Part shown: positions 1-64,000 of the stretch, piece by piece | How positions within the stretch are numbered: position 1 is the stretch's first letter | How the letters are laid out: each line of letters opens with the position of its first letter | Origin: Lachnospiraceae bacterium | Lineage (GTDB): Bacteria > Bacillota > Clostridia > Lachnospirales > Lachnospiraceae | DNA length: 64,000 nt | Reading direction: 5' to 3' | Assembly (NCBI GenBank): GCA_017556805.1 | Contig: JAFYMC010000034.1 | Location: 175,954-239,953 of the forward strand | Position numbers and translations under genes: made by a program | Notes under the pieces: model-generated | Databases searched by the model: none | Seen by the model: the letters and a program-made list of their open reading frames with translations, nothing else | What the model was told of the DNA's origin: nothing

Positions 1-2
1 AT

Positions 3-665
3 GTGCTTTCGTTTACCGATAAGGATGAAACGGAAGAGGCAAAGGAGGGTGATGTGGTTTATTTTAAATCGGCGATACATTATCCGGTCTTTGCGGGAAC
101 GTATGCTGAAAATATGAATCGATTTGTAACTTCTTTGGTGGAGGCATTTCGCGAGGAACTGCCGGATGCGTTAGAAAATGCGAAATTTGACTATGAAGAG
201 TCGAAAGAGAATGAGTATGGGATGCAGATTTTTCCGGAGGCGGAAGAACTTACGATAAGCTGTGTCTGGTCGAAAGAGCAGATGATGGTGCTGAAAGCGG
301 AGTATTACAGTAATACGGGAGGTGCCCATCCGAATATGGCGTATAAAGCCTATGTGGTGGATTTGACGGACGGCTATAAGGAGACCTTTGAGAGTATGCT
401 TCGTCCGTACGGAGTAACTACGGAAGAGGTGGTTGCGTTCGCGACAGAAAGGATTCGGGCGGAGCACGGAGAGGCGTTATTCCCGACGGATGACGAGGAC
501 TATTTGGAAGACTGGGTGTATTTGTTTACTCAGACGGAACAATGGTATTTCAATGAAAACGGCCTTGTATTGTTTGCTAACCCATATGATATTGCTCCTT
601 ATGCGGCTGGAGTACTTGAATGCGAAATTTCTTATGAGGAATTAGAACAAGGCTTGAAAAAATAG
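3..665 (+). CDS. DUF4163/DUF3298-domain protein, 3' part only
   Basis: The frame is open to the left edge, so the true start is probably outside the window; the GTG at 3 is only the first possible start codon seen. The visible 220 residues resemble the extracytoplasmic region of RsiV-like proteins: a DUF4163-type part containing YYSNTGGAHPN near residue 102, then a DUF3298-type end with LVLFANPYDIAPYAAG near residue 187. In RsiV such domains face outward and bind lysozyme, but many family members have no known role. Any N-terminal anchor or anti-sigma part would lie upstream. Function unassigned. Confidence 0.6.
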   Translation: MLSFTDKDETEEAKEGDVVYFKSAIHYPVFAGTYAENMNRFVTSLVEAFREELPDALENAKFDYEESKENEYGMQIFPEAEELTISCVWSKEQMMVLKAEYYSNTGGAHPNMAYKAYVVDLTDGYKETFESMLRPYGVTTEEVVAFATERIRAEHGEALFPTDDEDYLEDWVYLFTQTEQWYFNENGLVLFANPYDIAPYAAGVLECEISYEELEQGLKK

Positions 666-681
666 TAAGATGTGCTATACT
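654..681 (+). promoter_or_regulatory. Probable sigma-A promoter of mscL
   Basis: TTGAAA (654-659), 16-bp spacer, TATACT (676-681). It overlaps the end of the preceding gene and leaves a leader of about 60 nt, in which AGAATC and GATTCT can pair just ahead of the AAGGAGG ribosome site. Confidence 0.5.
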
Positions 682-747
682 GGATAGGTAGGAAAAAGTA
701 AAGAATCCCGAGAATGAGGGATGGAAAGATTCTAAGGAGGAAACACT

Positions 748-1206
748 ATGTTAAAAGAATTTAAGAAATTTGCACTCAAAGGTAATATGATTGACTTGGC
801 AGTCGGCATGATTATCGGTACCGCGTTCAATAAGCTGGTATCGTCTCTTGTAAATGACATGTTTATGCCGCTTCTCGGTTTGTTGACCGGTAAGATTGAT
901 TTCGCAAAGCTTTATATTGCGTTGGACGGTAATACCTATGAGTCTCTTGCGGAAGCGGAAGAACTCGGTGTGGCTTGCTTTAAGTACGGTTCTTTCATTG
1001 CAGGCTTGATTGATTTTGTCATTATGGCATTTGTGGTATTCCTGTTTGTAAGATGGATGAATAAACTTAGTGAGTTAGGAAAGAAGGAAGAAGTAGCAGC
1101 ACCGGCAGCACCGACTACCAAGGTTTGTCCGTTCTGTAAGTCTGAGATTGCAATTGACGCAAGCCGTTGCCCGCATTGTACTTCCGAGCAGCCGAAGGCT
1201 GAATAA
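748..1206 (+). CDS. mscL: Large-conductance mechanosensitive channel MscL with C-terminal zinc ribbon
   Basis: MscL forms a homopentameric membrane channel that opens under membrane tension to release solutes on osmotic downshock. The start follows AAGGAGG closely. The N-terminus (LKEFKKFALKGNMIDLAVG) is the classic MscL amphipathic helix and first membrane helix, and a second membrane helix lies near residues 84-105. After the usual cytoplasmic helix comes a two-CxxC zinc ribbon (CPFCKSEI then CPHCTSEQ, about residues 126-148) that E. coli MscL lacks. I believe similar tails occur in other clostridial MscL proteins. Two metal-linked G3E GTPases follow, the first only 18 bp away, so co-transcription is likely. 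Identity is secure; the role of the ribbon is unknown. Confidence 0.95.
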   Translation: MLKEFKKFALKGNMIDLAVGMIIGTAFNKLVSSLVNDMFMPLLGLLTGKIDFAKLYIALDGNTYESLAEAEELGVACFKYGSFIAGLIDFVIMAFVVFLFVRWMNKLSELGKKEEVAAPAAPTTKVCPFCKSEIAIDASRCPHCTSEQPKAE

Positions 1207-1224
1207 TATTTGGAGGCAGTTGTT

Positions 1225-2406
1225 ATGACAAAGATTGATATTATTTCCGGATTTTTAGGCGCCGGAAAGACCACCCTGATTAAGAAGCTTTTAGAAGAGG
1301 CTTATAAGGGAGAAAAGGTCGTTTTAATTGAGAACGAGTTCGGTGAAATCGGTATCGACGGCGGCTTCTTAAAGGATGCCGGTGTAGAGATTACCGAGAT
1401 GAATTCCGGCTGTATTTGCTGTTCCTTGGTTGGTGATTTCGGTAAGTCTTTAAAGGAAGTGCTGGAGCGTTTTTCACCGGACAGAGTCATTATTGAGCCG
1501 TCCGGCGTAGGCAAGCTTTCCGATGTAATCAAGGCAGTACAGGATGTACAGGATGAGTTGCCGGATGCGAAGCTGAATAGCTTTTCTACAGTTGTAGATG
1601 TTTCTAAGGCAGCTATGTATATGAAGAACTTCGGAGAGTTCTTTAACAATCAGGTAGAGAGTGCCAAGACCATCATTTTAAGCCGTACCCAGAAGTATGA
1701 TGGGGCTAAGGCAGAGGTAGTGGTAGGGAAGCTTCGTGCCCAGAACCCGAAGGCGATTCTGATTACCACGGCCTGGGATGAAATCGATGGTAAGGTAATT
1801 CTTTCCGCAATGGAGCAGCAGACTTCCTTTGAGAAGGAGCTTCTTGAGGAAGCACATCATCACCACGAGCATCACCATGAGCATGGCGAGGATTGCACCT
1901 GCGGCTGTCATGACCATGACCACGAGCACCATCATGGGCATCATCATCATGACCACGAGGAGCATGAACATCATCACCATGAGCATCATCATGAGCACGG
2001 TGAGGATTGCACCTGCGGCTGCCATGACCATGATCACGAGCATCATCATGAGCACGGTGAGGATTGCACCTGCGGCTGTCATGACCATGACCACGAGCAT
2101 CATCACGGACATCACCATCATCATGCGGATGAGGTATTTACCAGCTGGGGTAAGGAGACGCCGCACAAGTACGAGCGTGAAACCATGCGTGAGATTTTGA
2201 ATAAACTTGCCAATACGGAAGAGTACGGTGTGATTTTGCGTGCCAAGGGTATGGTTCCGGCAACGGACGGTACTTGGATTTACTTTGATCTTACTCCGGG
2301 CGAGTTCGAGCTTCGTGAAGGTCAGCCGGATTATACCGGACGTCTTTGTGTCATCGGCTCCAAGATTAAGGAAGATGCGCTGGAAGTATTGTTTGAGTTG
2401 GCGTAA
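1225..2406 (+). CDS. G3E (CobW/COG0523) GTPase with His/Cys-rich metal-binding insert
   Basis: Probable metal chaperone or metal-cofactor insertion GTPase. The start ATG at 1225 follows GGAGG; a TTG at 1210 lies over that ribosome site and is rejected. Residues 9-16 are the Walker A motif GFLGAGKT, ENEFG is at 36-40, and the family-defining metal-binding CxCC is at 63-66 (GCICC). Residues 211-300 are almost entirely His, Glu, Asp and Cys and include three copies of GEDCTCGCHDHDHEHHH. A CobW C-terminal domain follows (about 305-393). The family covers zinc, cobalt and nitrile-hydratase metallochaperones; His-rich loops usually bind zinc or nickel, so the metal here is an inference. It lies between mscL and a second G3E protein. 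Confidence 0.85.
   Translation: MTKIDIISGFLGAGKTTLIKKLLEEAYKGEKVVLIENEFGEIGIDGGFLKDAGVEITEMNSGCICCSLVGDFGKSLKEVLERFSPDRVIIEPSGVGKLSDVIKAVQDVQDELPDAKLNSFSTVVDVSKAAMYMKNFGEFFNNQVESAKTIILSRTQKYDGAKAEVVVGKLRAQNPKAILITTAWDEIDGKVILSAMEQQTSFEKELLEEAHHHHEHHHEHGEDCTCGCHDHDHEHHHGHHHHDHEEHEHHHHEHHHEHGEDCTCGCHDHDHEHHHEHGEDCTCGCHDHDHEHHHGHHHHHADEVFTSWGKETPHKYERETMREILNKLANTEEYGVILRAKGMVPATDGTWIYFDLTPGEFELREGQPDYTGRLCVIGSKIKEDALEVLFELA
1855..2124 (+). repeat. In-frame His/Cys-rich tandem repeat inside the G3E GTPase gene
   Basis: About 270 bp of CAT/CAC/GAG/GAC-rich sequence encode residues 211-300. Three copies of a module coding GEDCTCGCHDHDHEHHH begin at residues 221, 259 and 278, separated by His-rich spacers of differing length. 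The copies are nearly identical in DNA, so repeat number may change by slippage or recombination. Confidence 0.85.
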
Positions 2407-2430
2407 CAGGAGATAAAGAGAGGTTCTACC

Positions 2431-3372
2431 ATGGAGATACCTGTATATATTATTACCGGCTTTTTAGAAAGCGGTAAGACCACATTTATAAAAAATACGC
2501 TGGAGGACCCGAATTTTGCCTCCGGAGAAAAGACCATTCTTCTGCTTTGCGAAGAGGGTATGGAAGAGTATGATACCGAGGCACTGGAGAAGAACAATAT
2601 TTTTGTGATTCCGGTAGAAAACGAGGAAGATTTGTCTCCGACGTTTTTAAAGAAGTGTCATACGGATTATCGTCCGGAACGTGTCATGATTGAGTTTAAC
2701 GGTACTTGGAGTATGTCAGGTTTTATTGAACGGGGCATGCCGAGAGGCTGGGAACTTGCACAGATGATTACCATGGCGGATGCCGGCACCTTTGAGGTGT
2801 ATATGAGTAATATGCGTCAGATGATGGCGGAGCAGATTAATTTCACGGAGCTGGTGATTTTTAACCGTTGTACCGCAGATACCAAGCGGAACACCTTCCG
2901 TAAGGCAGTTCGTGCGTTAAACCGCCGGGCACAGGTTCTGTTTGAGTCAGAGGACGGTGAAGACGGATTTGACGATGAGATTGATTTGCCGTACGATTTA
3001 AATGCAGATATCATTGAGATTGAGGATGACGATTACGGTATCTTTTATCTGGATGCTTTGGATCAGCCGCAAAAGTATGACGGCAAGACTGTTCGTTTTA
3101 CAGCTATGGTGTACAAGGGCAGAGATATTCCGAAGGGATTTTTTGTACCGGGACGTTTTGCCATGACCTGTTGTGCGGATGATATCGGCTTTGTGGGCAT
3201 GCTATGCAAGGGTCCGCAGGCAGACAATTTCAAATTACGTGACTGGGTAAAGGTAACGGCGAAGGTTGCGGTAGAGTACCAGAGAGAATATGGCGGGGAA
3301 GGTCCTGTCCTGTATCTTGTAGACATGGTGCATACGGCAAAACCGAAGGAGCACCTGATTTATATGAATTAG
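2431..3372 (+). CDS. G3E-type GTPase fused to a YcgQ/DUF1980-like C-terminal domain
   Basis: Second GTPase of the pair, starting 24 bp after the first. Walker A is GFLESGKT (residues 10-17). At the usual CxCC position it has IEFNGTWSM (87-95) with no cysteines, and the ENEFG loop is replaced by LLCEEGMEEYD. FNRCTAD (144-150) sits where the G4 NKxD motif is expected. There is no standard CobW C-terminal domain; residues about 205-305, with VRFTAMVYKG and RFAMTCC (242-248), instead resemble the C-terminal part of YcgQ/DUF1980 proteins, which partner YcgR-type (DUF318) permeases. No such permease is nearby. A role in metal transfer is inferred. GTPase-fold confidence is high; the C-terminal assignment is from memory of the motif. 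Confidence 0.75.
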   Translation: MEIPVYIITGFLESGKTTFIKNTLEDPNFASGEKTILLLCEEGMEEYDTEALEKNNIFVIPVENEEDLSPTFLKKCHTDYRPERVMIEFNGTWSMSGFIERGMPRGWELAQMITMADAGTFEVYMSNMRQMMAEQINFTELVIFNRCTADTKRNTFRKAVRALNRRAQVLFESEDGEDGFDDEIDLPYDLNADIIEIEDDDYGIFYLDALDQPQKYDGKTVRFTAMVYKGRDIPKGFFVPGRFAMTCCADDIGFVGMLCKGPQADNFKLRDWVKVTAKVAVEYQREYGGEGPVLYLVDMVHTAKPKEHLIYMN

Positions 3373-3382
3373 GAGCGGGATT

Positions 3383-4279
3383 ATGAATTTCAGACAGATA
3401 GGCAGAGAAAGAAGAATTCATCGTGGATGTACGATGGAGGAGGTTCTGAAAACTGCCTGTCTGTTTTTTTTATTGGCCGGCATCGTGATTCCGGGGACAG
3501 AACGAAGCGGAGGAACGGAACTGTCCCGGGGACGTATGCAAATTATGATTACGGCCCATCGGGGAGCTTCCTATAAAGCACCGGAAAATACGAGGGCTTC
3601 GGTTGAATTGGCCATTGCCGAGCAGGCGGATTATGCGGAAATTGATGTCCGGCTGACAGCGGACGGCGTTCCGGTTTTGATGCATGACCGGGCGTTGTTC
3701 CGTACAACGGGAGTGGTAAACGAAATCGACAAGGTTACCTATAAGGAGCTGGTGTCCTATGATATAGGGAGCCGATATGCGGAAAAATATGTGGGAGAAA
3801 CCGTCCCATGCTTACGGGAAATATTAGAGGCCTATGGGGAAAAGATTAAGTTTAATATGGAGTTAAAAGGAGAAAACAACTGGAATCTGGTCGAGACGGT
3901 AGTTGCGCTGGTCGAAGCCTACGGATTGGAGGAACGTTGTGTAATAACCTCTGATTCTTATGACATGCTTACATGGGTAAAAACGGCGAATTCTAATATA
4001 AAAACCGGTTACATTCTGTCACGGGTATATGGAGAAATATACGGATACGTTGCGGCGGATTTTTTCAGTGTAAAGTCGGAGTTTGTTACGGCTCAGATGG
4101 TCAAAGGAGCCCATGCCGAAGGGAAAGAGGTACACGTGTGGACGGTAAATAAAGACTCTGAGATTTTGCGGATGCGGGAATTGGGAGTGGATAATATTAT
4201 AACGGACCGGCCTGCGTATGTCAGAGAAATTTTGTACGGACATGCAACATCGAAAAGAACCGTCGTATGCTATCAGTAG
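3383..4279 (+). CDS. Glycerophosphodiester phosphodiesterase (GDPD family)
   Basis: Hydrolyses glycerophosphodiesters to glycerol-3-phosphate and an alcohol. AGGAG at 3371 sits 7 bp before the ATG at 3383. The catalytic domain starts near residue 55: HRGASYKAPENT (His and Glu of the active site), AEIDVRLTADG (metal-binding Glu and Asp) and LMHDR (second His) all match GDPDs. The C-terminus has the typical HVWTVNKDSEILRMRELGVDNIITD ending, split here for length as HVWTVN and GVDNIITDRP. A hydrophobic stretch near residues 23-38 could be a signal or single membrane segment. The catalytic part resembles the GDPD half of larger multi-pass membrane enzymes, of which this may be a shortened relative. 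The next gene begins 33 bp later. Confidence 0.88.
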   Translation: MNFRQIGRERRIHRGCTMEEVLKTACLFFLLAGIVIPGTERSGGTELSRGRMQIMITAHRGASYKAPENTRASVELAIAEQADYAEIDVRLTADGVPVLMHDRALFRTTGVVNEIDKVTYKELVSYDIGSRYAEKYVGETVPCLREILEAYGEKIKFNMELKGENNWNLVETVVALVEAYGLEERCVITSDSYDMLTWVKTANSNIKTGYILSRVYGEIYGYVAADFFSVKSEFVTAQMVKGAHAEGKEVHVWTVNKDSEILRMRELGVDNIITDRPAYVREILYGHATSKRTVVCYQ

Positions 4280-4311
4280 AATGTAAAGGAAGATATGATG
4301 CGGAGGTATGT

Positions 4312-5097
4312 ATGGCGGTAACAGTGGCTTTGGACGCCGGACACGGTGGGTATGACAGCGGAGCGGTGGAAAACGGAAGACGGGAAAAGGACGATAATTT
4401 GGCCCTTACGTTAGCGGTGGGGGAAATTTTACAGAGAAACGGGGTAGATGTGGTTTATACAAGAACCGAGGATGTGTATGATTCTCCCGTAAGAAAGGCG
4501 GGGATTGCCAATGAATCGGGAGCGGATTATTTCATTTCCTTTCATCGGAATTCCAGCCCGCTAAAGAATCAATATTCCGGAGTCGAAACGCTTTTATATG
4601 ACGAAAACGGAGTGAAAGCGGATATGGCACGGGCAATTAATGCGGAACTGGCAGAGGTAGGATTTCAAGATTTGGGATTGAATATCCGCAGAGATTTGGC
4701 GGTGCTTCGTCGCACCCAGATGCCGGCGCTTTTGGTGGAGGTGGGGTTCATTAATACGGATGGGGATAATGCTCTTTTAGATGCCCGGTTTGACGATGTG
4801 GCCCAGGCCATTGCCAACGGCGTGTTACAGACTATCGGTGGGGAAATCGGTCCGGGAGCTGGGCAGCAGATGCCCATGTCCGAAGCCTACGCGGTACAGG
4901 TGGGGCTGTTCCGGAATCCGGAAAATGCGGATAATCTGTATCGGGAGCTGGTGGCTTTGGGGATTCCGGCAGATATCTCCAGAAGCGGTAGCTTTTATGC
5001 GGTGCGGGCAGGCAGGACGGAAAGTCTCAATGAAGCGGTGGCCTTACAGCAGGAGTTGCAGCAGTTGGGATATGATACCCTGGTGGTGACGTTATAA
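4312..5097 (+). CDS. N-acetylmuramoyl-L-alanine amidase (Amidase_3) with SPOR domain
   Basis: Zinc amidase that cuts the bond between N-acetylmuramic acid and the peptide stem of peptidoglycan. ATG 4312 follows GGAGG at 4302-4306; an earlier ATG at 4267 overlaps the upstream gene and lacks a ribosome site. Motifs: DAGHGG (first zinc His), REKDDN (zinc Glu), SFHRN (second zinc His) and LVEVGF (catalytic Glu). From about residue 190 a SPOR-like domain follows (AYAVQVGLFRNPENADNLYRE), which binds denuded glycan in other proteins. No signal peptide is seen, so export is unexplained; release by lysis or action in sporulation are possibilities. Convergent with the next gene, overlapping it by 6 bp. 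Confidence 0.88.
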   Translation: MAVTVALDAGHGGYDSGAVENGRREKDDNLALTLAVGEILQRNGVDVVYTRTEDVYDSPVRKAGIANESGADYFISFHRNSSPLKNQYSGVETLLYDENGVKADMARAINAELAEVGFQDLGLNIRRDLAVLRRTQMPALLVEVGFINTDGDNALLDARFDDVAQAIANGVLQTIGGEIGPGAGQQMPMSEAYAVQVGLFRNPENADNLYRELVALGIPADISRSGSFYAVRAGRTESLNEAVALQQELQQLGYDTLVVTL

Positions 5098-5514
5098 CTG
5101 CTTTTTACAAAGAATTCGTTCGAACAGAAGGCCCGCTGCGGCCCAGCAGGGAACGTAATCCAGCCGGATAACTCCCCTGTAATTCAGCTTAGCTTTACTA
5201 TAGTCCCAAGGGCAGGCATTGTGACGTTTCAGAAGAATTCCGCTGGTATATTCGCAGCCTATGATGGCAGAGGCATACACTGCACTGCGGAACAGTGCGG
5301 ATTTTGATTTGATATGCTTGTAAACAGCAGGAATAAAGGCAGCCATACCGTAAATCGGAAACATCCACACCGAGGTACGGCAAAAAAGGCGCTTGTCTTT
5401 GGTGCGTTCTTTGAGAGAACCCAGACCGGTCCAGAAACATTCCAGACACCAGCCTGTGAGTCCGCAACGGATAAAATCGGAGCCAAAACGACGAACAGTG
5501 CTTACAATATGCAT
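5092..5514 (-). CDS. Small CmpB-like (PF06541-type) membrane protein
   Basis: Predicted 140-residue protein with several hydrophobic segments. CGLTGWCLECFWTG near the N-terminus and a closing YRGVIRLDYVPCWAAAG resemble the family labelled putative ABC-transporter type IV / CmpB, whose function is unknown. I chose ATG 5514 because AGGAGG lies 6 nt before it on the minus strand; an in-frame extension to 5610 would translate a hairpin. That ribosome site is inside a long stem (5516-5580) that also looks like the terminator of the upstream tyrosine gene. Confidence 0.65.
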   Translation of the reverse strand: MHIVSTVRRFGSDFIRCGLTGWCLECFWTGLGSLKERTKDKRLFCRTSVWMFPIYGMAAFIPAVYKHIKSKSALFRSAVYASAIIGCEYTSGILLKRHNACPWDYSKAKLNYRGVIRLDYVPCWAAAGLLFERILCKKQL

Positions 5515-5515
5515 A

Positions 5516-5580
5516 AAAAACCTCCTGTATCCTTTTGTCATAGTATTGACGGATGACAAAAAAGTATACGGGAGGTTTTT
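5516..5580 (-). terminator. Long hairpin between tyrA and the CmpB-like gene, with the ribosome site in the stem
   Basis: Arms at 5516-5541 and 5553-5580 pair almost throughout: a perfect outer 10-bp block (AAAAACCTCC with GGAGGTTTTT), two mismatches and a 2-nt bulge, closed by an 11-nt loop. In the minus-strand transcript the stem ends in a run of six U directly before the start codon at 5514, so it has the form of an intrinsic terminator whose 3' arm carries AGGAGG. Confidence 0.75.
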
Positions 5581-5581
5581 C

Positions 5582-6673
5582 TTACCGATATACCGTAAAT
5601 TTATTATCATTTAGTAGGGTATAAGCCCGCTCCAAAGCATCCCTATCATAAAATTCAATACGGAGCGCACCTTGTTCGTAAGCACGATTATGGACAATAC
5701 CGATGTTTTTCAAGCTGATGCCGTGTACAGCCAGGAGCGTGGCAAAGGTGGCAATGGCACCGGCTTCGTCCCGAAGGTCTGCGTGGAGGACAAAAGATTC
5801 CGGAAGAGCGCCTCTTCGTTCCTGTAAGGAGTTGCGGAATTCGCCGGCCTCGGAAAACAGAGTGCGGATTTCTTCCTTGTTATGGGAAACAAGGGCCTGT
5901 TCCGCCTCGGTCAAAAGAGAAATATAGCGCCGCAGGGTCGGAAGGACAAAGGCTGTATTGGCGGATAAAATGCTTTCCCAAAGAGAAGGGGAAGAGGAAG
6001 CAATACGGGTAATGTCCTTAAAACCACCTGCTGCAAGAAGGCGCATGGTATCTGCATCTTCGGAGGTACGGACAAGATTTACCAGTTGCGCGGCGATGAC
6101 GTGAGGCACATGGCTGATGGCAGCTACCGCGTCATCGTGTTCTTCGGGAGAGAGCACCACCGGAATGGATTTTATCTGCTTTACCAAGGAAAGGAAGGCA
6201 TCCACCCGTTCCTGCGGACAAGCCTCTGTCAGAGTGATAGCGTAGTAAGCGTTTTCCATAAGGAGGGCATTACTGTTGGCAAAGCCGGTACGCTCGGAGC
6301 CGGTCATCGGGTGTCCTCCGATAAAGCGTGCAGACAGTCCGGCCGCTTCCGCAGCGGCGTGAATGCCGGATTTTACACTTCCTACATCGGTAATTACGGT
6401 TTTAGCAGAAATCACCTTTGCAAGCTCCGGAAGATAGGAGATGTTACAATCCACCGGGGCACAAAGGAGAATATAGTCGCAATCGGAAAGTTCGTTTAAA
6501 GAAAAGACTACGTCATCCAATACTTGTGTCTCCAATGCACTCTGCAAATCCGCGGAAAGCTCCGGCTTACGGGAGTAGGCCAGAATTTTACCGGTAGGGT
6601 TCGTTTCCCGCAAGGCGCGGGCAATAGAACCGCCGATTAAACCGAGACCGATAAATCCAAACTGAGTATCCAT
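5582..6673 (-). CDS. tyrA: Prephenate dehydrogenase with C-terminal ACT domain
   Basis: NAD(P)-dependent oxidative decarboxylation of prephenate to 4-hydroxyphenylpyruvate, the committed step to tyrosine. Starts 7 nt after AAGGAG. Residues 5-15 (FGFIGLGLIGG) are the Rossmann nucleotide loop. IGGHPMTGSE near residues 117-126 is the conserved substrate-site motif with the catalytic His. An ACT domain occupies about residues 293-363 and probably allows tyrosine feedback. The 363-residue length fits Firmicute TyrA-ACT enzymes. It has its own promoter and ends at a long hairpin. aroK and aroQ lie about 5.5 kb away. Confidence 0.95.
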   Translation of the reverse strand: MDTQFGFIGLGLIGGSIARALRETNPTGKILAYSRKPELSADLQSALETQVLDDVVFSLNELSDCDYILLCAPVDCNISYLPELAKVISAKTVITDVGSVKSGIHAAAEAAGLSARFIGGHPMTGSERTGFANSNALLMENAYYAITLTEACPQERVDAFLSLVKQIKSIPVVLSPEEHDDAVAAISHVPHVIAAQLVNLVRTSEDADTMRLLAAGGFKDITRIASSSPSLWESILSANTAFVLPTLRRYISLLTEAEQALVSHNKEEIRTLFSEAGEFRNSLQERRGALPESFVLHADLRDEAGAIATFATLLAVHGISLKNIGIVHNRAYEQGALRIEFYDRDALERAYTLLNDNKFTVYR

Positions 6674-6731
6674 ATAAACTCCTTTACAAAAGCTGCTTGC
6701 CCATTATGGGCGAAAAGTCATGATATAAAAT

Positions 6732-6760
6732 ATTGTAACCTCGGTTTTTTGTTTTGTCAA
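6732..6760 (-). promoter_or_regulatory. Promoter of tyrA
   Basis: On the minus strand TTGACA (plus 6755-6760), 17-bp spacer, TACAAT (plus 6732-6737): close to sigma-A consensus. Start of transcription near 6725, about 50 nt before the tyrA ATG, too short for a T-box. Confidence 0.75.
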
Positions 6761-6888
6761 CGCTTTTTTGCTTTAAAGCGCAACGGTTTAAAGTGCAAAT
6801 ACACACGAAACACTTGAAATACAATGGTTTAGATGAAAAAAAATTTTGCAAGTTATGCGGAAAATTAATGCAGACTATGCCAAAGCTA

Positions 6889-6916
6889 TTGCGAAAATAT
6901 ATTTTTTGTGTATGAT
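6889..6916 (+). promoter_or_regulatory. Probable promoter of the LytTR gene
   Basis: TTGCGA (6889-6894), 16-bp spacer, TATGAT (6911-6916), about 40 bp before the gene. The rest of the 285-bp gap from 6674 is AT-rich; apart from the divergent tyrA promoter I see nothing in it. Confidence 0.45.
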
Positions 6917-6958
6917 AAACTTAACGAGCTCGATTGAAGGTGGAAGGAGGAGCGGGAG

Positions 6959-7411
6959 TTGAACATACGACTGAATGTCAGTGACGAGCATTACGAGGAA
7001 ATCGAACAAAAGCTTACGGCTGCCGGCTTTGTCATTGACGACGAAGCGGAGTTTGTGCTGACGGAACAAGGACGTTTTGCCGGACATCTGTCGGTAAAGA
7101 CGAAAGATGGCGAGAAGATTAAGCTGTCCATAGAAGAAATCGTATATATCGAAAGTCTGGGGCATGATGTGCTGGTCCACGGAAGTGACGGGAGTTGTTA
7201 TTATGCCTACGACCGATTGTATCAACTGTGTGCGGTACTGGATAATACGAAGTTCTTGCGGGTCAGCAATTGCGCCATTATTGCAAAAAAACATGTAAAG
7301 AAAATTAAGCCGTCCATTTCCATGAAATTTGTTTTGGTGATGTCGGACGGAGCCTTGGTGGACGTAACCAGAAGCTATTATAACAGCTTCCGGACATTTT
7401 TTCAAATATAG
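6959..7411 (+). CDS. LytTR-family DNA-binding regulator
   Basis: Stand-alone LytTR transcription regulator of 150 residues without a receiver domain. The TTG start is set by AAGGAGG at 6944-6950. After about 40 residues that read like the short N-terminal part of small LytTR proteins, residues 45-148 form the DNA-binding domain: IEEIVYIESLGHDVLVHG, then FLRVSNCAIIAKKHVKKIKP and the final SRSYYNSFR-like end (TRSYYNSFRTFF). LytTR domains bind paired direct repeats; no target was recognised here. Followed after 17 bp by a membrane protein, probably in one operon, which suggests the pair works together. Confidence 0.85.
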   Translation: MNIRLNVSDEHYEEIEQKLTAAGFVIDDEAEFVLTEQGRFAGHLSVKTKDGEKIKLSIEEIVYIESLGHDVLVHGSDGSCYYAYDRLYQLCAVLDNTKFLRVSNCAIIAKKHVKKIKPSISMKFVLVMSDGALVDVTRSYYNSFRTFFQI

Positions 7412-7428
7412 GAATAGGAGGATGAGAG

Positions 7429-8448
7429 ATGAGCGTAGCAGTTTTTGTTTTACCGATACTTATTTTGGCTGCATTGGCACTGGGAGTACTGGTGTATTAT
7501 CTTTGTTATAAGGCGTCCATAAACCGTAAGCTTCGGGGAGAGGAAAGCGGTGCCCATGTACCGATGGCCTCTATGGAGTCGGTATGGAAAGTGGTTGCGG
7601 TGATTGCGATAGTTGTAATGTACAGCTCCTTAAATTCAAAGATTGTGAATCTTCAAGATGAGCTTACCGATACGAAAATTACGCTGACCGACCAAATTGC
7701 GGAAATGCAGTATGAGTTGTATGAAATGCAGCAGACGATGAAGAAGGAAACGTCTATGATTAGCGCGGTGTATTATGATTTCGGGGAAATCAACAATAAG
7801 GAGCATACGGTGGAAATGATTTTCGATGCGGTATTAAATAGTTACGGTGCGGAGACGGAAGTGACATTAAATTATCGCGGAGAGTCCGTTGTGTTAAAAA
7901 ACAACGGTGACGGTACTTTTACGGGAAGCGCGGTATTTCCGATGTTTGAGGAAAACTATGAGGATGGCCTGTTTTGTGTCACCGAAGGCGGTGTGACAAG
8001 GACGGAACGATGGGAAGATACAGTGTGTGGAGCATTGAAGGATAGCTGTTTGCCGGAGTTCTATATTGCGGAATCCTCCTTCCGATATGAACGGGGAAAC
8101 GGAAAAAATAAGGGCACGGTAACGGTGAAGGGAACTGTTTCTCTAAGGTCCAAGGTGGATGTGACAGGTTCGTTCTATAACTTGAAGCTCATTGTAAAGA
8201 AGGATGAAGCGATAATTGATGAAATTACGGCAGAGAGTGATTCATTTGTGATAGAGCGCTCCTATCCGATTGCTCAAGGAGAAAAGCTTAGCGTTTGGCT
8301 GACAGGAGAGGATATGTACGGCTATACCCATGAGCAGCATCTTTCCGGTTGGAGAATGGAGAGTGGGTTCTCTGCAGCAGAACAAGAGATGATACCAATA
8401 GAAGTGGACCGGGTAACGAAACCGGAAGGTCCGCTATCGACGCAATAG
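7429..8448 (+). CDS. Membrane-anchored protein with coiled coil, unknown function
   Basis: 339 residues, not recognised. Two hydrophobic segments (about 3-27 and 52-68) are followed by a heptad-like coiled coil (about 72-107, rich in L, Q, E, M) and a long polar region of probable beta structure that should face outward. The mix of one short loop, coiled coil and extracytoplasmic beta domain would suit a sensor or surface protein, but that is a guess. It follows the LytTR gene with a good ribosome site (AGGAGG) and ends at a clear terminator, so the two genes form a closed unit. Confidence 0.7.
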   Translation: MSVAVFVLPILILAALALGVLVYYLCYKASINRKLRGEESGAHVPMASMESVWKVVAVIAIVVMYSSLNSKIVNLQDELTDTKITLTDQIAEMQYELYEMQQTMKKETSMISAVYYDFGEINNKEHTVEMIFDAVLNSYGAETEVTLNYRGESVVLKNNGDGTFTGSAVFPMFEENYEDGLFCVTEGGVTRTERWEDTVCGALKDSCLPEFYIAESSFRYERGNGKNKGTVTVKGTVSLRSKVDVTGSFYNLKLIVKKDEAIIDEITAESDSFVIERSYPIAQGEKLSVWLTGEDMYGYTHEQHLSGWRMESGFSAAEQEMIPIEVDRVTKPEGPLSTQ

Positions 8449-8461
8449 AGGACATGGGGAG

Positions 8462-8493
8462 AGAAAGACCGCAGAAATGTGGTCTTTCTTTTT
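8462..8493 (+). terminator. Terminator after the LytTR/membrane protein pair
   Basis: AGAAAGACC pairs with GGTCTTTCT around an 11-nt loop, followed by a T run. Confidence 0.85.
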
Positions 8494-8589
8494 GAATTAT
8501 GATTTTATGTAGAAAAACAGAAAGAAATATGATATGATGTAAAGTGATACAGAATGTTCTGCGACATGAAAGGTGAAGGTATAGACAGT

Positions 8590-9561
8590 ATGGCGATTAA
8601 ATGGGGCGTTTTAGGTACGGCAAATATTGCGTCATGGGGTATGATTCCGGGAATGCAGCAGGCAGAAGGCTGTGAATTATATGCCATTGCAGGTAGAAGC
8701 GAGACAAAGGTAAATGAATTTAAGGACCGGTTCGGTTTTCAAAAAGCATATGTAGGATACGATGCGTTACTTGCGGATTCTGAGGTGCAGGCGGTGTATA
8801 TTCCGCTTCCGAATCATTTGCATTATGAATGGGTAATGAAGGCTATCGAGGCGGGAAAGCATGTACTGTGTGAGAAGCCGTTGGCATTAAATGCAGTGGA
8901 AGCGGAGGAAATGTTCCGTGCCGCAAAGCGGAAGGGTGTACTGTTTGCGGAGGCATATGCCTATCTTCACAGCCCGTATGTGGCATCTTTGCGTGAAGTG
9001 ATTGATAGCGGCAGTATCGGGGAAGTAGACTATATCGAAACTGCCTTTATAACCCAGGGCTATGAGGAGGATTACCGTCTGCATAAGGAGTTCGGCGGTG
9101 GTGCTATGTACGATTTGGGATGTTATTGTACTACCATGATGCTTTCTTTGGTGGATGCGGAACCGACTTTTGTAAAGGCTTGTGCGGAGTTCGGCGGCGA
9201 TGATGTGGATTTCCACACGGCCGGTATCGTGAAGTTTGAAAACGGCGTACGGGCTTCCTTTAACGTAGGTATGATTTTCGGGAAGGGTGCCAACGGCCGC
9301 TTTGACCGTTTGTATGTTCACGGTACTAAGGGATGGATTCGTTCCGAAGTGGAGTACAACCAGGCGGGCGAATTAAGCTACCGCGTGATGACAAACGGAA
9401 AAGAAGAAGTAAAAACTGTGACCGCACGACAGAATTATTGCTTGGAAGTGGAGCAGATGAATCGTGCCATCGAAGGCACGGGAACGCTTCTTGTAACACC
9501 GGAGTTTTCCATGCGGAATGCAAGACTCATGGATGCGGTGTTATGGGAAATTGAGTATTAA
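8590..9561 (+). CDS. Gfo/Idh/MocA-family oxidoreductase
   Basis: NAD(P)-dependent sugar or sugar-alcohol dehydrogenase family; the substrate is not deducible. I start at ATG 8590, where the Rossmann strand begins (KWGVLGTANIASWGM); an ATG at 8554 adds 12 unconserved residues. CEKPLALN near residue 95 holds the family's EKP motif with the catalytic-site Lys, and YDLGCYCTTMM near residue 176 holds the second conserved segment. At 323 residues it is normal for the family. It sits alone between a terminator and the YgiQ gene, 41 bp upstream of it. Confidence 0.9.
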   Translation: MAIKWGVLGTANIASWGMIPGMQQAEGCELYAIAGRSETKVNEFKDRFGFQKAYVGYDALLADSEVQAVYIPLPNHLHYEWVMKAIEAGKHVLCEKPLALNAVEAEEMFRAAKRKGVLFAEAYAYLHSPYVASLREVIDSGSIGEVDYIETAFITQGYEEDYRLHKEFGGGAMYDLGCYCTTMMLSLVDAEPTFVKACAEFGGDDVDFHTAGIVKFENGVRASFNVGMIFGKGANGRFDRLYVHGTKGWIRSEVEYNQAGELSYRVMTNGKEEVKTVTARQNYCLEVEQMNRAIEGTGTLLVTPEFSMRNARLMDAVLWEIEY

Positions 9562-9602
9562 AGACGATGTAATTCGGATCGTTTAGAAAGGCAGGACGCA
9601 AA

Positions 9603-11630
9603 ATGAAAGATTTTTTGCCGATTTGCAGAGAAGACATGGAGAAGCGCGGCTGGGAACAGTGCGACTTTGTATATATTATCGGAGATGCCTATGTGGACCA
9701 TACCTCTTTCGGCCCGGCCATTATCAGCCGGGTATTAGAGAGTCATGGTTATAAGGTGGGTATCATTTCCCAGCCGGACTGGAAAGACGAGAAAAGTGTG
9801 CAGATTTTGGGAGAACCTCGGCTTGGTTTTCTTGTGTCCGGCGGAAATATGGATACCATGGTAAATCATTACACCGTGGCGAAAAAGCGTCGCAGTCAGG
9901 ATGCCTATACGCCGGGCGGTGTCATCGGGAAGCGTCCGGACCGGGCCACCATTGTATATTGTAATCTGCTTCGTCGTGTGTATAAAAAGAAGCCGATTAT
10001 TATCGGCGGTATCGAGGCGTCCCTGCGTCGTCTCGGTCATTACGATTACTGGGCGGATACGGTGAAAAGGTCCATTTTGCTGGATTCGGGAGCAGACCTT
10101 TTGTCCTACGGTATGGGTGAAAAGTCTATTGTAGAGATTGCGGATGCGCTTGATTCCGGTCTTGCGGTTAAGGATATTACCTTTGTGGCCGGAACGGTGT
10201 ATCGGGCCACATCTTTGGAATCGGTGTATGATGCAACGATTCTGCCGAGTTTTACGGAGATAAAAGAAAACAAAAAGACCTTTGCGAAAAGCTTTTATAT
10301 TCAGTATTGTAATACAGACCCGTTTTCCGGAAAGCGCCTGGTGGAGAAGTACAGTGACACGGAATATGTGGTACAGAACCCACCGGCGGCACCTCTTACC
10401 CAAGCGGAGATGGATCGGGTGTATGCCCTTCCGTATATGCGGGCGTACCATCCGTCCTACGAAGCGGCGGGAGGTATTCCGGCCATCGATGAGTTAAAGT
10501 TTAGTTTGGTGAGTAACCGTGGATGCTTCGGAGGATGCAGCTTCTGTGCGCTCACGTTCCATCAGGGACGGATTATTCAGACCAGAAGCCATGAGTCTAT
10601 TTTGGAAGAAGCGAAGCTCATGACCTGGGACCCGGATTTTAAAGGGTATATTAACGATGTGGGCGGACCGACGGCGAACTTTCGTGCCCCGGCCTGCGAT
10701 AAGCAGATCTCAAAGGGCGTTTGTCCGAACAAGCAGTGTCTGTTCCCGACACCGTGTAAGAACTTAAAGGTGAATCATGAGGATTACCTGGCGTTACTTC
10801 GGAAGCTTCGTGAATTACCGAAGGTAAAGAAGGTATTTATCCGTTCCGGTATCCGGTTTGACTATTTGATTTATGATAAAGACCGCACTTTTCTTCGTGA
10901 GCTTTGCGAGCATCATGTCAGCGGCCAGTTAAAGGTGGCACCGGAGCATGTGTGCGACGCAGTACTTTCCAAGATGGGCAAGCCGAGCCGGAATGTGTAC
11001 GATACCTTTATTACAGAATATAAAAAGATGAATGCGAGACTGGGGAAGGAGCAGTATGTGGTGCCGTATCTCATGTCTTCTCATCCGGGCTCTACCATGA
11101 AGGAAGCAGTGGAGCTGGCGGAGTACTTAAGAGATTTAGGTTATATGCCGGAGCAGGTACAGGATTTTTATCCGACCCCGTCTACCGTTTCCACTTGTAT
11201 GTATTATACGGGATTGGACCCGCGGACCATGGAGCCGGTGTACGTGCCGAAGTCTCCGCATGAAAAGGCCATGCAGCGTGCCTTGATTCAGTACCGTAAT
11301 CCGAAAAATTACGAGCTGGTGGAGGAGGCGTTAAAGCTTGCTCACAGGGAGGATTTGATCGGATACGATAAGAAATGTCTCATTCGTCCGAGAAGCGCAG
11401 GCAGACAGGGAGAGTACGGTCGGGGAACAGCTCCGAGAGGAGGCGTGGCAGGCAAGAATAACGGAGGAGGCTATACCGGAAAGCCGGGAAACGGAGGCGG
11501 AAAATCCGGCGGAAAGGGAACAGGAAGCCGGGCAGCAGGCAGTAGTCAAGGCAACGGTCAGGGAACACAGAAGACCGTCCCGTCAAAGAAAAAGACCATA
11601 CGAAACGTGCACAAGAAAAAGACAAAATAG
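9603..11630 (+). CDS. YgiQ-family (UPF0313) radical SAM protein with basic Gly-rich tail
   Basis: Radical S-adenosylmethionine enzyme of unknown reaction. The radical-SAM CxxxCxxC is at Cys308, Cys312 and Cys315 (GCFGGCSFC), after the typical YgiQ N-terminal B12-binding-like region. Conserved YgiQ stretches include [18 protein letters not shown] (about 133-150) and [18 protein letters not shown] (about 518-535). The last 75 residues are low-complexity Gly, Lys, Arg, Ser and Asn ending in [14 protein letters not shown]; such tails are common in clostridial YgiQ and may bind nucleic acid. The next gene starts 35 bp later. Confidence 0.93.
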
Positions 11631-11665
11631 AAGAGTATAATACGGAAGGAGAACAGGAGGAAGCG

Positions 11666-12175
11666 ATGTTAAAGCAGTTGTATCCCAAGGAGGACTGGAA
11701 GTCCGCATACGAGGAAAAGGAGTACCAGCGTTTATATGAAGCCGGCTATCGGGGGATTATTTTTGACATTGATAATACCATGGTGGAACATGGAGCTCCG
11801 GTCAACGAAAAGGCGATTTTTTTGATTCGCAAATTAAAGGAAATGGGCTATAAGGTGTGCTTTGTCTCCAACAATAAGGAGCCCCGGGTAAAGTCCTTCA
11901 GTACGCCTTTAGGCGCGGAATATATTTACAAGGCAGGAAAGCCGGGGGCTGCAGGGTATGAGGCCGCCATGAAGAAGATGGGGACTGCTAAGGAGCAGAC
12001 GATGTCGGTGGGGGACCAGCTGTTTACCGATATGTGGGGAGCAAACCGTGCCGGGATTTATTCGGTTTTGGTAAAGCCCATCGGCAAAAAGGAAGAAATC
12101 CAAATCGTGTTAAAGCGATATTTGGAAAAACCGATACTTTGGGCGTATCGGAAAAGCAAAAAGAAGGTACACTAA
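11666..12175 (+). CDS. yqeG: YqeG-family HAD phosphatase
   Basis: HAD subfamily IIIA phosphatase of about 170 residues; substrate unknown. The nucleophile motif is FDIDNTMVEHG (DxDxT, residues 32-36 region), the motif-II Ser/Thr is in CFVSNN, and GDQLFTDMWGANRAG supplies the motif-IV Asp. GGAGG stands 6-10 nt ahead of the ATG. It is the first gene of a compact set yqeG-aroK-aroQ-efp; its stop is only 1 bp from the start of aroK, so the genes are probably translated from one message. Confidence 0.9.
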   Translation: MLKQLYPKEDWKSAYEEKEYQRLYEAGYRGIIFDIDNTMVEHGAPVNEKAIFLIRKLKEMGYKVCFVSNNKEPRVKSFSTPLGAEYIYKAGKPGAAGYEAAMKKMGTAKEQTMSVGDQLFTDMWGANRAGIYSVLVKPIGKKEEIQIVLKRYLEKPILWAYRKSKKKVH

Positions 12176-12176
12176 G

Positions 12177-12704
12177 ATGAAAAAGAACAACATTGTATTA
12201 ATCGGATTTATGGGCTGCGGAAAAAGCACCGTAGGGAGGAAACTGGCCGGAGCACTCGGTTATGAGTTTTCAGACACGGACGCCATGATAGAAGCGTCTT
12301 ACGGAATGTCGATTTCCCAAATGTTTGCGGAGAAAGGAGAGGCATACTTCCGAACTGCGGAGACGGAACTTTTACGAAAACTTTCCGACGAGGCGGAAGG
12401 TCTGGTGCTGGCCACCGGCGGCGGAATGCCGATGCGGGAGGAAAACGCGGCACTGCTTCGTGAAATCGGTACGGTTGTATTTTTGGAAGCGAAAATCGAG
12501 ACGATTTTAGAGCGCTTACAAAACGATACGGGACGTCCTCTTGCGGACGGAGAGGACAGAGAGGCACGTCTGCGTCCGCTCTATGAGAAGCGCCTGCCGG
12601 TATACCGGGAAGCAGCGGACTACATCCTGGATACGGAAGGCAAGTCCTTTTACGGAATTATCGAAGAAATCAAAACAATTGAGGGAAAAGCAACGAAGAG
12701 ATAG
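12177..12704 (+). CDS. aroK: Shikimate kinase
   Basis: ATP-dependent phosphorylation of shikimate to shikimate-3-phosphate. Residues 7-18 hold the P-loop (GFMGCGKST). FSDTDAMIE (31-39) supplies the shikimate-binding DxD, ATGGGMP (79-85) the second binding loop, and TGRPLADG the lid Arg. 175 residues is typical. It lies directly between yqeG and aroQ, so two shikimate-pathway steps are co-expressed. Confidence 0.95.
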   Translation: MKKNNIVLIGFMGCGKSTVGRKLAGALGYEFSDTDAMIEASYGMSISQMFAEKGEAYFRTAETELLRKLSDEAEGLVLATGGGMPMREENAALLREIGTVVFLEAKIETILERLQNDTGRPLADGEDREARLRPLYEKRLPVYREAADYILDTEGKSFYGIIEEIKTIEGKATKR

Positions 12705-12717
12705 AGGAGGCAAGTCA

Positions 12718-13146
12718 ATGAAGATTTTGGTTATCAACGGACCGAACTTAAATTTTTTGGGAATCCGGGAACCGGCCCATTACGGTACGGAAAATTATGA
12801 GTCTCTTTGCAAGAAAATAGAAACCTATGCGTCAGAAAAAGGGGATACGGTGAGTATCTATCAAAGCAACAGCGAAGGGGCGTTAATCGACCGGATTCAG
12901 GAGGCATACAGTGACGGCACGGAGGGGATTGTCATTAATCCGGGAGCTTATACCCATTACAGCTATGCTATCCGGGATGCGCTTGCATCGGTTCCGATGA
13001 AAAAGATTGAGGTACACATCTCTGATATTCATAAAAGAGAGGCGTTTCGTCAGATTTCCGTAACCGCAGAGGTGTGTGATAAGCAGATTGTCGGGATGGG
13101 AACCGACGGATATTTGATGGCCATGGATGCCTTACATATGGCATAA
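12718..13146 (+). CDS. aroQ: Type II 3-dehydroquinate dehydratase
   Basis: Reversible dehydration of 3-dehydroquinate to 3-dehydroshikimate. The start at 12718 follows GAGGAGG and gives the family N-terminus KILVINGPNLNFLGIREP; in-frame sequence upstream is only the out-of-frame shadow of aroK. The active-site Tyr is expected near residue 22-24 (HYGTENYE), NPGAYTHYSYAIRDAL and VEVHISDIHKREAFR carry the catalytic Asn, His and Arg region. 142 residues matches the dodecameric type II enzyme. Confidence 0.95.
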   Translation: MKILVINGPNLNFLGIREPAHYGTENYESLCKKIETYASEKGDTVSIYQSNSEGALIDRIQEAYSDGTEGIVINPGAYTHYSYAIRDALASVPMKKIEVHISDIHKREAFRQISVTAEVCDKQIVGMGTDGYLMAMDALHMA

Positions 13147-13223
13147 ATCCACGGATTTCGCATGTTTTTCCGGGGGATGGGCGAAAATAAAGAAAAACAA
13201 ATGCAAATTTTTAAAATTTGGTA

Positions 13224-13252
13224 TTGAAAAAATTGTCAGAGTGCGATAAACT
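13224..13252 (+). promoter_or_regulatory. Promoter of efp
   Basis: TTGAAA (13224-13229), 17-bp spacer, TAAACT (13247-13252), about 30 bp before the efp ATG. Confidence 0.5.
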
Positions 13253-13283
13253 AGAGAGTAGTTAATTCTAAGGAGGATTATAT

Positions 13284-13841
13284 ATGATTTCTGCAGGTGA
13301 TTTCAGAAACGGTATTACTCTTGAAATCGAGGGTAACGTTTGTCAGATCGTTGAGTTCCAGCACGTTAAGCCGGGTAAGGGCGCAGCGTTCGTTAGAACT
13401 AAGTTAAAGAATATTAAGAGTGGTGGTGTTGTCGAGAAGACTTTCCGTCCGACCGAGAAGTTCCCGGCTGCACACATTGAGAGAGCAGATATGCAGTATC
13501 TGTACTCTGACGGTGAGATGTATCACTTCATGGATGTTGATACCTTTGATCAGATTGCTATGACCGAGGATCAGATCGGCGATTCCTTAAAGTTCGTTAA
13601 GGAAAACGAGATGGTTAAGATGCTTTCCCACAACAAGGAAGTATTTGCTATCGAGCCGCCGTTGTTCGTAGAGCTCGTAATTACTGAGACCGAGCCGGGC
13701 TTCAAGGGCGATACCGCTACCGGCGCTACTAAGCCGGCTACCGTAGAGACCGGTGCTGTGGTACAGGTTCCGTTATTCGTTGAGAACGGTGAGACCATCC
13801 AGATCGACACCAGAACCGGCGAGTATATGAAGAGAGTGTAA
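13284..13841 (+). CDS. efp: Translation elongation factor P
   Basis: Binds the ribosome between the P and E sites and relieves stalling at polyproline. The 185-residue protein has the usual three-barrel layout: KOW-like N domain with [20 protein letters not shown], where the Lys of PGKG (about residue 32) is the position modified in many bacteria, a central OB domain, and the C-terminal signature [23 protein letters not shown] stands 7-8 nt before the ATG. It has its own promoter and terminator. Codon use is visibly biased (AAG, GAG, GTA/GTT), as for a highly expressed gene. Confidence 0.97.
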
Positions 13842-13866
13842 GTTTTCACAATGTAAAGAAAGTAAT

Positions 13867-13898
13867 AAGCACCGGGATTCGTTTCCCGGTGCTTGTTT
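13867..13898 (+). terminator. Terminator of efp
   Basis: AAGCACCGGG pairs with CCCGGTGCTT over an 8-nt loop, then a T run. It can also serve the convergent cyclase gene. Confidence 0.9.
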
Positions 13899-15028
13899 TA
13901 TTTTTCTTTGCTGAGTTTTTTATTACGATACATGTCTGCATCCGCTTTTTTGACAACTTCGAGAATGTCTTTTCCATTTCCAAATGCATATCCTGCCGCT
14001 ACGCTGAACGGGTAAGGTTCGTTTTCTGCAAGATCATTTATTTTTTTCATAACTGTGGTAATCATATCGGACGGTTGTTCCTCGGAAGGATTATCCATAA
14101 TGGTTACGAACTCATCGCCTCCCACTCGGTAGATATTGCAACTGTCTGTAGCAACGGAGTTTAGTACGGATGAAAGATTTTCGATTGCTCTGTCCCCCAT
14201 AGCATGTCCGAACTTATCATTGATTTTCTTTAATTCATTTAAATCCCAAAATATAATTCCGACGGTGTCGATTGACGGATAGTAGGTTGTAAGCATTTCA
14301 CTGTATTTATTTTTATTGTATACATTGGTATTGGTATCCGTATTTTTATAGTACGTCAGTTGAGCAATACGTTGGACATCTCGTGCGTTATTAGTGACGT
14401 TGTATTGCATCAAGATTGTAAATACCAATAAAATAATGGCACGAGGAAAAATCATAAAGACAATAATGACAAACATCGGATTTTCGTTGAACGGTATATG
14501 GAATACATCTTCTGTAATAAGTTCCAGATACCAATTCCGTACGTGGCGACTTTGCAACAATATGTTTAAATCACAAATCCCGTAATAGAAGCTGATGATG
14601 GAACTGAGTGTAACCGTAATGAGGTTAATGGTATAGGCGTACCATACTACGCGTTTTTCACGATATTGAACCGCAAAAAGAAGAGGAAATACGTAAAGAA
14701 GAACCGCATGATAGGACAGGATTGAAATAATGACGGCGGATACTACCGATAGCATCAGTAATAAAAAATATTTAAGCCCGGTTTTTGATAAGTCTCCTTT
14801 TAAATAGATAAACAACGGTGGAAAAAAAAGAACAATATTAGCCTGAAAAGCGAAGGATACCAGAGTTTTGTCTACTTCAAAGAAGTTAATCATGGTAAGA
14901 AACCATATCAAAGCAACCGCAATCAAAAACCATAAAAAACCTTTTAAGGTATTTCTGTTTGCGGAAACTTCCTGATACAGTATTTCTTGTTCATATTGGG
15001 TTTTGAAATCATTCCTGTTCTTCATCAT
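13898..15028 (-). CDS. Membrane diguanylate cyclase (GGDEF)
   Basis: Makes cyclic di-GMP from two GTP. Residues about 28-210 contain six or so membrane helices forming an input domain; the GGDEF domain is about 225-374 with an intact YRVGGDEFVTI active site. The RxxD inhibitory site normally five residues upstream is not present (DSCNIY there), so product feedback is probably absent. An HD-GYP phosphodiesterase at 40.2 kb shows the opposing activity in the same window. The ribosome site before ATG 15028 is weak. Separated from the lipoprotein gene by about 200 bp in which I find only an isolated TATAAT at 15133-15138. Confidence 0.9.
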   Translation of the reverse strand: MMKNRNDFKTQYEQEILYQEVSANRNTLKGFLWFLIAVALIWFLTMINFFEVDKTLVSFAFQANIVLFFPPLFIYLKGDLSKTGLKYFLLLMLSVVSAVIISILSYHAVLLYVFPLLFAVQYREKRVVWYAYTINLITVTLSSIISFYYGICDLNILLQSRHVRNWYLELITEDVFHIPFNENPMFVIIVFMIFPRAIILLVFTILMQYNVTNNARDVQRIAQLTYYKNTDTNTNVYNKNKYSEMLTTYYPSIDTVGIIFWDLNELKKINDKFGHAMGDRAIENLSSVLNSVATDSCNIYRVGGDEFVTIMDNPSEEQPSDMITTVMKKINDLAENEPYPFSVAAGYAFGNGKDILEVVKKADADMYRNKKLSKEK

Positions 15029-15234
15029 AATGTAACCGTCCGTGTGTTAAAATATTTCAATTTAATCATAACGTGTTTTTTGCTTGTTTTCAAGTAGTTT
15101 CGTAAAATAGAGCAAAGCTTTTTTTTGTTTTGTATAATAGAACATCAATGACTTTGGTGTATAAGCTTGTTGTTCTGCGGAATACTAAAGGAGCAACTTA
15201 CTTTCAGTTTGATTTGCTAAAAAAGGAGGCTTTT

Positions 15235-15651
15235 ATGAAAAAGAAGCTTGTTTGCCTTATGGCAATGTGCTGTATGTCTTTATTTCTGGTAGCATGTGCC
15301 TGCGGTGAGGACATGGGGAGTGAGAATGCTTCCCCGAGCCCGGCAGCAACGGGACAGCCGACCGGTACGACAGCTCCGAGTCCGACTACAGCTCCGACCA
15401 CTACTCCGATTCAGAACAACGATTCTGATATGAACGGAAATAACGTGGGTGGAACCGATACGGACGGTATGGGCGGAACCGGTGAAGATGGTCTCATTAA
15501 CGATATCGGTGACGGTGTCGGTGATGTGATTGACGGTGTCGGAAACGGCGTAGGTGATGTAATCGACGGTGTAGGAAATGCAGTGGATGACATGACCGGC
15601 GGTAATGGTGCCAACGGAACCAACGATTCTGCAGCAGGCGGTGCAAGATAA
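15235..15651 (+). CDS. Small low-complexity lipoprotein
   Basis: Not a known family. Start ATG 15235 follows AAAGGAGG; the signal peptide ends in a lipobox LVACAC, giving a predicted lipid-anchored Cys near residue 21. The mature part is disordered: a Ser/Thr/Pro/Ala stretch (ASPSPAATGQPTGTTAPSPT), an Asn/Gly/Asp segment, then tandem GDVIDGVGN-like units (GVGDVIDGVGNGVGDVIDGV, about residues 93-112), and a Gly/Asn-rich end. The amphipathic repeat could form a helix, but no function can be assigned. Monocistronic with its own terminator. Confidence 0.75.
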   Translation: MKKKLVCLMAMCCMSLFLVACACGEDMGSENASPSPAATGQPTGTTAPSPTTAPTTTPIQNNDSDMNGNNVGGTDTDGMGGTGEDGLINDIGDGVGDVIDGVGNGVGDVIDGVGNAVDDMTGGNGANGTNDSAAGGAR

Positions 15652-15679
15652 TCAGGTACCCGGCCTTAAAGGAAAAGAA

Positions 15680-15716
15680 AAGATGTCTCAGCGAATTGCG
15701 AGGCATCTTTTTTTCT
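15680..15716 (+). terminator. Terminator of the small lipoprotein gene
   Basis: AAGATGtCTC pairs with GAGgCATCTT, then seven T. It abuts the stop codon of the convergent HAD-GNAT gene. Confidence 0.85.
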
Positions 15717-16597
15717 TATGCTAAATCAATCCGGTAAATCCATGCATCAGCGGTTTCCCCGGTACATTCATAAGGGAAGAGGCACTGTTCCAATACTTTT
15801 ACGGAAATCGGATTGTTTTTCCGGATTTTGGCGGATACCCATCGGCACTCCTGGCAACTTGCAAAGTGTAGCGCGGCACGGACACATTCCGTGGCGTAGC
15901 CCCGGCCCCGGTAAGGGGCATCAATCAAATATCCGAGCCAATAGCAATCGGAATCATCCTCCGGCAGGGAGAAGCCCACACGGCCCACCAGTTTACCGGT
16001 TTCCCGTTCATAAACGCCCCAGAGTGCCAGCTCGTAAAAGGGATAAATATTTCTTAGGTACGCAAGGTGCTTTTCCTGCTCCGTGTCGTAATCGGAAAGT
16101 ACTTCATCCATGAAAGCAGCGGTAGCCGGTTCGGTACACATGGCATAAAGTACCGGGAAATCCTCCTCGGAAAGCTCACGAATGACAAGCCGCTCGGTGC
16201 GGATAATAAAGGCCGGATAGGAGAGGGCATGGGCATGAGTTCGGCTTAAATAGCCCGGATCAACAAATCGAAAGCTCTGAATAATAGCGTAGGCGCCGGA
16301 TAAGTTGTCAGCCGTACCCGGAGCTTCGTAGCCGATGCAGGGAATCCCAGCGGCTTTTGCGGAAAGGACACCTTCATAGGAATCGGTAATCGCAAGGCAA
16401 TTTTGAGGCGACAGGGCCAGGCAATGAACCATGTCCCGATAGAGGTCTACGGTCGAACCGGCTCCGCCTTGATTTTGAATAAAGCGTATATTCCAGGTAT
16501 GTAAGTCATCACACAGAAATCTCAGGTTTATGGCATCTTCAGACGATGGCGTAAAATCAAACAGTACTCCCTCTAACATAAAAATATACCTTTCCAT
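15716..16597 (-). CDS. GNAT acetyltransferase fused to an apparently inactive HAD domain
   Basis: Residues 1-125 look like a HAD hydrolase without its cap: the first strand reads RYIFMLEGVLFDF, where active enzymes have FDxDGTLxD, so the nucleophile Asp is Met and the second Asp is Glu. The far end of the fold is kept (NCLAITDSYEGVLSAKAAGIPCIGY, here split: AITDSYEGV and AAGIPCIGY). Residues about 130-293 form a GNAT domain of the ribosomal-protein acetyltransferase type with YLIDAPYRGRGYATECV, whose RGRGYA is the acetyl-CoA loop. I prefer ATG 16597 because it completes the first strand; ATG 16579 has a slightly better ribosome site. Substrate unknown; the HAD part may be a binding or structural module. 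Confidence 0.8.
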   Translation of the reverse strand: MERYIFMLEGVLFDFTPSSEDAINLRFLCDDLHTWNIRFIQNQGGAGSTVDLYRDMVHCLALSPQNCLAITDSYEGVLSAKAAGIPCIGYEAPGTADNLSGAYAIIQSFRFVDPGYLSRTHAHALSYPAFIIRTERLVIRELSEEDFPVLYAMCTEPATAAFMDEVLSDYDTEQEKHLAYLRNIYPFYELALWGVYERETGKLVGRVGFSLPEDDSDCYWLGYLIDAPYRGRGYATECVRAALHFASCQECRWVSAKIRKNNPISVKVLEQCLFPYECTGETADAWIYRIDLA

Positions 16598-16789
16598 TTT
16601 GTTTTTTTCAGTTTATCACGGCAACATCGATGTGTAAAGCCGAAAAAAGTTGGTTCCTTTATAAAAAAATGCAAAAAAATAAAAAAAACACTTGATTATC
16701 TTTGTGTTTTGTGGTTTTCTATTAGTATGGATTTTTATTAGCTAAAAAAGAATCCGATTTATATGACTGAAAGGTTGGTAAGAAGCATT

Positions 16790-18109
16790 ATGAAAAAGGT
16801 AGTGAAGTTTGGCGGCAGTTCCCTTGCCAGTGCAGAACAGTTTAAGAAGGTAGGCGACATCATCCGCGCGGACGAGAGCCGTGTATATGTAGTTCCGTCT
16901 GCACCGGGTAAGCGTCATTCCAAAGATACAAAGGTAACCGATATGTTATACGCATGTTATGCGTTAGCGGAGGCTGATAAGGATTTCTCCAAGGAACTTG
17001 CGGACATTGAGGCTCGTTATGATGAGATTATTAAGGGCTTGGGCTTAAAGCTTTCCTTAAAGGAAGAATTTGAGATTATTGAGCAGAACTTTAAGTTAAA
17101 GGCCGGCAGTGATTACGCTGCTTCCCGCGGTGAATATTTGAACGGTCATATTATGGCTGCATATCTCGGCTACGAGTTTATTGATGCAGCTGAGGTGATT
17201 TTCTTCCACAGTGACGGTAGCTTCAATGCGGAAAAGACCGACAGTGTACTGTCCCAGCGTCTGGCTAAGACTCCGCGTGCGGTTATTCCGGGCTTCTACG
17301 GAGCAAAGAAGAGCGGTGAGGTTAAGACCTTCTCCCGTGGCGGTTCCGATGTTACCGGTTCCATCGTTGCAAGAGCAGGTAAGGTAGACCTTTACGAGAA
17401 CTGGACCGATGTTTCCGGTTTCCTTGTAACGGACCCGCGTATCATCGACAATCCGAAGCCGATTACCACTATTACATACAGAGAGCTTCGTGAGCTTTCC
17501 TACATGGGTGCGGGCGTTCTTCACGAAGACGCTATCTTCCCGGTTCGTAAGGCAGGTATTCCGATTAACATCCGTAATACCAACGCTCCGGAAGATGAGG
17601 GTACCATGATTGTAGAGAGCACCTGCCGCATTCCGGAGTACACCATTACCGGTATCGCAGGTAAGAAGGGCTTCGTAGCTGTAAATATCGAAAAGGATAT
17701 GATGAACGCAGAGGTTGGTTTCGGCCGTAAGGTTCTGCAGGCCTTTGAAGAGAACGGTATTTCCTTCGAGCATGTACCGTCCGGTATCGATACCATGACC
17801 GTATTCGTACATCAGCCGGAGTTTGAGGGCAAGGAGCAGAACGTACTGGGAGCTCTTCATCGTCTGGCAGCTCCGGATTCCATCGATCTTGAGGCAAATC
17901 TTGCACTTATCGCAGTGGTAGGCCGCGGTATGAAGTCCAACCGTGGTGTGGCAGCTCGTATTTTCGCAGCACTTGCTCATAACAACATCAACATCAAGAT
18001 GATTGACCAGGGTTCCAGTGAGCTCAATATCATCATCGGTGTTCGTAATGAGGATTTTGAAACTGCTATTAAGGCAATCTACGATATTTTTGTTACCGTA
18101 GCGCTTTAA
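16790..18109 (+). CDS. lysC: Aspartate kinase
   Basis: Phosphorylates L-aspartate, the first step to lysine, threonine and methionine. The conserved start KKVVKFGGSSLA makes ATG 16790 the natural start, although the ribosome site is poor; a longer start at 16763 adds nine residues. SRGGSDVTGSIVA (about residues 185-197) is the substrate-binding segment, and two ACT domains occupy about 295-439, so end-product inhibition is expected. The 192-bp upstream gap is A/T-rich and too small and unstructured for a lysine riboswitch. The next gene begins 39 bp later. Confidence 0.95.
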   Translation: MKKVVKFGGSSLASAEQFKKVGDIIRADESRVYVVPSAPGKRHSKDTKVTDMLYACYALAEADKDFSKELADIEARYDEIIKGLGLKLSLKEEFEIIEQNFKLKAGSDYAASRGEYLNGHIMAAYLGYEFIDAAEVIFFHSDGSFNAEKTDSVLSQRLAKTPRAVIPGFYGAKKSGEVKTFSRGGSDVTGSIVARAGKVDLYENWTDVSGFLVTDPRIIDNPKPITTITYRELRELSYMGAGVLHEDAIFPVRKAGIPINIRNTNAPEDEGTMIVESTCRIPEYTITGIAGKKGFVAVNIEKDMMNAEVGFGRKVLQAFEENGISFEHVPSGIDTMTVFVHQPEFEGKEQNVLGALHRLAAPDSIDLEANLALIAVVGRGMKSNRGVAARIFAALAHNNINIKMIDQGSSELNIIIGVRNEDFETAIKAIYDIFVTVAL

Positions 18110-18148
18110 TATAAAGAGAACAAATAAGAGAAAGCGGGGTATTACAAC

Positions 18149-18763
18149 ATGAAGATTCAAAACGTAACCGATGCAGCATTTAAGAAGTATGGTAAGGTTG
18201 TAACCGGAATTGATTTTTCCGATATGCTTGCCGAGATGAAGAAGATGGACATTCCGGCAGATGTAGTGTATGAGCCGGGTCTTGCAAGCCTTGAGGCTTG
18301 TGCTTCCGCAAAGGATCTTTGCGAGAGCGTATACGGCGGTATGCCGATTCAGGTTGGTCACTGCAGCGGTAACAACAATAAGTTAAACGCAGTAGAGTAC
18401 CACAGAGATTCCGAAGTAAACATTTCCGTAGACGGTATGATTTTACTTCTCGGTCTTGAGCAGGATATCGAGGAGGATTACACCTACGATACCGCTAAGA
18501 TTGAGGCATTCTTAGTACCGGCAGGTGTAGCGGTAGAGCTTTACGCAACCACCCTTCACTATGCTCCGTGTAACTCCCAGGCAGGCGGTTTCCGCGGCAT
18601 CGTAGTTCTCCCGAAGGGAACCAACTACGACCTTGCAAAGCAGCCGAACAAGACTCCGGAGGATAAGCTTATGACCGCTGTCAATAAGTGGCTCATCGCT
18701 CACGAGGATGCAAAGATTGCAGGCGCATTTAACGGTTTAAAGGGCGAGAACATCACTCTGTAA
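18149..18763 (+). CDS. DUF4867-family cupin-like protein
   Basis: A 204-residue protein that I recognise as DUF4867, a Firmicute family of probable cupin fold and unknown activity, often found near sugar-metabolism genes. VGHCSGNNNKLNAVEYHRDSE in the middle (residues about 71-91; shown in part as EYHRDSEVN) and HYAPCNSQAGGFRGIV carry the His/Glu residues expected for a cupin metal site. It follows lysC by 39 bp and shares its terminator, so it may be co-transcribed, without an evident link between the two functions. Confidence 0.75.
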   Translation: MKIQNVTDAAFKKYGKVVTGIDFSDMLAEMKKMDIPADVVYEPGLASLEACASAKDLCESVYGGMPIQVGHCSGNNNKLNAVEYHRDSEVNISVDGMILLLGLEQDIEEDYTYDTAKIEAFLVPAGVAVELYATTLHYAPCNSQAGGFRGIVVLPKGTNYDLAKQPNKTPEDKLMTAVNKWLIAHEDAKIAGAFNGLKGENITL

Positions 18764-18800
18764 ATGACTGTATTTGAAAGAACATAACGAAGTAAAATAA

Positions 18801-18836
18801 AAGCGGCTCCACGGAAGTTTCGTGGGGCCGCTTTTT
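18801..18836 (+). terminator. Terminator after DUF4867 gene
   Basis: AAGCGGCtCCACG pairs with CGTGGgGCCGCTT around a 7-nt loop, followed by TTTTT. Confidence 0.9.
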
Positions 18837-18890
18837 GCGTGCAGGTAAAGTGCGTATTTCGTCGTTGACGCAAGCTTGCTTGCGGTTCGC
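18835..18890. repeat. Short structured intergenic element, partial match to the one after rpsO
   Basis: Begins at a terminator T run with TTGCGTGCAG, then AAAGTG, then a perfect CGCAAG/CTTGCG hairpin and ends CGCATT. The sequence after rpsO has the same order: CTTTTTGCGTGCAG, AAAGTG, a TTGCAAG/CTTGCAA hairpin, then ATGCGAAC, which appears here inverted as part of GTTCGCATT. Looks like a shortened copy of the same family. Confidence 0.45.
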
Positions 18891-18891
18891 A

Positions 18892-19743
18892 TTACATAAC
18901 CAAGGATATCAAGTACAGCACCAGCAAATGAGCCGGATAGAAGATGTAGAAGAAATACTTAAATTTCTTGGAACGGATGATGTGTCCGTTGTACATGGCA
19001 ATCGGTACAAAGGCCAGCAATGCAGCAATGTTGGTGCTGAGGAAAATGATACAGCCGAAGAGAATCTGCATTTTTTTGTTGGTACGGAAAAAGTACAGTA
19101 CCGCAAGAAATATAATACCGATGTAGCTGTAATCCAGACGGGCTACAACCGCAATGACGCAAGCTGCCAGAATACAAAGAAGCTGGCCGAGCCACTGTTT
19201 TAATGCGGCCTTTGGTGTAATATCGTCGGTAGCTTCCACACGTTTCATGCCGCACAGCATCAGAAGTCCTAAAAACAGGGTGAATACCGTGTTTTGATAC
19301 TGTGGGAAGAACAGGGAAACGGAGGTATTGTCCCAGTTGTAAAGGGCAGGGGCGTTGGTTACGATTAAGTTAAACGGAATTTCCGCTACCAGGGCACAGA
19401 TGCCGACACGAAGCAGATAGCGTTTGTAATCGGAGGTATGCATAAAGCCCTCGAACAGCAGAAACGCAAAAATCGGGAATGCGATACGTCCCACCAGACG
19501 CATCACGGTGTATGCGGAGTAAAGACTGATATAATCCGCCGGAATGGCTTGCAGTTGTTCTTCCGTGGTCTCTATGGAGAAGACAAGGCTTAAATAGTCC
19601 GGAAACTTCGCCAGCTTTGTGTATACAAGAGTAACGGCCGCGTGGTCGATGAGCATGGTCAATGCGGCAAAAATTTTCAGGAAATTTGCAGGAAAGCCGG
19701 ATAGGGGCTGTGAATTGTTTGTCATAGTTGTTTGATTTGTCAT
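18892..19743 (-). CDS. TraX-family membrane protein
   Basis: Multi-pass membrane protein of the TraX family (PF05857), named for the acetylase of conjugative F-pilin but widespread in Firmicute chromosomes with unknown targets. LKIFAALTMLIDHAAV (about 22-37) and RIAFPIFAFLLFEGF (about 88-102) are the family's hallmarks, with YPAHLLVLYL at the end. About eight hydrophobic segments. GAGGAGG lies 8 nt before ATG 19743. There are no conjugation genes nearby, so a pilin role is unlikely; acyl transfer to an envelope molecule is plausible. Confidence 0.85.
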   Translation of the reverse strand: MTNQTTMTNNSQPLSGFPANFLKIFAALTMLIDHAAVTLVYTKLAKFPDYLSLVFSIETTEEQLQAIPADYISLYSAYTVMRLVGRIAFPIFAFLLFEGFMHTSDYKRYLLRVGICALVAEIPFNLIVTNAPALYNWDNTSVSLFFPQYQNTVFTLFLGLLMLCGMKRVEATDDITPKAALKQWLGQLLCILAACVIAVVARLDYSYIGIIFLAVLYFFRTNKKMQILFGCIIFLSTNIAALLAFVPIAMYNGHIIRSKKFKYFFYIFYPAHLLVLYLISLVM

Positions 19744-19835
19744 TGATGTTTCCTCCTCTTTATGTTATGATTATATAGAAGTAAGGAAAGAATTTCAAGT
19801 AAGTTATTTTCTTTTTATAAATAAGGAGGCGTAGA

Positions 19836-21101
19836 ATGGGAAAACGTCGTTTTTGGAGTATGTTTTTTGCGGCGGCGGGGCTGATTGTGCTGTATTGTGT
19901 GTTACAAAAATTATCGGTTGTGGGAGCCGGAATTCAGTGGATATTCGGAGTGCTTTCTCCGATTTTTGTCGGATTTATCATAGCATTTGTATTAAACCTT
20001 CCGATGCGGGCGTTAGAGAAGCTTTGGGTTTCCTGTGAACTCGCACTGAAGCGGTTTGTGATAAAGCAGAAGCGTAAAAAGGCAGTAGCGAATCTTCCGG
20101 AGGGACAAGTACCAAAGGATGTCCCGGCGGAAGTAAAGGTAGGCAAGGTGAGTAATGCACTGCGTCGTCCGATTTGTCTGTTGGTGTCTATTGTCATCAT
20201 TTTTGCGATTTTGGTAGCGGTGGTATCGTTGGTGCTTCCGGAAATCGGTAAGACCGTAATGCTTTTGGTGGACGGTGTACCGGAGTGGTTTGAAAAGGCA
20301 AAGGCCTGGTGTGTGGAATATGCGGAGGAATATCCGTTTATTTACGAGACCATCACGGAGTTAAATATCGATTGGGAGACTACGGGAAAGAATCTGCTGA
20401 GCTTTATCGGAACGGGAACGCTGGGCTTTGTGGGGAATACCTTTGCGGGAGTCATCGGTGCGTTCGGTGGTTTGATTGATTTTGTAATCGCACTTATATT
20501 TGCGATTTACGTATTGCTTAGTAAGGAGACCTTATCCGGCCAGATAAAAAAAGGAATACATGCTTTTTTGCCGGAACGCATCCGGAACGGAATACTCCAT
20601 GTGGCAACGACCGCGCACGGTATCTTTTGTGCCTTTGTGACGGGCCAGTGCATCGAGGCAGTGATTTTAGGTAGTCTTTGTGCCATCGGAATGTTGATTT
20701 TCGGATTTCCGTATGCGGCAATGATTGGTGTTCTGGTGGGTGTAACGGCTTTGATTCCTGTAGTCGGCGGATTCATCGGTGCCGGTGTGGGAGCTTTTCT
20801 GATTTTGATGATTGATCCGTTTAAGGCGCTGATGTTTGTCATTTTTATAGTGGTATTACAGCAAATTGAAGGGAATGTTATATATCCGAAGGTTGTAGGA
20901 AACTCGGTGGGACTTCCGGCAATGTGGGTGTTGGCGGCGGTTACTGTAGGAGGCGGTATCGGCGGCATTGTGGGAATGTTGTTTGCGGTACCGACGGTAT
21001 CGGTGATTTATACGTTGCTCCGGGAGGCAACGAGAAAACGTTTGGAAAAGAAACAGGAGGCATCGGAAGAGGATGTATCCGGGAAAGAGACGGTAGAGTA
21101 A
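19836..21101 (+). CDS. AI-2E family (PerM/YdiK-type) transporter
   Basis: Polytopic membrane protein of 421 residues in PF01594. Members have been linked to autoinducer-2 export or to Na+/H+ exchange, but for most the substrate is unknown. Membrane segments at about 7-25 and 27-47, one near 112-133, and a cluster from about 205 to 395. The family's conserved PYAAMIGVLVGVTALIPVVG (about 288-307) is present, and IEGNVIYPKVVG follows. A basic loop (about 66-110) faces the cytoplasm. Ends 1 bp before lepB. Confidence 0.9.
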   Translation: MGKRRFWSMFFAAAGLIVLYCVLQKLSVVGAGIQWIFGVLSPIFVGFIIAFVLNLPMRALEKLWVSCELALKRFVIKQKRKKAVANLPEGQVPKDVPAEVKVGKVSNALRRPICLLVSIVIIFAILVAVVSLVLPEIGKTVMLLVDGVPEWFEKAKAWCVEYAEEYPFIYETITELNIDWETTGKNLLSFIGTGTLGFVGNTFAGVIGAFGGLIDFVIALIFAIYVLLSKETLSGQIKKGIHAFLPERIRNGILHVATTAHGIFCAFVTGQCIEAVILGSLCAIGMLIFGFPYAAMIGVLVGVTALIPVVGGFIGAGVGAFLILMIDPFKALMFVIFIVVLQQIEGNVIYPKVVGNSVGLPAMWVLAAVTVGGGIGGIVGMLFAVPTVSVIYTLLREATRKRLEKKQEASEEDVSGKETVE

Positions 21102-21102
21102 T

Positions 21103-21645
21103 ATGGGAAAGAACGGTGTTCTGAAAGAGATTATCAGTTGGGCAGCGATATTGATTGTGGCATTTGTAATCGGTACCTGCCTGAATAAATATGTGTTGAT
21201 GAAGGCGGTCATTCCGTCCGGTTCCATGGAAAATACACTAAAAATTGAAGACAGGGTATTCGGTTTGCGACTTGCGTACCTGTTTTCCGAGCCGGAGCGG
21301 GGGGATGTGGTCATGTTTGATTATCCGGATGACGAGTCGGTGTTGTATGTAAAGAGAGTCATCGGACTTCCGGGAGAAACGGTAGAGATTACAGATGGTA
21401 AGGTGTATATCTGGAATGATGAGACAGGAGAAGACAAGACCCTTTTAGAGGAACCGTATTTAAAGGAGACTCCGGTAGGGTCCTACGGTATTTTTGAAGT
21501 GCCGGAGGGTCATTACTTTATGTTGGGAGATAACCGGAACAATTCCTGGGACTCCAGAAAATGGGAAAATAAGTATGTAGAAAAGGATAAGATACAATGT
21601 AAAGCCTGGTTTCGATACAAACCAAGCTTCGGTTGGATAAAGTAA
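21103..21645 (+). CDS. lepB: Signal peptidase I
   Basis: Membrane-bound serine protease that removes signal peptides from exported proteins. One N-terminal membrane helix (about 9-30), then the catalytic Ser41 in IPSGSME and the general-base Lys84 in YVKRVIGLPGE; GDNRNNSWDSR (near 147-157) is the conserved box E. At 180 residues it is a compact Gram-positive (SipS-like) enzyme. It almost abuts the upstream permease gene, so the two share a message. Confidence 0.95.
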   Translation: MGKNGVLKEIISWAAILIVAFVIGTCLNKYVLMKAVIPSGSMENTLKIEDRVFGLRLAYLFSEPERGDVVMFDYPDDESVLYVKRVIGLPGETVEITDGKVYIWNDETGEDKTLLEEPYLKETPVGSYGIFEVPEGHYFMLGDNRNNSWDSRKWENKYVEKDKIQCKAWFRYKPSFGWIK

Positions 21646-21651
21646 ACAGGA

Positions 21652-21918
21652 TTAATGACGCGGGTGCTTGCTGATAATAGCGTGTGCCTGCGTGATTTCT
21701 TTCATGATGGAGGCCTTAAACTGGCCGTCAAACTCGCAAAGACGGGACATAAGCTCTCCCTGGGTCGTAGCGACATACTTCGGCTGTAAGCGGTTTAAGG
21801 TGTAGGATGCCATATCAAGACGGCAACGCTCACACTTGCAACCGTCTAAAAACGGCAACATTTCGTCCAGCGTAAGGATAACGTATTCTTCCATGATATT
21901 ACGTAAAATTAACTGCAT
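21652..21918 (-). CDS. ComFB-like late competence protein
   Basis: 88-residue protein of the ComFB family (PF10719), found beside comF genes in Bacillus and of unknown biochemical role; related domains in cyanobacteria bind cyclic di-nucleotides. ATG 21918 is chosen because CGGAGG lies 8 nt upstream; the ATG at 21951 has no ribosome site. Conserved features: NIMEEYVILTLDEMLP and CKCERCRLDMASYTLN, with three Cys that could bind zinc, followed by LNRLQPKYV. No comFA or comFC lies beside it. Confidence 0.8.
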   Translation of the reverse strand: MQLILRNIMEEYVILTLDEMLPFLDGCKCERCRLDMASYTLNRLQPKYVATTQGELMSRLCEFDGQFKASIMKEITQAHAIISKHPRH

Positions 21919-22015
21919 AGGGAAGTCCTCCGTTTGTTTGTATAGTCTCATGGTATCACGTTTTTGGCGGAATGTAAAGAGAATGTGAAGAAAAACATAA
22001 AAGGAAATGAATCTA

Positions 22016-23071
22016 ATGTCAGATTTAAAGAATATAACAGAGAAATTAATCGGAGAACATACGCTGACGAAAGAGGAATGGCGGATTTTATTGGAGCATC
22101 GTAATCCGGAGATTGCGGATCGGTTGTGCAGTGCTGCCCGTAGAGAAACGGACCGCGTCTTCGGGCGGCAGGTGTATGTACGAGGGTTGATTGAGTTTAC
22201 AAATATTTGTAAAAAGGATTGCTATTATTGCGGAATCCGGAAAAGTAACTCCTGTGTGGAGCGGTATCGCCTGACAGAGGAAGAGATTCTTGCCTGTTGT
22301 AAGGAGGGCTATGAAGCCGGATTCCGGACCTTTGTCTTGCAGGGGGGCGAGGACGGTTATTTTACGGAGGAACGGATTTGTTCGTTGGTGAGCAATATAC
22401 ATACAAAATATCCGGACTGTGCAATTACTTTATCGGTGGGAGAATGGGAAAAGAAAAGCTATGAACGGTTTTATGCGGCCGGTGCGGAACGTTTTCTGCT
22501 GCGGCAGGAAACTGCTGATCCAAAGCATTACGCAAAGCTTCATCCGGCCAATCAGCCCTATGAGACCCGTATGGAATGTCTGCGGAATTTAAAAGAAATC
22601 GGATATCAGACCGGATGCGGATTTTTGGTAGGGTCACCTTATCAGACCATAGATTGTATCGTAGAGGATTTGTTGTTTTTGGAACGGTTCCGCCCGCAGA
22701 TGGTTGGAATCGGCCCGTTTTTACCGGCAAAGAATACGCCTTTTGAAGGTGAGAAGGCCGGTAGCAGTGAGTTGACGTTGTTTCTTCTTTCTGCTATCCG
22801 CCTTAGCTTGCCCGAAGTGTTACTGCCAGCGACCACGGCACTGGGGACGGCCCGGAGCGACGGTCGTCTGCAGGGGCTTTTGCACGGTGCCAACGTCATT
22901 ATGCCGAATCTTTCTCCGGTAAGGGTAAGAGAAAAGTATGCCCTATATGACAACAAGGTCCACAGCGGTAATGAAGCGGCGGAGCATTTAGAACTGTTGC
23001 GAGCCGAGCTTGCAAAAGAGAATTTTACAGTGGCAATTTCCCGTGGTGATGCACCCGGGTTTGCAAAATAA
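22016..23071 (+). CDS. hydE: [FeFe]-hydrogenase maturase HydE (radical SAM)
   Basis: Radical SAM enzyme needed to build the 2Fe subcluster of the [FeFe]-hydrogenase H-cluster; it processes the cysteine-iron synthon made by HydG. The CxxxCxxC is at Cys65, Cys69 and Cys72 (CKKDCYYC), followed by GIRKSN, typical of HydE/BioB relatives. VLQGGEDGYFT and LVGSPYQT are family motifs. I start at ATG 22016, which is correctly spaced from AAGGAA; ATG 22007 touches that site. hydG and hydF follow, but no hydrogenase structural gene is in the window. Confidence 0.93.
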   Translation: MSDLKNITEKLIGEHTLTKEEWRILLEHRNPEIADRLCSAARRETDRVFGRQVYVRGLIEFTNICKKDCYYCGIRKSNSCVERYRLTEEEILACCKEGYEAGFRTFVLQGGEDGYFTEERICSLVSNIHTKYPDCAITLSVGEWEKKSYERFYAAGAERFLLRQETADPKHYAKLHPANQPYETRMECLRNLKEIGYQTGCGFLVGSPYQTIDCIVEDLLFLERFRPQMVGIGPFLPAKNTPFEGEKAGSSELTLFLLSAIRLSLPEVLLPATTALGTARSDGRLQGLLHGANVIMPNLSPVRVREKYALYDNKVHSGNEAAEHLELLRAELAKENFTVAISRGDAPGFAK

Positions 23072-23125
23072 ATTATTTTACTAACGGGGAAGAGGATTCT
23101 GACCCGAAAGAAAGGACAGAAGAAT

Positions 23126-24544
23126 ATGTACAACAAAGCATCACTTATCGCGGAAGAGTTTATTTCCCATGAGGAAATCACCGCAACCCTTGCCTATGCC
23201 GAGGAGAACAAGGAGAATTTCGCCCTGATTGACGAAATCCTTGCGAAAGCAGAGCAGTGTAAGGGACTTGACCACAGGGAGGCCTCGGTGCTTCTTGCCT
23301 GTGAGGAACCTACAAGAGTAGCCAGAATGTATACCATGGCGGAGGAACTGAAAAAGAAGTTCTACGGCAACCGTATCGTTATGTTTGCGCCGCTGTATCT
23401 TTCCAACTACTGCATCAACGGCTGTGTGTATTGTCCGTATCATATGAAGAATAAGCACATTGCCCGTAAGAAGCTGACCCAGGAGGAGATTGTACGGGAG
23501 GTAACCGCACTGCAGGATATGGGACACAAGCGTCTTGCACTGGAGGCTGGTGAGGATCCGGTAAACAATCCGATTGAGTACATTTTGGAGTGTATTGATA
23601 CCATTTACAGTATCAAGCATAAAAACGGCGCGATTCGCCGAGTAAACGTAAATATCGCGGCGACCACGGTAGAGAATTACCGGAAGTTAAAGGATGCGGG
23701 GATCGGTACCTACATTTTGTTCCAGGAGACCTATCATAAGGAGAGCTACGAAAAGCTTCATCCGACGGGACCGAAGCATGATTATGCATACCATACCGAG
23801 GCCATGGACCGTGCCATGGAAGGCGGTATCGACGATGTAGGCTTAGGCGTATTGTTCGGTCTGGAGCTGTACAAATACGAATTTGCCGGACTTCTCATGC
23901 ATGCGGAGCATTTGGAGGCAGTACACGGTGTCGGACCGCATACCATTAGTGTTCCGCGTATTAAGCGTGCGGATGATATTGACCCGACGGTATTCGATAA
24001 CGGTATCAGCGACGAGATTTTTGCAAAGCTTTGTGCGCTTATCCGTATTTCCGTACCGTATACCGGTATGATTATTTCTACAAGAGAGAGCAAGGAAGTC
24101 AGAGAGAAGGTCATCCGTCTCGGCGTTTCCCAGATTAGCGGCGCATCTAAGACCAGTGTGGGTGGTTATTCCGAGCCGGAGCCGGAAGAGGAAAATTCCG
24201 AGCAGTTTGATGTCAGCGATAAGCGTACTCTGGATGAAGTGGTTCGTTGGCTGATGGAGTTCGGATATATTCCGTCCTTCTGCACCGCATGCTATCGTGA
24301 GGGCAGAACCGGTGACCGTTTTATGAGCCTTTGTAAGAGTGGTCAGATTCAGAATTGCTGTCATCCGAATGCGTTGATGACGCTCAAAGAGTATCTGATG
24401 GACTATGCTTCCGAGGAGACAAAGAAAATCGGCGAGGCCTTAATAGAGGCGGAGCTTAACAATATTCCGAAGGAAAAGGTAAGAGAAATCTGCGAGGACC
24501 ACTTAAAGAAGATTGAAGAGGGAATAAGAGATTTCCGGTTCTAG
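23126..24544 (+). CDS. hydG: [FeFe]-hydrogenase maturase HydG (tyrosine lyase, radical SAM)
   Basis: Cleaves tyrosine to CO, cyanide and p-cresol and assembles the Fe(CO)2CN-cysteine synthon. The radical-SAM CxxxCxxC is at Cys96, Cys100 and Cys103 (CINGCVYC), within the ThiH-like fold. The C-terminal auxiliary iron-sulfur site is intact: CTACYREG followed by MSLCKSGQIQNCCHPNAL. 472 residues is full length. It is 54 bp after hydE; two hairpins separate it from hydF. Confidence 0.96.
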   Translation: MYNKASLIAEEFISHEEITATLAYAEENKENFALIDEILAKAEQCKGLDHREASVLLACEEPTRVARMYTMAEELKKKFYGNRIVMFAPLYLSNYCINGCVYCPYHMKNKHIARKKLTQEEIVREVTALQDMGHKRLALEAGEDPVNNPIEYILECIDTIYSIKHKNGAIRRVNVNIAATTVENYRKLKDAGIGTYILFQETYHKESYEKLHPTGPKHDYAYHTEAMDRAMEGGIDDVGLGVLFGLELYKYEFAGLLMHAEHLEAVHGVGPHTISVPRIKRADDIDPTVFDNGISDEIFAKLCALIRISVPYTGMIISTRESKEVREKVIRLGVSQISGASKTSVGGYSEPEPEEENSEQFDVSDKRTLDEVVRWLMEFGYIPSFCTACYREGRTGDRFMSLCKSGQIQNCCHPNALMTLKEYLMDYASEETKKIGEALIEAELNNIPKEKVREICEDHLKKIEEGIRDFRF

Positions 24545-24554
24545 GATATGAGAT

Positions 24555-24629
24555 GAGAAGCAGGCTGCTTCTCGGAAGATTTGATGGAAGATTGACATCG
24601 GATTCGTTCGTATAAAGGAATCCGATGTC
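24555..24629. other. Two perfect hairpins between hydG and hydF
   Basis: First: GAGAAGCA (24555-24562) with TGCTTCTC (24566-24573), 3-nt loop. Second: GACATCGGATTC (24594-24605) with GAATCCGATGTC (24618-24629), 12-nt loop, followed by only a short TTCTT. They could attenuate or process the message ahead of hydF; the T run is weak for a terminator. Confidence 0.7.
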
Positions 24630-24648
24630 TTCTTACGGAGGAATAGAT

Positions 24649-25902
24649 ATGAGTTTGCAGAATACACCTGCTTCCGAGCGGGTACATATTGCATTTTTCG
24701 GACGGCGAAACGCCGGAAAATCCAGTCTCATCAATGCGGTGACGGGACAGGAGCTTTCCGTGGTATCCGACGTAAAGGGAACCACCACGGACCCGGTGTA
24801 TAAGACCATGGAGCTGCTGCCCATCGGACCGGTGGTGATTATCGATACGCCGGGCTATGATGACGAAGGAGACTTAGGAGAACTTCGTGTAAAGAAGACC
24901 CGCCAGGTATTAAATCGTACCGATTGCGGCATTTTAGTAGTGGATGCCACGGTCGGTATGGGAGAATGTGAAAAGGCTCTTGTGGCGTTGTTTGAAGAGC
25001 GGAAGATACCGTACTTGACGGTGTATAATAAATCGGATGTAGTACCGGCAGAAAGACAGAACGGCTTGTCTTCGGATGGGAAGGAGTCGGGTACTACCGC
25101 TACGGGAACAGACAAACAAATACCGCTTTATGTCAGTGCTGGGAACGGTACCGGAATTAATGAGTTAAAGGAATGTATCGGAGCATTACTCCATACAGAG
25201 GAAGAAAAACGCAGGCTAATCGGAGATAAGATAGCACCGGGAGATGTTGCGGTGCTGGTGGTACCCATTGACGAGGCTGCGCCGAAGGGACGTCTGATTT
25301 TACCCCAGCAGCAGACTATCCGGGATATTCTGGATGCGGAGGGGATGCCTCTGGTAGTAAAGGATACCGGACTTTCGGGGGCATTTTCGGCACTTGAAAG
25401 GTCGCCGGCGATGGTCATTACCGACAGTCAGGTGTTCGGAAAGGTAGCGAAACTGGTACCGTCAGAGGTGCCGCTTACGTCTTTTTCTATCTTGATGGCA
25501 CGGTATAAAGGGTTCCTGTCTACGGCTGTAGAAGGAGTCAGAACATTGGAAAACCTGCAGGACGGAGATAAAATCCTGATTTCCGAGGGATGTACTCACC
25601 ATAGACAGTGCGGCGACATCGGAACGGTAAAGTTACCGGCTATGATTCGGAAGTTTACCGGGAAGGAGCCGGAGTTTGTGTTTACCTCGGGAAAGGATTT
25701 TCCGGAGGATTTGACCGGAATCCGTCTTGTCATTCATTGCGGAGGCTGTATGCTGACGGAACGGGAGCTTACTTATCGGAAAAAGACCGCAGAAGATGAG
25801 CGGGTACCGTTTACCAATTACGGAATAGCTATGGCGCATATGAACGGGATCCTTGCCAGAAGCGTGGCAATGTTCCCGGAAGTGGCGGAGCTGTTACGGT
25901 AG
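24649..25902 (+). CDS. hydF: [FeFe]-hydrogenase maturation GTPase HydF
   Basis: Scaffold that receives the 2Fe precursor from HydE/HydG and delivers it to apo-hydrogenase. ATG 24649 follows CGGAGG; the ATG at 24625 lies inside a hairpin. The N-terminal GTPase has GRRNAGKSS (about 18-26), DTPGYDDEGDLG and YNKSDVV (G4). The C-terminal cluster-binding motif is seen as CTHHRQCGD and, some 50 residues on, HCGGCM. 417 residues is normal. It completes the hydE-hydG-hydF set in one direction. Confidence 0.95.
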   Translation: MSLQNTPASERVHIAFFGRRNAGKSSLINAVTGQELSVVSDVKGTTTDPVYKTMELLPIGPVVIIDTPGYDDEGDLGELRVKKTRQVLNRTDCGILVVDATVGMGECEKALVALFEERKIPYLTVYNKSDVVPAERQNGLSSDGKESGTTATGTDKQIPLYVSAGNGTGINELKECIGALLHTEEEKRRLIGDKIAPGDVAVLVVPIDEAAPKGRLILPQQQTIRDILDAEGMPLVVKDTGLSGAFSALERSPAMVITDSQVFGKVAKLVPSEVPLTSFSILMARYKGFLSTAVEGVRTLENLQDGDKILISEGCTHHRQCGDIGTVKLPAMIRKFTGKEPEFVFTSGKDFPEDLTGIRLVIHCGGCMLTERELTYRKKTAEDERVPFTNYGIAMAHMNGILARSVAMFPEVAELLR

Positions 25903-25950
25903 CTAAATGTTATATTGTCAGTAAAACGAGAAAACGGAAGGAAATGAGCT

Positions 25951-26910
25951 ATGAATATCGTAGTGTTGGAACGAAACAGTGTGGGACCGGATATTCCGGT
26001 GGATTGCTTTTATGAGCTGGGGAATGTGACCTGCTACAGAAACACGGTAACCATAGAAGAGGTCAAAGAACGTGTAAAGGACGCGGATATCATTGTGGCG
26101 AATAAGTCTCCCATGTGTGAGGAGAGTCTGAAGGATGCTCCGAATGTGAAGATGATTTGTGAGTTTGCTACCGGGTACGATAATTGTGATTTGGCCTATT
26201 GTAAGTCCAGGGGAATCCGGGTGACCAATGTGGTGGACTATTGCTCTGCCATGGTGGCGCAGCACACCTTTGCGCTGGCTTTGGCATTGTCCCAGAAGCT
26301 TCCACACTATGATAATTACGTAAAGTCCGGTGCCTACAGTGCGCAGGACCGGTTCTCCAACTTCGACATCCCGTTTTATGAGCTGGAAGGAAAGACCTGG
26401 GGAATCGTCGGTATGGGGAATATCGGAAAGAGGGTGGCGCGGATTGCCACTGCCTTCGGATGCAAGGTGATTTTCCATTCCGTTACCGGAAAAAGCACCG
26501 TGACCGAGTATCCGCAGGTGGACAAGGATACGTTACTGCAAGAGTGTGATTTCCTTTCCCTGCATTGCCCGCTCAGTGAGTTATCCCGGAACTTTATCGA
26601 TAAAGAGGCATTGGCAAAAATGAAGCCGACTGCCTATTTGGTAAATGTAGCCCGTGGTCCGGTAGTCAACAATACGGACCTGTACGAAGCCTTGGAAGCC
26701 GGAGCAATTGCCGGCGCGGGACTGGATGTACTGGAGAAGGAGCCGTTGCAGCTTACGAATCCCCTCAGCAAGATAAAGGACAGCAACAAGCTCATTATCA
26801 CACCGCACCTGGCTTGGGGCAGCGTAGAAGCCCGTATGCGCTGCGTAGAGGGTGTATATGAGAACATTAAGGCGTTCCAGCGGGGCGAAGAGCGGAACGT
26901 GGTGATTTAG
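25951..26910 (+). CDS. D-isomer-specific 2-hydroxyacid dehydrogenase
   Basis: NAD-dependent reductase of 2-keto acids to D-2-hydroxy acids, of the glycerate/lactate/hydroxyisocaproate group; exact substrate unknown. GIVGMGNIGKRVA (about 150-162) is the nucleotide-binding loop. Catalytic residues fit the family: Arg in NVARGPVVNN (about 232-241), Glu in LDVLEKEP and His in ITPHLAWGS. 319 residues. The start follows GGAAGG and the gene has a terminator shared with the convergent glycosylase. Confidence 0.9.
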   Translation: MNIVVLERNSVGPDIPVDCFYELGNVTCYRNTVTIEEVKERVKDADIIVANKSPMCEESLKDAPNVKMICEFATGYDNCDLAYCKSRGIRVTNVVDYCSAMVAQHTFALALALSQKLPHYDNYVKSGAYSAQDRFSNFDIPFYELEGKTWGIVGMGNIGKRVARIATAFGCKVIFHSVTGKSTVTEYPQVDKDTLLQECDFLSLHCPLSELSRNFIDKEALAKMKPTAYLVNVARGPVVNNTDLYEALEAGAIAGAGLDVLEKEPLQLTNPLSKIKDSNKLIITPHLAWGSVEARMRCVEGVYENIKAFQRGEERNVVI

Positions 26911-26927
26911 AAAATAAGATGAAAAGG

Positions 26928-26967
26928 AACGGTATCCGAAGAGGAAAGTCTTGGGATACCGTTTTGG
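26928..26967. terminator. Bidirectional terminator between dehydrogenase and DNA glycosylase
   Basis: AACGGTATCC (26928-26937) pairs with GGATACCGTT (26954-26963), followed by TTTT; A-rich sequence on the left lets it work on the minus strand as well. Confidence 0.8.
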
Positions 26968-27444
26968 TTATAGTATAAGCTGTTTCCAAGCCTCCGTCAG
27001 CCGTTCCGGCGACCATGCCGCATTGGCAGGAGAGGTGGAGGGCAGACAAACGGCCGGACGACCGACGGTGTCTTTGATATATTTGTTATAAAACTTCTCT
27101 GCGGTCTTTCCGTTCACGCAAATTGTACGGATATCTGCCACATCCAATATGTGTGTCAAATCATTCGGCACCACATTCTTAATGGAACTATCGGAACTTC
27201 CCGTAATATCACAGGAGGCAATCACATCCCACACCGCAATGCCGTGGGAGAGGAGAAAATCTTTCTTTTCTTCGATGGTATGCGGTTCCTGTACGTCGAA
27301 CACGGCGGACGTCACCTTCCAAAAACGGTTCTGCGGATGTCCATAGAAAAACTGCGCTTCCCGGGACTTCACCGAAGGGAAACTTCCGAGAATCAGAACC
27401 TTTGAATTCCGGTCAAATACCGGAGGAATCGGATGCGAAACCAT
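26968..27444 (-). CDS. DNA-deoxyinosine / mismatch-uracil glycosylase (UDG superfamily)
   Basis: Base-excision repair enzyme of the uracil-DNA glycosylase fold, of the group acting on hypoxanthine or mismatched uracil. VLILGSFPSVKSREAQFFYG (about 13-32) is the family's first motif, followed by HPQNRFWKV. The last motif LPSTSPANAAWS (about 136-147) replaces the classical HPS loop. 158 residues is usual. An AGGAGG-type site (AAGGAGG) precedes ATG 27444. Monocistronic. Confidence 0.9.
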   Translation of the reverse strand: MVSHPIPPVFDRNSKVLILGSFPSVKSREAQFFYGHPQNRFWKVTSAVFDVQEPHTIEEKKDFLLSHGIAVWDVIASCDITGSSDSSIKNVVPNDLTHILDVADIRTICVNGKTAEKFYNKYIKDTVGRPAVCLPSTSPANAAWSPERLTEAWKQLIL

Positions 27445-27575
27445 GGGAACCTCCTTTTTAGGCTATATCAAAAATAGTATAACATATTGAGATAAAATCG
27501 CAAGAGCGTGGTGGAAAAGTTTTGATTTTACAAAAAATCAGAAAATAAGTTTTTTTGAAAATTTTAAAATACATC

Positions 27576-27604
27576 TTGCCAAATATACAAAAGTGTGTTA
27601 GAAT
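27576..27604 (+). promoter_or_regulatory. Promoter of tRNA-Leu
   Basis: TTGCCA (27576-27581), 17-bp spacer, TAGAAT (27599-27604); transcription should begin about 27 nt before the mature tRNA. Confidence 0.8.
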
Positions 27605-27637
27605 ATCATCTGTTCGGCGATATATATCGCAGTTCAT

Positions 27638-27720
27638 GCGGATGTGGCGGAATGGCAGACGCAGCAGACTCAAAATCTGCCGGTTTCACGATCGTGTGGG
27701 TTCAAGTCCCACCATCCGCA
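27638..27720 (+). tRNA. tRNA-Leu (anticodon CAA)
   Basis: 83-nt cloverleaf. The acceptor stem pairs GCGGATG (27638-27644) with CATCCGC (27713-27719), discriminator A. Anticodon stem GCAGA/TCTGC encloses loop CTCAAAA, giving anticodon CAA, which reads UUG. The long variable arm is characteristic of class II tRNA-Leu, and the T arm is GTGGG-TTCAAGT-CCCAC. CCA is not encoded. Confidence 0.97.
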
Positions 27721-27730
27721 TTGAGAAAAA

Positions 27731-27769
27731 GAAAATCCTCTGACTTTCAGTCAGGGGATTTTCTTTTTC
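27731..27769 (+). terminator. Terminator of tRNA-Leu
   Basis: A 15-bp stem: GAAAATCCTCTGACT (27731-27745) with AGTCAGGGGATTTTC (27749-27763), one G-T pair, 3-nt loop, then five T. It touches the stop codon of the convergent CotH gene and may serve both. Confidence 0.95.
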
Positions 27770-29598
27770 TATTCATTTCCGGCATTTAAATCCACGCCGA
27801 AAAAGTCTTCCAGATACCGGGTCATATAAACCGGACGTTGTTCCGCAAAGGAGCGGATACGGTCAAGGTGAAGCTCGGTACGAGCCGGTCTTGCATAAAT
27901 TTCAAAGGAATCCTTTAAGGTGTTTAAATGATTGTAGTAGTAGACAAGCTCCGCATCACGTTCTGCACACATTTCCTCCAGGACACGGCACACATTTTCG
28001 TAGGAAAAGGCGCCGTTCATGTAGGCTAACATTCTGTCGATGAAATAGTTCCGGCAATCCTCGCGTTTCAGTAATGCGGCCAAAAGCGGTGCGTAACGGC
28101 TGTTGCTTGGGTCCGAGAGGACCTGCTTTAAGTCGTTTCTGGCAGCCCCCGCATCGTCGGAAGACTGATAGGTGCCGAAGCCTACATCCGCATCGTGGAG
28201 AAGGAAGCGCCAGCGGCCGTCCATATCTCCGGTACCGTATTCCTCGCCGTCAGCGGCATAGTAGCGGTAGCAACGGTAGTTGCCCTGAGGCCAGTCATAA
28301 TTGGCCACATACATATTAAGGGACATGTAGTCCAGATAGCTTTCCACATCAATCAAGGCACAAAGCTCTTCGTAGGTAGTATCATTTTTTAAATCCGCGT
28401 TAGCGTATTTACTATAGAGTGCGTTAAACTCTTTTGCGGCAGCTACTTCCGCAGTATCACCGGAAACGGATTTGTAACGGTCGGAGCCTTCCAAAACGAT
28501 ATATTCTCCGTCGCTTTTTCCGTTACGGTTCTGAAAATACTTGTCGCAGTAGGATTCATGAAGCCAGTAAAATCCGTAATATTCGCCGTTTACATAGGCA
28601 AGGGCAGGAACCACAGCCTCATAGACGGAAAAGCCCGCATCGGCGCCCAGACGCTGTACCAGTTCGTCCCGGAGGAATGCACTTTGGAAATCGTCGCCGC
28701 CGTTTCGGAGAACCAGTTTGTCATATTTGGTAATCGGGTCATTGTTTATATCGGTGGAACCGAAGACGTCGGTACGGAAGGAGCCTTTGCCGGCTTCGTA
28801 TTCCTTACGAGCAAACAATTTCAGGGATTTTACCGCATGTTCGCGCGAGGAACCGCCGAAGACTCGGACACCGGCGTGCTGTTCAAAGAGAAGTGTACCA
28901 TCGGAGGATAGTGCTTCAATATGAACCTTACGTTCGGAAGCGCGGCCTCGTTGTTTATAGTTTTCACCGTATAAAATACCCTTTGGTCCGTCGGTAAGTT
29001 CCGAAGGATTGCCGTTTATGGAAAAGACAAGGGTAGTGTAGCGGTTGTCTACGTTTTCGCCTACAAAATAGGTGTGAACGTAGGAATCGGAGCAAGTTCC
29101 GTCATCGTACCATACCTTAGCACGGAACGGATAGACATTCGGAGCATCCGCATTCGTAGTGACCAGTAAAATCGGTTCGGTGTAACAATCGGAGCTTTCC
29201 GTCGGTTCCGTACCATCCAGTGTATAGGTAATATAGCCGTTCTTTTTGGCGTGAACGGACAATTCAATAAAGGTGTTTTCGGAAAGAAAATAAGCCGCTT
29301 CGGAAAAACATACCTCCCCCGGTGTACCGGTCGGTGTCGGCTTCGGAGTCGGAGTGGAGGTAGGAGCTACGGTCGGTGTGACAGTAGCCTCCGGAGTAGT
29401 GTCCGGTAACGGAACCACATCAGCGGTAGGAAACGGTGTGGGAGTCCGGTCACCTACGTAGGTAATGTCGGAATGGCCGATTGGTGGAGTCGGCTGTTGT
29501 CCCGATAAATCCGAGGAACATCCTACAAGGGAAACGATACTCAAAAGAGCACAGCAAAGAACTCCTTGTGTAAAACGGGACATTCGTATGGATATCAT
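27769..29598 (-). CDS. CotH-kinase-family lipoprotein with chitobiase-like domain
   Basis: Surface lipoprotein of 609 residues. AAGGAGG precedes ATG 29598; the signal peptide ends in LVGC (lipid-anchored Cys near residue 27). A Pro/Thr linker (about 33-92) leads to a chitobiase/hexosaminidase C-type beta domain (about 95-178, YITYTLDGTEPT), then a CotH kinase domain (about 190-600). CotH hallmarks are GVRVFGGSSREHAVKSLKL, LRNGGDDFQSAFLRDELVQ and RWRFLLHDADVGFG, the last with the metal-binding Asp residues. In Bacillus CotH is a protein kinase of the spore coat; in gut and cellulolytic clostridia, surface CotH proteins are common and their targets are unknown. It lies 41 bp after trkH. Confidence 0.9.
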   Translation of the reverse strand: MISIRMSRFTQGVLCCALLSIVSLVGCSSDLSGQQPTPPIGHSDITYVGDRTPTPFPTADVVPLPDTTPEATVTPTVAPTSTPTPKPTPTGTPGEVCFSEAAYFLSENTFIELSVHAKKNGYITYTLDGTEPTESSDCYTEPILLVTTNADAPNVYPFRAKVWYDDGTCSDSYVHTYFVGENVDNRYTTLVFSINGNPSELTDGPKGILYGENYKQRGRASERKVHIEALSSDGTLLFEQHAGVRVFGGSSREHAVKSLKLFARKEYEAGKGSFRTDVFGSTDINNDPITKYDKLVLRNGGDDFQSAFLRDELVQRLGADAGFSVYEAVVPALAYVNGEYYGFYWLHESYCDKYFQNRNGKSDGEYIVLEGSDRYKSVSGDTAEVAAAKEFNALYSKYANADLKNDTTYEELCALIDVESYLDYMSLNMYVANYDWPQGNYRCYRYYAADGEEYGTGDMDGRWRFLLHDADVGFGTYQSSDDAGAARNDLKQVLSDPSNSRYAPLLAALLKREDCRNYFIDRMLAYMNGAFSYENVCRVLEEMCAERDAELVYYYNHLNTLKDSFEIYARPARTELHLDRIRSFAEQRPVYMTRYLEDFFGVDLNAGNE

Positions 29599-29639
29599 GG
29601 GAACACCTCCTTTTATCGTAGTATGTGAGATAGAATGCT

Positions 29640-31079
29640 TTATTTTTTCCAGGTACCCGGATGGAACAGTACCATCATCGGGATAATTTCCAATCGTCCC
29701 GCCAGCATGTCAAACATAAGGACAAACTTGGAAAGGGTGGAAAACTCGGAAAAGTTTCCGGTCGGGCCGACAACGTTAAGTCCCGGACCGATGTTGTTTA
29801 AGGTGGCAGCGATAGAGGTGAAATTTGTGGTCATATCAAAGCCGTCCAGACAAATCAGTAACAGGGAAACGATAAATATAAGGACATAGGCCATCAGCAG
29901 GGTATTACAGGAATGAACAACCGTAGAGTCCAAAGCCTTGCCGTCCATTTTCAGAACACGGATGCGCTTCGGGTGAATCTGTTGCATCAGCTCCTTGCGT
30001 ACCTGTTTCAAATAAATCATAATACGGGATACCTTAATACCGCCGCCTGTGGAGCCTGCACAGGCACCGATAAACATCAGCACCACCATAATCCCTCTGG
30101 AAACTGCCGGCCAAAGATTAAAATCAGCGGTGGCATATCCGGTGGTAGTCATAACAGAAGCTACCTGAAATGCTACGGTTTGGATACTTTCTCCTACAGC
30201 GCCTCCTTCGGCAACCAAAGATACGGTAATCAGGGCAACCGCACCGAGGAAAATGAAGAAATACCAGCGTACCTCCTCCATACAGAAGGCATCTTTCACC
30301 TTGCGGATAAGGAGGTAGTAGTAGAAGGAGAAGTTCACACCGAATAAAAACATGGAAACGGTAATTACGTTCTGTAAATAGGTGGAATAGCCGGCAAGAC
30401 TGTCGTTTTTGATGCCGAAACCGCCGGTACCCGCAGCACCGAAGGCGTGACATAAGGATTCAAACAGGGACATTCCTCCGCAAAGTAAGAAAATTACCGT
30501 AATAATTGTCATAACAAAATAGATGGCGTAAAGTAAAAATGCGGTACGTTGCATTTTCGGAACCAGCTTACCTACGGACGGTCCCGGGCTTTCTGCCTTC
30601 ATCAGATTCATGGTAGAGCCGCCGGTCATCGGAAGGATGGCAAGCATAAATACAAGCACACCCATACCGCCGATCCAGTGACTGAAGCTTCTCCAAAACA
30701 GATTGGCGTGGGAGAGAGCTTCTACATTGGTTAAAATACTGGAACCGGTGGTGGTAAGTCCGGAAATGATTTCAAATAATGCGTCCGGATAGGACGGAAT
30801 GTCGCCGGTAAGAACAAAAGGAAGCGCACCGACGGCACTCATAATAATCCAGCTTAAGGCTACGGTAACAAATCCTTCCTTGGCATAAAAGGTGGTCTTT
30901 ACCGTTTTGCGCATACGAATAAGACCTCCTAAAACGATGCATAACGTAGCGAGTATCAAATATACAACGGCGTCTTTCGTTTCTCCGAAGAGAAAGCCGG
31001 TCAGGGCAGGAGGGAGGAAGAAAATACCCTCTAACTGAATAATCCAGCCGATGATTTTAAAAATAATGGAATAATTCAT
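29640..31079 (-). CDS. trkH: Trk-type potassium uptake membrane subunit
   Basis: Ion-conducting subunit of the Trk/Ktr K+ uptake system, with four membrane-pore-membrane repeats. I start at ATG 31079, 8 nt after TAGGAG; the GTG at 31088 overlaps that site. Selectivity-filter loops are visible: SGLTTTGSSIL (about 85-95), GAAGTGGFGIKN (about 214-225), VMTTTGYATADF (about 310-321) and TLNNIGPGLNVVG (about 430-442). It follows trkA by 11 bp on the same strand, so channel and gate are made together. Confidence 0.95.
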   Translation of the reverse strand: MNYSIIFKIIGWIIQLEGIFFLPPALTGFLFGETKDAVVYLILATLCIVLGGLIRMRKTVKTTFYAKEGFVTVALSWIIMSAVGALPFVLTGDIPSYPDALFEIISGLTTTGSSILTNVEALSHANLFWRSFSHWIGGMGVLVFMLAILPMTGGSTMNLMKAESPGPSVGKLVPKMQRTAFLLYAIYFVMTIITVIFLLCGGMSLFESLCHAFGAAGTGGFGIKNDSLAGYSTYLQNVITVSMFLFGVNFSFYYYLLIRKVKDAFCMEEVRWYFFIFLGAVALITVSLVAEGGAVGESIQTVAFQVASVMTTTGYATADFNLWPAVSRGIMVVLMFIGACAGSTGGGIKVSRIMIYLKQVRKELMQQIHPKRIRVLKMDGKALDSTVVHSCNTLLMAYVLIFIVSLLLICLDGFDMTTNFTSIAATLNNIGPGLNVVGPTGNFSEFSTLSKFVLMFDMLAGRLEIIPMMVLFHPGTWKK

Positions 31080-31090
31080 AACACGCACTC

Positions 31091-32464
31091 CTATTTTAAC
31101 GGGTCATCCATAATATCGGAAATGTCCTGCAGTCCCTTGTGGGTGGTAACAACGATTACTTTGTCGCCCTTTTGGATGAAATCCCGGCCGGACGGGGTAA
31201 TAATGCGTCCCTTCCGTACGATACAGCAAATTAAAAGGTTTTTCTTTAAATTCAGATTAATAAACGGAACATCCGTTACTTCACAATCCTCTTTCACGAG
31301 AAACTCCAGTGCCTCTACCTGATTGTCCATGAGACGGTACAGTGCCTCCACATTACTGCCGTAGGAGTTGTGCTGGGAGCGGACATACTGAAGGATATAT
31401 TCCGTCGTAATGTTCTTCGGTGAAAGAATACTGCCGATGGGAAGGTCGCTTATGATTTCGTCCAACTCCAGACGATTCACCTTTGTAATTTTTTTGCAGG
31501 TTGCATTTACTTTGTTGGCGTAGAGGGAAAGGAAAATATTGGCTTCGTCTCCGTTAGTTAAGGATACGAAGGCATCGGTCTGTTCGATTCCTTCCTCCAA
31601 CAGCATATCGTGGTCTGTGGCATCGGAATGTATAATGGTTGCCTTCGGAAGAGCCTCGCTTAAAAAGTCGCAACGGTCACGGTTACGTTCGATGAGTTTG
31701 ACATCAATACCGGAGCGAAGTAACGATTGAGCGAGATAATACGGAATCATACCGCCGCCCGCAATCATAACATCGCGGATTTCACGGATGGTAGCAAGCT
31801 TACTCATGCGGTAAAAACTGTTAATTTTTTCTCTCGGTAAAATAATGGAAATGGTATCCCCGGCCATCAGTACGGAATTACCGTTCGGGATGCAGACCTG
31901 ATGGTCATGCACCAGAATGCAAATCAATATCTCGTGGTTGAATTTACGGGAAAAGTCTTGTACCTTCATGTTGTGAAGAGGAGAATCCTCCGTAATAACG
32001 ACCTGCATTAAGTCTACTTTGCCGTTGGCAAAGGAGTCGATGTCCATGGCATCCGGTACCTGAATGAGCTGCGCAATAGCGTTAGCGGCGGCGGATTCCG
32101 GATTGATAATCATGGAGATGTCCATACAGTCCTTTAAATAATTGATTTCCCGGAAATACTCCGGATTCCGAACCCTGGCAATGGTGCGACACTTACTGGC
32201 CTTTTTGGCAAGAAGGCAGGAAATAAGGTTGATTTCATCCTGTCCGGTAACCGCAATCAGAAGGTCGGTATGCTCAATGTCTGCTTCCAGTAAAGTTAAA
32301 AAGCTGGATGCGTTTCCGACCACACCCTGTAAGTCCAGATTGGACAGGGCCGGTTGTAAACGCTCCGCGGAATTATCGATTAACGTAAGTTCATGTCCTT
32401 CGTCATTTAACTGTTGGGCAAGGGCATAGCCTACTTTGCCGCAGCCTGCAATGATGATTTTCAT
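31091..32464 (-). CDS. trkA: Trk potassium system NAD-binding regulatory subunit
   Basis: Cytoplasmic gating subunit that binds nucleotide and controls TrkH. 457 residues hold two tandem RCK modules: N1 with IIIAGCGKVGYALAQQL at the start and N2 with VMIAGGGMIPYYLAQSLL near residue 231, each followed by a TrkA-C domain (about 140-220 and 372-452). In the second loop, GGGMIPYYLA lacks the last Gly of a standard GxGxxG, so the two modules may differ in ligand binding. First gene of the trkA-trkH pair. Confidence 0.95.
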   Translation of the reverse strand: MKIIIAGCGKVGYALAQQLNDEGHELTLIDNSAERLQPALSNLDLQGVVGNASSFLTLLEADIEHTDLLIAVTGQDEINLISCLLAKKASKCRTIARVRNPEYFREINYLKDCMDISMIINPESAAANAIAQLIQVPDAMDIDSFANGKVDLMQVVITEDSPLHNMKVQDFSRKFNHEILICILVHDHQVCIPNGNSVLMAGDTISIILPREKINSFYRMSKLATIREIRDVMIAGGGMIPYYLAQSLLRSGIDVKLIERNRDRCDFLSEALPKATIIHSDATDHDMLLEEGIEQTDAFVSLTNGDEANIFLSLYANKVNATCKKITKVNRLELDEIISDLPIGSILSPKNITTEYILQYVRSQHNSYGSNVEALYRLMDNQVEALEFLVKEDCEVTDVPFINLNLKKNLLICCIVRKGRIITPSGRDFIQKGDKVIVVTTHKGLQDISDIMDDPLK

Positions 32465-32571
32465 AGGAAAACTCCTTCCGTTTGTAAATGTTTTACGTCC
32501 TTAAGTGTACCACGAAATGGAAAAAAAGTCACTAGGAAGTTAGACTGCATTAACACAGCATTAATAAAGCA

Positions 32572-33324
32572 TCAGCTGTTCTTGATGCGTTCTAAACGGT
32601 GAAGCTGCGGCTGCATAGTGAGCTCCGTCAGGTTCAGACCGTTTCGTGCGGTAAGGGCAAACAGTGCGTAGTCGGCCACTTCTTCCGGGGTAAGGGCGGC
32701 ATCGGTATCCTCCGATGCGCAGAAGGACGCGTTGCGGTACAAATCGGTCCGGGTCATATCAGGGGCCAGCACCGTCACACGGACGCCGTATTTGCGCACC
32801 TCTTCAAAAAGACTTTTGGCAAAGCTTGAAATGCCTGCTTTTGTGGCTCCGTAGGCGCAACCGTGTGTATTGTTGGTTTTTGCGGCGGTAACGGAGGAAA
32901 TATACAACAGGTGGCCGTGATTGGCCTTTAAGTCCCGCAGGAATAAATTTGTCAAAAGAAGCGGAGCGGTAAAGTTCACTGCGGAAAGCTCCGTAATTGC
33001 TTTCACGGACAATTCCTCGTGAGGACCGTAAAAGCCCACGCCGGCATTTAATATTAAAATATCCGGAGTGGTATGTGCCTTATGAAGGGTATGGGCCAAT
33101 TGCTCGATGTCCGAAGGCTTGCGCAGGTCACACACATGAAGGGTTACGGCAAAAAGCTGCTCCGGGGACAGTTGGGCAGTCAGCTCTGTCCATAGAGTAT
33201 CCTTTCTTTCTTCGGATTTTACGATGCCGTGTACATAACAGCCTTCTTTAAGGAGGGTATGTAATAAGCATTTTCCGATACCGGAGGAAACGCCGGTAAT
33301 GAGAGCGGTTTTATTGGTTAACAT
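32572..33324 (-). CDS. Short-chain dehydrogenase/reductase
   Basis: NAD(P)-dependent oxidoreductase of the classical SDR family, 250 residues, substrate unknown. ITGVSSGIGKCLL (about 9-21) is the TGxxxGxG cofactor loop; LNAGVGF (NAG motif) follows. The catalytic set is Ser in YISSVTAAK and YGATKAG (YxxxK). The start codon overlaps the end of the upstream nucleosidase/radical-SAM gene by 14 bp, a sign of translational coupling, so both may belong to one pathway. Confidence 0.9.
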   Translation of the reverse strand: MLTNKTALITGVSSGIGKCLLHTLLKEGCYVHGIVKSEERKDTLWTELTAQLSPEQLFAVTLHVCDLRKPSDIEQLAHTLHKAHTTPDILILNAGVGFYGPHEELSVKAITELSAVNFTAPLLLTNLFLRDLKANHGHLLYISSVTAAKTNNTHGCAYGATKAGISSFAKSLFEEVRKYGVRVTVLAPDMTRTDLYRNASFCASEDTDAALTPEEVADYALFALTARNGLNLTELTMQPQLHRLERIKNS

Positions 33325-35278
33325 GGGAGTCTCCTTCCACGGACTCCTCGGGAGTCCAGATAAATAATTTGTCGTCCGGGATATGATGACGGGCGAGCGC
33401 TTCCTTCACCGAAGTCAGCAGTTTGTCACAACGCTCCGTATCGTAATGGCATACGCCGTCGGTCAGGGTATACGGATAATGGGAAATGGCGCAGGACGGC
33501 TTTGCTTTTTTCAGTTGTTTTACGTAATCCTTTGAAAGACGGAATACACCGAGACTGATATCCGTGATTTCTTCGGTGGAAAGAACGGAAAAAGTCTCGT
33601 CTACAAGAGTAGTATATAATTCCGGGGCATTCGGTACATCTAACACCGGGTCAAAACACAGTCGTAGGGAGAAGCCTTTTTTCGCGGCTTCCTTTGCGGT
33701 GGTCAGCCGGGCCTTTAAGGACGGCGTGTAGTGCTCGTATCGCGTAATAATCTCCTGTGGAGAGAGGGTAAAGGCCATGACAATGTTTTTTGCTGCCGGT
33801 AATTCTTTAATAAACGGTAGCGCGGCACTCTTGGTCCGAAGTTCCAGACGGAGGTCCGGGTGGGTGAGTGCATACCGGCAAAAGGCTTCCGCATGAGGAA
33901 GCAGGCCACACAGTGCCGTTAGGTCCGAATCGTAGGAACAGCATAGGTAAACCGGATGTTTCTTGAGAAGACGGTCCAGTTCCGCAAAATAGTCCTCCAG
34001 ATTGACAAACACTACTATGGTGCCGCTGGGATACATGCCTTGTAAATAGCAGTAGTCGCAGTCGTACAGACAATTCATAATGCAGGAGGTGTACATAAAA
34101 TGTTCTTCCCCGAAGCTTTGGCAGACCGGAGCACCCGGATAAAAGAGGGTGCCGTGGTTCGCCGCTAAAATCAGTGCAGGCCCCGTTTCCTGGGCATGGA
34201 GATCTTGGCGGCTTCGGTTAAACACATCCTTATAATGGTCAATCGGAATTACGGCAGCGTTTTTGAAACGCTCGGTGAACTGTTTGGTTACGGTATGGGA
34301 AAGCACCTCCCGTTCCACATAAATATGCCGGAAGGGGCGGAGCAATTTTTTCTCGGGTTGTTGTGTACTCAGGAAAGAAGCAGAGTCCGGTTCCGGGGAG
34401 CTAACGTTTTGAGAGCCTGTCTGCTTCGGGTTCTTTACAAAGGCTTCCAAAGTCTCAAGCCGAGCCAGCGCTTCCCGTTTTTTATGAGGTGTGTCGGTAC
34501 GCTCAGGAAGTGCGGATAACAGTTCCCTCCGGGTCAGACCGACCGACAGAGCGTAAGTAATAAGCTCGGTTAATCTGCGTTCCATGGTCGTGGAAAAGGG
34601 CAGATCCGCCATAAATTCCTTGGTAAGGGAGAGAACGGAACCAGTACGTTCGTTGCGCCGAGTCAGCTGGCTGGTAAATTGTGTCTCCTGTCCGGATAAA
34701 AAGCCGAGGAGAGGGTTGAGATGAGGCTGTATCAATCCGACGACATCCTCCGGGGACGGAAAGGTTCCGTTACAAACATCCGACACGACCTTATAAAAGA
34801 AGCAATGGGACGGTTGTATACTGCGAAACAGGGCGGTGGCTACACCGTAGGCTTCCATGTCATACAGCAGAGGAAGATTGCCCTCCGGTTCGGATGGTGT
34901 CGATGGATTTTTCACCGGAACATCCGCGGTTATCAGGCGGGCTTCCGAAAACGGATGGGTATACAACTCCGGATAAAGTGCTTTGCCGGTGGTTAGCTCC
35001 GTAAGAGCGGCACAAAGATAGCCGTCACCGATGACGGTATCCCCGGAGCCGCCGCAGATGCCAAAATTACAAAAGACATCCCCAGCGGAAACTTCGTACC
35101 GGGTCAGGTAGGCGGTGACCGCCATGGCGGCAGAAAGCTTTCCTGGTCCGGTGATTAAAAGCCGCAGGGTATTGTCTTCGGTTTCATAGAGAGGAAACGT
35201 AAAGTCCATCTTTTTCATCGGAAACGCGGACAGGACGGCCTTTGCTTCCGGCATAATTGCGGTGATGAATAATATCAT
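33311..35278 (-). CDS. Fusion of a nucleosidase/phosphorylase domain with a spore-photoproduct-lyase-like radical SAM domain
   Basis: 655-residue two-part protein, counted from ATG 35278, which follows AGGAG; a longer start is unsupported. Part 1 (about 1-200) resembles MTA/SAH nucleosidases of the PNP/UDP phosphorylase fold: FITAIMPEAKAV (acid Glu11), CNFGICGG, DMEAYGVAT (Glu142) and VVSDVCNG (Asp167). A linker of about 120 residues follows. Part 2 (about 315-650) resembles spore photoproduct lyase: CLYDCDYCYLQG carries CxxxCxxC at Cys403, Cys407 and Cys410, and CCSYDSD (446-452) matches the region of the H-donating Cys141 of the Bacillus enzyme. SPL repairs UV spore photoproduct; the substrate here is not proven. 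The nucleosidase could remove 5'-deoxyadenosine. Coupled to an SDR gene. Confidence 0.8.
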   Translation of the reverse strand: MILFITAIMPEAKAVLSAFPMKKMDFTFPLYETEDNTLRLLITGPGKLSAAMAVTAYLTRYEVSAGDVFCNFGICGGSGDTVIGDGYLCAALTELTTGKALYPELYTHPFSEARLITADVPVKNPSTPSEPEGNLPLLYDMEAYGVATALFRSIQPSHCFFYKVVSDVCNGTFPSPEDVVGLIQPHLNPLLGFLSGQETQFTSQLTRRNERTGSVLSLTKEFMADLPFSTTMERRLTELITYALSVGLTRRELLSALPERTDTPHKKREALARLETLEAFVKNPKQTGSQNVSSPEPDSASFLSTQQPEKKLLRPFRHIYVEREVLSHTVTKQFTERFKNAAVIPIDHYKDVFNRSRQDLHAQETGPALILAANHGTLFYPGAPVCQSFGEEHFMYTSCIMNCLYDCDYCYLQGMYPSGTIVVFVNLEDYFAELDRLLKKHPVYLCCSYDSDLTALCGLLPHAEAFCRYALTHPDLRLELRTKSAALPFIKELPAAKNIVMAFTLSPQEIITRYEHYTPSLKARLTTAKEAAKKGFSLRLCFDPVLDVPNAPELYTTLVDETFSVLSTEEITDISLGVFRLSKDYVKQLKKAKPSCAISHYPYTLTDGVCHYDTERCDKLLTSVKEALARHHIPDDKLFIWTPEESVEGDSHVNQ

Positions 35279-35354
35279 ATCTATCTCCTGTATATGTGAA
35301 ATCTCGTAAAATACGGTGAGAGTCAAAACGAAATGAAATCCATTTTACGATTCT

Positions 35355-35383
35355 ATTATAACGGAGGATGAGAGGAGTGACAA
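35355..35383 (-). promoter_or_regulatory. Promoter of the nucleosidase/radical SAM gene
   Basis: Minus-strand TTGTCA (plus 35378-35383), 17-bp spacer, TATAAT (plus 35355-35360); near consensus. The gap up to gpmI at 35517 shows a weaker plus-strand TTGAAA only. Confidence 0.75.
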
Positions 35384-35516
35384 GAAAAAAACGCAGAAGT
35401 ATCAGGTTTTTCCACTTTTTTCGAAAACATACTTGAAAAATTCCCGAAAGTGTGAGAAACTATGTAAGGATTTCGGTTGAGATTGTTAAAAAATTTTCAT
35501 AAAAAGGAGAAAGACA

Positions 35517-37046
35517 ATGAGTAAGAAGACAACGGTTCTGATGATTTTGGACGGCTACGGTGTAGAGAACAAGGCAGAAGGTAATGCGATTGCGTTGGCA
35601 AAGAAGCCGGTGATGGATAAGCTGACCTCCATGTATCCGACGGTACAGGGCGAGGCAAGCGGTTTATTTGTAGGTCTTCCGGACGGCCAGATGGGTAACT
35701 CCGAGGTGGGTCATACCAATATGGGCGCAGGAAGAATCGTATATCAGATGTTAGTAAAGATTTCCAAGTCGATCAAGGACGGTGACTTCTTTGAAAATAA
35801 GGCACTTGTTGCCGCAATGGACAACTGCAAGAAGAACGGTTCCGCACTTCATTTAATGGGACTGCTTTCTCCGGGCGGTGTACACAGCCATATGGAGCAT
35901 ATGTACGGCCTTGTTGAGATGGCAAAGAGAAACGGTATCGAGAAGGTATATGTGCATTGCTTCCTTGACGGCCGTGACGTTCCGCCGTCTTCCGCAGCAG
36001 AATATATGGAAGAAGCTGTAGCAAAGATTAAAGAAATCGGCGTAGGTAAGATTGCGACCATCGCAGGTCGTTTCTACGCAATGGATCGTGATAACGCTTG
36101 GGATCGTGTAGAGAAGGCTTATAATGCCCTTGTATTCGGCGAAGGCGTACAGGAGACCGATCCGGTAGAGGCAGTAAAGAACTCTTATGCAAACGGTGTA
36201 ACCGACGAGTTCATGCTTCCGACCGTAGTTGAGAAAGACGGCGTGATTAAAGAGAACGACAGTGTCGTATTCTTCAACTTCCGTCCGGACCGTGCAAGAC
36301 AGATTACCAGAGCTTTTGTTGACCCGGATTTCGCAGGTTTCACCAGAAAGAACGGTTTCTTCAATACTACCTTTGTTTGTATGGCACAGTATGATGCGGA
36401 AATGCCGAATGTACAGGTTGCATTCCCGCCGGAAGAGTTGACCATGACCTTCGGTGAGTATCTTGCAAAGAACGGTAAGACCCAGCTTCGTCTTGCCGAG
36501 ACCCAGAAGTATGCACACGTAACCTTCTTCTTCAACGGTGGCGAAGAGAAGCAGTTCGAGGGTGAGGACAGAATTCTTGTAAATTCCCCGAAGGTTGCTA
36601 CCTTCGATATGCAGCCGGAGATGAGTGCTTACGAGGTTGCTGATAATTTGGTTGAGGCAATCAAGTCCGAAAAGTACGACGTAATCGTTGTGAACTTCGC
36701 AAATCCGGACATGGTAGGACACACCGGTATTATGGAAGCAGCAGTGAAGGCAATCGAAGCAGTGGACGAGTGCGTAGGTAAGGCTTACGACGCTCTTATG
36801 GAAAAAAACGGTCAGATGTTTATCTGTGCGGACCACGGTAATGCAGAGAAGCTTTTGGATACCGACGGTTCTCCGTTTACCGCACATACCACCAATCCGG
36901 TTCCGTTTATTCTCGTAAATTACGATGAGGCATATACTCTTCGTGAGGGCGGTTGCCTTGCGGATATCGTTCCGACCTTAATCGAGATGATGGGTATGGA
37001 GCAGCCGAAGGAAATGACCGGTAAGTCTCTGTTAATCAAGAAATAA
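35517..37046 (+). CDS. gpmI: 2,3-bisphosphoglycerate-independent phosphoglycerate mutase
   Basis: Mn-dependent glycolytic enzyme interconverting 3- and 2-phosphoglycerate. VLMILDGYGV (metal Asp) opens the alkaline-phosphatase-like domain; GQMGNSEVGHTNMGAGR (about 58-74) contains the phosphorylated Ser. HCFLDGRDVPPSS, AGRFYAMDRDNAWDRV and FNFRPDRARQ form the mutase-domain substrate pocket, and VNFANPDMVGHTG and CADHGNAEKL complete the metal sites. 509 residues is full length. Strong codon bias fits high expression. Confidence 0.97.
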   Translation: MSKKTTVLMILDGYGVENKAEGNAIALAKKPVMDKLTSMYPTVQGEASGLFVGLPDGQMGNSEVGHTNMGAGRIVYQMLVKISKSIKDGDFFENKALVAAMDNCKKNGSALHLMGLLSPGGVHSHMEHMYGLVEMAKRNGIEKVYVHCFLDGRDVPPSSAAEYMEEAVAKIKEIGVGKIATIAGRFYAMDRDNAWDRVEKAYNALVFGEGVQETDPVEAVKNSYANGVTDEFMLPTVVEKDGVIKENDSVVFFNFRPDRARQITRAFVDPDFAGFTRKNGFFNTTFVCMAQYDAEMPNVQVAFPPEELTMTFGEYLAKNGKTQLRLAETQKYAHVTFFFNGGEEKQFEGEDRILVNSPKVATFDMQPEMSAYEVADNLVEAIKSEKYDVIVVNFANPDMVGHTGIMEAAVKAIEAVDECVGKAYDALMEKNGQMFICADHGNAEKLLDTDGSPFTAHTTNPVPFILVNYDEAYTLREGGCLADIVPTLIEMMGMEQPKEMTGKSLLIKK

Positions 37047-37097
37047 GGCGTTTACAGTAAAAAGTACGTGAAATTGTAATAATTTGAAAAATAACCC

Positions 37098-37126
37098 TTT
37101 ACAAAGAGGACAAAATATTTTATAAT
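37098..37126 (+). promoter_or_regulatory. Promoter of secG
   Basis: TTTACA (37098-37103), 17-bp spacer, TATAAT (37121-37126). Confidence 0.8.
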
Positions 37127-37182
37127 GAGATTTGCGTTATTCTTTGATAAAAAGGAAATACTCTGTATTGGAGGTGTGATAA

Positions 37183-37419
37183 GTGGAAGCATTAAGAGTT
37201 ATCGTAACCGTATTATATGTATTGATTTGTATCGCGTTAACAATCGTGGTTATCATGCAGGAAGGTAAGTCTGCGGGACTTGGCGCCATCAGCGGTGCGG
37301 CAGAGACTTACTGGGGTAAGAACAAGGGTCGTTCTATTGAAGGTAAGTTGGAGTTTGCGACTAAGATTCTTGCTGTATTATTCATCGTAATATCTCTTGT
37401 ATTGAATATGAAGTGGTAA
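37183..37419 (+). CDS. secG: Protein translocase subunit SecG
   Basis: Small membrane partner of SecYE. The GTG start follows GGAGG. 78 residues with two membrane helices (about 3-22 and 56-76) and the conserved cytoplasmic loop VIMQEGKSAGLGAISGAAET between them. The order secG-rnr-smpB is a conserved Firmicute arrangement, which supports the call. Confidence 0.95.
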   Translation: MEALRVIVTVLYVLICIALTIVVIMQEGKSAGLGAISGAAETYWGKNKGRSIEGKLEFATKILAVLFIVISLVLNMKW

Positions 37420-37432
37420 TACAAACGAAATG

Positions 37433-37480
37433 AAACCCGAAGGACACTGCGAAACGCTGTTCTTCGGGTTTATATTTTTT
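37433..37480 (+). terminator. Hairpin between secG and rnr
   Basis: AAACCCGAAG (37433-37442) pairs with CTTCGGGTTT (37462-37471), with an inner ACTGCG/CGCTGT-like stem; T run to 37480. It may only attenuate, since rnr starts 28 bp later with no clear promoter. Confidence 0.8.
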
Positions 37481-37508
37481 CATGGGTATGGTTTAGTAAA
37501 GGAGTTAT

Positions 37509-39653
37509 ATGACAGAAAAAGATTTAAAGAAGCGGAAAGAGCAAATTTTAAAGTTTATGAAAGAGCCGGGATATGTTCCGATGCGAAAGCGGGATATCGC
37601 GGCCTTATTTCGCGTGCCGGCGGAGGCCAGGGATGAGCTTGCTTATATTCTGGAGCTGTTACTTCAGGACGGAAGCATTACCATGGACACCAGAGGTCGG
37701 TATCATGTGGAGGACGCGCTGGTGTTACAGGGAGAGTTCAGGGGAACCTCCAGAGACTTCGGCTTTTTATCGCCGGAGGATGGGAGCGGTGATATTTATA
37801 TTGAGGGCGGTTCTACCCTCGGCGCGTTAAACGGAGATATCGTTCAGGCGGTGATTTTTGAGGAAACCGGGAAATATGCCGGAAAGAGCCGCGTGGGTAG
37901 AGTAGTAAAGATTATAAAGCGTGCCAACGAGTATGTGGTAGGTACCTTTTTTAAGAAAAAAGAATACGGCTTTGTGGTGTCGGAGGACAAGCGTCTCGGA
38001 AGCGACATTTTCATTGACAGCCGGTATACAAAGGGGGCTGTCAGCGGTCACAAGGTGGCGGTACAGATTACGGATTTCGGCAACGGGAAGCAGAATCCCA
38101 TGGGAAAGATTGTGGAGATACTCGGCCATATGAATGATCCCGGCAGTGATATTGTAACGGTACTCCGGGCCTTCGGAATTCCGGAGACGTTCCCGGAGGA
38201 AGTGATGCAGGCTACGGAAACCGTACCGGATGCAATTACCGAAACGGAATGTGCGGGACGTCTGGATTTGCGGGATGAAATCATGATTACCATTGACGGT
38301 GAGGACGCAAAGGATTTAGATGATGCGGTATCCTTACGAAAAACGGGAAACGGTTATGTACTGGGAGTGCATATCGCGGATGTAACGGAGTATGTAAAAG
38401 AAGGCAGTGCTCTTGACGCGGAGGCAAAGAAACGTGGAACCAGCGTATATCTGATTAACCGTGTAGTACCGATGTTGCCGCACCGATTGTCTAACGGCAT
38501 TTGCTCCTTAAATGCGGGGGAGGACAGGCTTGCCCTTAGCTGTATTATGGACCTTACCGAGGACGGTACCGTTGTGGGACACCGACTGGCGGAGAGCGTG
38601 ATTCACGTGAACCGAAGAACCTCTTATACCGAGGTTGCGGGAATCCTTTCCGCGGAGGAAGAAAAACGGGCAGAGCTTTCTGCGGAATACGGCACGATTT
38701 ACGATATGATTATGGAAATGGCAAAAGTATCGAAGCTGTTGCGGGAGAAACGGAAAGCTCGTGGTGCCATTGATTTTGATTTCCCGGAAAGTAAAATTAT
38801 TCTGGATGAATCCGGAAGACCGGTAAAAATCAAGCCTTATGAGCGTAATGATGCCACCAGGATGATTGAAGACTTTATGCTGGCGGCAAACGAAACGGTG
38901 GCGGAGGATTTCTTCTGGCAGGAGATTCCTTTTGTATACCGTGTGCATGAAAGTCCGGATGAAGAGAAAATCAAACGTCTCGGTATTTTGATTCAGAACT
39001 TCGGATACAATTTACGTGGGTCCAAAACAGCACCTCACCCGAAGGTGTTGCAGGCACTTCTGGAAAAGTCCGACGGCAGTCCGGAGGAAGCGCTGATTGC
39101 GCGCTTGACGTTACGTTCCATGAAGCAGGCAAAATATATGGTGGATTGTGAAGGTCATTTCGGTTTGGCAACGAAGTATTATTGCCATTTTACCTCGCCG
39201 ATTCGTCGTTACCCGGATTTGCAGATTCATCGGATTATTAAGGAGAATCTGCGTGGAAAACTGGACGAGAAGCGGAGAACCCATTACAGCAGCATCCTGC
39301 CGGAGGTGGCACAGCATTCTTCCAAGACCGAGCGTACGGCGGAGGAGGCCGAACGTGAATTGGAAAAGATGAAAAAATGCGAATACGCCGAGGAACACCT
39401 GGGAGAAGAAGCGGAAGGCATTATTTCCGGAATCACCAATTACGGCATGTATGTGGAACTTCCGAATACGGTGGAGGGGATGATTCGTCTTGCGGATATC
39501 ACGGATGATTATTATCGGTTCGATGAGGAAAATTACCGCCTGGTGGGAGAGCGTTCCTATCGGGAATTCCAATTGGGTCAGACCGTGAAAATTATGATTC
39601 ACCGGGTGGATAAATTGTTAAAGACTATTGATTTTTTACTTGTTTCGCGGTAA
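37509..39653 (+). CDS. rnr: Ribonuclease R
   Basis: 3'-to-5' exoribonuclease able to degrade structured RNA and involved with trans-translation. 714 residues in standard order: N-terminal winged-helix part, cold-shock domains (about 70-225, with [20 protein letters not shown]), RNB catalytic domain with [17 protein letters not shown] (about 258-274, the metal-binding Asp cluster), then a C-terminal S1 domain (about 636-712) starting [18 protein letters not shown]. Followed 31 bp later by smpB, its functional partner. Confidence 0.96.
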
Positions 39654-39684
39654 ACTAAATATAGTGAGAATTAAGGGGATTTGT

Positions 39685-40158
39685 ATGGCAGATAAGAAAC
39701 AAGCTGTCAAGTTGATAGCAAATAATAAAAAGGCGTATTTCGATTATTTTATCGAAGAGAAATATGAGGCCGGAATCGAACTGTTTGGTACAGAGGTAAA
39801 ATCACTTCGTATGGGGAAGTGTAGTGTGAAAGAATCCTTTATCCGAATCGAGCGTGGAGAGGTTTACGTGTACGGTATGCATATCAGTCCTTATGAGAAG
39901 GGGAATATCTTCAATAAGGATCCGATGCGGGTGCGTAAGCTTTTGTTGCACAAACGCGAGATTATGAAGCTTTCCGGCGAGATTGCACAGAAGGGTTATA
40001 CGCTGGTACCGTTGTCCGTTTATTTAAAGGGCAGTTTGGTTAAGGTGGAAATCGGACTTGCAAAGGGAAAGAAACTCTATGACAAGCGTGAGACTCTGGC
40101 AAAGAAGGACCAGAGACGAGAAGCGGAAAAAGAGTTTAAAATTCGCAACCTGAAATGA
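39685..40158 (+). CDS. smpB: SsrA-binding protein SmpB
   Basis: Binds tmRNA and brings it to stalled ribosomes. ATG 39685 gives the standard 157-residue protein; an upstream in-frame ATG at 39628 lies inside rnr. Conserved segments are [39 protein letters not shown] and [10 protein letters not shown], and the basic C-terminal tail ([14 protein letters not shown]) that enters the mRNA channel. The ssrA RNA gene was looked for and not found downstream. Confidence 0.97.
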
Positions 40159-40199
40159 TGAGGTAAGAGTTTGGAATTTACAAAGGAGGAGGATATCCG

Positions 40200-41279
40200 G
40201 TGAAAAGAGTAAAGACATCGCTATTGGTACCTGGAATGGTCATTGCAAAGGATGTTCATAACACCAGTAATATTTTGGTAATGGGCAAGAATACGGTACT
40301 GTCGGATGAAAGTATCACAAAGCTTGCATTTCACAGTATTTATTCCGTGTATATCAAAGATGAAGTGTCGGAAGCACCTAAGCCATCCTATGAGCGTACC
40401 TTTGTACCGTCCAAAATCAAGGAAACCAAAGAATTCGTTGTATTCAAGGAAAGTTATGACGAAGAGGTTAAAAACTTAGAGGTTACGTTTAACGATATCA
40501 TTACGCTTCAGTCAAAGAAAATCGGGATTGCCGAGCTTTGTAAGCAGGCCACCGGTATGTTAGACGATACCAGAGGCGGTATTCATGTCTTTGATATTCT
40601 GCATAATCTTCGTGATTATGATGACAGTACCTTTAATCATTGTATGAATGTGGCTTTGATTTGTAATGTTTTTGCGGACTGGATGCATATGTCTGCCATG
40701 GAAAAGGAGATTGCGACGGTTGCCGGCTTACTTCATGATATCGGTAAGTTGCGTATTCCCGACAGTATCGTAAAGAAAGCTTCCCGTTTGACGGACGAAG
40801 AATTTGATTTGATCAAGACCCATCCGATGGAAGGCTACAATATCCTGTTTGAGTCCCGCTTTATTTCCGGTATTCAGAATGCAGCGCTGATGCATCATGA
40901 GCGTGTGGACGGTTCCGGTTATCCGTTAGGCCTAAAGGGACCTCAGATTGATAAGTTTGCGAAGATGGTTGCCATTGCGGATGTGTATGATGCCATGACC
41001 GCAGCGAGAGTTTACCGCGGAGCCCTTTGTCCGTTTAAGGTTATCGAGATGTTTGAGAAGGAGGGCCTTAGCATGTTTGACCCGGAATACCTTCTCGTAT
41101 TCATGGAAAATATTGTCCAGACCTATATTAAGAACTGGGTACGTTTAAGCAACGGCAAAGAGGGCGAGATTGTCATGATGAATAAGCAGAAGCTTTCCAG
41201 ACCGGTCGTTCTGTGCGGTACGGAGTTTATCAATCTTGCGGACCACCCGGAGATTTCCATTGAACAGGTTATCATTTAA
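40200..41279 (+). CDS. HD-GYP cyclic di-GMP phosphodiesterase
   Basis: Probably hydrolyses cyclic di-GMP. GTG start set by AAAGGAGGAGG. The N-terminal 110 residues resemble the small domain of stand-alone HD-GYP proteins (starting KRVKTSLLVPGMVIAKDV). The HD-GYP domain (about 125-310) has FNHCMNVALIC, GLLHDIGKLRIPD (HD pair), MHHERVDGSGYPLGL (HHExxDGxGYP) and IADVYDAMTAARVYR. All metal ligands appear present. No sensor domain is attached. It lies 41 bp after smpB and ahead of the rpsO promoter. Confidence 0.93.
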   Translation: MKRVKTSLLVPGMVIAKDVHNTSNILVMGKNTVLSDESITKLAFHSIYSVYIKDEVSEAPKPSYERTFVPSKIKETKEFVVFKESYDEEVKNLEVTFNDIITLQSKKIGIAELCKQATGMLDDTRGGIHVFDILHNLRDYDDSTFNHCMNVALICNVFADWMHMSAMEKEIATVAGLLHDIGKLRIPDSIVKKASRLTDEEFDLIKTHPMEGYNILFESRFISGIQNAALMHHERVDGSGYPLGLKGPQIDKFAKMVAIADVYDAMTAARVYRGALCPFKVIEMFEKEGLSMFDPEYLLVFMENIVQTYIKNWVRLSNGKEGEIVMMNKQKLSRPVVLCGTEFINLADHPEISIEQVII

Positions 41280-41305
41280 GAAACGTAAGTTTTTTTAGAA
41301 ACCAC

Positions 41306-41334
41306 TTTACATTTGATTATGTATATGTTATAAT
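41306..41334 (+). promoter_or_regulatory. Promoter of rpsO
   Basis: TTTACA (41306-41311), 17-bp spacer, TATAAT (41329-41334). A palindrome TTAAAAGCTTTTAA (41335-41348) follows at the expected start of transcription. Confidence 0.85.
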
Positions 41335-41352
41335 TTAAAAGCTTTTAAGCAA

Positions 41353-41400
41353 GCCGCCACTCAGAGGACGGATACTCCAACCCCTTTCTTAGTGGCCGGC
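41353..41400 (+). promoter_or_regulatory. Candidate S15-binding leader of rpsO
   Basis: GCCGCCACT (41353-41361) pairs with AGTGGCCGGC (41391-41400) with one bulged C, and GGA/TCC can pair inside. S15 represses its own mRNA through varied leader structures in several bacterial phyla, so a regulatory role is inferred from position. Confidence 0.5.
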
Positions 41401-41428
41401 GATTATAAATTATTAGGAGGTTGCTATT

Positions 41429-41695
41429 ATGATTAGCAAGGAAAAGAAGGCTGAGATTATCGCAGCATACGGAAGAAACGCAAACGACACCGGTTCTCCG
41501 GAGGTTCAGATTGCAATTCTTACCGCAAGAATCAACGAGCTCACTGAGCACTTAAAGGTTAACCAGAAGGATCACCACTCTCGTCGTGGTCTCTTAAAGA
41601 TGGTTGGTCAGAGACGTGGTATGTTAGAGTACTTAAAGAAGAACGATCTTGAGGGATATCGTTCTTTGATCGAGCGTTTAGGCTTAAGAAAGTAG
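41429..41695 (+). CDS. rpsO: 30S ribosomal protein S15
   Basis: Primary 16S rRNA-binding protein of the small-subunit platform. The 88-residue sequence is standard: [23 protein letters not shown] followed by [17 protein letters not shown] (quoted in part as DHHSRRGLL) and [27 protein letters not shown] lies 8 nt before the ATG. It has its own promoter, structured leader and terminator; pnp, its usual neighbour, is 13 kb away here. Confidence 0.98.
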
Positions 41696-41713
41696 TATTC
41701 AGAGGAAAAGAGG

Positions 41714-41742
41714 AAGTCGGGCTGTGGCCCGGCTTTCTTTTT
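41714..41742 (+). terminator. Terminator of rpsO
   Basis: AAGTCGGGC pairs with GCCCGGCTT over a TGTG loop, then TCTTTTT. Confidence 0.92.
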
Positions 41743-41948
41743 GCGTGCAGACAAAGTGAGCATTGAGACGACGTTGCAAGTGTACTTGCAAAAGTCGGCG
41801 AAATGCGAACGCGTCCACGACCGAGCGGCAGTGCCGCGAGGTGGGGACAGGTGCAAAGCACCGTCTGCACGGGAAAACAGTCATGCGAACGCGTCCACGA
41901 CTGAGCGACGGAGTCGCGAAGTGCGTGGGAAAGCGCGAGACCTGCACG
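41743..41948. repeat. Multi-hairpin intergenic element with an internal duplication
   Basis: Fills most of the 327-bp gap after rpsO. CGTGCAGAC (41744-41752) can pair with GTCTGCACG (41863-41871) or, as CGTGCAG, with CTGCACG at the far end (41942-41948). A TTGCAAG/CTTGCAA hairpin is at 41774-41791. Then come two units sharing 19 bp at 41803-41821 and 41883-41901 (ATGCGAACGCGTCCACGAC). Unit 1 continues with GCGGC-AGT-GCCGC, unit 2 with GCGAC-GGA-GTCGC: the stems differ by compensatory change. No ORF of interest. Confidence 0.75.
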
Positions 41949-41959
41949 TAAAAGTTCTA

Positions 41960-41988
41960 TTGACAAGAATAATGTAATATTATATAAT
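41960..41988 (+). promoter_or_regulatory. Promoter of the repeat-domain lipoprotein gene
   Basis: TTGACA (41960-41965), 17-bp spacer, TATAAT (41983-41988): full consensus, directly after the structured element. Confidence 0.9.
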
Positions 41989-42022
41989 TCCTTCGTAAAA
42001 AAATTCAAATGAGGAGAGACGT

Positions 42023-43420
42023 ATGAAAAAGAGAGTCTTAATGTTTTTAGTGGTATGTATGGCATTTCTTTTTGCAGGGTGTGCCGAGGAAATCAGTTTG
42101 AACGAGTATGTTGATGTGGAGTTTGAAGGTGTGAGCGGATCCGGTACCGCACGCTGTGAAATCGATTACGTGGATTTAATTTCTGACCATGACGAAATTT
42201 TCGGTTTTGACGACGAAGATCTTTTGGACGGAGACGGGGAAGATTTTCTGGATGATATGGAGGACGCCATTGACGGAGACTTATCCGAGGATAAGAATTT
42301 AACTAACGGGGATGAACTTACCTTTAGCTGGGATGTATCCGCAAAGAAGATTGAGGATAAATACAAGGTGAAGTTTGTATATTCCGATATTACCGAAACG
42401 GTAAAGGGATTGACGGAATTGGAGCTTGTGGATGCCTTTGCGGGAATCGAAGTGACCTTTGATGGTCCGTCCGGTTATGCTACGGCGAATTTCGACTTGA
42501 AAAATCGGAAGTATGATATGTTTGCTTTTATTTTTCCTGAAGGAACGAAATTAAAGAACGGCGACGTTGTTACCGTTGCTATAGCAGAGGGGTATATGTC
42601 CTATTGTACTGCTGCAGGTATTATGCCGAAGGAGCTTACGAAGGATTATATTGTAGAAGGATTACAGGAGCTGACGACATTCGATGCCTTTGAAGGATTA
42701 AAGGTGACGTTTTCCGGTAATGCACCGTTCGGACACGTATCCATAGATGATAAGGCAACAAAATATGCGGAGTTAGGATTCGAACGTACGAATTATGACA
42801 AGCTGTCAAACGGTGATGAAGTTACCATAGAAGTATATAATGTGGATCGTGTTATAGAAAAATACAATGTGATTCCGGAGGCTACCAGTAAAACCTATGT
42901 GGTAAGCGGATTGGATACGTTGGTAATGGAATTTGACGATGTTCCGGAAGAAAAGTGGAATGAGATTTATGAGCATTGGAGAAAGTATCTTCTTGAAAAT
43001 ATGACTGCCGAATGGGAGACGCCGGAAGCGTTAAAGGATATAACGTATATCGGACGTGCAATGGGAAAAACGACAGCAGAGAATTCATTTCTTCAGGAAA
43101 ATTCGTGGATTTATACAATTTTGTTTTATGAGGTATCGGTGGAGCAGCCGGGACAGGAGCCGTTCCAGTGTTATTACACAATTAAGCTTAGTAACGTAAA
43201 GAAGAGAGCAGATGGTTCCTATGTATATGAAGCGTATTCCGAGCCGGGCGAATTTTCCGATTGGTTGGGAGCAACCGGATATTACTTTACAAAGAACAAC
43301 CTGACGTATATCGGTTATGCTACCTTTAATGCGGCGTACGAGGCAGAGATTATTAATGATAAGAGCAACTATAATACCTTCGGAGAATTTATCGATGGGT
43401 ATGAATATGTAACTGAATAG
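42023..43420 (+). CDS. Lipoprotein with three repeated beta-type domains, unknown function
   Basis: 465 residues. Signal peptide with lipobox FAGC (Cys20 or so). Three domains of about 80 residues follow, each opening with a strand like VEFEGVSGSGTA, VTFDGPSGYATANF or VTFSGNAPFGHVSI, having NGDELTF/NGDVVTV/NGDEVTI in the middle, and ending KGLTELE, EGLQELT or SGLDTLV. The first carries an Asp/Glu-rich insert. From about residue 300 a different C-terminal domain contains YEHWRKYLLENM and YYTIKLSNVKK. Similar repeat proteins with zinc ribbons occur in Lachnospiraceae; none has a known function to my knowledge. Confidence 0.75.
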   Translation: MKKRVLMFLVVCMAFLFAGCAEEISLNEYVDVEFEGVSGSGTARCEIDYVDLISDHDEIFGFDDEDLLDGDGEDFLDDMEDAIDGDLSEDKNLTNGDELTFSWDVSAKKIEDKYKVKFVYSDITETVKGLTELELVDAFAGIEVTFDGPSGYATANFDLKNRKYDMFAFIFPEGTKLKNGDVVTVAIAEGYMSYCTAAGIMPKELTKDYIVEGLQELTTFDAFEGLKVTFSGNAPFGHVSIDDKATKYAELGFERTNYDKLSNGDEVTIEVYNVDRVIEKYNVIPEATSKTYVVSGLDTLVMEFDDVPEEKWNEIYEHWRKYLLENMTAEWETPEALKDITYIGRAMGKTTAENSFLQENSWIYTILFYEVSVEQPGQEPFQCYYTIKLSNVKKRADGSYVYEAYSEPGEFSDWLGATGYYFTKNNLTYIGYATFNAAYEAEIINDKSNYNTFGEFIDGYEYVTE

Positions 43421-43428
43421 ACAATTGT

Positions 43429-43471
43429 AAAAGGCTGTTCTGCTCCGTAAGGAGGGAAACAGCCTTTTTTT
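43429..43471 (+). terminator. Terminator of the repeat-domain lipoprotein gene
   Basis: AAAAGGCTGTT pairs with AACAGCCTTTT, loop of about 18 nt, seven T. Confidence 0.88.
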
Positions 43472-43500
43472 GCAAAGGACGGGGTGTCGCACCTGCACGA

Positions 43501-43926
43501 TTAATCTTTTTTAAACTTCTGCTCGCAGTACTCGCAGCGATACACACCCTTCACACGGTCCGTTAACTTAAAGCGGTGTGGAAGCTCCTGCTCGATGGAA
43601 GTGATACAGCGCGGATTCTTACAGCGGATAATGTTGGTGACGCGCTCCGGTAAGTTCAGTTTTCTCTTTTCGGCAATTACGCCATCCTTGATAATATTAA
43701 TCGTAATGTTCGGGTCGATGACACCGAGAACATCAAAGTCAAAATCTGTGTATCCTTCAATCTTGATAATATCTTTCTTTCCCATCACATTACTTTTGGC
43801 ATTCTTGATAATTGCTACCGTGGCGTCTGTTTTGTCTAACTCTAAGTAGTGGTAGATATCCATGGCACAGCCTGCAACGATGTGGTCCATAACAACGCCC
43901 CGATTGATTCCTCCGATATTTAACAT
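43501..43926 (-). CDS. pyrI: Aspartate carbamoyltransferase regulatory subunit
   Basis: Allosteric zinc-binding subunit of aspartate transcarbamylase. 141 residues: nucleotide-binding half (about 1-95) and zinc domain with CKNPRC and CEYCEQKF, the four Cys ligands. It lies 24 bp after pyrB on the same strand, the usual clostridial order. Presence of PyrI implies an ATP/CTP-responsive holoenzyme like that of enteric bacteria and unlike that of Bacillus. Confidence 0.96.
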   Translation of the reverse strand: MLNIGGINRGVVMDHIVAGCAMDIYHYLELDKTDATVAIIKNAKSNVMGKKDIIKIEGYTDFDFDVLGVIDPNITINIIKDGVIAEKRKLNLPERVTNIIRCKNPRCITSIEQELPHRFKLTDRVKGVYRCEYCEQKFKKD

Positions 43927-43950
43927 AGGGATTCTCCTTTCTGCATACGG

Positions 43951-44871
43951 TTAGTCCAATTTGATTCCAAGCAAGGTCATAATGAGTGCCATGCGGACAT
44001 ACACACCGAAGTTCGCCTGCTTGAAGTATACGGCACGCGGGTCATCGTCCACTTCGGTAGAAATTTCGTTGACACGCGGGAGCGGGTGGAGCACCAGCAT
44101 GTCCTCCTTTGCCAGCTGCATTTTATGCTTGTCTAAGATAAAGGTATCCTTTAAGCGGATGTAATCCTCTTCGTTAAAGAAACGCTCCTTCTGTACACGG
44201 GTCATATAGAGAATATCCAGCTTCGGAAGAGCTTCTTCCAAATTGGAGGTCTCCTCGTACGGAATGTTTAAGGCATCCAAGGTTTCTTCCTTTAAGTAAG
44301 CCGGTACCTGCAGCTCCTTCGGGGAAATCAGCACGAATTTTGTATTCGGATAACGCACCATGGCATTGATTAAGGAGTGTACGGTACGACCGAATTTCAG
44401 GTCTCCGCAGAAGCCGATGGTGAGACCGTCTAAGTGTCCCTTTAAACTCTTAATGGTAAGCAGGTCGGTGAGCGTCTGGGTCGGGTGGTTGTGACCGCCG
44501 TCGCCGGCATTAATCACCGGGATGGAAGAATGCATGGACGCTACTAACGGAGCACCCTCCTTCGGATGACGCATAGCACAGATGTCTGCGTAGAAGGACA
44601 TGACGCGAATGGTATCCGCTACACTTTCTCCTTTTGCCGCAGAGGATGAATCGGCAGAAGAAAAACCAAGAACACTACCTCCGAGATTCAGCATCGCAGC
44701 TTCAAAACTGAGACGGGTACGTGTACTTGGTTCGTAAAATAAAGTCGCTAATTTCTTGCCGGCACAGCAATGGGAATACTTCTCCGGAGCGGAATAAATA
44801 TCCTGTGCGAGGTCGAGCAAATCGGAAAGCTCGTCCGGCGATAAATCTAACGGGCTGATTAAATGTCTCAT
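43951..44871 (-). CDS. pyrB: Aspartate carbamoyltransferase catalytic subunit
   Basis: Condenses carbamoyl phosphate with aspartate in pyrimidine synthesis. [13 protein letters not shown] (about 47-59) is the carbamoyl-phosphate loop, SSAAKGES the 80s loop, [14 protein letters not shown] (about 123-136) and [10 protein letters not shown] (about 260-269) complete the active site. 306 residues, full length. TGGAGG lies 7-8 nt before the start. The leader is about 45 nt, so no PyrR-type attenuator fits. Confidence 0.97.
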
Positions 44872-44920
44872 AAATTACCTCCATAAGTCATTTGTAATGA
44901 TGGAATCTATATTCTTTCCC

Positions 44921-44949
44921 ATTATACAGTATGACGGAGGCTTTGACAA
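44921..44949 (-). promoter_or_regulatory. Promoter of pyrB-pyrI
   Basis: Minus-strand TTGTCA (plus 44944-44949), 17-bp spacer, TATAAT (plus 44921-44926). Confidence 0.8.
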
Positions 44950-44980
44950 GACCTAAAAGATTCAAAACGACTTTTTTGAA

Positions 44981-45014
44981 GAAAAAGAGCGGCCCGTTTG
45001 GACCGCTCCTTTTC
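44981..45014 (-). terminator. Terminator of uxaC
   Basis: On the minus strand GAGCGGtCC pairs with GGcCCGCTC around AAAC, then TTTTTC. Confidence 0.85.
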
Positions 45015-45037
45015 GAGAGAAGGTATATTTACAAAAC

Positions 45038-46438
45038 TTAGAAATGGAAATAGCGTAAACAGTTGTTATAGGAAATATCCTGTACCATTTTACCGAGATA
45101 CTCCATATCTGCCGGGTACTCGCCGTTTTCCACCCAGGTACCGATGAGGTTACAAAGGATGCGGCGAAAGTACTCGTGTCTTGTGTAGGAGAGGAAGCTT
45201 CTGGAATCGGTCAGCATACCGATGAAGTTTGCCAGAAGTCCGAGGTTAGCGAGAGAGGTCATCTGCTCGGTCATGCCGGTCTTGTTGTCGTTGAACCACC
45301 AGGCGGAGCCCTGTTGAATCTTGCCCACAGCGGAAGAATCTTGAAAGCACCCGATGATGGTGCCGATGGCGGCATTGTCAATCGGATTTAAGGAGTACAG
45401 GATGGTGCGCGGAAGCTCCTCAGTCTGGGCCAGAGCATCAAGAAAAGCCGCCAGTTGCTCGGAGCAGTTTACGGAATTGATGCAGTCAAAACCGGTATCC
45501 GGGCCGATTGCTTTGAAAATTCTCGTATTGTTGTCACGACGCACACCGTAGTGGAGCTGCATCGCCCAATCCAGACGATGATATTCCCGGCCCATAAATA
45601 AAAGGAAGGCATACTTAAATTTTACCTGTTCTTCTTTGGACGGCATCTCACCGGAAAGTCTCTTTTCGAAAATAGCAGCTACTTCTTCATCGGAAGCAGG
45701 AGCGTACATGACATATTCCAGACCATGGTCGGAAATACGGCAGCCCATAGAAGCGAAGAACGCAAGACGTACCTTCAGAGCCTCCTTTAAGTCTGTAAAG
45801 GTCTCAATCTTCACACCGCTTACTGCGGAAAGCTTGGTGAGATAGTCAAGGTAATCCGGCTTTTCCAAGCCCATGGCCTTATCCGGGCGCCATGCCGGAA
45901 GCACCTGTACGTCAAAGGAATCATCCTCGGCAATGATTTTATGCCAAGCCAAGGAGTCAATCGGGTCGTCGGTGGTGCAGACTGTGGTTACGTTGGACAT
46001 CTTGATGAGATTGCGGGCGGAAAACCCGGCCTCTGCAAGCTTTGCATTACAAATATCCCAGACCTCCCTGGCGGTCTCCGGAGAGAGGGTACCGGTATAA
46101 CCGAAGTAGCGTTGAAGCTCTAAGTGGCTCCAGTGGTACAGCGGGTTGCCGATGGCCTTCTGTAAGGTGCCGGCCCAGGCTACAAACTTTTCGTAATCGG
46201 AAGCGTTGCCGGTGATGTATTTTTCTTCCACGCCGTTAGAGCGCATCTGACGCCACTTGTAATGGTCGCCCCCCAGCCATACCTGGGTGATGTTTTCAAA
46301 CTTACGATCCTCCGCAATTTCCTGCGGATTGATGTGACAGTGATAGTCGATAATCGGCATCTTTGCCGCATAGTCATGATATAAAACCTTTGCGGTGTCA
46401 TTGGAAAGTAAAAAGTCTTGGTCCATAAACGGTGTCAT
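45038..46438 (-). CDS. uxaC: Glucuronate/galacturonate isomerase
   Basis: Isomerises D-glucuronate to D-fructuronate and D-galacturonate to D-tagaturonate. 466 residues of the UxaC amidohydrolase-like fold. IIDYHCHINPQEIAEDRKF (about 30-48) includes the metal-site HxH; the WLGGDHYKWRQMRSNGVEE stretch and TVCTTDDPIDSLAWH (about 172-186) are conserved. Encoded downstream of a LacI-type regulator and close to kdgK, forming a hexuronate-use locus; uxaB/uxuB and the aldolase are not in the window. Confidence 0.95.
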   Translation of the reverse strand: MTPFMDQDFLLSNDTAKVLYHDYAAKMPIIDYHCHINPQEIAEDRKFENITQVWLGGDHYKWRQMRSNGVEEKYITGNASDYEKFVAWAGTLQKAIGNPLYHWSHLELQRYFGYTGTLSPETAREVWDICNAKLAEAGFSARNLIKMSNVTTVCTTDDPIDSLAWHKIIAEDDSFDVQVLPAWRPDKAMGLEKPDYLDYLTKLSAVSGVKIETFTDLKEALKVRLAFFASMGCRISDHGLEYVMYAPASDEEVAAIFEKRLSGEMPSKEEQVKFKYAFLLFMGREYHRLDWAMQLHYGVRRDNNTRIFKAIGPDTGFDCINSVNCSEQLAAFLDALAQTEELPRTILYSLNPIDNAAIGTIIGCFQDSSAVGKIQQGSAWWFNDNKTGMTEQMTSLANLGLLANFIGMLTDSRSFLSYTRHEYFRRILCNLIGTWVENGEYPADMEYLGKMVQDISYNNCLRYFHF

Positions 46439-46517
46439 AGTGTAACCTTCTTTCTATATGTGAATGAGTCATAATGAATGTGCGAATCAGAAACAAAGGT
46501 ATACTACGGAACAGAGC

Positions 46518-47516
46518 CTAGTATGCCGTTCCGCGTACAATAAAATCATTGGAAATCATGGTCTTGTTCGGAACATCCGCTCCCTGCAGTACCCGCATGA
46601 GAGTGTTGACCGTGGTAATGCTTAAGGTCTCCACGTGGTTGTCTAAGGTGGACAACTCCGGCGCGGTACAGATGCAGAGAAGTGAGTTGTTATAGCCTAC
46701 AATCTCCAAATCCTCCGGAATACGAAGTCCCGCAGTACCGGCAAACTTTACTGCGGCGACTGCCAGACAGTCCTCTGAGGTAAGAATGGCATCATAGGAG
46801 ATCCCTTCTTTATATAAATCTGTTAAAATAGTCTGAGTGGACGGGATATCATTCGGACAAAGACGAACGGCATCTTCGGAAATCGTAAGACCCGCAGCCT
46901 CCATACCGTCCCGGAATCCTTTGATTTTAATGCGGCTGCTGCTACTGTCGGAGCGGTACAGGAACGCAAAATGCTTCCGGCCGTGAGCGGCAAGACGTGT
47001 CACCGTATCATAGACCGCCTGGTAATCATCGCAAAGGGTACAGTAGATGTTCGGATGATTCAGATAACCGTTAATCATCATGACCGGAACCTCGTTTGCG
47101 GCGGAAATAATATAGTCGTTGTCAGCTTTGTTGGCTTCCAAATAATGAGAGCCCACTAAAATCACCGCATCGACCCGCTTGGACAGCAGGAGACGAAGGT
47201 AGTTCTTTTTGTTCTCCAGTTCATAGCCTGTACAGCAAAGAAAGGATTCGTAGCCGTTCTTGCGGAGCGTCTGCTCGAGATAGTAGACCGCATTCGCCAA
47301 AAAAGCATCGGAGGAGTCGGAGCAAAGAATACCGATGGTGTGCATGGTATTCAGTCCCAGTCCCCTGGCGAAAACATTCGGGGTATAGCCTAACTCTTCC
47401 ATAACGGAGAGCACACGTTCTTTTGTTTTGTCGCTGACGTTCCGGTTTCCGTTTAACACACGGGAAACGGTTGCAATGGAAACGCCGGCCTTTTTCGATA
47501 CGTCATAAATATTCAT
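46518..47516 (-). CDS. LacI-family regulator of the hexuronate locus
   Basis: Helix-turn-helix repressor of 332 residues: MNIYDVSKKAGVSIATVSRV at the N-terminus, hinge NGNRNVSDKT, then a periplasmic-binding-protein-like sensor domain (about 60-332). Position between uxaC and the divergent kdgK makes sugar-acid (for example KDG or hexuronate) control likely; this is inference, hence no symbol. A palindrome over the kdgK start of transcription (47666-47679) is a candidate operator. Only 79 bp separate it from uxaC, so the two are probably co-transcribed. Confidence 0.88.
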   Translation of the reverse strand: MNIYDVSKKAGVSIATVSRVLNGNRNVSDKTKERVLSVMEELGYTPNVFARGLGLNTMHTIGILCSDSSDAFLANAVYYLEQTLRKNGYESFLCCTGYELENKKNYLRLLLSKRVDAVILVGSHYLEANKADNDYIISAANEVPVMMINGYLNHPNIYCTLCDDYQAVYDTVTRLAAHGRKHFAFLYRSDSSSSRIKIKGFRDGMEAAGLTISEDAVRLCPNDIPSTQTILTDLYKEGISYDAILTSEDCLAVAAVKFAGTAGLRIPEDLEIVGYNNSLLCICTAPELSTLDNHVETLSITTVNTLMRVLQGADVPNKTMISNDFIVRGTAY

Positions 47517-47566
47517 AATATGAAAGCCCTTACAAAAATATTGAAATAAAAAAGTATTCCGCTTTT

Positions 47567-47595
47567 ATTATACACCAGACTGTAAAATAGCGCAA
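47567..47595 (-). promoter_or_regulatory. Probable promoter of the LacI regulator and uxaC
   Basis: Minus-strand TTGCGC (plus 47590-47595), 17-bp spacer, TATAAT (plus 47567-47572). A half-like CCCTTACAA lies near 47528, between it and the start codon. Confidence 0.6.
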
Positions 47596-47631
47596 GTGAA
47601 ACTTATAAAAAGAATTTTGATGAAAAAGAGA

Positions 47632-47660
47632 TTGACAGTTCTTGTTAAAATGTGTACAAT
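47632..47660 (+). promoter_or_regulatory. Promoter of kdgK
   Basis: TTGACA (47632-47637), 17-bp spacer, TACAAT (47655-47660): near-consensus sigma-A site. Confidence 0.88.
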
Positions 47661-47665
47661 CAAAC

Positions 47666-47679
47666 TGTAAACGCTTACA
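47666..47679 (+). promoter_or_regulatory. LacI-family operator / cre-like palindrome
   Basis: TGTAAACGCTTACA fits the cre consensus TGWAARCGYTWNCA and is also a typical LacI-family operator. It covers the predicted start of kdgK transcription, so bound protein would repress. Confidence 0.75.
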
Positions 47680-47745
47680 AAGAAGTAAGTGAAGGAAAAG
47701 TAAACAAAAAAATAGGTTAAGATAAACGAAAAGGAGATTAAGACT

Positions 47746-48777
47746 ATGGCAAAGGTTGTTACGATGGGCGAAATCATGTTAAGACTTTCTACCCCGGGAA
47801 ACGAGAAGTTTATTCAGGCGGACGAGTTTGATGTATGTTACGGCGGCGGTGAGGCCAATGTAGCGGTTTCTTTGGCAAACTACGGCCATGACGCACATTT
47901 TGTAACCAAGGTTCCGAAGAATCCGATCGGTGAGTGTGCGGTAGCAGCACTTCGCAAGATGAATGTAGGAACGGATAACATCGCCTACGGCGGAGAGCGT
48001 CTCGGTATTTATTTCCTTGAGACCGGTGCGGCCATGCGTGCTTCCAATGTAGTATACGACAGAGCGCATTCTTCCATTTCCACCGCAGTTGCGGCTGACT
48101 TTGATTTTGATAAGATTTTCGACGGTGTGGACTGGTTCCATTTTACCGGTATTACTCCGGCGGTTTCCGATGCTGCGGCAGAACTGACCGAGGAGGCACT
48201 TAAAGCTGCAAAGAAAGCCGGCGTAAAGGTGTCGGTTGATCTTAACTTCCGTAAGAAGTTGTGGACCTCCGAGAAGGCACAGAAGGTCATGAGCAATCTG
48301 ATGCAGTATGTGGATGTATGTATCGGTAACGAAGAAGATGCAGAGAAGGTTCTCGGATTTAAGCCGGGCAACACCGACGTTACGAACGGTGAGCTGGAGC
48401 TTGCGGGATATAAAGACATTTTTGAGCAGATGGTAGCAAAGTACAACTTTGAGTATGTAATCAGCTCTCTGCGTGTCAGCCATTCCGCATCGGACAACGG
48501 TTGGTCCGCTTGTATCTACTCCAGAGATACCAAGGAGTTCTATCATTCCAAGGAATACAGAATTTCTCCGATTGTGGATCGTGTGGGCGGCGGCGATTCC
48601 TTCGCAGGCGGCACTATTTGCGGTTTCCTTGACGGAAAGAACTTCAAGGATGCCTTAGAGTTCGGTGTGGCGGCGTCCGCATTAAAGCACACCATTCCGG
48701 GAGACTTCAACTTAGTTTCCAGAGCCGACGTTGACAATCTGGTTGGCGGCGACGGAAGCGGAAGAGTACAGAGATAA
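47746..48777 (+). CDS. kdgK: 2-dehydro-3-deoxygluconokinase (PfkB family)
   Basis: ATP-dependent phosphorylation of KDG to KDPG, feeding the Entner-Doudoroff split of hexuronates. 343 residues of the ribokinase fold: MGEIMLRLS at the start, CYGGGEANVAVSLANYG (about 26-42) for substrate binding, and DRVGGGDSFAGGTICGF (about 277-293) with the catalytic Asp and anion hole. The family assignment is sure; the KDG substrate is inferred from the neighbouring uxaC and the family. It ends at an unusual terminator with an alternative fold. Confidence 0.9.
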   Translation: MAKVVTMGEIMLRLSTPGNEKFIQADEFDVCYGGGEANVAVSLANYGHDAHFVTKVPKNPIGECAVAALRKMNVGTDNIAYGGERLGIYFLETGAAMRASNVVYDRAHSSISTAVAADFDFDKIFDGVDWFHFTGITPAVSDAAAELTEEALKAAKKAGVKVSVDLNFRKKLWTSEKAQKVMSNLMQYVDVCIGNEEDAEKVLGFKPGNTDVTNGELELAGYKDIFEQMVAKYNFEYVISSLRVSHSASDNGWSACIYSRDTKEFYHSKEYRISPIVDRVGGGDSFAGGTICGFLDGKNFKDALEFGVAASALKHTIPGDFNLVSRADVDNLVGGDGSGRVQR

Positions 48778-48783
48778 TTGATG

Positions 48784-48833
48784 GCGGGGCTGACGCAGGA
48801 GGAAACTGCGGAGTCCCGCTCTTATATTTTTTC
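48784..48833 (+). terminator. Terminator of kdgK
   Basis: GCGGGGCT (48784-48791) pairs with AGTCCCGC (48812-48819), extended by CGCAG/CTGCG, 7-nt loop, then TCTTATATTTTTT. Parts of it can instead pair with sequence further downstream. Confidence 0.9.
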
Positions 48834-48923
48834 TTTTGGTGGTTATGTAGAAGCAGCTTGTTTTATTTATTGAAATGAAAATATAAGAGCGGGCTGCGTA
48901 ACACCGATGACGTCTGCGTCAGC
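48789..48923. other. Nested long-range inverted repeats overlapping the kdgK terminator
   Basis: Outer arms GCTGACGCA (48789-48797) and TGCGTCAGC (48915-48923) are perfect complements. Inner arms of 16 bp, CCCGCTCTTATATTTT (48815-48830) and AAAATATAAGAGCGGG (48878-48893), are also perfect. The inner pair competes with the terminator stem, since it uses its 3' arm. The following 90 bp to the next gene show nothing else. Confidence 0.8.
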
Positions 48924-49014
48924 ACCTATTTCTTAGAAAGGCGGAATAAACATCGATGGTTGCATCAGGAGGCTTTTGGGTGTAAAATAGGAAGCGAGAG
49001 GGGGGAATGGGGTT

Positions 49015-49323
49015 ATGAAAAAGTTAATTTTGTTTATAAAAAAATGGTGTGTTGTTCCCTTCTGCTGTTTCCTGCTGTTTTATCCGGCATGGATACTTGG
49101 AATGATGATAGCATGGGGGTTGGGAATGACGATTTGGGAGTTGACAGGCTGGGAGGCGCCGGGGATAATAGTGGGAATGTTGATAACAGGAGCAATCACA
49201 TCGATTCCTATTATTTATAAGGTTAGAAATTCTCGGCGAATGAAAATAGGGGTGAAACGTGTTGTGATTGCAGCGTTTGTATTGTTTTTTGCAGGGGTTG
49301 CGTGGTTTGTGGCGATTATATAG
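49015..49323 (+). CDS. Small membrane protein, unknown
   Basis: 102 residues with about three hydrophobic segments (about 8-34, 44-66 and 78-100), a basic loop (RNSRRMKIGVKR) before the last, and no family recognised. ATG 49015 follows a G-rich GAGAGGGGGG run at a somewhat long distance. It precedes a lipoprotein gene by 9 bp, so the two are probably co-translated; joint function in the envelope is possible but unproven. Confidence 0.6.
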   Translation: MKKLILFIKKWCVVPFCCFLLFYPAWILGMMIAWGLGMTIWELTGWEAPGIIVGMLITGAITSIPIIYKVRNSRRMKIGVKRVVIAAFVLFFAGVAWFVAII

Positions 49324-49332
49324 GGGGAAAGT

Positions 49333-50415
49333 ATGAATAAAAAATTTGTTGCATCATTTTGTTTGTTATGTTTTTTGTTGGCGAGCTGTAGTGGAAATGA
49401 CAATGAAAAAAAGATAAATGGGCAGGAAAACTTGAATGTCGATTACAGCCAAACAATTTTATTTGTTTTAAGTGATACATCCTATGCAAATGAGTATGAA
49501 AATAAAGGTTACTTTGTTCTTGGGGACGGTTCCAAATGTTTTTTTGATTTATCCGATGAAGACCGAAACTATGCAAATATAGAGAATTTGTATCAATATT
49601 TGTCGAGTCATCTTTCGGAGTTCGAACGGATTGAGTATTTGTCACCGGAGGAAACGGTACAATGCATGGATTATTTATATGAGATAGAGGAACGTTCGGA
49701 AATAAAGAAAGATACGAATTATGTCGCTGATGCGGGACAAAGTGATTTATACGGAGTAAGATTTGTTTCCGATATGCCGGAGTTTGTGATGCTAAAGGGA
49801 GAGGGATGTCAATGCTGGGAACGGTCGGATGAGAACGTCGAAAAAATCATCGGACTTTTCGGGGAGGAATGGGCAGATGATTCCGATTATCTGAGGAGAA
49901 GAAGAAAGGCATTAGAGTATGAGTTTTCCGGTGACGAAGTTGTTGCAATGTTGGTCAATGTTGATATTACTGGAAAAACGGATACGGACCCTGCCATCTT
50001 ACTTGTATATGCAGACGGAGCAGTGGAAGCAGGTTTTGGAGATTATGGGGAAGTTTTGACAGAAAGCGGACTGAAAAGACAGTCTTTGGAGAACTATATC
50101 GCAGGACGAAGCTACCTGGGAAATCTGGGGAACGATGAAAGAAAACGATTATTATCTTTGATTTGTAATCTGGATACAAAAAGTCCGGTTGAGGATAGGA
50201 GTAGCTCTATTGTAGCGCCTTGTGTGGAGCCTACAAGACAATATTACCGTTATTGCGTTCAGTGGAGCAAAGAAGGTGCCACTTATGTAAAGGTAAATCA
50301 AGGGAATGATCAGAAGGGATTTACATCACAGCTGAAGGATGAGGCGGCAAAAAGAGCAGTGGAACTTGTGGTAGACGGGGCGTTTATGGAAGCATGGTAC
50401 GATATGCAGTATTAA
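49333..50415 (+). CDS. Lipoprotein of unknown function
   Basis: 360 residues. Signal peptide with lipobox LLASC places a lipid-anchored Cys near residue 19. The mature part is acidic and mixed alpha/beta, with a Cys pair in GEGCQCWERSD and others near CNLDTKS and APCVEPT, so disulphides are possible outside the cell. No known domain recognised. The weak AT-rich ribosome site and the short gap suggest translation linked to the preceding membrane protein. A broken small gene follows after 21 bp. Confidence 0.65.
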   Translation: MNKKFVASFCLLCFLLASCSGNDNEKKINGQENLNVDYSQTILFVLSDTSYANEYENKGYFVLGDGSKCFFDLSDEDRNYANIENLYQYLSSHLSEFERIEYLSPEETVQCMDYLYEIEERSEIKKDTNYVADAGQSDLYGVRFVSDMPEFVMLKGEGCQCWERSDENVEKIIGLFGEEWADDSDYLRRRRKALEYEFSGDEVVAMLVNVDITGKTDTDPAILLVYADGAVEAGFGDYGEVLTESGLKRQSLENYIAGRSYLGNLGNDERKRLLSLICNLDTKSPVEDRSSSIVAPCVEPTRQYYRYCVQWSKEGATYVKVNQGNDQKGFTSQLKDEAAKRAVELVVDGAFMEAWYDMQY

Positions 50416-50436
50416 CAGGAATGGAGGGGGAATAGT

Positions 50437-50694
50437 ATGGATAAGGCGTTGGAGTTTTTAAATGAAACTGGTGGATTCTTCCGGTGACTTTGGTGACCGG
50501 CTATTTCGGGTTTTATGGCGGATTGATTGTTGTTTTGTTTTTTTCGCTGGCATTGGATTGCACGACGTTGGGTTTTAATATGGATTTTTCTTGCGGGTTT
50601 TCCGATTGCTCTGATTGTGGATCTTGTTTTGATACTGGTGGCTGGGTTCTTTTTGTATCTCAAGTGGATGTATACGCAGATAATTGGCATGTAG
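50437..50694 (+). pseudogene. Frameshifted small membrane protein gene
   Basis: A good start (GGAGGGGG then ATG 50437) reads MDKALEFLNETGGFFR and stops at 50485. The next frame carries VTGYFGFYGGLIVVLFF, and after a T7 run (50538-50544) the original frame resumes as WVLIWIFLAGFPIALIVDLV and a second membrane-like stretch ending in KWMYTQIIGM before TAG at 50692. Two small indels thus split what looks like an 85-residue two-helix membrane protein. Sequencing error or slippage at the T7 run remain alternatives. Confidence 0.55.
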
Positions 50695-50737
50695 TCGGTC
50701 TGTAGGACCAATGGCTTAGAAATTTTTAAATTATTTG

Positions 50738-50766
50738 TTGACAAACAAAAGTCTCTGTTGTATAGT
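50738..50766 (+). promoter_or_regulatory. Promoter of the ABC exporter operon
   Basis: TTGACA (50738-50743), 17-bp spacer, TATAGT (50761-50766). Confidence 0.85.
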
Positions 50767-50787
50767 TGTATTAAGGAGTTAGTACAA
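50766..50787 (+). promoter_or_regulatory. Operator-like inverted repeat after the ABC promoter
   Basis: TTGTATTAA (50766-50774), GGAG, TTAGTACAA (50779-50787): arms match at eight of nine positions. Placed at the start of transcription, as for GntR/YtrA-type repressor sites; no such regulator gene is adjacent. Confidence 0.55.
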
Positions 50788-50811
50788 TCATACAAGGGAG
50801 GCTTTTCTTTT

Positions 50812-51525
50812 ATGTTAAAAATCGAAGGTTTTACGAAGCGCTACGGAGAGAAAGTGGCGGTAAACAATTTGAATCTGCATATTGCACCGGGAGAAATTTA
50901 CGGTTTTATCGGGCATAACGGAGCCGGAAAGACTACGACGTTAAAGGCTTGCTGTGGGCTCTTAAAGGCTACGGAGGGCACGATTTTGATTAATGGCAAG
51001 TCCATTGCGGAGAAACCGATTGCCTGTAAGAAGGAGATGGCATATATTCCGGATAATCCGGATTTGTATGATTTCCTGACGGGTTACGATTATTTGAATT
51101 TTGTGGCGGATGTGTACGCAGTACCGAAGAAGGAGCGGAATGAGCGTATTGATACCTACGGTGAGATGCTTGGTATTACCGAGGCGCTGGCGCTTCCGAT
51201 TTCCGAGTATTCCCACGGTATGAAGCAGAAGGTGGCCATTATTTCCGCACTGGTGCATGCACCGAAGCTGATTTTGATGGATGAGCCGTTTGTCGGTCTG
51301 GATCCGTCCGCTTCTCATCAGTTGAAGCAGCTCATGAAGAAGCATTGCGAAGAGGGCGGTGCGATTTTCTTCTCTACCCACGTGCTTGAGGTGGCGGAGA
51401 AGCTTTGTCATAAGGTGGCGATTATTAAGGGCGGTAATTTGGTGGCATCCGGCACCATGGATGAGGTCAGAGGTGATTCTTCCTTAGAGGAAGTATTCCT
51501 GGAATTGGAGGATGTGAAGGCATGA
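50812..51525 (+). CDS. ABC transporter ATP-binding protein
   Basis: Nucleotide-binding subunit of an ABC-2-type exporter. ATG 50812 after AAGGGAGG; the in-frame ATG at 50758 lies upstream of the predicted RNA start. Walker A GHNGAGKTT (about 34-42), Q-loop replaced by the YIPDNPDLYDFLTGYD segment common in this group, signature YSHGMKQK (about 132-139), Walker B LILMDEP (about 152-158) and the switch His in FFSTHVLEVAE. 237 residues. Its stop overlaps the permease start by 4 bp (ATGA). Substrate unknown. Confidence 0.95.
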   Translation: MLKIEGFTKRYGEKVAVNNLNLHIAPGEIYGFIGHNGAGKTTTLKACCGLLKATEGTILINGKSIAEKPIACKKEMAYIPDNPDLYDFLTGYDYLNFVADVYAVPKKERNERIDTYGEMLGITEALALPISEYSHGMKQKVAIISALVHAPKLILMDEPFVGLDPSASHQLKQLMKKHCEEGGAIFFSTHVLEVAEKLCHKVAIIKGGNLVASGTMDEVRGDSSLEEVFLELEDVKA

Positions 51526-53111
51526 AGCTTTTAATCGGAATTCGTATCAAAGCCTTTTTTGCTGCGATAAAGAAGGCCTTTGGCGCAAAAAAAGGGATGG
51601 GAGCCTTTTTGACGGTATGTATGGTGTTTTTATTCATCACTGTGGAAGGAATGCTGTTCGGTGCATGGAATCTGTTATCGACCTTCCTGGAAATGGATTT
51701 CGCATGGCTGTATTTTGCACTGGCAGGCCTTCTTGCCTTTGCCTTCGGTATCTTCGGTACGGTATTTACGACACAGGCCCAGATGTATCAGGCCAAGGAC
51801 AATGATTTGCTCCTTGCCATGCCGTTAAAACCGCATGCAATTGTGGGAAGCCGTGTGTTTGTATTGTATTTATTGACCATGCTGTTTGTGGCGGTTGTAA
51901 TGCTGCCGGCGGGACTGGTATACAGCTTTATGTGCGGATTTTCCGGAAGTTTTTGGCTGATATACCTGTTTTCCATGATTTTCATCGGCCTCCTGACCCA
52001 GGCAGTGACCTGTCTGCTGGGCTGGTTACTTCACTTTTTACTGGCGGGCTTCCGTCACAAGGCCATTGTGGCAACCGTGTTTATGACGGCAGTTATGATT
52101 TTGTATTTTATCGGTATCAATCAAATTGAAAACCTGATGATGCTTTTGGTAAATAACGGCGGTAAGATTGCATCAGCCATTCAAAGCTTTGCATGGCCGT
52201 TTTATGCGCTGGGTGTTGCCTGCTTTGGGGATTGGTTGCAGTTTGTGTTGCTGGCGCTTTTATGTATCGGTGTGTTTGCCGTTGTTACCGTGATTTTGAA
52301 TGTAACTTTTGTAAAAGCAATGCTGGTAGGCGGTAAGACAAAGCGTGCCGCAAAGCAGAAGAGGGATGACAAGGTACGTTCCGCTATGGGAGCCGTGTGC
52401 AGAAAGGAATCCAAGCGCTTCTTTACCAGTACCACCTATCTTGTAAATATCGGAATGGGGCTTTTTATGATTGTGGCCTTCGTGGGAGCGGGCATCATGT
52501 TAAAGGATAAGCTGTTGACGGTAATGGATCAGATGATGGAAGGAAAGCTCATGAAGATGCTTCCGGTTCTTTTGACGGGAACCATGGGGCTTCTGGCTTC
52601 TATGACGCCGATTTCCGCGCCGTCCGTATCTCTGGAAGGAAAGCATATCTGGATTTTACGTTCCATGCCGATCAGCGGAGAGGATGTATTGAAGGCAAAA
52701 CTTCGGTTCCATTGTGTCGCAAGTGTGCCTGTGGCATGCGTGGGAGCACTGGCTCTCGGAATCGTATATAAAATCGGTTTGTTTGAAACGGTTTTTATGG
52801 TCATCGGTACCGCAATTTTGTTTGTACTGACCGGTGTTTTGGGACTGATATTCAATATGTGTTTCCCGCGTCTTGACTGGCCGAATGAAGCGGCACCGTG
52901 TAAGCAGTCTATGGCAGTGTTCTTTTCCATTTTCGGAATGATGTTTATCAGTGCACTGTATGCGGGATTATGCATCGGATTTATGGCATTATTCGGCGGA
53001 GCGAACAGTGTATGGGCCTTCGCTGTTGTGAATGTGTTATTTGCCGGTGTTACCTACTTGTTCTATCTTTTGATGGTAAAGTGGGGCGGAAAGAAGTTTG
53101 AGGAACTGTAA
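51522..53111 (+). CDS. ABC-2-type exporter permease (putative ABC exporter family)
   Basis: 529-residue membrane subunit with some twelve hydrophobic segments, of the family annotated as putative ABC exporter (PF16962-like). N-terminal cytoplasmic stretch, membrane clusters about 28-270, then a basic soluble loop (KTKRAAKQKRDDKVR near 280) and a second cluster (about 300-520). TTQAQMYQAKDNDLLLAMPL is the family's conserved cytoplasmic loop. Translationally coupled to the ATPase. Substrate is unknown. Confidence 0.88.
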   Translation: MKLLIGIRIKAFFAAIKKAFGAKKGMGAFLTVCMVFLFITVEGMLFGAWNLLSTFLEMDFAWLYFALAGLLAFAFGIFGTVFTTQAQMYQAKDNDLLLAMPLKPHAIVGSRVFVLYLLTMLFVAVVMLPAGLVYSFMCGFSGSFWLIYLFSMIFIGLLTQAVTCLLGWLLHFLLAGFRHKAIVATVFMTAVMILYFIGINQIENLMMLLVNNGGKIASAIQSFAWPFYALGVACFGDWLQFVLLALLCIGVFAVVTVILNVTFVKAMLVGGKTKRAAKQKRDDKVRSAMGAVCRKESKRFFTSTTYLVNIGMGLFMIVAFVGAGIMLKDKLLTVMDQMMEGKLMKMLPVLLTGTMGLLASMTPISAPSVSLEGKHIWILRSMPISGEDVLKAKLRFHCVASVPVACVGALALGIVYKIGLFETVFMVIGTAILFVLTGVLGLIFNMCFPRLDWPNEAAPCKQSMAVFFSIFGMMFISALYAGLCIGFMALFGGANSVWAFAVVNVLFAGVTYLFYLLMVKWGGKKFEEL

Positions 53112-53130
53112 AGCAGAAGAATAGAAAAGA

Positions 53131-53169
53131 AAAACCACCGTATCGGTTCTGGCCGGAACGGTGGTTTTT
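53131..53169. terminator. Bidirectional terminator between ABC operon and flavoprotein gene
   Basis: AAAACCACCG pairs with CGGTGGTTTT, T run on each strand. Confidence 0.88.
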
Positions 53170-53177
53170 GCATATGC

Positions 53178-53876
53178 TTATTTATTCCAAGGACGTTTTT
53201 TAGAAAGCCAACCGTTTTCCTCCCAATAGGTTTTCTCTATAGGAGAGGAGCCCATTCCGGCCGCCTGCATCTTCCCCATGACAAAGAAAAAGAAACGGAT
53301 TTTCAAACCGGCGGAAGGCTTTTGGGTGTTTGAAAGTTTTTTTGCCAATTTTGTAGTTATCCTATCAAGTTTTTCTTTTTTCTTTTTGGAAACCATGTCC
53401 CAGTTCATTGCCTGTAGGGCAATTCCGACTGATTTTATGTAAGGGACACCCCAGTAAAACAGGGCGGTGGAAATATCCTTGGTAGCAGTTTTTGCACCAG
53501 AGCCGGCTGCAGTGGAGACTACAACGGCCTTTTTTCGAAACATGCAGGCTCTCGGCCTGTGAGACACCCAGTAGGTGAAGGTTAAATCAATAAATGACTT
53601 CATGGGTGCGGATGCTCTGAGACAATAGGTTGGTGTGGTAAAGATAAGCAAATCAGCAGCCTCTACGGCAGTCATAATTTTATTTTTCCCTTCATAAAAA
53701 GGGCAGTTTGCATCGCCTTCGATACACTTATAGCATCCAAGACAGAAGTGATTTAAATCCTTCGGAAGAAAGAATTCCGTGATTGTGTTTTCACCACTTA
53801 CTTTATCTGCTATCATATGTCCGATATGATAGGAACTTCCTTTGTGGTTTTGTCCGTGAATCAATACAATGTTCAT
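53178..53876 (-). CDS. NADPH-dependent FMN reductase / iron-sulfur flavoprotein-like
   Basis: Flavodoxin-fold protein of 232 residues. VLIHGQNHKGSSYHIGHMI (about 4-22) binds the FMN phosphate. FCLGCYKCIEGDANCPF (about 44-60) resembles the Cys cluster of archaeal and clostridial iron-sulfur flavoproteins, though spacing suggests it may not hold a cluster in all members. FTTPTYCLRASAPMKSFIDL is the second flavin loop. A basic C-terminal part follows. Overlaps the upstream TetR gene by 4 bp, so it is the likely target of that regulator, as in many redox or drug-responsive pairs. Confidence 0.85.
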   Translation of the reverse strand: MNIVLIHGQNHKGSSYHIGHMIADKVSGENTITEFFLPKDLNHFCLGCYKCIEGDANCPFYEGKNKIMTAVEAADLLIFTTPTYCLRASAPMKSFIDLTFTYWVSHRPRACMFRKKAVVVSTAAGSGAKTATKDISTALFYWGVPYIKSVGIALQAMNWDMVSKKKKEKLDRITTKLAKKLSNTQKPSAGLKIRFFFFVMGKMQAAGMGSSPIEKTYWEENGWLSKKRPWNK

Positions 53877-54496
53877 TGTGAAATCCCCTTTTTGTAGATT
53901 TGATTAAACTGTCTGATGTGTTGTTCCAAAAGGCAGAGGGCATCCGGCTCCCGTTCCGGTTCTCTGTCGCAAAGTGTCAGAAGAAGATAGAGAGGCGCGT
54001 AGAAGTGGAGCGCCATGATATCCGGCTTTGCGTCTCGGAATAATCCGCAAACACTAAGCATGGAAAGTATCTGACTTTGATAGGAAAGCGGATCATCGGT
54101 GTATTGTTTGGTGTAAAGTGCGGCCAACTCTGCATCGTGGAACTGCTCAATGGTTAACATTTTACGGAAGCGGCATACATAGTCATCATGTAAAAAGTAA
54201 GTGAATAAGCCGATACCCATATGTATCAAAGCATCCTCCGAAACAGAGGAAAAGATGCCGGCATCCGCAGCAGGGTTACTACCGTTCATTTGAAGTGCTG
54301 CGGTTTGTTTTTCGTATCTGATTTGCATTTCGGAAAGAATACCGTCAAAAATGTCCCGTTTGCTTTTATAGTGTTTATAGAGAGACGGCGCTTTAATGCC
54401 GACAGCGTCTGCAATTTCGGCTACGGAGACGGAATGGTATCCTTTTTCTGAGAAAAGGGTCAGCGATGCATCTAAGATTCGTGATTTTGTATTCAT
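53873..54496 (-). CDS. TetR/AcrR-family regulator
   Basis: 207 residues. N-terminal HTH: AEIADAVGIKAPSLYKHYKS (about 26-45), followed by KRDIFDGIL; the ligand-binding domain is variable. First gene of the regulator-flavoprotein pair. Two matching palindromes (GCTAA-N6-TTAGC) lie in and just after its promoter, which strongly suggests self-repression; the inducer is unknown. Confidence 0.92.
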   Translation of the reverse strand: MNTKSRILDASLTLFSEKGYHSVSVAEIADAVGIKAPSLYKHYKSKRDIFDGILSEMQIRYEKQTAALQMNGSNPAADAGIFSSVSEDALIHMGIGLFTYFLHDDYVCRFRKMLTIEQFHDAELAALYTKQYTDDPLSYQSQILSMLSVCGLFRDAKPDIMALHFYAPLYLLLTLCDREPEREPDALCLLEQHIRQFNQIYKKGISQ

Positions 54497-54541
54497 AGGG
54501 ACCTCGCTTGGTTAATGTTTTAGTTTTCACTTCTGAAGATG

Positions 54542-54557
54542 GCTAATGTTTGTTAGC
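54542..54557. promoter_or_regulatory. TetR operator copy 1
   Basis: GCTAATGTTTGTTAGC, an inverted repeat GCTAA-N6-TTAGC, downstream of the promoter start on the minus strand. Confidence 0.7.
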
Positions 54558-54568
54558 TTGCAAAGACA

Positions 54569-54597
54569 AGTATAAGCTAATAGGCATTAGCTGTCAA
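54569..54597 (-). promoter_or_regulatory. Promoter of the TetR/flavoprotein operon
   Basis: Minus-strand TTGACA (plus 54592-54597), 17-bp spacer, TATACT (plus 54569-54574). Its spacer is occupied by an operator palindrome. Confidence 0.88.
54576..54591. promoter_or_regulatory. TetR operator copy 2, between -35 and -10
   Basis: GCTAATAGGCATTAGC: the same GCTAA-N6-TTAGC as copy 1, centred 34 bp away, about three helical turns. Confidence 0.75.
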
Positions 54598-54650
54598 GAG
54601 GTTTTAGAAAAATGTTCGGATAATATAGATTGAAAAAACATAAAAAGAAC

Positions 54651-54679
54651 TTGTGTTCGAGTAGGGCTTGTGGTATAAT
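54651..54679 (+). promoter_or_regulatory. Promoter of the small toxin gene
   Basis: TTGTGT (54651-54656), 17-bp spacer, TATAAT (54674-54679); predicted leader of about 85 nt. Confidence 0.7.
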
Positions 54680-54740
54680 GACATTAGTAGCCGACAGGCT
54701 GCCGGCAATCGTGTACATACCGTATGGTAAAGGGTGGGGG

Positions 54741-54765
54741 ACCTTCATTCGGACGGAATGGAGGT
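54741..54765 (+). promoter_or_regulatory. Hairpin hiding the toxin ribosome site
   Basis: ACCTTCATTC (54741-54750) pairs with GAATGGAGGT (54756-54765), one G-U pair, 5-nt loop. The GGAGG ribosome site (54760-54764) is fully within the stem, a usual trait of type I toxin messages. Confidence 0.7.
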
Positions 54766-54772
54766 GATGCCG

Positions 54773-54862
54773 ATGAAGAATCGTTTTGACTTTAAGGATT
54801 TGATGTCCTTTGGAATGTTCCTTCTGGCATTATTGACATTCATATTTTTGATTTGTCAGTAA
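54773..54862 (+). CDS. Putative holin-like type I toxin, 29 residues
   Basis: Short hydrophobic peptide: MKNRFDFKDLMSF followed by GMFLLALLTFIFLICQ, a charged N-terminus and one membrane helix. In-frame ATGs at 54758 and 54767 are possible but lie in or too near the ribosome site. The GGAGGTGATGCC context and the peptide pattern match the family annotated as putative holin-like toxin, whose members damage membranes when antisense RNA does not silence them. A convergent promoter and a shared terminator lie downstream, supporting a toxin-antitoxin unit. Activity is inferred. Confidence 0.65.
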   Translation: MKNRFDFKDLMSFGMFLLALLTFIFLICQ

Positions 54863-54870
54863 CAGCAACA

Positions 54871-54957
54871 TAAAAAGCCTCCCCTGTACTTTGACCGGTT
54901 AGGGGAGACTTTTTTCTCATATCCAAGGTCAACCACTCTGTGGCGATTGCCTTTTTC
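54871..54957 (-). ncRNA. Candidate antisense antitoxin RNA
   Basis: Predicted RNA of roughly 85-90 nt starting near 54957 and ending at the hairpin 54875-54911, where the minus strand also has a T run. It would overlap about 45 nt of the 3' end of the toxin message, as RatA does with txpA in Bacillus. Ends are estimated from promoter and hairpin positions. Confidence 0.5.
54875..54916. terminator. Bidirectional terminator shared by toxin and antisense RNA
   Basis: AAGcCTCCCCT (54875-54885) pairs with AGGGGAGaCTT (54901-54911); T run on both strands. Confidence 0.88.
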
Positions 54958-54964
54958 TAATTTC

Positions 54965-54992
54965 ATTATACCACAAGTTTTAATCGTTGCAA
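54965..54992 (-). promoter_or_regulatory. Promoter of the antisense RNA
   Basis: Minus-strand TTGCAA (plus 54987-54992), 16-bp spacer, TATAAT (plus 54965-54970), pointing toward the toxin 3' end. Confidence 0.65.
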
Positions 54993-55052
54993 GTAGATTT
55001 TGCGAAAAAAGTGCTTTTCTTTTTCACTATATTGTGGTATCATATATATTTA

Positions 55053-55127
55053 GCGGAGATATATCCCGAGACTTCTGAAAAGCATGTCGGATACGGTGTG
55101 TTTTCCAGTTGTTTCGGCAATCTCCGC
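55053..55127 (+). promoter_or_regulatory. Structured leader of pnp
   Basis: GCGGAGAT (55053-55060) and ATCTCCGC (55120-55127) are perfect complements closing a 75-nt domain; CCGA/TCGG can pair inside. A weak promoter with TATCAT at 55038-55043 would start RNA just before it. A double-stranded leader governs pnp self-control in E. coli, so an analogous role is plausible. Confidence 0.5.
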
Positions 55128-55155
55128 AAGAAATCATTACAAAAGGAGATTAGAT

Positions 55156-57243
55156 ATGGCATTCAAGAGTTTTTCTATGGAACTCGCAGGCAGAACTTTG
55201 ACCGTAGATATCGGCAGAGTTGCCGCACAGGCAAACGGTGCAGCTTTCATGCACTATGGTAACACCACGGTTCTTTCTACCGCTACGGCTTCCGAGAAGC
55301 CGCGTGACGGTATCGATTTCTTCCCGCTCAGCGTTGAGTACGAGGAGAAGTTGTACGCAGTAGGTAAGATTCCGGGAGGTTTCAACCGCAGAGAGGGTAA
55401 GGCTTCCGAGAACGCAATCCTTACTTCCCGTGTAATCGACCGTCCGATGCGTCCGTTGTTCCCGAAGGATTACAGAAACGACGTTACCTTAAACAACATG
55501 GTTATGTCCGTAGACCCGGAGTGCAGCCCGGAGCTTACCGCTATGCTGGGTTCTGCAATCGCAGTAGCGATTTCCGATATTCCGTTTGACGGTCCGTGCG
55601 CTACCACCCAGGTTGGTATGATTAACGGAGAGTTCGTATTCAACCCGAATTCTTCCCAGAACAAGGTTTCCGACTTAAAGCTTACCGTAGCTTCTACCCG
55701 TGATAAGGTTATCATGATTGAAGCAGGTGCAAACGAAGTTCCGGAAGCAAAGATGATTGAGGCAATTTATGCCGCTCACGAGATTAACCAGCAGGTTATC
55801 GCTTTCATTGATAAGATTGTTGCAGAGTGCGGTAAGGAAAAGCACACCTACACCAGCTGTGCGGTTCCGGAAGAGTTGTTCGCAGCAATTAAGGAGCTTG
55901 TTCCGCCGGCAGAGATGGAAGAGGCTGTATTTACCGATGAGAAGCAGGTTCGTGAGGAGAACATCCGTCAGATTACCGCAAAGCTTGAAGAGGCATTTGC
56001 TGATAAGGAAGAGTGGCTTGCTGTTCTTGGCGAGGCTATCTACCAGTACCAGAAGAAGACCGTTCGTAAGATGATTTTAAAGGATCACAAGCGTCCGGAC
56101 GGCAGAGAGCTTACCCAGATTCGTAGACTTGCTGCAGAAGTTGATATTATCCCGCGTGTACATGGTTCCGCTATGTTCACCAGAGGTCAGACCCAGATTT
56201 GTAACGTAACCACTTTGGCTCCGCTTTCCGATGCGCAGAAGCTGGACGGACTTGATGAGAACGAAGTGTCCAAGCGTTACATGCATCACTATAACTTCCC
56301 GTCCTACTCCGTAGGTGAGACCAAGGTTTCCAGAGGTCCGGGACGTCGTGAAATCGGTCACGGTGCACTTGCTGAGAGAGCACTCCTTCCGGTTCTTCCG
56401 ACCGAGGATGTATTCCCGTACGCAATCCGTACCGTATCCGAGACCTTCGAGTCCAACGGTTCTACCTCCATGGCATCTACCTGTGCATCCTGTATGTCCC
56501 TTATGGCTGCAGGTGTTCCGATTCGTAAGATGGTTGCAGGTATTTCCTGTGGTCTCGTAACCGGCGATACCGATGATGATTACGTATTATTGACCGATAT
56601 TCAGGGCCTTGAGGACTTCTTCGGCGATATGGACTTTAAGGTAACCGGTACCGATGAAGGTATTACTGCAATTCAGATGGATATTAAGATTCACGGTTTG
56701 ACCAGAAGCATCGTTGAGGGTGCTATCGCAAGATGCCGCGAAGCAAGAATGTTCATTATGGAGAACTGCATGAAGCCGGCTATCGCAGAGCCGAGACCGG
56801 AAGTAAACGAGTATGCTCCGAAGATTGTTCAGATTCAGATTGATCCGTCCAAGATCGGTGAGGTTGTCGGTCAGAGAGGTAAGACCATCAACGCTATTAT
56901 CGACGAGTGCGGTGTTAAGATTGATATTACCGATGACGGTGCGGTTTCCGTATGCGGAACCGATCCGGCAGGTATGCAGAAGGCAATCGATTACATCCAG
57001 ATTATCGTTACCGATTTCGAAGAGGGACAGGTTCTGGAAGGTAAGGTTGTCAGCATTAAGGAGTTCGGTGCATTCCTTGAGTTCGCACCGGGCAAGGAAG
57101 CTATGGTTCACATCTCCAAGATTTCCAAGGAGCGCATCAACCACGTTGAAGATGTACTTACCCTTGGTGATGTTGTAAAGGCAGTTTGCCTCGGCAAGGA
57201 CAAGATGGGCAGAATCAGCTTCAGTATTAAGGATGTAAAGTAA
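55156..57243 (+). CDS. pnp: Polyribonucleotide nucleotidyltransferase (PNPase)
   Basis: Trimeric 3'-to-5' phosphorolytic exoribonuclease. ATG 55156 after AAAGGAG; the ATG at 55084 is in the leader. 695 residues: two RNase-PH domains (about 10-225 and 310-535), the second with GPGRREIGHGALAERAL and ISCGLVTGDTDDDYVLLTDI (catalytic Asp residues), then KH (about 555-610, IGEVVGQRGKTINAIIDE) and S1 (about 623-692, GKVVSIKEFGAFLEF). Strong codon bias. The M16 peptidase two genes on is a common pnp neighbour in Firmicutes. Confidence 0.97.
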   Translation: MAFKSFSMELAGRTLTVDIGRVAAQANGAAFMHYGNTTVLSTATASEKPRDGIDFFPLSVEYEEKLYAVGKIPGGFNRREGKASENAILTSRVIDRPMRPLFPKDYRNDVTLNNMVMSVDPECSPELTAMLGSAIAVAISDIPFDGPCATTQVGMINGEFVFNPNSSQNKVSDLKLTVASTRDKVIMIEAGANEVPEAKMIEAIYAAHEINQQVIAFIDKIVAECGKEKHTYTSCAVPEELFAAIKELVPPAEMEEAVFTDEKQVREENIRQITAKLEEAFADKEEWLAVLGEAIYQYQKKTVRKMILKDHKRPDGRELTQIRRLAAEVDIIPRVHGSAMFTRGQTQICNVTTLAPLSDAQKLDGLDENEVSKRYMHHYNFPSYSVGETKVSRGPGRREIGHGALAERALLPVLPTEDVFPYAIRTVSETFESNGSTSMASTCASCMSLMAAGVPIRKMVAGISCGLVTGDTDDDYVLLTDIQGLEDFFGDMDFKVTGTDEGITAIQMDIKIHGLTRSIVEGAIARCREARMFIMENCMKPAIAEPRPEVNEYAPKIVQIQIDPSKIGEVVGQRGKTINAIIDECGVKIDITDDGAVSVCGTDPAGMQKAIDYIQIIVTDFEEGQVLEGKVVSIKEFGAFLEFAPGKEAMVHISKISKERINHVEDVLTLGDVVKAVCLGKDKMGRISFSIKDVK

Positions 57244-57254
57244 AGCAAAAGTTC

Positions 57255-57450
57255 GCTCTTTCGCATGAGAGGGTATTGAAACCAGTCGAAAAATGAAATA
57301 GTTTCACGGGAACCCGCTCTCGCTCTTGCACAAACGCAGCGGATACTAGGCTCAAAAGTACTTTGCCAAGTACCGGCGTTTGTTTAAGGTTCCCTACTGA
57401 AACTTTTCATTTTTCGACTTTTGTTTTAGTGCTTCTGAGTGCGAAAGAGC
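57255..57450. other. Large nested stem structure after pnp
   Basis: Three nested perfect or near-perfect stems. Outer GCTCTTTCGCA (57255-57265) with TGCGAAAGAGC (57440-57450). Middle AGTCGAAAAATGAAA (57284-57298) with TTTCATTTTTCGACT (57405-57419), continuing through AGTTTCA/TGAAACT and GGGAACC/GGTTCCC for about 29 bp in all. Inner ACAAACGC (57330-57337) with GCGTTTGT (57376-57383), holding a small GTACTT-TGCC-AAGTAC hairpin. It fills nearly all of the 239-bp gap and has no ORF of note. No simple pnp terminator is otherwise present. Confidence 0.85.
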
Positions 57451-57482
57451 TCATACTATTTTAGGATAGGAGATTAATTGTA

Positions 57483-58346
57483 ATGGGTAAGAGTGATGAG
57501 TTGAAGTTGAACAACGAGGAAAAGAAGAATTTAAAATGCAATAAGAGTAAGCTGAAAAAAATAGTACTTATAGTAGTCGGTTCGCTATTTGTATTGCTTG
57601 CACTTGTTATTTTTTTCGGTCCGCGTTTTGTTGTTTATCATCAGGCAAAGGAAGTAACCGCACAGTTGGGTTCCGCAGCAGAATGGTTTACGGAATATGA
57701 TTTGACTTTTACAGAGGCAGAAACGGTTCAGAAGGCCACTCATGACGGGATGACGGTATCGATTCCGGAAGGTTTTAGTGAAAGGGAAATGACGACGGAA
57801 GAGTGTCGCATTTTCGATGGACCGGAGGTGGGAGAAGGTATTCTCGGAGAATATGTTCTTCTGGCATCCTCAGATGTACAAGATCTAAATTGGGCTATCG
57901 ATGATATGATATCGGAGATGGTTGATAAGAAGTCCGGAATATTTAAAAACTACGTTGCAAAACGGTTGTCAAAGGAATTTAAAGAATTAAGTCACGGAAA
58001 TACAAACTTTTATACATTGGCAAAATCCTGCTATTTGCTTACGGAAGAGGATTACAGTTTTTGGAATTTAACGAAAGGCCTTGCGTATCTGATAAAAGGA
58101 GCACTAAAGACCGGAATGACTCCTTACTGTGATTATATTCTCATTTATGAAAAGGAAGATGTTCGTGGGCTTATTTACGTGACAGACAGAAGCTTACATA
58201 CTGAACTTAGTTCTTCAGCCCCTAACTATTCCTTTCAAATAGAATTGTATGGTAGGGATGATTTTTCTACATCGTATGTTTTGTTGATTAGATGTGATGA
58301 TTTGGAAACGGCCTATTCAATTTTGAATTCTGCTGAGATTGAGTGA
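57483..58346 (+). CDS. Single-pass membrane protein, unknown
   Basis: 287 residues: basic N-terminus (about 1-25), one membrane helix (about 26-47) and a 240-residue domain probably outside the cell. The domain shows MTVSIPEGFSER (about 92-103) and later YDYILIYEKEDVRGLIYV-like strands (CDYILIYEKEDV), recalling small surface domains of mixed alpha/beta type; no family recognised. Placed between the structured element and the M16 peptidase gene, 21 bp before the latter; a joint role is not evident. Confidence 0.65.
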   Translation: MGKSDELKLNNEEKKNLKCNKSKLKKIVLIVVGSLFVLLALVIFFGPRFVVYHQAKEVTAQLGSAAEWFTEYDLTFTEAETVQKATHDGMTVSIPEGFSEREMTTEECRIFDGPEVGEGILGEYVLLASSDVQDLNWAIDDMISEMVDKKSGIFKNYVAKRLSKEFKELSHGNTNFYTLAKSCYLLTEEDYSFWNLTKGLAYLIKGALKTGMTPYCDYILIYEKEDVRGLIYVTDRSLHTELSSSAPNYSFQIELYGRDDFSTSYVLLIRCDDLETAYSILNSAEIE

Positions 58347-58367
58347 TAACAGAAAGGTTTTATTTCT

Positions 58368-59753
58368 ATGGATCAAATTGAGTTAATTCGATTACCGAAC
58401 GGCATACGGGTAGTATTAGAGCCTATGCCGTATGTAAGAAGCGCGGCTTTCGGCGTGTTTGTAGGCGTCGGGTCGGTGTGTGAAACAAAAGAGAATAACG
58501 GGATTTCCCATATGATAGAGCATATGTTGTTTAAGGGCACGGAGACCAAATCCACCAAGATGCTTGCGGATATTACGGCGCGCCTCGGGGATACGGTAAA
58601 TGCCTATACCGGAAAGGAATATACCGCCTATTACGGTGTGACGGTGGCGGAGGAGTTGCCACAGCTTATGGAGGTTCTTTCCGATATGCTTCTTCATTCT
58701 GTATTTGATGCAAAGGAGCTTAGTAAGGAAAAGGGTGTTATCTGTGAGGAGATTGATATGTACAATAATTCTCCGGATGATTTGGTTCATGAGCTGGCAC
58801 AAAAGCGTGCATGGCAGGGACATCCTTTGAGCTTTCAGATTTCCGGTACCAAGGGCGTGGTACGCGGGATGACAAGAGAGAAGATTATGACCTTTTATAA
58901 GCGGGAGTATCGTCCGGAAAGAACAGTGCTGTCCGTAGCAGGGGCTTTTGATAAAAATGAAGTAGTGGAGCGTTTGCGGTCGCTGTTTTGTCCGGGAGGA
59001 CAGGGGGCTGCATTGGGGGTAAGACGAGATGGAATTGCGCCGGATGAGCGGTACGGGAAGTATTACGGAGAGAAGGATGGAACGGAAACGGCAGATACAC
59101 CGGTACAGAATCGTCCGGCAGCCGGATATACCCGTAACTTTTCCAAATCCGTACAGGATACCTCACAGCTTCATATGAATCTGGTATTTCCGGGGATTTC
59201 CTATTTGGATGAAAGAAGACACATTGCTACCGTATTTCAGTCGGTGTTCGGCGGAAGCAATAATTCCCTATTGTTCCAGAAAATCCGCGAGGAAAAGGGA
59301 CTGGCTTATTCGGTATATGCCTACGGTTGTCCGTATGCCAAGGAAGGACTGGTACATATGGATGCGGTAACTGCTCCGAATCAGGCGGAAGCGGTGTTTG
59401 ACTATACCATGGAAGTGTGTGATACCATGCGAAATCAGGTGGTGTCGGAGGAAACTCTTTCTACCCATAAAGCACTGATTCGCACCGAAACCATTTTGTC
59501 CAAGGAAAGTGTGCAAAGTCGCATGGAAGGCAACGGAAGAAGTATGATACTTAGAGGAAGAGTGGTTTCCAGAGATGAGGAACTTTCTCATATTGAAGCG
59601 GTTACGGCGGAGGATATTCGTCAATTTGCAGAGCAGGTACTTTGTCCGGAGAAGATGAGTGTTTGTCTGGTAGGGGAGATGGGTAGTGCCGGACGAAAGC
59701 TTATGCGAAAGTACGAGCAGTTGGCTAGTTTTGAAACGATACATGGAAGATAG
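58368..59753 (+). CDS. M16-family zinc peptidase (MlpA/YmxG type)
   Basis: Clamshell metallopeptidase of 461 residues. The inverted zinc motif HxxEH is intact at His48, Glu51 and His52 (GISHMIEHMLFKG), with the distal Glu in CEEIDMYNN about 76 residues later. The second half has FGGSNNSLLFQKIREEKGLAYSVYA-like substrate segment (shown as FQKIREEKGLAYSVYA). A hydrophilic insert lies near residues 215-260. Relatives next to pnp in Bacillus are called MlpA/YmxG and influence extracellular protease expression. Probably cytoplasmic. Confidence 0.92.
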   Translation: MDQIELIRLPNGIRVVLEPMPYVRSAAFGVFVGVGSVCETKENNGISHMIEHMLFKGTETKSTKMLADITARLGDTVNAYTGKEYTAYYGVTVAEELPQLMEVLSDMLLHSVFDAKELSKEKGVICEEIDMYNNSPDDLVHELAQKRAWQGHPLSFQISGTKGVVRGMTREKIMTFYKREYRPERTVLSVAGAFDKNEVVERLRSLFCPGGQGAALGVRRDGIAPDERYGKYYGEKDGTETADTPVQNRPAAGYTRNFSKSVQDTSQLHMNLVFPGISYLDERRHIATVFQSVFGGSNNSLLFQKIREEKGLAYSVYAYGCPYAKEGLVHMDAVTAPNQAEAVFDYTMEVCDTMRNQVVSEETLSTHKALIRTETILSKESVQSRMEGNGRSMILRGRVVSRDEELSHIEAVTAEDIRQFAEQVLCPEKMSVCLVGEMGSAGRKLMRKYEQLASFETIHGR

Positions 59754-59770
59754 AAAGGCAGGTGCGGCTG

Positions 59771-60673
59771 ATGACATTACAACAGCTTCGTTATGTGGTA
59801 ACGGTGGCAGAAACGGCAAATATTACGGAAGCGGCAAAACGGCTGTTTATTTCACAGCCCAGCCTGACCAGTGCTATCCGTGAGCTGGAAAAGGAAATGC
59901 AGATTACGATTTTTCATCGTACCAATAAAGGAGTGGCGGTGTCCAATGAAGGAGAACTTTTCTTGTCCTATGCCAGACAGGTGTTGGAGCAGACCAGCCT
60001 TTTGGAGGAAAAGTTTCTGCACAAAAAAGAGCAGAGGCCGCGGTTTTCCGTGTCCTGCCAGCATTATTCTTTTGCGGTGGATGCCTTTGCGGCGGTCATC
60101 CGGGAGTTTGGTGAGGACCGGTACGATTTTACCCTTCGTGAGACCCAAACCTATGAGATTATCGAGGATGTAAGCCGGTTAAAGAGTGAAATCGGTATCC
60201 TATATACCTCCTCCAAAAACGAGGAAGTGATATTAAAGCTGCTCAAGCAAAACGGACTGAAATTTGAGCCTTTGGTGACAGCCAAGCCGCACGTTTCCAT
60301 TTGCACGGACCATCCGTTGGCGAAAAAGAACGTGATTACTTTGGAGGAACTGGAGGAGTATCCTTACCTTTCCTTTGAACAGGGCGAGTACAATTCCTTT
60401 TACTTTTCGGAGGAAATCCTAAGCACTCTGGACCGCAGCAAAAATGTTCGTGTAAAGGACCGTGCGACACTGTCAAACCTTATTGTGCGTCTGAACGGAT
60501 ACACTGTCAGCACCGGTATGCTCAGTAAGGAGCTAAACGGCGAGAACATTATTGCAAAGCCTTTGGCGGTGGACGAGTCCATGCAAATTGGAATTATTAT
60601 GCAGAAAGAAATGCCGCTTAGTCGGTACGGGGCGGCGTACGTGGAGTATTTGAAGGGGTATGTGGGGAAGTAA
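59771..60673 (+). CDS. LysR-family transcriptional regulator
   Basis: 300 residues. ATG 59771 gives the normal LysR start (TLQQLRYVVTVAETANITEA); the GTG at 59762 adds three residues. HTH about 15-40 (AAKRLFISQPSLTSAIRELE), effector-binding domain about 90-295. The DNA-binding part resembles sulfur and aromatic regulators of this family. It lies directly upstream of metY in the same direction but with a hairpin between, so control of sulfur assimilation is a reasonable guess only. Confidence 0.92.
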   Translation: MTLQQLRYVVTVAETANITEAAKRLFISQPSLTSAIRELEKEMQITIFHRTNKGVAVSNEGELFLSYARQVLEQTSLLEEKFLHKKEQRPRFSVSCQHYSFAVDAFAAVIREFGEDRYDFTLRETQTYEIIEDVSRLKSEIGILYTSSKNEEVILKLLKQNGLKFEPLVTAKPHVSICTDHPLAKKNVITLEELEEYPYLSFEQGEYNSFYFSEEILSTLDRSKNVRVKDRATLSNLIVRLNGYTVSTGMLSKELNGENIIAKPLAVDESMQIGIIMQKEMPLSRYGAAYVEYLKGYVGK

Positions 60674-60705
60674 ATCTTTACAGAAATAAAGATTTATGCT
60701 AAAAT

Positions 60706-60747
60706 GTGCGTTGAAATAGTTTCTAACTATAGCAACGCACTTGTTTT
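60706..60747 (+). terminator. Terminator of the LysR gene
   Basis: GTGCGTTG (60706-60713) pairs with CAACGCAC (60733-60740), with inner ATAGTT/AACTAT; TTGTTTT follows. A separate AAATCTTTA/TAAAGATTT stem lies just upstream (60672-60695). Confidence 0.8.
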
Positions 60748-60837
60748 ATGTATTTTCCAATAAAGAAATCTTGTTGTATACTTAGAACATCGAAACAGTA
60801 CATGATAGGCCGTGTGCCTTACAGAAAGGAGATTTTT

Positions 60838-62121
60838 ATGAACTCTAATATCGAAACCAAATGTATCCATGAAGGCTGGAAGCCGGGGCAGGGCGAGCCG
60901 AGACAGCTTCCGATTTACCAGAGCACTACCTTTAAGTATGACACCAGCGAGCAGATGGGTAAGCTCTTTGACTTAGAGGCAGAGGGATATTTCTATACGA
61001 GACTGCAGAACCCGACCAATGATGCGGTTGCGGCAAAGATTTGTGCCATGGAGGGCGGTGTCGGTGCAATGCTGACTTCCTCCGGTCAGGCGGCAAACTT
61101 TTATGCGATTTTTAACATCTGTGAGGCAGGCGACCATTTTATCGCTTCGTCCTCCATTTACGGCGGTACGTACAATCTGTTCGGTGTGTCTATGAAGAAG
61201 ATGGGCATCGAGTGTACCTTTGTTGACCAGACGTTGCCGGCAGAGGAGCTTGAGAAGTACTTTAAGCCGAACACCAAGGCGGTATTCGGTGAGACCATTA
61301 CCAACCCGACGGTAGGTATTTTTGATTTTGAAAAGTTTGCAAAGTTGGCACATGACCACGGTGTACCGCTTATTGTGGATAATACCTTTGCCACACCGGT
61401 AAACTGCAGACCGTTTGAGTGGGGCGCAGATATCGTTACCCATTCCACTACCAAGTACATGGACGGTCACGGTGTATCTGTAGGCGGCTGTATCGTAGAC
61501 AGCGGTAATTTTGACTGGATGGCAAATAAAGAGAAGTTCCCGGGACTGACCACGCCGGACGATTCCTATCACGGAATTACCTATGCGGAGCGTTTCGGTA
61601 AGGGAGCTTACATTACCAAGGCTACCGCACAGCTCATGAGAGATTTCGGTTCCATTCAGTCTCCGCAGAACGCATTTTACTTAAATATGGGCTTAGAGTC
61701 CCTGCATCTTCGTATGGAGCGTCATTGTCAGAATGCGCTGGCTGTGGCAAAGTTCTTAAAGTCCCAGGAGAAGGTGGCATGGGTACATTATGCAGACCTG
61801 GAAGGCGACGAGTATCACGAGCTTGCGAAGAAGTATTGTCCGAAGGGTACCTGCGGCGTACTTGCTTTTGGTGTAAAGGGCGGCAGAGCGACCGCAATTC
61901 AGTTTATGGATTCTCTGAAATTTGCTTCCATTGAGACGCATGTTGCGGATGCAAAGACTTGTCTGCTTCACCCGGCAAGCCATACTCATCGTCAGCTCAC
62001 CGACGAGCAGTTAGAGGAAGCAGGTGTAGCAACCGACCTCATCCGTTTGTCTGTAGGTATCGAGAATGTGGATGATTTGATTGCAGACTTACAGCAGGCA
62101 TTGGATAAGATTACATTGTAA
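60838..62121 (+). CDS. metY: O-acetylhomoserine sulfhydrylase
   Basis: PLP enzyme forming homocysteine from O-acetylhomoserine and sulfide (cysteine synthase side activity in some members). ATG 60838 after GAAAGGAG; upstream in-frame codons lie in the leader. 427 residues of the Cys/Met-metabolism family: YTRLQNPTNDAVAAK (about 50-64), SSGQAANFYA, and the PLP-binding Lys in THSTTKYMDGHG (about 201-212). HPASHTHRQL near residue 381 and RLSVGIENVDDLI at the end are family motifs. The leader is about 55 nt, too short for an S-box riboswitch. Confidence 0.95.
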   Translation: MNSNIETKCIHEGWKPGQGEPRQLPIYQSTTFKYDTSEQMGKLFDLEAEGYFYTRLQNPTNDAVAAKICAMEGGVGAMLTSSGQAANFYAIFNICEAGDHFIASSSIYGGTYNLFGVSMKKMGIECTFVDQTLPAEELEKYFKPNTKAVFGETITNPTVGIFDFEKFAKLAHDHGVPLIVDNTFATPVNCRPFEWGADIVTHSTTKYMDGHGVSVGGCIVDSGNFDWMANKEKFPGLTTPDDSYHGITYAERFGKGAYITKATAQLMRDFGSIQSPQNAFYLNMGLESLHLRMERHCQNALAVAKFLKSQEKVAWVHYADLEGDEYHELAKKYCPKGTCGVLAFGVKGGRATAIQFMDSLKFASIETHVADAKTCLLHPASHTHRQLTDEQLEEAGVATDLIRLSVGIENVDDLIADLQQALDKITL

Positions 62122-62141
62122 TATTTGATAGGATTGAATCG

Positions 62142-62182
62142 GAGACACAGTTGAGAAAATAGCAGCTGTGTCTCTTCTTTTG
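62142..62182 (+). terminator. Terminator of metY
   Basis: GAGACACAG (62142-62150) pairs with CTGTGTCTC (62166-62174), then TTCTTTT. Confidence 0.85.
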
Positions 62183-62216
62183 TGTAAAAACCTCATAGAA
62201 TAGTACATAGGTCATA

Positions 62217-62245
62217 TACACTTACAGAAAATAATATGGTATAAT
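62217..62245 (+). promoter_or_regulatory. Possible promoter of the xylanase gene
   Basis: A clear TATAAT (62240-62245) but only TACACT at the -35 position (17-bp spacer), as expected for an activator-dependent or weak promoter. The leader of about 120 nt includes an unused-looking AAAGGAGG at 62290-62297. Confidence 0.4.
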
Positions 62246-62371
62246 TGGAATGTAACTAATTATATGTCGAAATTGATAAATTTATCGGAAAGGAGGAAAA
62301 CAGGGCTGAAATCAAGGTTGACATATAAAAGGGGAATGAATTTTGTTACTATTTTGGAGGTTTATTTTAAA

Positions 62372-64000
62372 ATGAATAAGAAGTTTAAGAAGTGGGTAAG
62401 TTTTGTCCTTACGGCAGCATTGCTGGTGGGCACATTGCTGGTTCCGAATCATCGTGCGGAAGCGGCAGAAGATACGTTGTTGAATACATACGGTTCCGTT
62501 TTCGGGTATTCCGGAACCTGTATCAACTTAAATCAGTTGCGGAACGCAAATACGCTGGCGCATGTGAAGTCTCAGTATAACAGCATTACGTTGGAGAACG
62601 AGATGAAGCCGGATGCTATGTTAGGCTACTCCGCGAATCTGATTTCTAAGGATGAAGCAAGAAGATTGGGATATTATATTCCGTCTTCCATGACGGAGAA
62701 TTATGTTCCGAGAATCAATTTTAATACAGTAGACGAAGTAATGAAGATTTGTCATGAAAACGGTTTGAAGATGCGTGCCCATACGCTGGTATGGCACAGC
62801 CAGACCCCGGACTGGTTCTTCAGAAACGGATATTCTACAAACAATGGGTACGTATCTCAGGCACAGATGGATGCACGCATGGAGTTTTATGTGAAGTCCG
62901 TAATTGATCATGTGTACAACAGCCCGTACGGCGATGTGGTGTATGCATGGGATGTGGTAAACGAGTATCAGCATGCGACGAGCTGCGGCTGGTTGTCCAT
63001 TTACGGCAACGTAAACAATTATCCGTCCTTTGTAAAGAATGCATTCCGGTATGCCCATGAGCGTCTGGAGTATTTCGGAAAGGGCAATTCTGTAAGCCTG
63101 TTTTATAATGACTACAATACCTATATGGAAGTAAATGATATCATCACCATGGTGAATTTCATTAATTCCAACGGAAAAGTATGCGACGGTGTAGGCATGC
63201 AGTCTCACCTGAATACGAACTATCCGAGTGTATCCTACTATACGGATGCAGTAAAGGCGTTTTTAAACGCAGGTTTTGAGGTACAGATTACGGAGCTTGA
63301 TGTAGTAAACAAGGGAGATACCGATCAGGCAGAGTATCTGTATCAGATTATGACCAACTTACTTGCATTAAAGAAGAACGGTGCGAAGATTACCGGTATT
63401 ACCGTTTGGGGACTTTCTGACGATGTGACCTGGATTCGCGGGGAAAGACCGCTTCTGTTCTCCTCCCTGGGGCAGCCGAAGAGTGCTTATTATCGTATGT
63501 TAGAGGCCTATCGTAACGCAGGCTTTGCCGGCGGAAATAATAACACCGGGAACAACGGCGGCAACAATACCGGAAACAGCGGAGCTACCGGCTCTACGGG
63601 AAACGCGACGGTAGTACAGTGTGAGAACATGACCAAGAGCGGCCAGTACACCGGAAATGTGGGAAATCCGTTTAACGGCGTTGCATTGTATGCCAATAAC
63701 GATGCGGTTTCCTTTACCCAGTATTTTTCATCCGGAACTCACGACTTTAGCTTACGCGGAGCATCCAACGGTTCCAATACCGCAAAGGTAGACTTGGTCA
63801 TCGGCGGACAGACCAAGGGAACCTTTAGTTTTACCGGCACCCAGGCAACCGAAGTGACCATTCAGAACGTCTCTCACGCAACCGGAAATCAAACAGTACA
63901 GTTGGTGGTAACTACCGATGACGGAAGCTGGGATTGCTATGCGGATTATCTGTCTATTTCCCCGGTTACCGGCAATAACAACAATAACAACAATAATAAC
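62372..64000 (+). CDS. Secreted GH10 endo-1,4-beta-xylanase with xylan-binding module, 3' end missing
   Basis: Cuts the beta-1,4-xylan backbone with retention. Open to the right edge (543 codons seen). Signal peptide of about 31 residues ending AEA. The GH10 barrel covers about 38-385: LENEMKPD, RAHTLVWHSQTPDWF, acid/base Glu198 in WDVVNE and nucleophile Glu308 in ITELDV. A Gly/Asn linker (about 388-412) leads to a beta module (about 413-528) beginning VVQCENMTKSGQY and ending SWDCYADYLSIS, resembling calcium-dependent xylan-binding CBM36/CBM60 modules. An Asn-rich linker starts at the edge, so another module probably follows. ATG 62372 is 11 nt from TTTGGAGG; ATG 62336 would lengthen the signal region. 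No dockerin is seen. Confidence 0.93.
   Translation, partial: MNKKFKKWVSFVLTAALLVGTLLVPNHRAEAAEDTLLNTYGSVFGYSGTCINLNQLRNANTLAHVKSQYNSITLENEMKPDAMLGYSANLISKDEARRLGYYIPSSMTENYVPRINFNTVDEVMKICHENGLKMRAHTLVWHSQTPDWFFRNGYSTNNGYVSQAQMDARMEFYVKSVIDHVYNSPYGDVVYAWDVVNEYQHATSCGWLSIYGNVNNYPSFVKNAFRYAHERLEYFGKGNSVSLFYNDYNTYMEVNDIITMVNFINSNGKVCDGVGMQSHLNTNYPSVSYYTDAVKAFLNAGFEVQITELDVVNKGDTDQAEYLYQIMTNLLALKKNGAKITGITVWGLSDDVTWIRGERPLLFSSLGQPKSAYYRMLEAYRNAGFAGGNNNTGNNGGNNTGNSGATGSTGNATVVQCENMTKSGQYTGNVGNPFNGVALYANNDAVSFTQYFSSGTHDFSLRGASNGSNTAKVDLVIGGQTKGTFSFTGTQATEVTIQNVSHATGNQTVQLVVTTDDGSWDCYADYLSISPVTGNNNNNNNNN

Follow-up and report, generated by a model that had tools for sequence, protein, structure and literature searches.

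The window, by which we mean the whole 64,000-nucleotide stretch of DNA that was analysed, carries on its minus strand a single open frame that runs from an ATG at 35278 to a stop at 33311 and encodes a protein of 655 amino acids. Profile matches place an MTAN-type nucleosidase domain, which we call N, at residues 1-211 (34646..35278, minus strand, as are all features given here). It is followed by H (residues 212-285; 34424..34645), a domain of about 75 residues that we judged to be helical from its sequence, by a variable linker (residues 286-314; 34337..34423) that has zero invariant columns between residues 278 and 315 among seven fused relatives, and by R, a radical SAM domain of the spore photoproduct lyase (SPL) family (residues 315-655 and the stop codon; 33311..34336). 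A gene for a classical SDR, D (32572..33324), has a 14-nt overlap with the fusion gene. A sequence-only reading of this DNA had proposed both the nucleosidase-SPL fusion and the overlapping SDR gene, and both are borne out: near-full-length matches to the fusion protein were found in 7/7 related contig loci, with the frame open in six and broken in one (L008). Within the window's genus, 9/10 genomes match the fusion protein. Internal stops were counted in three of the nine matches, but two of these (L006 and L016) are actually open over 648-652 aa, leaving one broken.

Distribution of N, R and D

Across 299 genomes of the family, R was found in 48 and N in 39, using N and D profiles built from R-linked copies, and all 39 N genomes are among the 48 (Fisher 1e-40). 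By coordinates, all 39 N copies adjoin R or are fused to it, and this strict co-occurrence fits a nucleosidase that serves the radical enzyme. N and R are mostly separate neighbouring genes, and the survey of other genomes that the sequence-only reading had called for finds that the fusion recurs, with 17/91 rows fused, eight of them from the window genus. These correspond to nine changes on a tree that excludes the broken L008, at least two of the changes being forced by starred branches; one locus counted as fused (L136) ends at a contig end, and 37 loci (L132-L168) are a selection among the genomes found.

For further comparisons, we used 47 R-positive genomes, namely 42 of the 48 (six under 90 percent complete were left out) plus five more of the window genus, with three genomes of the window genus, that of the window among them, kept although they are less than 90 percent complete. 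The 33 R-negative genomes are those that search listings happened to name, with G494 left out. These co-occurrence statistics ignore kinship: 7/47 R-positive genomes belong to the window genus, and three genera recur among the 33 R-negative ones. D is present in 34/47 R-positive genomes, being absent from 13, and in 0/33 R-negative genomes (Fisher 5e-12). D lies immediately downstream of R in 45/92 loci, matches PF00106 at 2.8e-38 in the window's copy, keeps the catalytic residues Ser144, Tyr158 and Lys162 in 45/45 copies, and has carbonyl-reductase type SDRs as its nearest solved relatives. D is a true third member of the module and a conserved partner in it.

Three of the 34 D-bearing genomes have a D that is unlinked to R. 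One of these copies is fused to RNase H, one precedes an RNase HII gene by 2 nt, and one follows an SbcC/SbcD-like pair at a distance of 1 nt, three cases that we noticed after the fact. The RNase H half of the fusion also stands alone in other genomes. Single-sequence queries of the 92 loci did not find RNase H, RNase HII or SbcCD near R.

An ordinary MTAN above the family cut-off is found in 40/47 R-positive and 28/33 R-negative genomes. We therefore rejected the idea that N stands in for the ordinary enzyme, since there is no association between the two. With an ordinary MTAN present in 40/47 R-positive genomes, bulk 5'-deoxyadenosine also does not call for a clearing enzyme of its own.

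The surroundings of the module were searched for recurring genes and control elements. In a set of 55 loci, the most frequent gene cluster outside the genus, once N, R and D are set aside, is that of ABC ATPases, found in 14 loci at scattered distances and on scattered strands. One ABC ATPase gene, ABC-F-like by reading, lies directly before the module in L062, L063 and L082. Immediate same-strand neighbours numbered 61 from 76 loci, and 57 were scanned (one D copy, two coiled-coil frames and one frame overlapping R were left out); the best 25 of 130 families have at most three members each. An Rfam scan of the window stretch and 40 relative loci returned only two tRNAs and one pan motif (in L121), with no preQ1 riboswitch, and no LexA box was found near the module, the one match being at 54647 against 1.16 expected. 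On these scans we rejected riboswitch or LexA control. A phage or defence system was likewise rejected, given that PHROGs and PADLOC gave no match and that no relative was confirmed in viral contigs.

These surveys bear on a nucleoside salvage route in which N would free a modified base, R would cleave or rebuild that base, and D would reduce a side product, with queuosine as one candidate. QueK and QueL are a nucleosidase and a radical enzyme that work as a pair in gut clostridia, QueK belonging to IPR023186 (PMC11130926, PMC10723273), and the module described here shares this kind of enzyme pair and this kind of host. That N is dispensable in some lineages would fit uptake of the free base, and TGT is present in 47/47 R-positive genomes. 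However, TGT is equally common without R (32/33), the only riboswitch-like match in the 41 scanned stretches is the pan motif in L121, N falls outside IPR023186 (it is of the PNP_UDP_1/MTAN type), and QueL is not among the matches of the R profile in the PDB copy searched, where it finds SPL alone below E 0.1. We consider this route improbable.

The nucleosidase domain and H

The N part of the window protein has no match in Pfam, and its matches to a futalosine hydrolase model (7e-7) and a nucleosidase model (5.5e-4) are both under the cut-off. Among 25 aligned N parts, PNP_UDP_1 matches 16. The futalosine hydrolase model TIGR03664 matches 22 of the 25 below its cut-off, a general nucleosidase model matches 18, and MTAN models match 7, 5, 2 and 1, all of these being weak matches. 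The window N scores 31.8 bits against TIGR03664, whose curated cut-off is 124.7, and has no listed match to TIGR01704 (MTAN; cut-off 73.8 bits), which matches 2/25 N parts at E <=0.01, the best at 2e-4. When the N family profile was compared with the PDB, solved MTA/SAH nucleosidases came out on top (3eei at 3.5e-11), with CT263, which we take to be a futalosine-hydrolase-like protein, at 2.2e-6. Of the two parts of the protein that the sequence-only reading had proposed to search separately, the first falls in the phosphorylase/MTAN family and the second in the SPL family, the latter below the cut-off of TIGR04070.

The catalytic residues of MTAN are Glu12, Glu174 and Asp197 in E. coli numbering. 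Glu11 of the window protein (codon 35246..35248) aligns with the MTAN Glu and is the counterpart of Glu12, and we take Glu142 (34853..34855) to be the ribose-binding Glu and Asp167 (34778..34780) to be the general acid. All three had been picked out beforehand as kept, and they are invariant in 25/25 aligned N parts. In 72 intact N, from which nine decayed or cut rows had been removed before the residues were counted, Glu11 and Glu142 are each present in 71 and Asp167 in all 72, a pattern that requires selection for catalysis. N has the sequence of an MTAN-type nucleosidase in which the catalytic residues are kept, and it is predicted to be catalytically active. It resembles both MTAN (TIGR01704) and futalosine hydrolase (TIGR03664) in its catalytic Glu, Glu and Asp and in its overall fold by alignment, and differs from both in scoring far under the curated cut-offs, in having the extra H domain and in a shortened middle. 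The segment that separates the two aligned halves is shorter in N than in MTAN by about 26 residues, so the 5' pocket of N may not suit 5'-deoxyadenosine.

The alignment of H spans 13 proteins, of which no Pfam family matches more than one, and a PDB search with H gave a designed binder as its sole match. The nucleosidase half has decayed in 7/91 loci, with at least one of Glu11, Glu142 and Asp167 missing or unalignable in each of the seven. H is nevertheless recognisable by HMM in six of these seven, and a YPD/YPE motif is present in five of the seven (proteins read by eye). In L088 the nucleosidase half is gone entirely and H stands alone in an 84-aa frame, and L083, counted as fused, has neither alignable catalytic residues nor H. 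By eye only, the N-terminus of R in L082 resembles H. No N was detected in 11/91 loci, at least one of which (L078) is at a contig end, and one clade (L163, L165-L167) has R without any N; R keeps its motifs in loci with decayed or absent N, and D persists despite a decayed N in L073, L074 and L087.

The seven loci with a decayed nucleosidase, six of which keep H, suggest that N also has a non-catalytic role, and they indicate that clearing of 5'-deoxyadenosine cannot be the only job of N everywhere. One could go further and suppose that N serves R chiefly as a subunit for structure or substrate delivery, with H and the YPD loop binding R or its substrate and nucleosidase activity being secondary. 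The retention of H and YPD/YPE where catalytic residues are lost would agree with this, as would L088 and, by eye only, L082. The near-invariance of the catalytic residues in intact N and the clade with R but no N speak against it, and we regard such a main role as quite unlikely.

The radical SAM domain and spore photoproduct lyase

SPL itself is a DNA repair enzyme and a textbook radical SAM repair enzyme; we know of no assigned role for SPL relatives outside spores. R matches the Pfam SPL family PF20903 at 41 bits against a cut-off of 27 (residues 402-579), and hhalign of R against the SPL set gives a probability of 99.85. The window protein scores 59.6 bits against TIGR04070 and three relatives score 58-81 bits, so that the cut-off of 400 is not reached, whereas L100-L102 are SPLs that pass it. 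On a tree, R forms a clade apart from other SPL-family proteins. The CxxxCxYC cluster motif with Cys403, Cys407 and Cys410 (34049..34072), which the sequence-only reading had pointed to, is kept in 92/92 R. Profile, tree and motif together show R to be a clade of its own within the SPL family, the predicted cluster site being intact.

Tyr409 is present in 92/92 R and residue 411 is Tyr in 82/92 and Phe in 10/92, the window protein having both tyrosines, which we take to be relay tyrosines 97 and 99 of SPL. In B. subtilis SPL, the Y99F variant uses SAM 1:1 (PMC3742179). The Phe at this relay position in 10/92 R therefore makes SAM consumption likelier, with the window protein having Tyr there, and the presence of both relay tyrosines in most R, the window protein included, means that SAM regeneration would be allowed.

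It had also been suggested that a Cys at 446 or 447 occupies the place of the SPL H-atom donor, and this part of the sequence-only reading does not hold. Position 446 is Cys in 74/92 R and position 447 in 10/92, but the Bacillus/Geobacillus donor C141/C140 aligns with Tyr449 (33932..33934; Tyr in 86/92 R, Phe in 6/92) by phmmer and also by hhalign, the latter via SPLs with Ala there. A better candidate for the donor is Cys386 (34121..34123), present in 92/92 R, which hhalign matches, leaving a gap to either side, to a clostridial-type SPL Cys, that of 'TCKP' in three TIGR04070-passing SPLs, and which MAFFT places in an insert. Cys386 also aligns with a Cys present in chain 4rh0, and the H-donor in SPL of the C. 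acetobutylicum type is Cys74.

Could R simply be a spore photoproduct lyase that carries an accessory domain? The PF20903 match, the cluster motif with Tyr409 and Tyr411 and the hhalign placement of Cys386 at the clostridial donor place are as this would have it, and the window genome, at 86 percent completeness, encodes SASPs, while a search of it at E 1 finds no further SPL. Against this, window places 539, 543, 577 and 579 are fixed as Gly, Ala, Glu and Ile in 18 comparators, and the 92 R have Arg at 539, Asp or Glu at 543, Gly at 577 and Phe (Leu in one) at 579. SASPs are found in 28/47 R-positive and 20/33 R-negative genomes (p = 1) and are missing in the same share of each (19/47 and 13/33), and four genomes carry R together with a separate SPL-like gene. 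Given the distance from the TIGR04070 cut-off, the separate clade, Tyr449 and the lack of a SASP link, we rejected this assignment; action of R on spore photoproduct is disfavoured by these comparisons, and the accessory-domain version is highly improbable.

A second SPL-like group in the same bacterial family (L091-L099, L103-L108) resembles R in being related to SPL and under the TIGR04070 cut-off, and differs in lying apart on the tree and in having Ser at the donor column in 15/15. No N match was found within the short stretches fetched for this group.

A proposed pathway and its relation to known systems

We propose a single metabolic module made up of N, R and D, in which R would consume SAM at least partly, N would clear 5'-deoxyadenosine and D would reduce a carbonyl, a reading to which we give a probability of roughly 40 percent; all of the chemistry is what we infer for the module. 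R would cleave SAM, and the 5'-deoxyadenosyl radical would attack a nucleotide-like substrate other than spore photoproduct, after which Cys386 would return an H atom to the product radical, SAM being consumed in at least some members. H and the YPD loop would hold N on R, and N would hydrolyse 5'-deoxyadenosine beside the radical site, which would pull the reaction forward and relieve product inhibition, and D would use NAD(P)H to reduce a carbonyl that this pathway produces or requires. 5'-Deoxyadenosine inhibits radical SAM enzymes (PMC8102628). The sequence-only reading had likewise suggested a self-clearing or SAM-consuming enzyme: the strict occurrence of N with R and Phe411 in 10/92 R speak for it, and the ordinary MTAN in 40/47 genomes and the seven decayed N speak against simple self-clearing.

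As to the class of substrate, we think damage to nucleic acids or nucleotides the likelier one. The unlinked D copies beside RNase H, RNase HII and SbcCD, together with the fact that SPL repairs DNA, hint at a nucleic-acid target. More tentatively, we suggest that an SPL descendant with its own nucleosidase and reductase may act on a lesion or modification of nucleic acid or nucleotides in clostridia, sporulating or not, with adenine stripped off either 5'-deoxyadenosine itself or a product that has been 5'-deoxyadenosylated, and with N and H doubling as a scaffold for R that is able to lose catalysis. Among the matches listed, the open-licence PMC literature contains no description of a nucleosidase-SPL fusion or of such a three-part pathway.

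A rather unlikely alternative is that R attaches the 5'-deoxyadenosyl radical to its substrate at a C=C bond and Cys386 then quenches the product radical, after which N removes adenine from the adduct and D reduces the freed sugar aldehyde. MqnE and MqnB in menaquinone synthesis follow the same logic of adenosylation and then depurination. So does the formation of hopanoid side chains, in which diploptene receives the adenosyl radical from HpnH and HpnG subsequently takes off the adenine (PMC12583986); among the titles cited in that paper is one on a later reduction to bacteriohopanetetrol. An adenosylating R would suit the more frequent matches of N to TIGR03664 and the general nucleosidase model than to MTAN models, the retention of N alongside an ordinary MTAN, the shorter 5' segment of N, which suggests a different 5' substituent, and the carbonyl-reductase affinity of D. 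However, the PDB profile ranks MTANs ahead of CT263, SPL works by H abstraction, without adding adenosyl, no recurring lipid or biosynthetic gene lies beside the module among the families listed, and D stays in the three loci with decayed N noted above, so the product of N would not be needed there unless an ordinary MTAN supplied it.

In the module as we propose it, strict co-occurrence and repeated fusion link an SPL relative with a nucleosidase dedicated to it and with a reductase. This small system bears on how radical SAM enzymes handle 5'-deoxyadenosine and on roles of the SPL family without spore photoproduct. Compared with SPL (TIGR04070, PF20903; PDB 4FHC/4FHD, 4RH0), R shares the fold family by profile, CxxxCxYC with its two tyrosines, Lys483, Glu515, Arg524 and Asp452, and hhalign puts a Cys of R at the clostridial donor place. 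Unlike SPL, R has Tyr449 in place of Cys140/141, N and D as partners and no SASP tie, and its invariant Glu479, Arg481, Arg539, Gly577 and Arg580 are absent from the 18 comparators. In contrast to HpnH/HpnG and MqnE/MqnB, the radical enzyme here belongs to the SPL family, and no lipid or menaquinone gene recurs alongside among the families listed; the HpnG model (TIGR03468) matches only 1/25 N parts, at 0.0034. The N-R module nevertheless resembles HpnH/HpnG, and likewise MqnE with MqnB/MTAN, in combining a radical SAM enzyme with a purine nucleosidase, and the window protein is a natural radical SAM enzyme with the nucleosidase on the same chain.

The fusion gene and its distribution

The fusion gene is a single open frame of 655 amino acids on the minus strand, with its ATG at 35278 and its stop at 33311, and its relatives match over nearly the full length, confirming the sequence-only reading that a nucleosidase part is joined to a spore photoproduct lyase (SPL)-like part in one frame. 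The radical SAM domain R (residues 315-655) carries a Pfam SPL match over the cut-off at residues 402-579. The first half, domain N (residues 1-211), is too diverged to give a Pfam match, and its weak NCBIfam matches to futalosine hydrolase and nucleosidase are firmed by a search of the N family profile against the PDB, which matched solved MTA/SAH nucleosidases (MTANs) at 3.5e-11. Glu11, Glu142 and Asp167, which had been read as MTAN positions, do align with the MTAN catalytic residues and are invariant in 25 of 25 aligned N parts. Domain H (residues 212-285), between N and R, is helical by the look of its sequence and matched no known family in Pfam and PDB profile searches. The SDR gene, D (32572-33324), overlaps the end of the fusion gene by 14 nt.

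Near full-length matches to the fusion were found in 7/7 relatives from genome contigs (65-81 percent identity), with the frame open in six of them and broken by in-frame stops in the close relative L008 (L008:6001-7923). The fusion was also matched in 9/10 genomes of the window's genus. It is not an artefact; it is real and conserved, and is part of a three-part system.

R is present in 48 of 299 genomes of the wider family, 14 further genomes having weak SPL-like matches only, and at E 1e-40 it is found in 44/392 genomes in a sample of the order and 24/398 in a sample of the phylum. Our working set comprised 92 R loci, nine from the window's genus. As the survey of this architecture in other genomes reveals, the fusion recurs and separate adjacent genes are commoner: N and R are usually separate in the wider family, N being mostly an overlapping or adjacent gene upstream of R. 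On a 91-locus tree, N is split in 56, fused in 17 (eight of the window's genus), decayed in seven and not found in 11. The fused rows require nine changes on the quick tree, at least two of them forced by well supported branches.

Linkage of N and D to R

Of the 299 family genomes, 39 have N, and the coordinates place it next to R or in fusion with it every time (Fisher 1e-40). A D profile at E 1e-60 detects D in 34/47 R-positive versus 0/33 R-negative genomes (5e-12). The N and D profiles derive from copies linked to R and would overlook a strongly diverged N or D elsewhere in a genome. The suspected SDR linkage extends to other genomes: D immediately follows R in 45 of the 92 loci, precedes it in one and is absent from 44, and two leave no room for it. 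D retains its catalytic Ser144, Tyr158 and Lys162 in 45/45. Outside the window's genus, no further gene family holds a fixed place beside the module (55 loci; 57/61 immediate neighbours). At three loci (L062, L063 and L082) the module is immediately preceded by a homologous gene for an ABC ATPase, which we read as ABC-F-like.

In three of the 34 D-bearing R-positive genomes, D is located elsewhere, unlinked to R, and all three copies sit with nucleic-acid enzymes. One shares a 400-aa frame with an RNase H domain (L169:6238-7437, genome G265), a fused form found only in G265 among 116 genomes searched around it; the N-R fusion of G265 is on a different contig. Another lies between genes for a ribosome-binding-type GTPase, RbgA-like by reading, and RNase HII (L170:5349-7762), 2 nt before the latter. 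The third sits 1 nt after a metallophosphoesterase (SbcD-like) and AAA_23 (SbcC-like) gene pair (L171:2467-6169). These neighbours, a pattern noticed after the fact, hint at a nucleic-acid target. Searches of the 92 loci with the L169-L171 proteins as queries revealed no RNase H, RNase HII or SbcC/SbcD-like gene in the vicinity of R.

Proposed roles of the three parts

We propose, with a probability of roughly 0.4 and with all of the chemistry inferred, that R would act as a radical SAM enzyme yielding an adenosine product, N as a dedicated nucleosidase acting on that product, and D as a reductase alongside them. Judged from its residues, N would hydrolyze a purine nucleoside. Since 40/47 R-positive genomes also have an ordinary MTAN, N is not the general MTAN. 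Relative to MTAN, N has a middle segment shortened by about 26 residues; the substrate may be 5'-deoxyadenosine or something larger. The strongest rival, which we consider unlikely, is adenosyl radical addition followed by depurination, as described for HpnH and HpnG (PMC12583986). The closest family of N differs by search, being futalosine hydrolase in NCBIfam (22/25, weak) versus MTAN by PDB profile. Salvage of a modified nucleoside, analogous to that of QueK and QueL (PMC11130926, PMC10723273), seems quite unlikely.

Decayed nucleosidase proteins adjoin R in L073, L074, L087, L088, L089, L133 and L141. H is still recognizable in six of these seven loci, with a YPD/YPE motif readable in five, and L088 retains H alone in an 84-aa frame. 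Given that H and YPD/YPE outlast nucleosidase decay, the N protein has a further function at R, which is probably binding. That N is mainly structural is quite unlikely, and would be compatible with the dedicated nucleosidase proposed here. Directly upstream of R in L163 and L165-L167, loci of about 36 percent GC without N, is a coiled-coil-like repeat protein of 160-214 aa.

Literature searches gave nothing on the fusion or the three-part system among the matches listed. The system is assembled from known families and poses a testable biochemical question.

Comparison of R with spore photoproduct lyase

Tyr411 of R corresponds to the relay tyrosine at position 99 in B. subtilis SPL and is replaced by Phe in 10/92 R. 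According to PMC3742179, SPL Y99F and C141A use about one SAM per repair, and each SAM supports about 1.5 repairs by the wild type when the substrate is a dinucleotide. The suggested SAM-consuming reaction is therefore likely for at least the 10 Phe411 members; the sequence of the remaining 82, among them that of the window, is silent on this.

The SPL-like assignment of R holds at the level of the Pfam family and fails for SPL itself: the window's R reaches 59.6 bits where the cut-off is 400, a threshold passed by three SPLs of the same bacterial family, and on a quick tree the split between R and 18 SPL-like comparators has support 100. SASP is required for spore photoproduct, and is no commoner with R (28/47 R-positive versus 20/33 R-negative genomes, p = 1). 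On its score, its donor place and the lack of linkage to SASP, we rejected R as an SPL. The same bacterial family has another SPL-like group (L091-L099, L103-L108), in which Ser occupies the donor Cys column; the 3/15 members tested score 217-243 bits, under the SPL cut-off.

Bacillus-type SPL has a donor Cys, whereas R has Tyr (86/92) or Phe (6/92) at the same place. Cys446/447, earlier taken for the H-donor place, is thus displaced from it; position 446 is Cys in 74/92 and 447 in 10/92. The candidate donor is instead Cys386, invariant in 92/92 R, which hhalign aligns, with gaps around it, to the TCKP Cys of the three SPLs that pass the cut-off. We infer that this may be the position of Cys74, the C. 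acetobutylicum SPL donor, on the opposite side of the pocket (PMC5368176); the assignment is helped by chain 4rh0, which carries Cys at a place where Ser is seen in the other Geobacillus chains shown. Finally, R-invariant Glu479, Arg481, Arg539, Gly577 and Arg580 stand where the comparators have other residues, so the substrate probably differs.
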